Shown here: positions 1-11,634 of the stretch, in pieces | Numbering within the stretch: the stretch's first letter is position 1 | Layout: each line of letters begins with the position of its first letter | Source: Bryobacterales bacterium | GTDB lineage: Bacteria; Acidobacteriota; Terriglobia; Bryobacterales; Bryobacteraceae | Length of the DNA stretch: 11,634 nucleotides | NCBI GenBank assembly: GCA_003164075.1 | Contig: PLRZ01000201.1 | Span: 8,176 to 19,809, forward strand | Reading direction: 5' to 3' | Notes under the pieces: model-generated | Told to the model about the DNA's origin: nothing | Database searches by the model: none | What the model saw: only the letters and a program-made list of their open reading frames with translations | Translations under genes and position numbers: made by a program

Positions 1-531
1 GTTTCAATTATCGGGGTTACGGCGCATTCGATGGCGGGTGACCGGGACAAGTGCATTCGCGAGGGGATGAACGACTTTCTATCGAAACCCGTGGACCTGC
101 ACCTCCTGGCGGAAGCGCTCGCGAAGTGGATCCCCGGGACCGCTCCGCGGGTCGCGGTCCAAGCCGGCGAACAGGCCGCCTCAGACGCATCGGCGGCGAT
201 TTTCGATCCCGAGGCCTTATTGAAGCGTCTCATGGGAGACAGGCAGCTTGCCGGCATCCTGGTCAAGGGGTTCCTGGACGATGTTCCATCGCAGTTGAAC
301 AATCTGCGAAAGCGGTTCGACGAGGCGGATCAGCGCGGCGCCCGCTTGCAGGCGCACACACTCAAAGGTTCGGCGGCGGCTGTTTCGGCAGGCGGCCTAC
401 GCGCCATTGCCCAGGAGATGGAGCGGTCGGCCGCCGCCGGCCAGCTCGATAATGCCGGCGAGCTTCTGTTCCGGGCGGCGGAAGAATTCGAACGGCTCAA
501 GAGCGCACTGGAGAACACCGGATGGCTATGA
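1..531 (+). CDS. Hybrid sensor histidine kinase, C-terminal part (receiver end + Hpt domain)
   Basis: The 5' part lies outside the window; the frame is open from base 1. The first residues (V-S-I-I-G-V-T-A-H-S) and the following F-L-S-K-P-V are the end of a response-regulator receiver domain: the conserved Thr of the fourth strand and the conserved Lys of the K-P turn are visible, while the phospho-accepting Asp is upstream of the window. A linker follows, then a histidine phosphotransfer (Hpt) domain with the motif H-T-L-K-G-S-A; the phospho-accepting His codon is at 355-357. This layout (receiver then Hpt at the C-terminus) is typical of BarA/EvgS-like hybrid kinases feeding a multi-step phosphorelay. 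No output response regulator is visible here. The stop TGA lies 19 bases before the next gene, so the three plus-strand genes are probably co-transcribed. What the kinase senses cannot be told from this end. Confidence 0.9.
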   Translation, partial: VSIIGVTAHSMAGDRDKCIREGMNDFLSKPVDLHLLAEALAKWIPGTAPRVAVQAGEQAASDASAAIFDPEALLKRLMGDRQLAGILVKGFLDDVPSQLNNLRKRFDEADQRGARLQAHTLKGSAAAVSAGGLRAIAQEMERSAAAGQLDNAGELLFRAAEEFERLKSALENTGWL

Positions 532-536
532 ACCCT

Positions 537-543
537 GGAAAGG
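537..543 (+). promoter_or_regulatory. Ribosome binding site of the ABM-PAS gene
   Basis: GGAAAGG lies 7 bases before the ATG at 551. It supports this start over in-frame codons further upstream, which would overlap the kinase gene heavily. Confidence 0.6.
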
Positions 544-550
544 TGGCGCC

Positions 551-1240
551 ATGATCGTCGCAATGTCGCGCTTTCGCGTAGAGAACAGCCGCGAGCAGGA
601 TGTCAGGCAGGCATTTCTGGACCGGCCGGGATTCGTGGACAATCAAGCAGGGTTTATGGGCCTTGAGGTGTTTCAGGACAGAACGGATTGCGCGGTTTTC
701 TATTTGGTCACCCGCTGGAGCGATGTTTCCCGGTTTCGAACCTGGCACTCCGGCCACGCGCATCGACGCTCGCATGAAGCCATGCCCAAAGGGCTCAAGC
801 TCGACAGTGCATTTACCGAACTTCGAATCCTGGAACGGGTGGAAGACGATCGGGGCGGGCAAGTGTGGGAGCACTTCACCGGCGACTGGGAAGCGCTTAC
901 ACGAGCGTATTTGGCGTCGAGCACCACGGTACACGGCGTGGTTGCGAACGCGGACGGCGTCATTCTGGGCGCAACCGCGGCAATGGAGAGACTCCTGGGT
1001 GGCGAGTCTGGCCGGCTGAACGGACAACCGCTGTGGAAGTTCCTCACTCCTGAATCCGCAAAGGAGCTCCGCATCCGGGTAGACGCGGGAAGCCGCCAAT
1101 CCGCATTGCGCTTTCCGGTGACATTCATTGGCGCCGATTGCGCAGGGCGCGTGCTCGGCTGCAACCTCGATGTCCAACCGGACGCATTTGCGCTGCTGGG
1201 CGAGGAGCTTCACACTCCGGAAGGAGGGTCGAGGAAATGA
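551..1240 (+). CDS. ABM-fold (IsdG/HmoA-like) monooxygenase domain fused to a PAS-like domain
   Basis: A 229-residue cytoplasmic protein with no signal peptide or membrane segment. Residues 1-95 look like a dimeric alpha/beta-barrel antibiotic-biosynthesis-monooxygenase domain: an F-R-V strand, P-G-F-x-G-L-E-V, F-Y-L-V-T-R-W and a W-H-S-x-A-H helix. Against the IsdG family (recalled, not aligned by machine), Trp65 and His75 keep the spacing of the catalytic Trp67 and His77. The catalytic Asn7 appears to be Ser6, so haem degradation is possible but not assured. Residues about 105-220 look like a PAS domain (V-H-G-V-V-A-N-A-D-G-V-I-L, later L-N-G-Q-P-L-W-K-F-L). The gene follows the kinase by 19 bases and overlaps the B12-binding gene by ATGA, so it is probably translationally coupled to it. 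The ABM domain could instead be a ligand sensor or a small oxygenase for another substrate. Domain calls are fairly sure; function is not. Confidence 0.8.
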   Translation: MIVAMSRFRVENSREQDVRQAFLDRPGFVDNQAGFMGLEVFQDRTDCAVFYLVTRWSDVSRFRTWHSGHAHRRSHEAMPKGLKLDSAFTELRILERVEDDRGGQVWEHFTGDWEALTRAYLASSTTVHGVVANADGVILGATAAMERLLGGESGRLNGQPLWKFLTPESAKELRIRVDAGSRQSALRFPVTFIGADCAGRVLGCNLDVQPDAFALLGEELHTPEGGSRK

Positions 1241-2325
1241 CCGATTTTCCTCGATACGACAGAACGGCACTGGGCGACCGATTGCAGCAAGTCAAGCCTC
1301 AGGTGGCGGAACAAGTTACTCAAGTATTCCTGGAAAAACATCCTGACTGGGTGTTGAAGTATGGCGAGAGAGCCAGAAAGTTCGGCATTGAGGACGCGCA
1401 GTTTCACATCGATTTCCTGCGGGGTGCAGTGGAAGCCGGCAGCGTCCAGGCGTTTGAAGAGTACTGCGAATGGGCGGCTGGCCTGCTGAAGTCCCGGGCC
1501 ATCGGCAGCCGCTTCCTGGTCGAAAATCTGACGCAGATCGAGACCGCCCTCGGTTCCGAATTGTCGCCGGACCAGCAGACGGTGGTGGCCCGCATGATGG
1601 AGGGCGGCCGCGCGGCATGCGATCGCGAGAAGACTCGCCGCGCCCAACCGGACAGCCCCCTGGCTCTGACCAGGACGGTCTATCTGCAGTCCATTCTGAT
1701 CGGCGCGAGAGCAGGCTCGGTGCGGATTGTGGAAGAGGCGCTGCAAAACGGCGCCGGCATTTTCGATCTCTATGTTCAAGTCTTCCAGGAATCTCTGTAT
1801 GAGGTCGGCAGATTGTGGGAAGCGGGTAAGATATCCGTAAGCGTAGAGCACCGGGCAACGGCGATCACTCAGTTCGTGATGGCGAGGATATACTCCCGCG
1901 CATTGCCTGTGCCGCCATCGACTCCGCTGCGCCAAGCCATTGTCACCGGCGTTGTGGGCGAGTTCCATCAGATCGGCGCGAACATGGTGGCCGATGTACT
2001 CGAAAATGCCGGGTGGAATGTTGAGTTTCTGGGCACGGATGCCCCCCATGACGGAGTCGTCGAGGCGGTTCTGGCGCAGAATTCGGACCTGTTGTGCATA
2101 TCGGCTACCATGCTCTTCAACGTGCCAAACGTGGTGAGGTTGATTCGAGATCTTCGTGCCCGTTCACCGAGGCTGCAGGTACTAATAGGCGGCGCGGCCT
2201 TTCGTGCAAGCCCCGGCCTTTGGGTGGAAATCGGCGCGAATGGTTTTGCGGCGGACTTGACTACCGCGATCGACGTTGCGGATCGGCTTGTGTCCGCGGT
2301 TTCGCCGCGAGCTTTGAGCGGTTAG
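1237..2325 (+). CDS. Cobalamin-binding photoreceptor-like protein (CarH-type light-sensing module, no DNA-binding domain)
   Basis: 362 residues, starting at the ATG that overlaps the previous stop; AGGAGG (1222-1227) and GAGGAA (1231-1236) lie just upstream. Residues about 145-220 form the four-helix B12-cap domain and 230-355 the Rossmann B12-binding domain. Two diagnostic motifs are visible: W-x9-E-H (Trp194, Glu204, His205), which in CarH packs against the adenosyl group, and E-x-H-x2-G (Glu242, His244, Gly247), where His244 should be the lower axial cobalt ligand. S-A-T-M (289-292) and G-G-A-A-F (318-322) complete the B12 fold. CarH has a MerR-type helix-turn-helix at its N-terminus; here residues 1-140 are instead an all-helical domain (H57-I-D-F-L, F73-E-E-Y-C-E-W) resembling globin-like sensor domains. 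The expected role is light sensing by adenosylcobalamin in the cytoplasm, with output to a partner protein. A plain corrinoid carrier of MtaC/MetH type is less likely because of W-x9-E-H. Confidence 0.88.
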   Translation: MTDFPRYDRTALGDRLQQVKPQVAEQVTQVFLEKHPDWVLKYGERARKFGIEDAQFHIDFLRGAVEAGSVQAFEEYCEWAAGLLKSRAIGSRFLVENLTQIETALGSELSPDQQTVVARMMEGGRAACDREKTRRAQPDSPLALTRTVYLQSILIGARAGSVRIVEEALQNGAGIFDLYVQVFQESLYEVGRLWEAGKISVSVEHRATAITQFVMARIYSRALPVPPSTPLRQAIVTGVVGEFHQIGANMVADVLENAGWNVEFLGTDAPHDGVVEAVLAQNSDLLCISATMLFNVPNVVRLIRDLRARSPRLQVLIGGAAFRASPGLWVEIGANGFAADLTTAIDVADRLVSAVSPRALSG

Positions 2326-2375
2326 CTTCTAGCCGGGGTGCAGCTCCGGAATCCACGCCTGAACATGCGCGCTGG

Positions 2376-2389
2376 CTTTGCCGGCAAAG
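2376..2389. terminator. Perfect 14-base palindrome in the convergent gap; possible bidirectional terminator
   Basis: CTTTGCCGGCAAAG is perfectly self-complementary and sits between the stop of the B12 gene (2325) and the stop of the convergent anti-sigma gene (2451). A second, looser hairpin follows (TCACAC at 2419-2424, GTGTGA at 2435-2440). Neither has a clear U-tract, so termination is inferred only from position. No gene is seen in 2326-2450. Confidence 0.3.
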
Positions 2390-2450
2390 ATTCTCCGGTT
2401 TGGTAGTGCCGACGCACATCACACGGCGAGCTGTGTGTGAGAAACGCGGA

Positions 2451-4139
2451 CTAGCGAGCTGCCGGCAGGAACTTCTGGCAGTCGTCCAGGTTGGCGTGCA
2501 GTTCGCTCAAGGCGGCCAACAGGTCCGAGGGTAGAGCGTTGGTGGAAGCTTTACCCGCCGTCATCCCCAGCATCTGGGATACCAGGATCTCGACACGCCG
2601 GGCGCTCTGGAAGACGTCTTCCGCGGCAGGTTGCCAAGCGGTGTGGCCGGCAGGATGAACACTGGGCGCCGTGCCACCCAAGGAGGACAACGCCGGAACC
2701 AGAATCCGCTCCATCGCGCCGACCTTCTCAAGGAGCGCGGCGGCGTGCTTGCGGGATAGCTCGTGCAGTAAATCGATATCCCTGGCGCCGAGTTGCGTTT
2801 CGTTTGTGGGCGAGAACTTTTGCGCCAGCTTACGCAGCGCGTACACCCGCGGCATGGCCGCATCGTCCAAATCTAGCAATTGCGTGCTGAAACGGTCGAA
2901 CTCGGCATGTCCCCCGAGGTGCTTTTCCAGGCGCGGCTGGAGGGGCGAAGCGGCGGCGCTGCCGACGGAACCGCTGGCGATGGCCGGTTCGGCGGGGATA
3001 GCCACCGAGTGCACCGGACTGAACTCCACTTCCACGTGCGGCAGGTTCGCCAGCGAAGCGCGGATTTCGTTCTGCCGGCGCGGAGAAATACCTTCGCCGC
3101 CGGTGACCACGACCTTGCCATCGGCCAGAGCGACGTCTTCCAGCTCACCCAGGTCGGCCTCGATCGCGCGTAGTGCGGACAGCACTTGTAACTCGTCGGA
3201 AATCGAGGCCGTCGACCCGGGTGCGAACGCGGCCGGCCGGCTTGGTGGTTCGGCGGCGCGCGCCGGAACTTCCACGCGTGAAGCGACGGAACCACCGGCG
3301 CTCTCCGTGGAAGTCTCCGCTATCTCGCTCAACTCAATCCATTCCCCATCGCGAAACTCCAGCCGCTCTTCCACCGGTTCATAGTCGTCGGTGTTCAAGG
3401 TGAGGCTGGCAGCCTCCAGTTCGCCTTCGGCGGAGACGGTTCGGATGCGGGTAAAATGCTCCGACGGTTCCTGCGGGTTGGATACCGCAGTCACCTCGTC
3501 GGTGATTTGAACCTGCGCATCGCGCCACGCCCGGAAGGCATGGGCGCTGAGGGGATCCATCAAATCGAAATTGGCAGCCTGGAGCAGCGCGGCTACCGCC
3601 GGCGGCTCAACCACTTCGACCAGCGGGGTCCGCGCTCCGGCCAACCGCGTAAACTCCTGCTGGTGGCTGGTGCGCACGCGAATGCGGTGCGCCGGACGAG
3701 GCTTGCTTTCGGAAACTGCTACGGCCTTTCTCAATATCCCAGCGGCTTGAACAGAAGGGGCTTGGCGGAGCTGATGGAAAGTTGTGAGAACAATCAGCAC
3801 CGCCAAGCCCGCTACAAACGCCCATCTCGGTACACCCGAATGTACGAGGGGACGCATCAGCCGTCCAAGGAGAGACGTGTTGGCCAAAGACTCATCAATT
3901 CGTGAAAAATCGCGGTACAGGTCGCGCCAGGGTTGCGGCGCTCCCGGCATTTGGGCTGCCAGTACGTTGCGGTAGCTTTCGCATTCCGCGAGGGAATTCT
4001 TCAATTCTTCCAGTTCGGCGCGGCATGGGCCGCAGGATTCCAGGTGGCGCTCCACCTTTGTGGCGTGGCGCGGGGAGAGTTCACCGTCCAGATAGCGGAC
4101 CAGGTATCGACCGGAATGGGGCTGGAAAAGGCTACTCAT
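2451..4139 (-). CDS. Large membrane-spanning zinc-finger anti-sigma factor
   Basis: 562 residues, partner of the ECF sigma factor just upstream, whose last 8 bases it overlaps (ATGAGTAG). Residues 1-60 form a zinc anti-sigma (zf-HC2) domain: H32-x3-C36-x2-C39, with His8 a plausible fourth ligand, so the cytoplasmic part should hold the sigma factor. Residues about 105-123 (W-A-F-V-A-G-L-A-V-L-I-V-L) form one transmembrane helix. The remaining 430 or so residues should lie in the periplasm: a beta-rich region (about 140-275), a low-complexity Ala/Pro/Ser linker, a short alpha/beta region at about 315-372 (G-K-V-V-V-T-G-G-E) that looks slightly BON-like, and a helical C-terminal part. I do not recognise a family for the periplasmic part. 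It is much longer than usual anti-sigma factors and may be the signal-sensing part. Regulated release of sigma is inferred, not seen. Confidence 0.85.
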   Translation of the reverse strand: MSSLFQPHSGRYLVRYLDGELSPRHATKVERHLESCGPCRAELEELKNSLAECESYRNVLAAQMPGAPQPWRDLYRDFSRIDESLANTSLLGRLMRPLVHSGVPRWAFVAGLAVLIVLTTFHQLRQAPSVQAAGILRKAVAVSESKPRPAHRIRVRTSHQQEFTRLAGARTPLVEVVEPPAVAALLQAANFDLMDPLSAHAFRAWRDAQVQITDEVTAVSNPQEPSEHFTRIRTVSAEGELEAASLTLNTDDYEPVEERLEFRDGEWIELSEIAETSTESAGGSVASRVEVPARAAEPPSRPAAFAPGSTASISDELQVLSALRAIEADLGELEDVALADGKVVVTGGEGISPRRQNEIRASLANLPHVEVEFSPVHSVAIPAEPAIASGSVGSAAASPLQPRLEKHLGGHAEFDRFSTQLLDLDDAAMPRVYALRKLAQKFSPTNETQLGARDIDLLHELSRKHAAALLEKVGAMERILVPALSSLGGTAPSVHPAGHTAWQPAAEDVFQSARRVEILVSQMLGMTAGKASTNALPSDLLAALSELHANLDDCQKFLPAAR

Positions 4140-4656
4140 CGCGCACCTTCTTCAGCCGCAGCAGGGCACGCCGCAGGAACTCGCCGACAGCCGAGGCGCT
4201 GATCCCCAGCGTGTGAGCGATCTCAGGATAGCGAAGACCTTCCATCCGCAAGAAAAGAACGCGCTTCTGCTGTGCCGAGAGGCCTTTCACGGCGGTATTC
4301 AGCCGGGTCATTTTCTCGCGGTCCAGCAGATCCCGCTCGGCGTTGACCGCCGGGGACGCCAGCCGGGCCTCAAAGGCCGGATCGAACCGCTCTTCGGCCG
4401 ATTGGCGGGCGCGGACCTTCAGACCGTAGTTGTGGGCAACGCGGAACACCCAGCCCCGCAGACTCTCGATTTTCTCGCCCTTTTTGAGGTTCGTATAGAG
4501 CCGCAGAAAGACTTCCTGCACGGCTTCCTGCGCCTTCGGCGGATGCACGCCGAGCGTCAGCAGGTACCGGTAGACGTCCTCGCGGGTCTCTATATATAGC
4601 TGAGCCACTTGGTCTTGTAACTCCGAGCTCGCTTGCGTCTGGCGGAAGATTGCCAC
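4132..4656 (-). CDS. ECF-type RNA polymerase sigma factor
   Basis: 174 residues, the usual ECF length. Region 2 spans about residues 18-85, with A-Q-E-A-V-Q-E-V-F-L-R-L-Y (42-54) and the -10-binding stretch S-L-R-G-W-V-F-R-V-A-H-N (65-76). Region 4 spans about 118-171, with L-S-A-Q-Q-K-R-V-L-F-L-R and a helix-turn-helix Y-P-E-I-A-H-T-L-G-I-S-A-S-A-V. The start is GTG at 4656-4654, preceded by AGGTGA (4663-4668) six bases away; no ATG in the same frame is closer than 4722, and a TGA intervenes. It is followed, with an 8-base overlap, by its anti-sigma factor, so both should be made together. Whether it drives its own promoter cannot be shown. Confidence 0.92.
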   Translation of the reverse strand: MAIFRQTQASSELQDQVAQLYIETREDVYRYLLTLGVHPPKAQEAVQEVFLRLYTNLKKGEKIESLRGWVFRVAHNYGLKVRARQSAEERFDPAFEARLASPAVNAERDLLDREKMTRLNTAVKGLSAQQKRVLFLRMEGLRYPEIAHTLGISASAVGEFLRRALLRLKKVRDE

Positions 4657-4662
4657 TTCTCG

Positions 4663-4668
4663 TCACCT
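4663..4668 (-). promoter_or_regulatory. Ribosome binding site of the sigma factor
   Basis: On the minus strand AGGTGA lies 6 bases before the GTG start. It overlaps the TGA stop of the short upstream reading frame, so translation of that frame could affect initiation here. Confidence 0.6.
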
Positions 4669-4722
4669 GTAAGAATCGCCAAGGACGCGTCGAGTCATAC
4701 CAAAGACCCGCAACCATGCCAT
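4663..4722 (-). CDS. Possible 19-residue leader peptide (or cut-off N-terminal extension) before the sigma factor
   Basis: A short frame reads MAWLRVFGMTRRVLGDSYR and stops at TGA (4665-4663). Its ATG at 4722-4720 is preceded by GGAGG (4733-4737) at 10 bases, a better Shine-Dalgarno than the sigma gene has. It is in exactly the same frame as the sigma gene, separated from its GTG by the stop and two codons. It could be a leader whose translation controls sigma expression, or an older N-terminus cut off by a stop. The GGAGG may also be chance, as this area is part of an inverted repeat. There is no evidence of conservation from one sequence. Confidence 0.3.
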   Translation of the reverse strand: MAWLRVFGMTRRVLGDSYR

Positions 4723-4824
4723 TTCAACTACACCTCCAAAAGAATTTTTTCTCACATTTTTTCGCACAAATATCGTCATTCTTGTAACCCAGTGTAGTTG
4801 AAGCGGCCCGGTGCGGGGTCTTTG
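4701..4824. repeat. 33-base imperfect inverted repeat around an AT-rich core in the divergent promoter region
   Basis: The arms 4701-4733 and 4792-4824 match at 26 of 33 positions when one is reverse-complemented, without gaps. The outer 9 bases (CAAAGACCC / GGGTCTTTG) and inner 11 bases (TTCAACTACAC / GTGTAGTTGAA) match perfectly. The 58-base core is AT-rich (runs of T at 4745-4750 and 4757-4762) in an otherwise GC-rich window. It lies between the divergent sigma factor and glycosyltransferase starts. It could be a pair of regulator sites, a large cruciform, or the remnant of a small terminal-repeat element. Confidence 0.6.
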
Positions 4825-4835
4825 AATCGAAACCT

Positions 4836-5921
4836 TTGAAACTTCTCCGTCACACCCAAGTGTGCGTAGCAATCGTCACCTACAACAGCGAGCGGTACAT
4901 CCGTCGCTGTCTGGAAGGGATCTTGGAACAGGAAGGGGCGGCCACGGAAATCGTGGTAGTAGACAATGCCTCCTCCGACGGCACACGCTCCATTCTCCGC
5001 CGCTTCAAGAATCGAATACGCACCATCTATAACGACCGCAACCTGGGATTCGCGGAAGCGCAAAACCAGGCCATCCGCTCCAGCCGCGCCGACTGGGTGT
5101 TGACTCTCAACCCCGACGTACTGCTGCTGCCGCACTTCATCCGCACGCTGTGGGATGCCGGCCAGTCCGACCCCTCGGTTGGCTCGGTATGCGGCAAGCT
5201 GCTCTCCATTGGCCCCGGCTTCCGGCCGCTCGACGAGCAGCGTCTGGATTCCGCCGGCATGTTTTTCACCCCCGCCATGCGTCATTTCGACCGCGGCTGG
5301 CACGAGCCCGACGGTCCCGAATTCGACAGCATGGAGTATGTTTTCGGGGCCAGCGCCGCGGCCGCCCTTTACCGGCGGGAAACAATCGACGACATCTCCG
5401 TGGACGGCAGTTTCTTCGACCCGGACTTTTTCTGTTACCGGGAGGATGCCGATGTCGCCTGGCGTGCCCTCCTGCTGGGTTGGCGCTGCATCTACACTCC
5501 CGCGGCGGTGTCTTATCACGTGCGCAGCGTGGTGCCGGGGAGCCGCCGCTCCATACCCCGCGCAATCAACATGCATTCCGTGAAGAATCGCTTCCTGATG
5601 CGCATCAAGAACGCCAGCCCGGGCCTGTACCGGCACTACTGGCTGCCCATGACCATGCGCGACCTGGTGGTGATTGCCGGCGCGCTGCTGACCGAACCGG
5701 CCTCGCTGCCGGCGTTCTGGCATCTGGCGAAATGCCTGCCGCGAGCGTTGCACGCCCGAAGGACGATCATGAGCCGCCGCAAAATCGACGCCGCGGCCCT
5801 GGCCGGATGGTTCAGTTTCCAGCCGGTGGCCCGGGCGGTGGGTGAGGCCGCCGGAGTTCCTTCGACGGCTTGGCCGGAGCGCGAGCCCACCCCGCGTTAC
5901 GCGCCGGAACCGACCACGTAA
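4836..5921 (+). CDS. Family 2 glycosyltransferase (rhamnosyltransferase-like)
   Basis: About 361 residues from a TTG at 4836; GTG at 4860 is an alternative, and no clear ribosome-binding site decides between them. The frame is closed upstream by TAA at 4785. The GT-A core starts with V-C-V-A-I-V-T-Y-N-S (9-18), then V-V-D-N-A-S-S-D-G-T (41-50) and G-F-A-E-A-Q-N (71-77). The metal/nucleotide-sugar motif appears as L-N-P-D (91-94), and the catalytic region as E-D-A-D-V-A-W-R (203-210). These are typical of WbbL/RfbF-like enzymes that add a sugar such as rhamnose from a dTDP- or UDP-sugar to surface polysaccharide. There is no N-terminal signal and the protein should be cytoplasmic, possibly at the membrane. 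It stands alone, without other polysaccharide genes; the divergent sigma/anti-sigma pair may be linked through the shared spacer. The exact donor and acceptor are unknown. Confidence 0.88.
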   Translation: MKLLRHTQVCVAIVTYNSERYIRRCLEGILEQEGAATEIVVVDNASSDGTRSILRRFKNRIRTIYNDRNLGFAEAQNQAIRSSRADWVLTLNPDVLLLPHFIRTLWDAGQSDPSVGSVCGKLLSIGPGFRPLDEQRLDSAGMFFTPAMRHFDRGWHEPDGPEFDSMEYVFGASAAAALYRRETIDDISVDGSFFDPDFFCYREDADVAWRALLLGWRCIYTPAAVSYHVRSVVPGSRRSIPRAINMHSVKNRFLMRIKNASPGLYRHYWLPMTMRDLVVIAGALLTEPASLPAFWHLAKCLPRALHARRTIMSRRKIDAAALAGWFSFQPVARAVGEAAGVPSTAWPEREPTPRYAPEPTT

Positions 5922-5937
5922 TCGGGCAGACACGAGG

Positions 5938-6026
5938 TGGGGCAGGCGGTGCTCGACTGCCCGCCCGCGCTGAAATAGGCCCGCTGCTCGAATAGGATCG
6001 AGCGCAGGCGAGCACCGCCTGCCCCA
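5938..6026. repeat. REP-like extended palindrome after the glycosyltransferase
   Basis: TGGGGCAGGCGGTGCTCG (5938-5955) and its exact reverse complement (6009-6026) bracket an inner hairpin GCTCGA / TCGAGC (5986-5991, 5998-6003). Bases 5938-5969 match 11482-11513 at 31 of 32 positions, so this is a dispersed intergenic repeat family and not a single-gene terminator. No protein gene is seen between 5922 and 6196. Confidence 0.8.
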
Positions 6027-6062
6027 CCTGCGGGCTCACTGCAAAGTCCACAACTTCAGGAG
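6004..6062 (-). repeat. Dispersed about 60-base intergenic repeat, copy A
   Basis: Read on the minus strand this segment matches 11445-11504 on the plus strand with three mismatches and one single-base gap. It includes one arm of the palindrome at 5938-6026 and extends about 36 bases beyond it, so the repeated unit is more than the palindrome alone. Confidence 0.75.
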
Positions 6063-6141
6063 GTCTGTGGTTCGTATCGCCGAGCGGGATCCCGCGGATC
6101 GCTAGCGAGCAATGGCGATGCGGCGGATCTTCCGCACACAA

Positions 6142-6171
6142 AAACCCCGCTGCCGTGTGGCAGCGGGGTTT
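6142..6171 (-). terminator. Strong Rho-independent terminator of the TonB receptor gene
   Basis: AAACCCCGCTGCC (6142-6154) and GGCAGCGGGGTTT (6159-6171) form a 13-base-pair stem with loop GTGT. On the minus strand the stem is followed by a T-rich tail (TTTTTGTGTG when the last stem bases are included), 26 bases after the receptor stop. It may also end transcription from the glycosyltransferase side, as it is nearly symmetrical. Confidence 0.88.
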
Positions 6172-6196
6172 GGCTTGCTTCAGTTTACCGTCGGGC

Positions 6197-9100
6197 TTAG
6201 AATGCGAACCGGCCCGATACCTGAATCGTGCGGGCATCGCGATAACCGTTCGCCTGCCCGAACTGGCCGTTGCTGAGGGAGTTTCCAGAACCGGGATTGT
6301 CACCCTGGAAGCCGGTGTTGATGCCCCAGAGTTCCGGATGATTGGCCACATTGAAGACCTCGAACCGGAGCGTCATCTTCACCCGTTCCGGGGTAATTGC
6401 GAAGCTCTTCATGAGGGCCATATCCAGATTGCTGAGACCCGGCAGGTGAAGAGAATTGCGGCCCAGGGAGCCCCACGTGCCATCCGCCGGACGGGTGAAC
6501 GCCGTGAAATTGAGCAGTTCGGAGCCGAGACCGCTGGCGTAGGGATCGCCAACAACGTTGGGGAACTGCCCGCCGTTGTTGCCGACGTTCAAGCCATACA
6601 GGCCGCCGTTGGAGGTGACGTTGAACGGCATTCCGGACTGGTACCGGAATACGCCGCTGAGTTCCCATCCGTTGAAGGCCTGCCTGGTGAAGGCGTTCGA
6701 GAATGAACCGGTCACCTTCGGGAGCGTGTACACCACGTCGAGGGAGACCACGTTCGGCTGGTTGTACCCCGCATTGGCATAGCTGCACTTAATGCAGAAC
6801 GGGTTATTGATGGCGTCGGAGTCGTTGTCGTTCGTGTCCATCGTCTTAGACCAGGTGTAGTCGAAGTTCACGGCCAGATTATTGGCGAAACGACGGTTGA
6901 TGCGCAGCATCAGGGCGTCGTAACGCGCGTAGCCGTTGGTTTCGATCGCCGTCAGGTTGCCCCATCCGCTATACGGCAGAAGGGCGCTGGTCCAGCCATT
7001 GACCGATGCCGACAGGTTGTTGTTCAAGAAATACCCGGCGGGAAGAGCATTGACTGCCCGCTGGTCCATCAGGTGGACGGAATGGCTGCCGGAGTAGGAG
7101 AGATCCAGAGCGAACTTGGCCGGCAACTGGTGCTGCAGACCCAGGTACCAGGAGTAGACGCTCGGCATGGTGTTGTTGGTGGGCCAGATTGTCATCGAAG
7201 GCGGTTGGATGGGCGACGTAGCCGTCCCGAGGCCGGCGGTGCTGAAGGTAGAGACGTTCTGGTTGTAGACCGATCCCGAGTAGAGATTGGGGAACTGGGC
7301 GCCCGCGCCGAAACTGAAGTTGTTCTGGCGGAGGCGTTCGTTGAACAGAGCAGCGCCGGCGCGAAGAGCCGTCTTGCCATCGCCAAACACGTCCCAGGCA
7401 ATACCCAGACGGGGTTCGGGGAACGACTTCGCATTGGAGAATCCGGCTGGCGTGCCAGCGCAGGGATCGCAGATCATGCCGAGATTCTGAAGCGCCGTCA
7501 AAGGATTGGCTTCGATGAAACCAGGCCCATATCCGTTCACCGTGCTGTTGCTGGTGTTGATGACGGGGGCATTCGCCTTGTTGTACTTGCTCAGATCTAC
7601 GCTGTAAAGCGTCCAGTTGCCTTCGCCACCGACCGTGCCGCCGCGAACGACGGTGTAAGTGGGAGCCATGTGGACGAAGCGAAGACCGTAGTCGATGGTC
7701 ACGCGCTTGCTGACTTTCCAGTTATCCTGGGCGTAAGCGTCGAATTCCCAGAAACGGAAATAGGGGAAAACGGCCCCGCTCTCATTTGTAAAGTTCGAGA
7801 AGTTGCCCAACATCATGTTGGCAATCCCCTGGTTGGTGTCCAAAGCCATGGTGGAGTTGCCGTTGAAGTTGATGTTGCCTTCCATGCCCCAGGTTCCGGT
7901 CTGCGCCTTGTCGTCGCGATTGAAAAAGACGCCGAACTTGAAGTTGTGGCTACCCTTTACCCACGAAACGTTTTCGGTGGCGGCGTAGTCTTTGCCCCAG
8001 TTATGCCAGCCGGGGTCGCCCAGACTGAAGTTCAGGGCTCCTGCGCTCAGATCGGGAACGGAGTTGGTAATGTTGGTCGCCGGGAAGATCTGGTTGAAGT
8101 TGGCGCCCAGCGTATTGCGGTCGATCGGGTTGGTGCCAACCACCGACAGGGACTGCGACTGGTGGTTGTAAGAGAGAATCGTCTCGGACGCCAGTGTGGG
8201 CGCAAATGTGGTCACCAGGTTCCAGGCCCAGGAACTGCCCGGCTTGGGCCGCGCTTGCGTCTGGAGCGGGAAAGGCTCGTTGCCCCAGACACCCTGGGCG
8301 ATGGTCTCTTTCTGGTAATCGTTCACCCAGCGGAAGAAACTGGTCATTTTGCTGCTGATATTGTAGTCCAGGCGCAGCATGTCCTGATTCTTGATCAGAT
8401 CGTCGGGGGCGTTGAAAAAGTCCCGTACGTAACCCGGCTGTCCGGGCGTGGCGCCGAGGCTCGCGTAACCGGGGATTCCGGTGTAAATCTTCAAGTAGGC
8501 GGAGCTCTGCGAATTCCATTGCGATTGTGGAACGATATTGCCCGGGTAAGGAGTTCCACCGGTGACGTTGCCGGAGCCGTCGCGTGTGATCGTCCCGGGT
8601 TCAAAAACGGTGCCGTTCTTAAACTGGGGAGCATATGTCATGGGGGTGGTAAGCAGCCATTGGGAGAAATTCCCGCCCAGGATCTGAGAGTTGGGGATAT
8701 CCGTGTGGTTGCTGCCCGGCAGATTGCGGCGCGTCATTTCCCGGTTGTAGAAGAAGAAGAACCGCTTGTCCGCCTTCGTCGAGATTTTCGGGATGGGGAC
8801 CCAGCCGCTGAAGTTGCCGCCGAACTGGTTGTAACGCAGTTGCGGCTGCAACCCGTTGCATTGCACGCACTTGGCGTCGAAGAAATTGTTGCGGAGGTAC
8901 TCGTACAGCGTCCCGTGGAACTGCGAACCGCCGGACTTGGTTTGCACTGCAATCACCATGCCGGAGTTGCGTCCGTATTCGGCGTTGAAGCCGCTCTGCA
9001 GCACGCGGAACTCGGCAATGGTGTCGACACTGGCTTGCGTGTACTGGGACTGGTTGTCGCCCACGTCGATGTTGGGAGATCCGTCCAGGTACATGTTGTT

Positions 9101-9688
9101 CTCAGACCCGCGTCCGCCAAGAGCGTGGAACTGCGACACGTCGTTGAAGTTGACGTTAAAGTCGCTCTGGGCCGAGCTGCCCATACCTGGCACGGTACTC
9201 ATCAACGAGGTGAAGTTCCGGCCATTCATGGGCAATTCCGCCATCTCGGTCTTGTCGACAATGTAGGATTTGTCCATGGTGTTGGTGGTAACCACCGGTG
9301 TGGCATCCGCTTCCACGGACACGACTTCCGTCATGTTGCCGACTACCAGCTTGACCTGTCCCACGTCCAATTTGGTGTTGACATCCAGGGTGACCGTGAC
9401 TTCGGCCTTCTTAAACCCTGCTTTTTCAACGTTAATGGTATACCGGCCGGGTTCCAGATCGATGACCTGAAACCGGCCCGCTTGATCCGTACTGCTTTGC
9501 CGCGCGGGGCCTCCCTTAACCGCATCCTGAATCTTAACTGCGGCGTCGGGAACAAAGCCACCGGTGGCGTCTACAACGGTACCGCTGATGTACTGGGATT
9601 GCGCCATCGTCGGCTGCGCAATCAGCGTGAGCAAGATCGCTGCAAATACGGCGACCGTTACGCGGCTCCAGATGCTTCTCACGTTCAT
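6197..9688 (-). CDS. TonB-dependent receptor, Oar-like, with N-terminal carboxypeptidase-regulatory domain
   Basis: 1163 residues, the usual size of acidobacterial Oar-like outer-membrane receptors. A signal peptide covers residues 1-29 (hydrophobic V-A-V-F-A-A-I-L-L-T-L-I-A, cleavage likely after T-M-A). Residues about 31-115 form a carboxypeptidase-regulatory-like beta-sandwich (I-S-G-T-V-V-D-A, G-R-Y-T-I-N-V-E-K-A-G-F). The plug follows at about 125-255 (E-L-P-M-N-G-R-N-F, A-E-Y-G-R-N-S-G). The rest is beta-barrel, ending in the aromatic V-S-G-R-F-A-F expected for outer-membrane insertion. Three C-x2-C pairs occur (C274-V-Q-C277, and near residues 740 and 965). ATG at 9688 is preceded by AGAGGT (9692-9697), somewhat close. 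Substrate unknown; related proteins in this phylum are often linked to carbohydrate or peptide uptake. A terminator follows, so it is probably the last or only gene of its transcript. Confidence 0.93.
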   Translation of the reverse strand: MNVRSIWSRVTVAVFAAILLTLIAQPTMAQSQYISGTVVDATGGFVPDAAVKIQDAVKGGPARQSSTDQAGRFQVIDLEPGRYTINVEKAGFKKAEVTVTLDVNTKLDVGQVKLVVGNMTEVVSVEADATPVVTTNTMDKSYIVDKTEMAELPMNGRNFTSLMSTVPGMGSSAQSDFNVNFNDVSQFHALGGRGSENNMYLDGSPNIDVGDNQSQYTQASVDTIAEFRVLQSGFNAEYGRNSGMVIAVQTKSGGSQFHGTLYEYLRNNFFDAKCVQCNGLQPQLRYNQFGGNFSGWVPIPKISTKADKRFFFFYNREMTRRNLPGSNHTDIPNSQILGGNFSQWLLTTPMTYAPQFKNGTVFEPGTITRDGSGNVTGGTPYPGNIVPQSQWNSQSSAYLKIYTGIPGYASLGATPGQPGYVRDFFNAPDDLIKNQDMLRLDYNISSKMTSFFRWVNDYQKETIAQGVWGNEPFPLQTQARPKPGSSWAWNLVTTFAPTLASETILSYNHQSQSLSVVGTNPIDRNTLGANFNQIFPATNITNSVPDLSAGALNFSLGDPGWHNWGKDYAATENVSWVKGSHNFKFGVFFNRDDKAQTGTWGMEGNINFNGNSTMALDTNQGIANMMLGNFSNFTNESGAVFPYFRFWEFDAYAQDNWKVSKRVTIDYGLRFVHMAPTYTVVRGGTVGGEGNWTLYSVDLSKYNKANAPVINTSNSTVNGYGPGFIEANPLTALQNLGMICDPCAGTPAGFSNAKSFPEPRLGIAWDVFGDGKTALRAGAALFNERLRQNNFSFGAGAQFPNLYSGSVYNQNVSTFSTAGLGTATSPIQPPSMTIWPTNNTMPSVYSWYLGLQHQLPAKFALDLSYSGSHSVHLMDQRAVNALPAGYFLNNNLSASVNGWTSALLPYSGWGNLTAIETNGYARYDALMLRINRRFANNLAVNFDYTWSKTMDTNDNDSDAINNPFCIKCSYANAGYNQPNVVSLDVVYTLPKVTGSFSNAFTRQAFNGWELSGVFRYQSGMPFNVTSNGGLYGLNVGNNGGQFPNVVGDPYASGLGSELLNFTAFTRPADGTWGSLGRNSLHLPGLSNLDMALMKSFAITPERVKMTLRFEVFNVANHPELWGINTGFQGDNPGSGNSLSNGQFGQANGYRDARTIQVSGRFAF

Positions 9689-10192
9689 ATAACCTCTTTT
9701 TTGTTCTTGGACTTGTATGAGAGTGGCTGTCCTCTGGCAATGAGCGGGCGCTCCCGCCAGACTTGACGCGTTGAGACGAACGCGCCCTTTCCTGAAAGCA
9801 ATTTCGTACCTACTGTCAACCGTAATGCAAATCTACTAGGATTACAAGGCATATTCACGACGACAGTGTAGCGTGTGGATTGTTGCCACACGTTTGGCCC
9901 CCGAACTCGTTTTCTTATAAACGAAGCCATTGTACGAAGCGTGTCGAGTATTGCGCCGCGGGCCGGACGGTACAAGGGGTTGCACCGTGTATCACCCGTG
10001 TAGGGCCAATGAAATCAATAACAAGCGGGTTTTGACGGGGAGAGCATCTCGGGTCTGTAGGAGGAGCCGAAGGGAGGACATAATCTACCACGGAATGGAG
10101 AGAGAACGATTAGAATCTATTAAACTCGGGAACTCTACAAATGATGCCGTCCGGACAGCCGCGGGGCGCAAATGCCGCGCGACGTTTTGCCC
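9689..10192. other. 504-base spacer without a gene, upstream of the TonB receptor
   Basis: Both flanking genes read on the minus strand, so this is the 3' region of the TPR gene and the promoter/leader region of the receptor. Frames here are short, with unnatural composition and no recognisable motif. It is more AT-rich than the genes, notably at 9780-9870 and 10080-10140. No convincing -35/-10 pair could be fixed. One operator-like inverted repeat is listed separately. Confidence 0.6.
9872..9892. promoter_or_regulatory. Operator-like inverted repeat upstream of the TonB receptor
   Basis: CGTGTGG (9872-9878) and CCACACG (9886-9892) are perfect 7-base arms around a 7-base spacer, about 185 bases before the receptor start. 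Size and symmetry fit a dimeric regulator site; the alternative is a small RNA hairpin in a long leader. No regulator gene is nearby to pair with it. Confidence 0.35.
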
Positions 10193-11314
10193 TCAGTGGG
10201 CGCCGGCAACTTTACCGTCGAGCGTTGTTGCCTCGAGCGCGGCAGCTCTGAGGTCGCGGACGTGGGCGAGTGCGCGGCGGGCTTCCTCCTGCCGCCCGCA
10301 AGCCTCCAGCGCCCGGCCAAGCTGGTAGTAGGCCGATACCTCGTCGGCCGGGTTCAAGGACACGGCTCTTTGCAGCAATACGACGGCTTCCGCCGGTTTC
10401 TCCAACCGCAGTTTGGCCTTCCCCAGATAAAAGTAGGCCGCCCAGAAGTCCGGCTTCGCCATTTTCGCCCGCTCGAGATAGGGAATACCCTCGGCGAAGC
10501 GGCCTTCCTGCACCAGTAGACCGCCCAGGAAATAATTCGCGTCCCCATCGCCGGGACTATCCTTCAAAGCCAGTTGCAGTTCCCGGACCGCGTCGTCGGT
10601 CCGGCGGAGGCAAATGTAAACTTTTCCCAATTCCAGGTGCGCGCCGGGAAACCGGGGATCCAGCCGGAGCACGTCGAGGAAGCTCTCCTCGGCTTGCGGG
10701 AACAGAGCGGCTTCATAGTTGGCCCTGCCGGTCAGGAACTGCGCCCGGGCCGGACCGGCCGCCTCCCACATGGCTTCGAAAATCGGCTTGGCCTTTTCCG
10801 GATCGTGGTTCTTCAGATAGGCAAATCCCAGCAGGAAGAGAATCCCGTCGTCGTGAGGATTGGCCGCCCGCAGGCTCTCCAGTTCGCGGATTGCCGGTTC
10901 CAATTGACCGAGGTAGGCGCGGCAGACCGCGAGCAATTGGCGCGCTTGCAGGTGCTGAGGATCGATGGCCACGACGCGGGAAAAGAACGGGAGCGCCTTG
11001 GCGTGGTCCTCCTGCCTGAGGTAGACAAGCCCAAGGTTGAGGAGAATTGCCTGGTCGTCGGGGCTCACCTGCAGGGCCCGTTTGTAGACGGCGATGGCCT
11101 GATCGGAGCGGCTGGTGCGCGAGTAGATGACGCCGAGATTGCTGAGCGCCGCGACGTTTCGGGGCTCCTGGCGGAGTACCGCCTGGAACCCGCGCTCCGC
11201 AGTCTCGGAATCCCCGGCGGCCAGGGCTTTTACGGCTCCGTCGAAGATCTCCTTCGCCGAATCGGCGGCAGCGAGCATGCAGGCGCAGAGACACAGGCAC
11301 GCGGCGAACTTCAT
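10193..11314 (-). CDS. Exported tetratricopeptide-repeat (TPR) protein
   Basis: 373 residues from the ATG at 11314. This start is preferred because M-K-F-A-A-C-L-C-L-C-A-C-M-L-A-A-A-D-S reads as a signal peptide with a likely cut after L-A-A-A; a GTG at 11383 would put 23 extra residues before it and has its AGGAG only two bases away. The mature protein is almost wholly made of TPR units of about 34 residues, roughly nine or ten, for example A-L-S-N-L-G-V-I-Y, I-L-L-N-L-G-L-V-Y-L-R-Q, F-L-L-G-F-A-Y-L-K and A-Y-F-Y-L-G-K-A-K-L-R-L. TPR proteins are scaffolds for protein contacts; nothing shows the partner. The cysteine-rich signal region (L-C-A-C) is a poor lipobox, so a lipoprotein is possible but less likely. 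It lies upstream of the TonB receptor on the same strand, yet 504 bases away, so a shared transcript is doubtful. Confidence 0.85.
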   Translation of the reverse strand: MKFAACLCLCACMLAAADSAKEIFDGAVKALAAGDSETAERGFQAVLRQEPRNVAALSNLGVIYSRTSRSDQAIAVYKRALQVSPDDQAILLNLGLVYLRQEDHAKALPFFSRVVAIDPQHLQARQLLAVCRAYLGQLEPAIRELESLRAANPHDDGILFLLGFAYLKNHDPEKAKPIFEAMWEAAGPARAQFLTGRANYEAALFPQAEESFLDVLRLDPRFPGAHLELGKVYICLRRTDDAVRELQLALKDSPGDGDANYFLGGLLVQEGRFAEGIPYLERAKMAKPDFWAAYFYLGKAKLRLEKPAEAVVLLQRAVSLNPADEVSAYYQLGRALEACGRQEEARRALAHVRDLRAAALEATTLDGKVAGAH

Positions 11315-11403
11315 AGCAACCACAATCTTAGCCAAACCAGACCCGATTAGCCAGTTGCGGCCGACCTCCGGATCTCGCTCCACGACTCCTCTCTGCCAGG
11401 GCG

Positions 11404-11593
11404 AATGGGCTGAGCCACTCCGTGCAGGGACGGCAACGTCAGAACTCCTGATGTCGTGGAATTTGCAGTGAGCCCGCAGGATGGGGCAGGCGGTGCTCGC
11501 CTGCCCGCCCGCGAAGCTCTCGCCATCGACAGGAACGGCTCAGCCCATTTTCCCCGCCGGGCTGAAATTGCGGTGCGACATCAGGAGTTCTGA
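11404..11593. repeat. Mosaic of inverted intergenic repeats at the right end
   Basis: Two perfect inverted pairs interleave: AATGGGCTGAGCC (11404-11416) with GGCTCAGCCCATT (11537-11549), and TCAGAACTCCTGATGTCG (11439-11456) with its reverse complement (11576-11593). Because the pairs cross instead of nesting, this is not one simple hairpin but a mosaic of repeat blocks in both orientations. No gene is seen from 11315 to 11634. Confidence 0.75.
11445..11504 (+). repeat. Dispersed about 60-base intergenic repeat, copy B
   Basis: Matches the minus strand of 6004-6062 with three mismatches and one extra base at 11481. The similarity to the palindrome arm at 5938-5969 runs on to 11513. It overlaps the right-end mosaic, so the repeat blocks are shared between two distant spacers. 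Confidence 0.75.
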
Positions 11594-11634
11594 AGGAATC
11601 AGCCTGAACCGCTGTTTTGCAATCTGCCGCCCCC

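Follow-up and report, generated by a model that had tools for sequence, protein, structure and literature searches.

In the AerR-CrtJ and AppA-PpsR systems of purple bacteria, a B12- or SCHIC-type protein acts on a PAS-domain protein, and Schneider et al. reportedly described in 2022 a group of photoglobin-B12 proteins as predicted light sensors found in signal-transduction contexts. The photocobilins SasPcob and AbDPcob (PDB 8J2W, 8J2X, 8J2Y) were named in 2024; the AdoCbl domain can sit at either end of such proteins, and for stand-alone photocobilins, whose function is less clear, action on partner proteins has been proposed (PMC10979010). The terms “heme oxygenase”, “monooxygenase”, “histidine kinase” and “operon” each have 0 occurrences in the main text of that source. 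Genomes with gene clusters for a BBAG-2 globin and a B12 protein are described as also encoding a bilin-making enzyme, either close to the cluster or at a distant site (PMC10151467).

We analysed a window of 11,634 nucleotides (the whole stretch of DNA under study, from contig PLRZ01000201.1 of a Bryobacterales bacterium), in which this soil-type bacterium carries one three-gene set on the plus strand, to which all coordinates below refer, encoding a kinase tail, an ABM-PAS protein and a B12 protein. The close packing noted in a preliminary description of the sequence agrees with the coordinates: gene 1 (1–531), open in frame at the window start and ending with a stop codon at 529–531, is separated by a 19-base gap (bases 532–550) from gene 2 (551–1240; 229 aa; identified by Pfam, with 140 homologues, 120 of them listed), and an ATGA overlap joins gene 2 to gene 3 (1237–2325; 362 aa), which Pfam and PDB profile searches mark as photocobilin-like, with a photoglobin and a cobalamin-binding domain. 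Near-identical versions of genes 2 and 3 also occur on longer contigs, the longest measuring 54 and 73 kb. Taken as a whole, we lean towards reading this operon as a light-input phosphorelay module whose ABM domain handles haem.

Gene 1 probably encodes a hybrid histidine kinase; its 5′ end lies beyond the window, which holds the codons for the last 176 aa. Its order is REC then Hpt, with the last third alone of REC visible (about 4–120; Pfam Response_reg, 1.5e-5, below cut-off), followed by an Hpt domain (about 262–504; Pfam, 1.5e-13) in which the previously noticed motif with its phospho-acceptor His reads AHTLKGSAA. The hybrid kinase of the preliminary description thus stands as far as its REC-Hpt tail, but no HisKA or HATPase domain lies inside the window, gene 1 continuing upstream of it, and the assignment of this tail to a kinase comes from the nearest named relative, locus L042. 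There, in the same gene order, a complete PAS-HisKA-HATPase-REC-Hpt protein is encoded upstream, and gene 1 matches the end of that protein with 67% identity across all 176 residues.

The cobalamin part of gene 3 comprises a four-helix cap (B12-binding_2, 1681–1890; Pfam, 7.2e-13) and a Rossmann domain (B12-binding, 1936–2235, including GxxxP; Pfam, 2.3e-20). Both CarH light-sensing motifs claimed for this protein were located, namely W194-x9-E204-H205 (1816–1851), found in 27/27 rows of alignment A2, and, by motif reading, the lower axial ligand motif E242-x-H244 (1960–1977). All four SignatureFinder elements (GxxW, EH, GxxH and GxxxP) are present, within GRLW-x9-EH (residues 191–205), GEFHQIG (241–247) and LGTDAP (265–270), and in the PDB profile search photocobilins rank first (3.5e-41), with AerR (7te2) and AppA (4hh0) also among the matches. 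The proposal that gene 3 has sequence features of an AdoCbl domain responsive to light is supported.

A photoglobin, or bilin-binding globin, domain (1258–1575), overlooked in the preliminary description, takes up the N-terminal ~110 residues of the gene 3 protein. Profile A3, a sequence profile and not a fold comparison, returned phycobiliproteins, the derived smURFP and SasPcob as its 34 best PDB matches (1.2e-4 to 0.14), led by allophycocyanin (1.2e-4) and the SasPcob photoglobin (2.7e-4). In the alignment with SasPcob (numbering offset +6, verified on His108), D53 (1393–1395) and W79 (1471–1473) fall on the biliverdin contacts Asp270 and Trp296 described for that protein (PMC10979010). From the bilin-globin matches and these aligned contacts, we predict that gene 3 very probably encodes a photocobilin, that is, an AdoCbl and bilin photoreceptor with swapped domain order, and not a CarH. 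The earlier designation as a B12 photoreceptor with CarH light-sensing motifs holds for the AdoCbl domain but not in the sense of a CarH-type single-chromophore sensor, since a bilin-globin is attached. A CarH-type regulator was rejected because gene 3 has no DNA-binding domain: Pfam detected no MerR-type domain in it, and the CarH model gave 42 bits where its cut-off is 400.

For gene 2, the ABM and PAS fusion seen in the first reading was recovered by Pfam, with a clear ABM match (3.7e-11) and a weak PAS match (3.9e-4, just below cut-off). The PAS domain (914–1201, limits approximate) and that of the L042 kinase are members of one family, residues 29–189 of the kinase aligning to positions 101–261 of profile A1 with 86 bits, and PpsR (4hh2) is among the PAS matches in the PDB. 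The ABM domain (551–841) falls in the haem-degrading (IsdG/MhuD/HmoB-like) branch: with profile A4, MhuD, HmoB and IsdI scored ~1e-10 and were the nearest characterised proteins, the top single match being the uncharacterised TT1380, whereas antibiotic-type ABMs reached only 0.003–0.008.

Within the N-W-H catalytic triad (S6, 566–568; W65, 743–745; H75, 773–775), the Asn is replaced by Ser in 57/57 ABM sequences, while the Trp is kept in 57/57 and the His in 55/57; of these sequences, 32 are proteins from databases or the window and 25 come from the loci, and a photocobilin neighbour was not seen for every one of them. In LFO1, an Asn-to-Ala change reduced activity (PMC5557675). The Myxococcota provided a contrast, their 18 ABM loci (L024–L041) being distant matches with no B12 neighbour, with Tyr in place of Trp in 18/18 and, in those aligned to the His position, no His. 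One ABM (L116) lacks the Trp although it adjoins a photocobilin. In L042 the ABM seems dispensable, since the photocobilin and kinase genes persist there beside an ABM-PAS gene cut down to about 49 codons.

A local bilin supply is suggested by the placement of this ABM nearest the MhuD/IsdI branch together with the haem oxygenase-photoglobin fusions found elsewhere (G085, G1014, G1026 and G1063), and we tentatively put forward the ABM as the bilin source for the photocobilin, a proposal about as apt to prove wrong as right, or slightly more so. The missing canonical enzyme was dropped as proof of this: PF01126 occurs in 0/23 and, in a second set, 1/9 ABM-linked genomes, which is weak evidence given how few genomes of the phylum carry a haem oxygenase at all (4/149). 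Given the uniform Asn-to-Ser replacement, a haem- or bilin-sensing role of the ABM is almost as likely as bilin supply. In its full form, with a non-degrading ABM that senses haem, bilin or oxygen and reports through PAS, so that the module joins light with haem or redox state, the sensing explanation is possible but doubtful. The loss of Asn beside a retained Trp and His accords with it, as do direct fusions of ABM to PAS-kinase or PAS-GGDEF outputs, which would be expected of a sensor; against it, stand-alone ABM genes of ~100 aa are common at the same photocobilin-adjoining position, photoglobin is elsewhere joined to a true haem oxygenase, and one locus (G599) has an ABM with canonical N-W-H adjoining B12, globin and kinase genes. 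The separate globin beside that ABM has Asn at the Asp53 position, a point against the favoured reading of the operon.

Whether the globin holds a chromophore bears on a second explanation, which we consider unlikely: that B12 alone senses light and that the globin is structural and nearly or wholly bilin-free, as in AbDPcob, giving the kinase a green-light-only input. At the phycobiliprotein attachment position, 21/30 distinct ABM-linked photoglobin domains have the Cys but the window lineage has Gly (G50), and the AbDPcob fold is described as intact yet with only about 20% biliverdin (PMC10979010). SasPcob, however, binds biliverdin without this Cys, and replacement of the Asp by His is given as the likely cause of weak binding in AbPcob (PMC10979010), whereas D53 is invariant here: both D53 and W79 occur in 27/27 rows of A2 and in all 30 distinct ABM-linked domains tabulated. 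D53 also tracks the presence of ABM, but not independently of ancestry (3 usable pairs), and this correlation was dropped as a test.

The preliminary description had pointed to the neighbourhood of homologues in other genomes as a check on the grouping, and ABM and photocobilin genes do adjoin in several phyla. Among 24 strong ABM loci, the photocobilin gene or its globin part adjoins the ABM gene in 21 (19 with the B12 domain and 2 with the globin part alone, the ABM gene being shrunken in L042); the photocobilin gene lies three genes further on in L005, and the locus begins or ends at the ABM gene in L001 and L013. Genome searches with the B12 profile gave a sample that was not selected for ABM; with the chosen centres left out, ABM adjoins 8/13 strong photoglobin cases there compared to 1/39 other B12 matches (Fisher p 1.4e-5), and no ABM lies near the remaining 5/13 strong photocobilins. 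The ABM/B12 pairing exceeds chance and recurs across several phyla. Loci fetched twice were collapsed by hand, and near-identical loci (for example L008/L011, L004/L006 and L017/L023) are not independent; phylum searches score only some candidates per genome, so that copy numbers are lower bounds, and their loci include flanks of ~1.5 kb to either side, shorter where a contig ends. A frame break splits the photocobilin gene in L004, and L005 and L006 end within the globin part. In L015, where a truncated globin gene is followed by a kinase that begins inside HisKA, a deletion or assembly error is likely.

At least 14 ABM-linked loci have kinase domains, either adjoining or fused, and diguanylate cyclases as well as kinases serve as outputs of related modules, both counts being minima since Pfam was run on selected neighbour proteins. 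Among ABM proteins of 289–919 aa, 65/120 listed (the best 120 of 167) have kinase domains, a share inflated by the length of the query (525 aa, itself an ABM kinase); none of these 120 combines ABM and B12 domains. With ABM genes beside photocobilins, ABM-PAS-kinase fusions and the complete L042 kinase upstream, coupling of the ABM/photocobilin module to the kinase is likely. The earlier proposal that the B12 and ABM-PAS proteins are inputs to the kinase is accordingly retained in that conserved neighbourhood and fusions tie them to histidine kinases, but phosphorelay is one output of several.

That the three genes stand together by chance, with a kinase fragment unrelated to the B12 protein, is very unlikely: the window does stop short of all but the last part of the kinase gene, and in many related loci a cyclase gene is present instead or no gene for a kinase was found, but L042 keeps the same order with a complete kinase, and in several phyla the module has kinases beside it or fused to it. 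Least credible is a corrinoid methyl-transfer protein (MtbC1-like), which draws on the many database names of the kind “methanogenic corrinoid protein MtbC1” and on NCBIfam matches to corrinoid proteins, and which we rejected since these matches miss the curated cut-off by far (best 62 versus 370 bits), the PDB profile favours photocobilins, Pfam found no methyltransferase in the eight window proteins scanned, and gene 3 has both an attached bilin globin and W-x9-EH.

Under the favoured reading as a light-input phosphorelay module, H244 would ligate AdoCbl, with the adenosyl group held by W194, E204 and H205, and D53 and W79 of the photoglobin would hold a bilin beside it. By analogy with SasPcob and AbDPcob, green light, or red light via the bilin, may break the Co-C bond and so alter the shape or oligomeric state of the gene 3 protein. 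The altered photocobilin would then touch the PAS domains of the ABM-PAS and PAS-kinase-REC-Hpt proteins, and this contact would set phosphate flow via Hpt to a regulator whose gene lies at another locus. The ABM would handle haem, most likely by making or delivering bilin for the adjoining globin, or otherwise as a haem or bilin sensor. Chromophore binding, photochemistry, kinase contact and ABM function are here inferred from sequence. More speculatively, and more probably wrong than right, a widespread module may exist in which a dedicated, altered Ser-Trp-His ABM haem-cleaving enzyme, PAS-wired to a kinase, supplies the photocobilin with bilin, placing the chromophore maker inside the signalling complex and letting the phosphorelay read light and haem turnover. 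The cross-phylum gene set names candidate partners and a candidate bilin source for stand-alone photocobilins. If the Ser-Trp-His ABM makes bilin, it would be a new kind of chromophore-making enzyme; were its role confined to haem sensing, the kinase would integrate light and haem. Either outcome would offer a red/green-light kinase switch useful in optogenetics.

Compared with known systems, gene 3 resembles the proteins reportedly described by Schneider et al. 2022 in combining a bilin globin with a B12 domain. In AerR-CrtJ and AppA-PpsR, the output is a DNA-binding repressor, whereas the module proposed here would act on a kinase. CarH (5C8A-5C8F, 8C31) shares the cobalamin light-switch motifs but differs from gene 3, which has an added bilin globin and no DNA-binding domain; its bis-His light state is not expected in gene 3 because Glu follows the motif Trp. 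The IsdG-family haem oxygenases (IsdG, IsdI, MhuD, HmoB and LFO1) share the conserved Trp and His of the gene 2 ABM, which differs in having Ser for the triad Asn and a fused PAS. The BBAG-2 clusters likewise encode a bilin globin and a B12 protein together, but as separate genes and with a canonical haem oxygenase and bilin reductase, in place of the fused protein and ABM seen here (PMC10151467). SasPcob and AbDPcob, as described in PMC10979010, have in common with gene 3 a photoglobin and a cobalamin domain with W...EH and E/DxH, and the biliverdin Asp and Trp of SasPcob are kept; in contrast to both, gene 3 carries its photoglobin at the N-terminus.

Three plus-strand genes open the window: gene 1 (1-531), truncated at its 5′ end by the window start, with Pfam matches to the end of a REC domain and to Hpt; gene 2 (551-1240), with an ABM domain and a weak PAS match; and gene 3 (1237-2325), with both B12-binding domains. 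The preliminary description had proposed these three parts, and they are borne out together with their spacing, a 19-base gap between genes 1 and 2 and an ATGA overlap between genes 2 and 3. Its proposed wiring, in which the B12 and ABM-PAS proteins feed a kinase phosphorelay, was largely right, with the kinase link backed by a homologous locus (L042) and by gene neighbourhoods; it had missed the bilin domain of gene 3, which changes the reading to what is, on sequence grounds, a photocobilin (AdoCbl plus bilin photoreceptor) signalling operon with an ABM partner. Downstream of gene 3, the Pfam scan identified an anti-sigma/ECF sigma pair, a glycosyltransferase, an outer-membrane receptor (which we take to be Oar-like) and a TPR protein, all on the strand opposite to the operon except the glycosyltransferase, and no link between the operon and these window genes was seen. 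The ECF sigma factor with its zf-HC2 anti-sigma protein (2451-4656, minus strand) and the receptor, whose N-terminal domain is carboxypeptidase-like (6197-9688, minus strand), are ordinary-looking and unconnected with the operon.

The visible part of gene 1 comprises only the C-terminal 176 residues, which match over their full length, at 67% identity, the end of a 720-residue protein of L042, a Bryobacterales MAG locus (Acidobacteriota) that is the closest named relative found (cobalamin domain 80% identical to the window's). That protein contains PAS, HisKA, HATPase, REC and Hpt domains, and its gene lies directly 5′ of an ABM remnant and a photocobilin gene. Because of this identity and the same position in L042, it is a good inference, drawn from the relative and not observed directly, that gene 1 is the end of a hybrid kinase. 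The PAS domains of the L042 kinase and the ABM-PAS protein are members of one family (86 bits), pointing to a docking surface common to both proteins. The L042 ABM-PAS gene itself has apparently shrunk to a product of ~49 residues, its middle gone, with the upstream PAS-kinase-REC-Hpt gene and the photocobilin gene both kept (L042:5842-9253, and likewise L043 and L120); the photocobilin cluster of the L042 locus (P0139) lists six contigs.

The first ~110 residues of gene 3 match no family in the Pfam scan. A profile of 13 sequences covering residues 1 to ~110 was searched against PDB (E up to 10) and returned 47 matches, with phycobiliproteins, smURFP (itself derived from a phycobiliprotein) and the photoglobin of the characterised photocobilin SasPcob making up the top 34 (allophycocyanin 1.2e-4, SasPcob 2.7e-4). 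PMC10979010 describes SasPcob biliverdin as held by Asp270, with Trp296 near ring D. Given that the PDB chain index equals the paper numbering minus 6 (checked on His108, chain residue 102), the two SasPcob positions correspond in the alignment to D53 and W79 of gene 3, both invariant in all 27 rows of the gene 3 family alignment. The cobalamin half carries all four SignatureFinder elements (GxxW, EH, GxxH and GxxxP, as listed in PMC11796333). With a Glu directly after the motif Trp, the gene 3 protein is not expected to adopt CarH's His-His light state; PMC11796333 gives Gln here in SasPcob, Tyr in AbDPcob and Arg in CtMerR. SasPcob also ranked top when the whole-protein profile was compared with PDB (3.5e-41), and gene 3 is a predicted photocobilin with its globin N-terminal; according to PMC10979010, the AdoCbl domain can lie at either end of photocobilins.

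Among 30 distinct ABM-linked photoglobin domains, the Asp is present in every one, and the phycobiliprotein attachment position is Cys in 21, Gly in six (including the window's) and Tyr in three. The separate globin of genome G599 (L072/L117), kept apart from this table, has Asn at the Asp position. Any bilin in the window lineage would be non-covalently bound, by analogy with SasPcob, whose bilin is bound without a covalent link (PMC10979010). Where ABM is absent, photocobilins frequently do not have this Asp (e.g. L049, L051, L052, L065, L077, L079 and L088), but others retain it (L044, L046, L062, L066, L080 and L087); ancestry may explain the Asp/ABM association as well as function does.

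Searching with the ABM-PAS alignment as query identified 42 loci, 24 of them with strong ABM matches (L001-L023, L042). A photocobilin gene, or its globin part, occupies the next position in 21 of the 24, with a B12 domain in 19 and the globin part alone in two (L006, at a contig end, and L015, cut short). Counted among the 19 are L004, whose photocobilin gene is split by a frame break, L009, in which a GGDEF reading frame intervenes (apparently the end of the ABM-PAS gene), and L042, with its shrunken ABM gene. L005 has a globin part three genes from the ABM, at a contig end; L013 ends inside its ABM gene; and L001 begins at its own, its genome holding a second ABM gene with a photocobilin before it (L118). 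The 18 Myxococcota loci among the 42 have distant ABMs and no B12 gene. Protein lists, compared by eye, held at least 18 pairs of ABM-PAS and B12 matches with longest contigs of equal size. L015:8001-9416 holds an ABM, a globin gene that ends without reaching a B12 domain, and a kinase whose start lies inside HisKA; either a deletion or an assembly error is likely there.

To obtain loci without selection on ABM, the photocobilin profile was run against five phylum samples (297, 188, 349, 149 and 151 genomes), and 52 loci remained once those of four ABM-chosen centre genomes with matches were left out. ABM adjoins 8 of 13 loci with strong photoglobin matches (75 bits or more, a line drawn after the table was seen; L045, L047, L059, L061, L069, L070, L073 and L075) compared to 1 of 39 others (L072) (P-value 1.4e-5, Fisher test, ignoring shared ancestry). 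The strong loci L044, L046, L062, L087 and L088 lack ABM both next door and in the wider fetched stretches. On the cobalamin-domain tree the ABM label needs 12 changes, four of them forced by well-supported branches, indicating repeated gain or loss of the link.

Kinase domains adjoin or are fused with ABM modules in L005, L011, L012, L014, L015, L020, L023 (ATPase domain only), L042, L112 and L114-L118, at times as a single chain (e.g. L005, L118). GGDEF domains occur at L009, L016, L018, L019, L021 and, on the opposite strand, L022, with the GGDEF motif only in L007. The photocobilin of L002 (1834-3252) is itself fused to a REC domain (response-regulator receiver), an annotation taken from its near-copy P0236. 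When the ABM portion of the L118 kinase served as query, the best 120 of 167 matches of 289-919 aa included 65 with HisKA and/or HATPase (the query's copy among these 65), six with GGDEF and none with a B12 domain (domains counted by eye). Clusters P0241-P0330 form a large ABM-(PAS)-histidine kinase family whose source names, where given, often read HmoA-type haem-degrading monooxygenase plus kinase. Long ABM-PAS proteins (L111, P0111, P0112 and others) terminate, in place of an enzyme domain, with a coiled coil plus a zinc-ribbon-like segment (LPxCxxCxK...SHGYCxxC).

The chief interest of the operon lies in its Ser-Trp-His ABM. Its profile matches the haem-degrading MhuD, HmoB and IsdI at about 1e-10, antibiotic-type ABM enzymes at only 0.003-0.008, and, best of all, the uncharacterised TT1380 (2.3e-16). 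Across 57 ABMs, with the Asn position set by alignment to the Asn of MhuD and TT1380, Trp is kept in 57, His in 55, and Ser replaces Asn in all 57; the L116 ABM, adjoining a photocobilin, is without the Trp. Bilin supply by the ABM is disfavoured by this Ser, the Asn-Trp-His triad being required in IsdG-type enzymes (according to PMC5557675), and by the L042 locus, where the ABM-PAS gene is nearly lost while the other genes remain. Haem oxygenase is absent from 23 of 23 ABM-linked genomes in one set and found in one of nine in another, which is uninformative by itself because the phylum background is low (4 of 149 genomes).

Bilin supply is favoured by the recurrence of a haem-cleaving enzyme of some kind beside photoglobin and B12 genes, seen in haem oxygenase-photoglobin fusions and in the Asn-Trp-His ABM of G599. 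G085 encodes a fusion of canonical haem oxygenase with photoglobin, next to a B12 gene, and G1014, G1026 and G1063 have comparable fusions; their photoglobin parts match weakly, at 14-26 bits, with Asp and Trp kept. Such fusions of chromophore maker and binder lie at L048:2162-3451 (minus strand) and at L100, L101 and L102, one beside a B12-binding gene. PMC10979010, PMC10151467 and PMC11796333 do not use the word "monooxygenase" in their main texts, and no title or abstract opening among the matches listed (B12/globin, ABM or haem-degrading enzyme, bilin and kinase literature) pairs ABM with photocobilin, although the ABM link may already have been published. In G599 (L117:7771-10616, minus strand), the Asn-Trp-His ABM, its Asn read by extending an ungapped alignment three residues, adjoins separate B12, photoglobin and histidine kinase genes, a four-gene set similar to the BBAG-2 clusters described in PMC10151467 but with an ABM where BBAG-2 has haem oxygenase.
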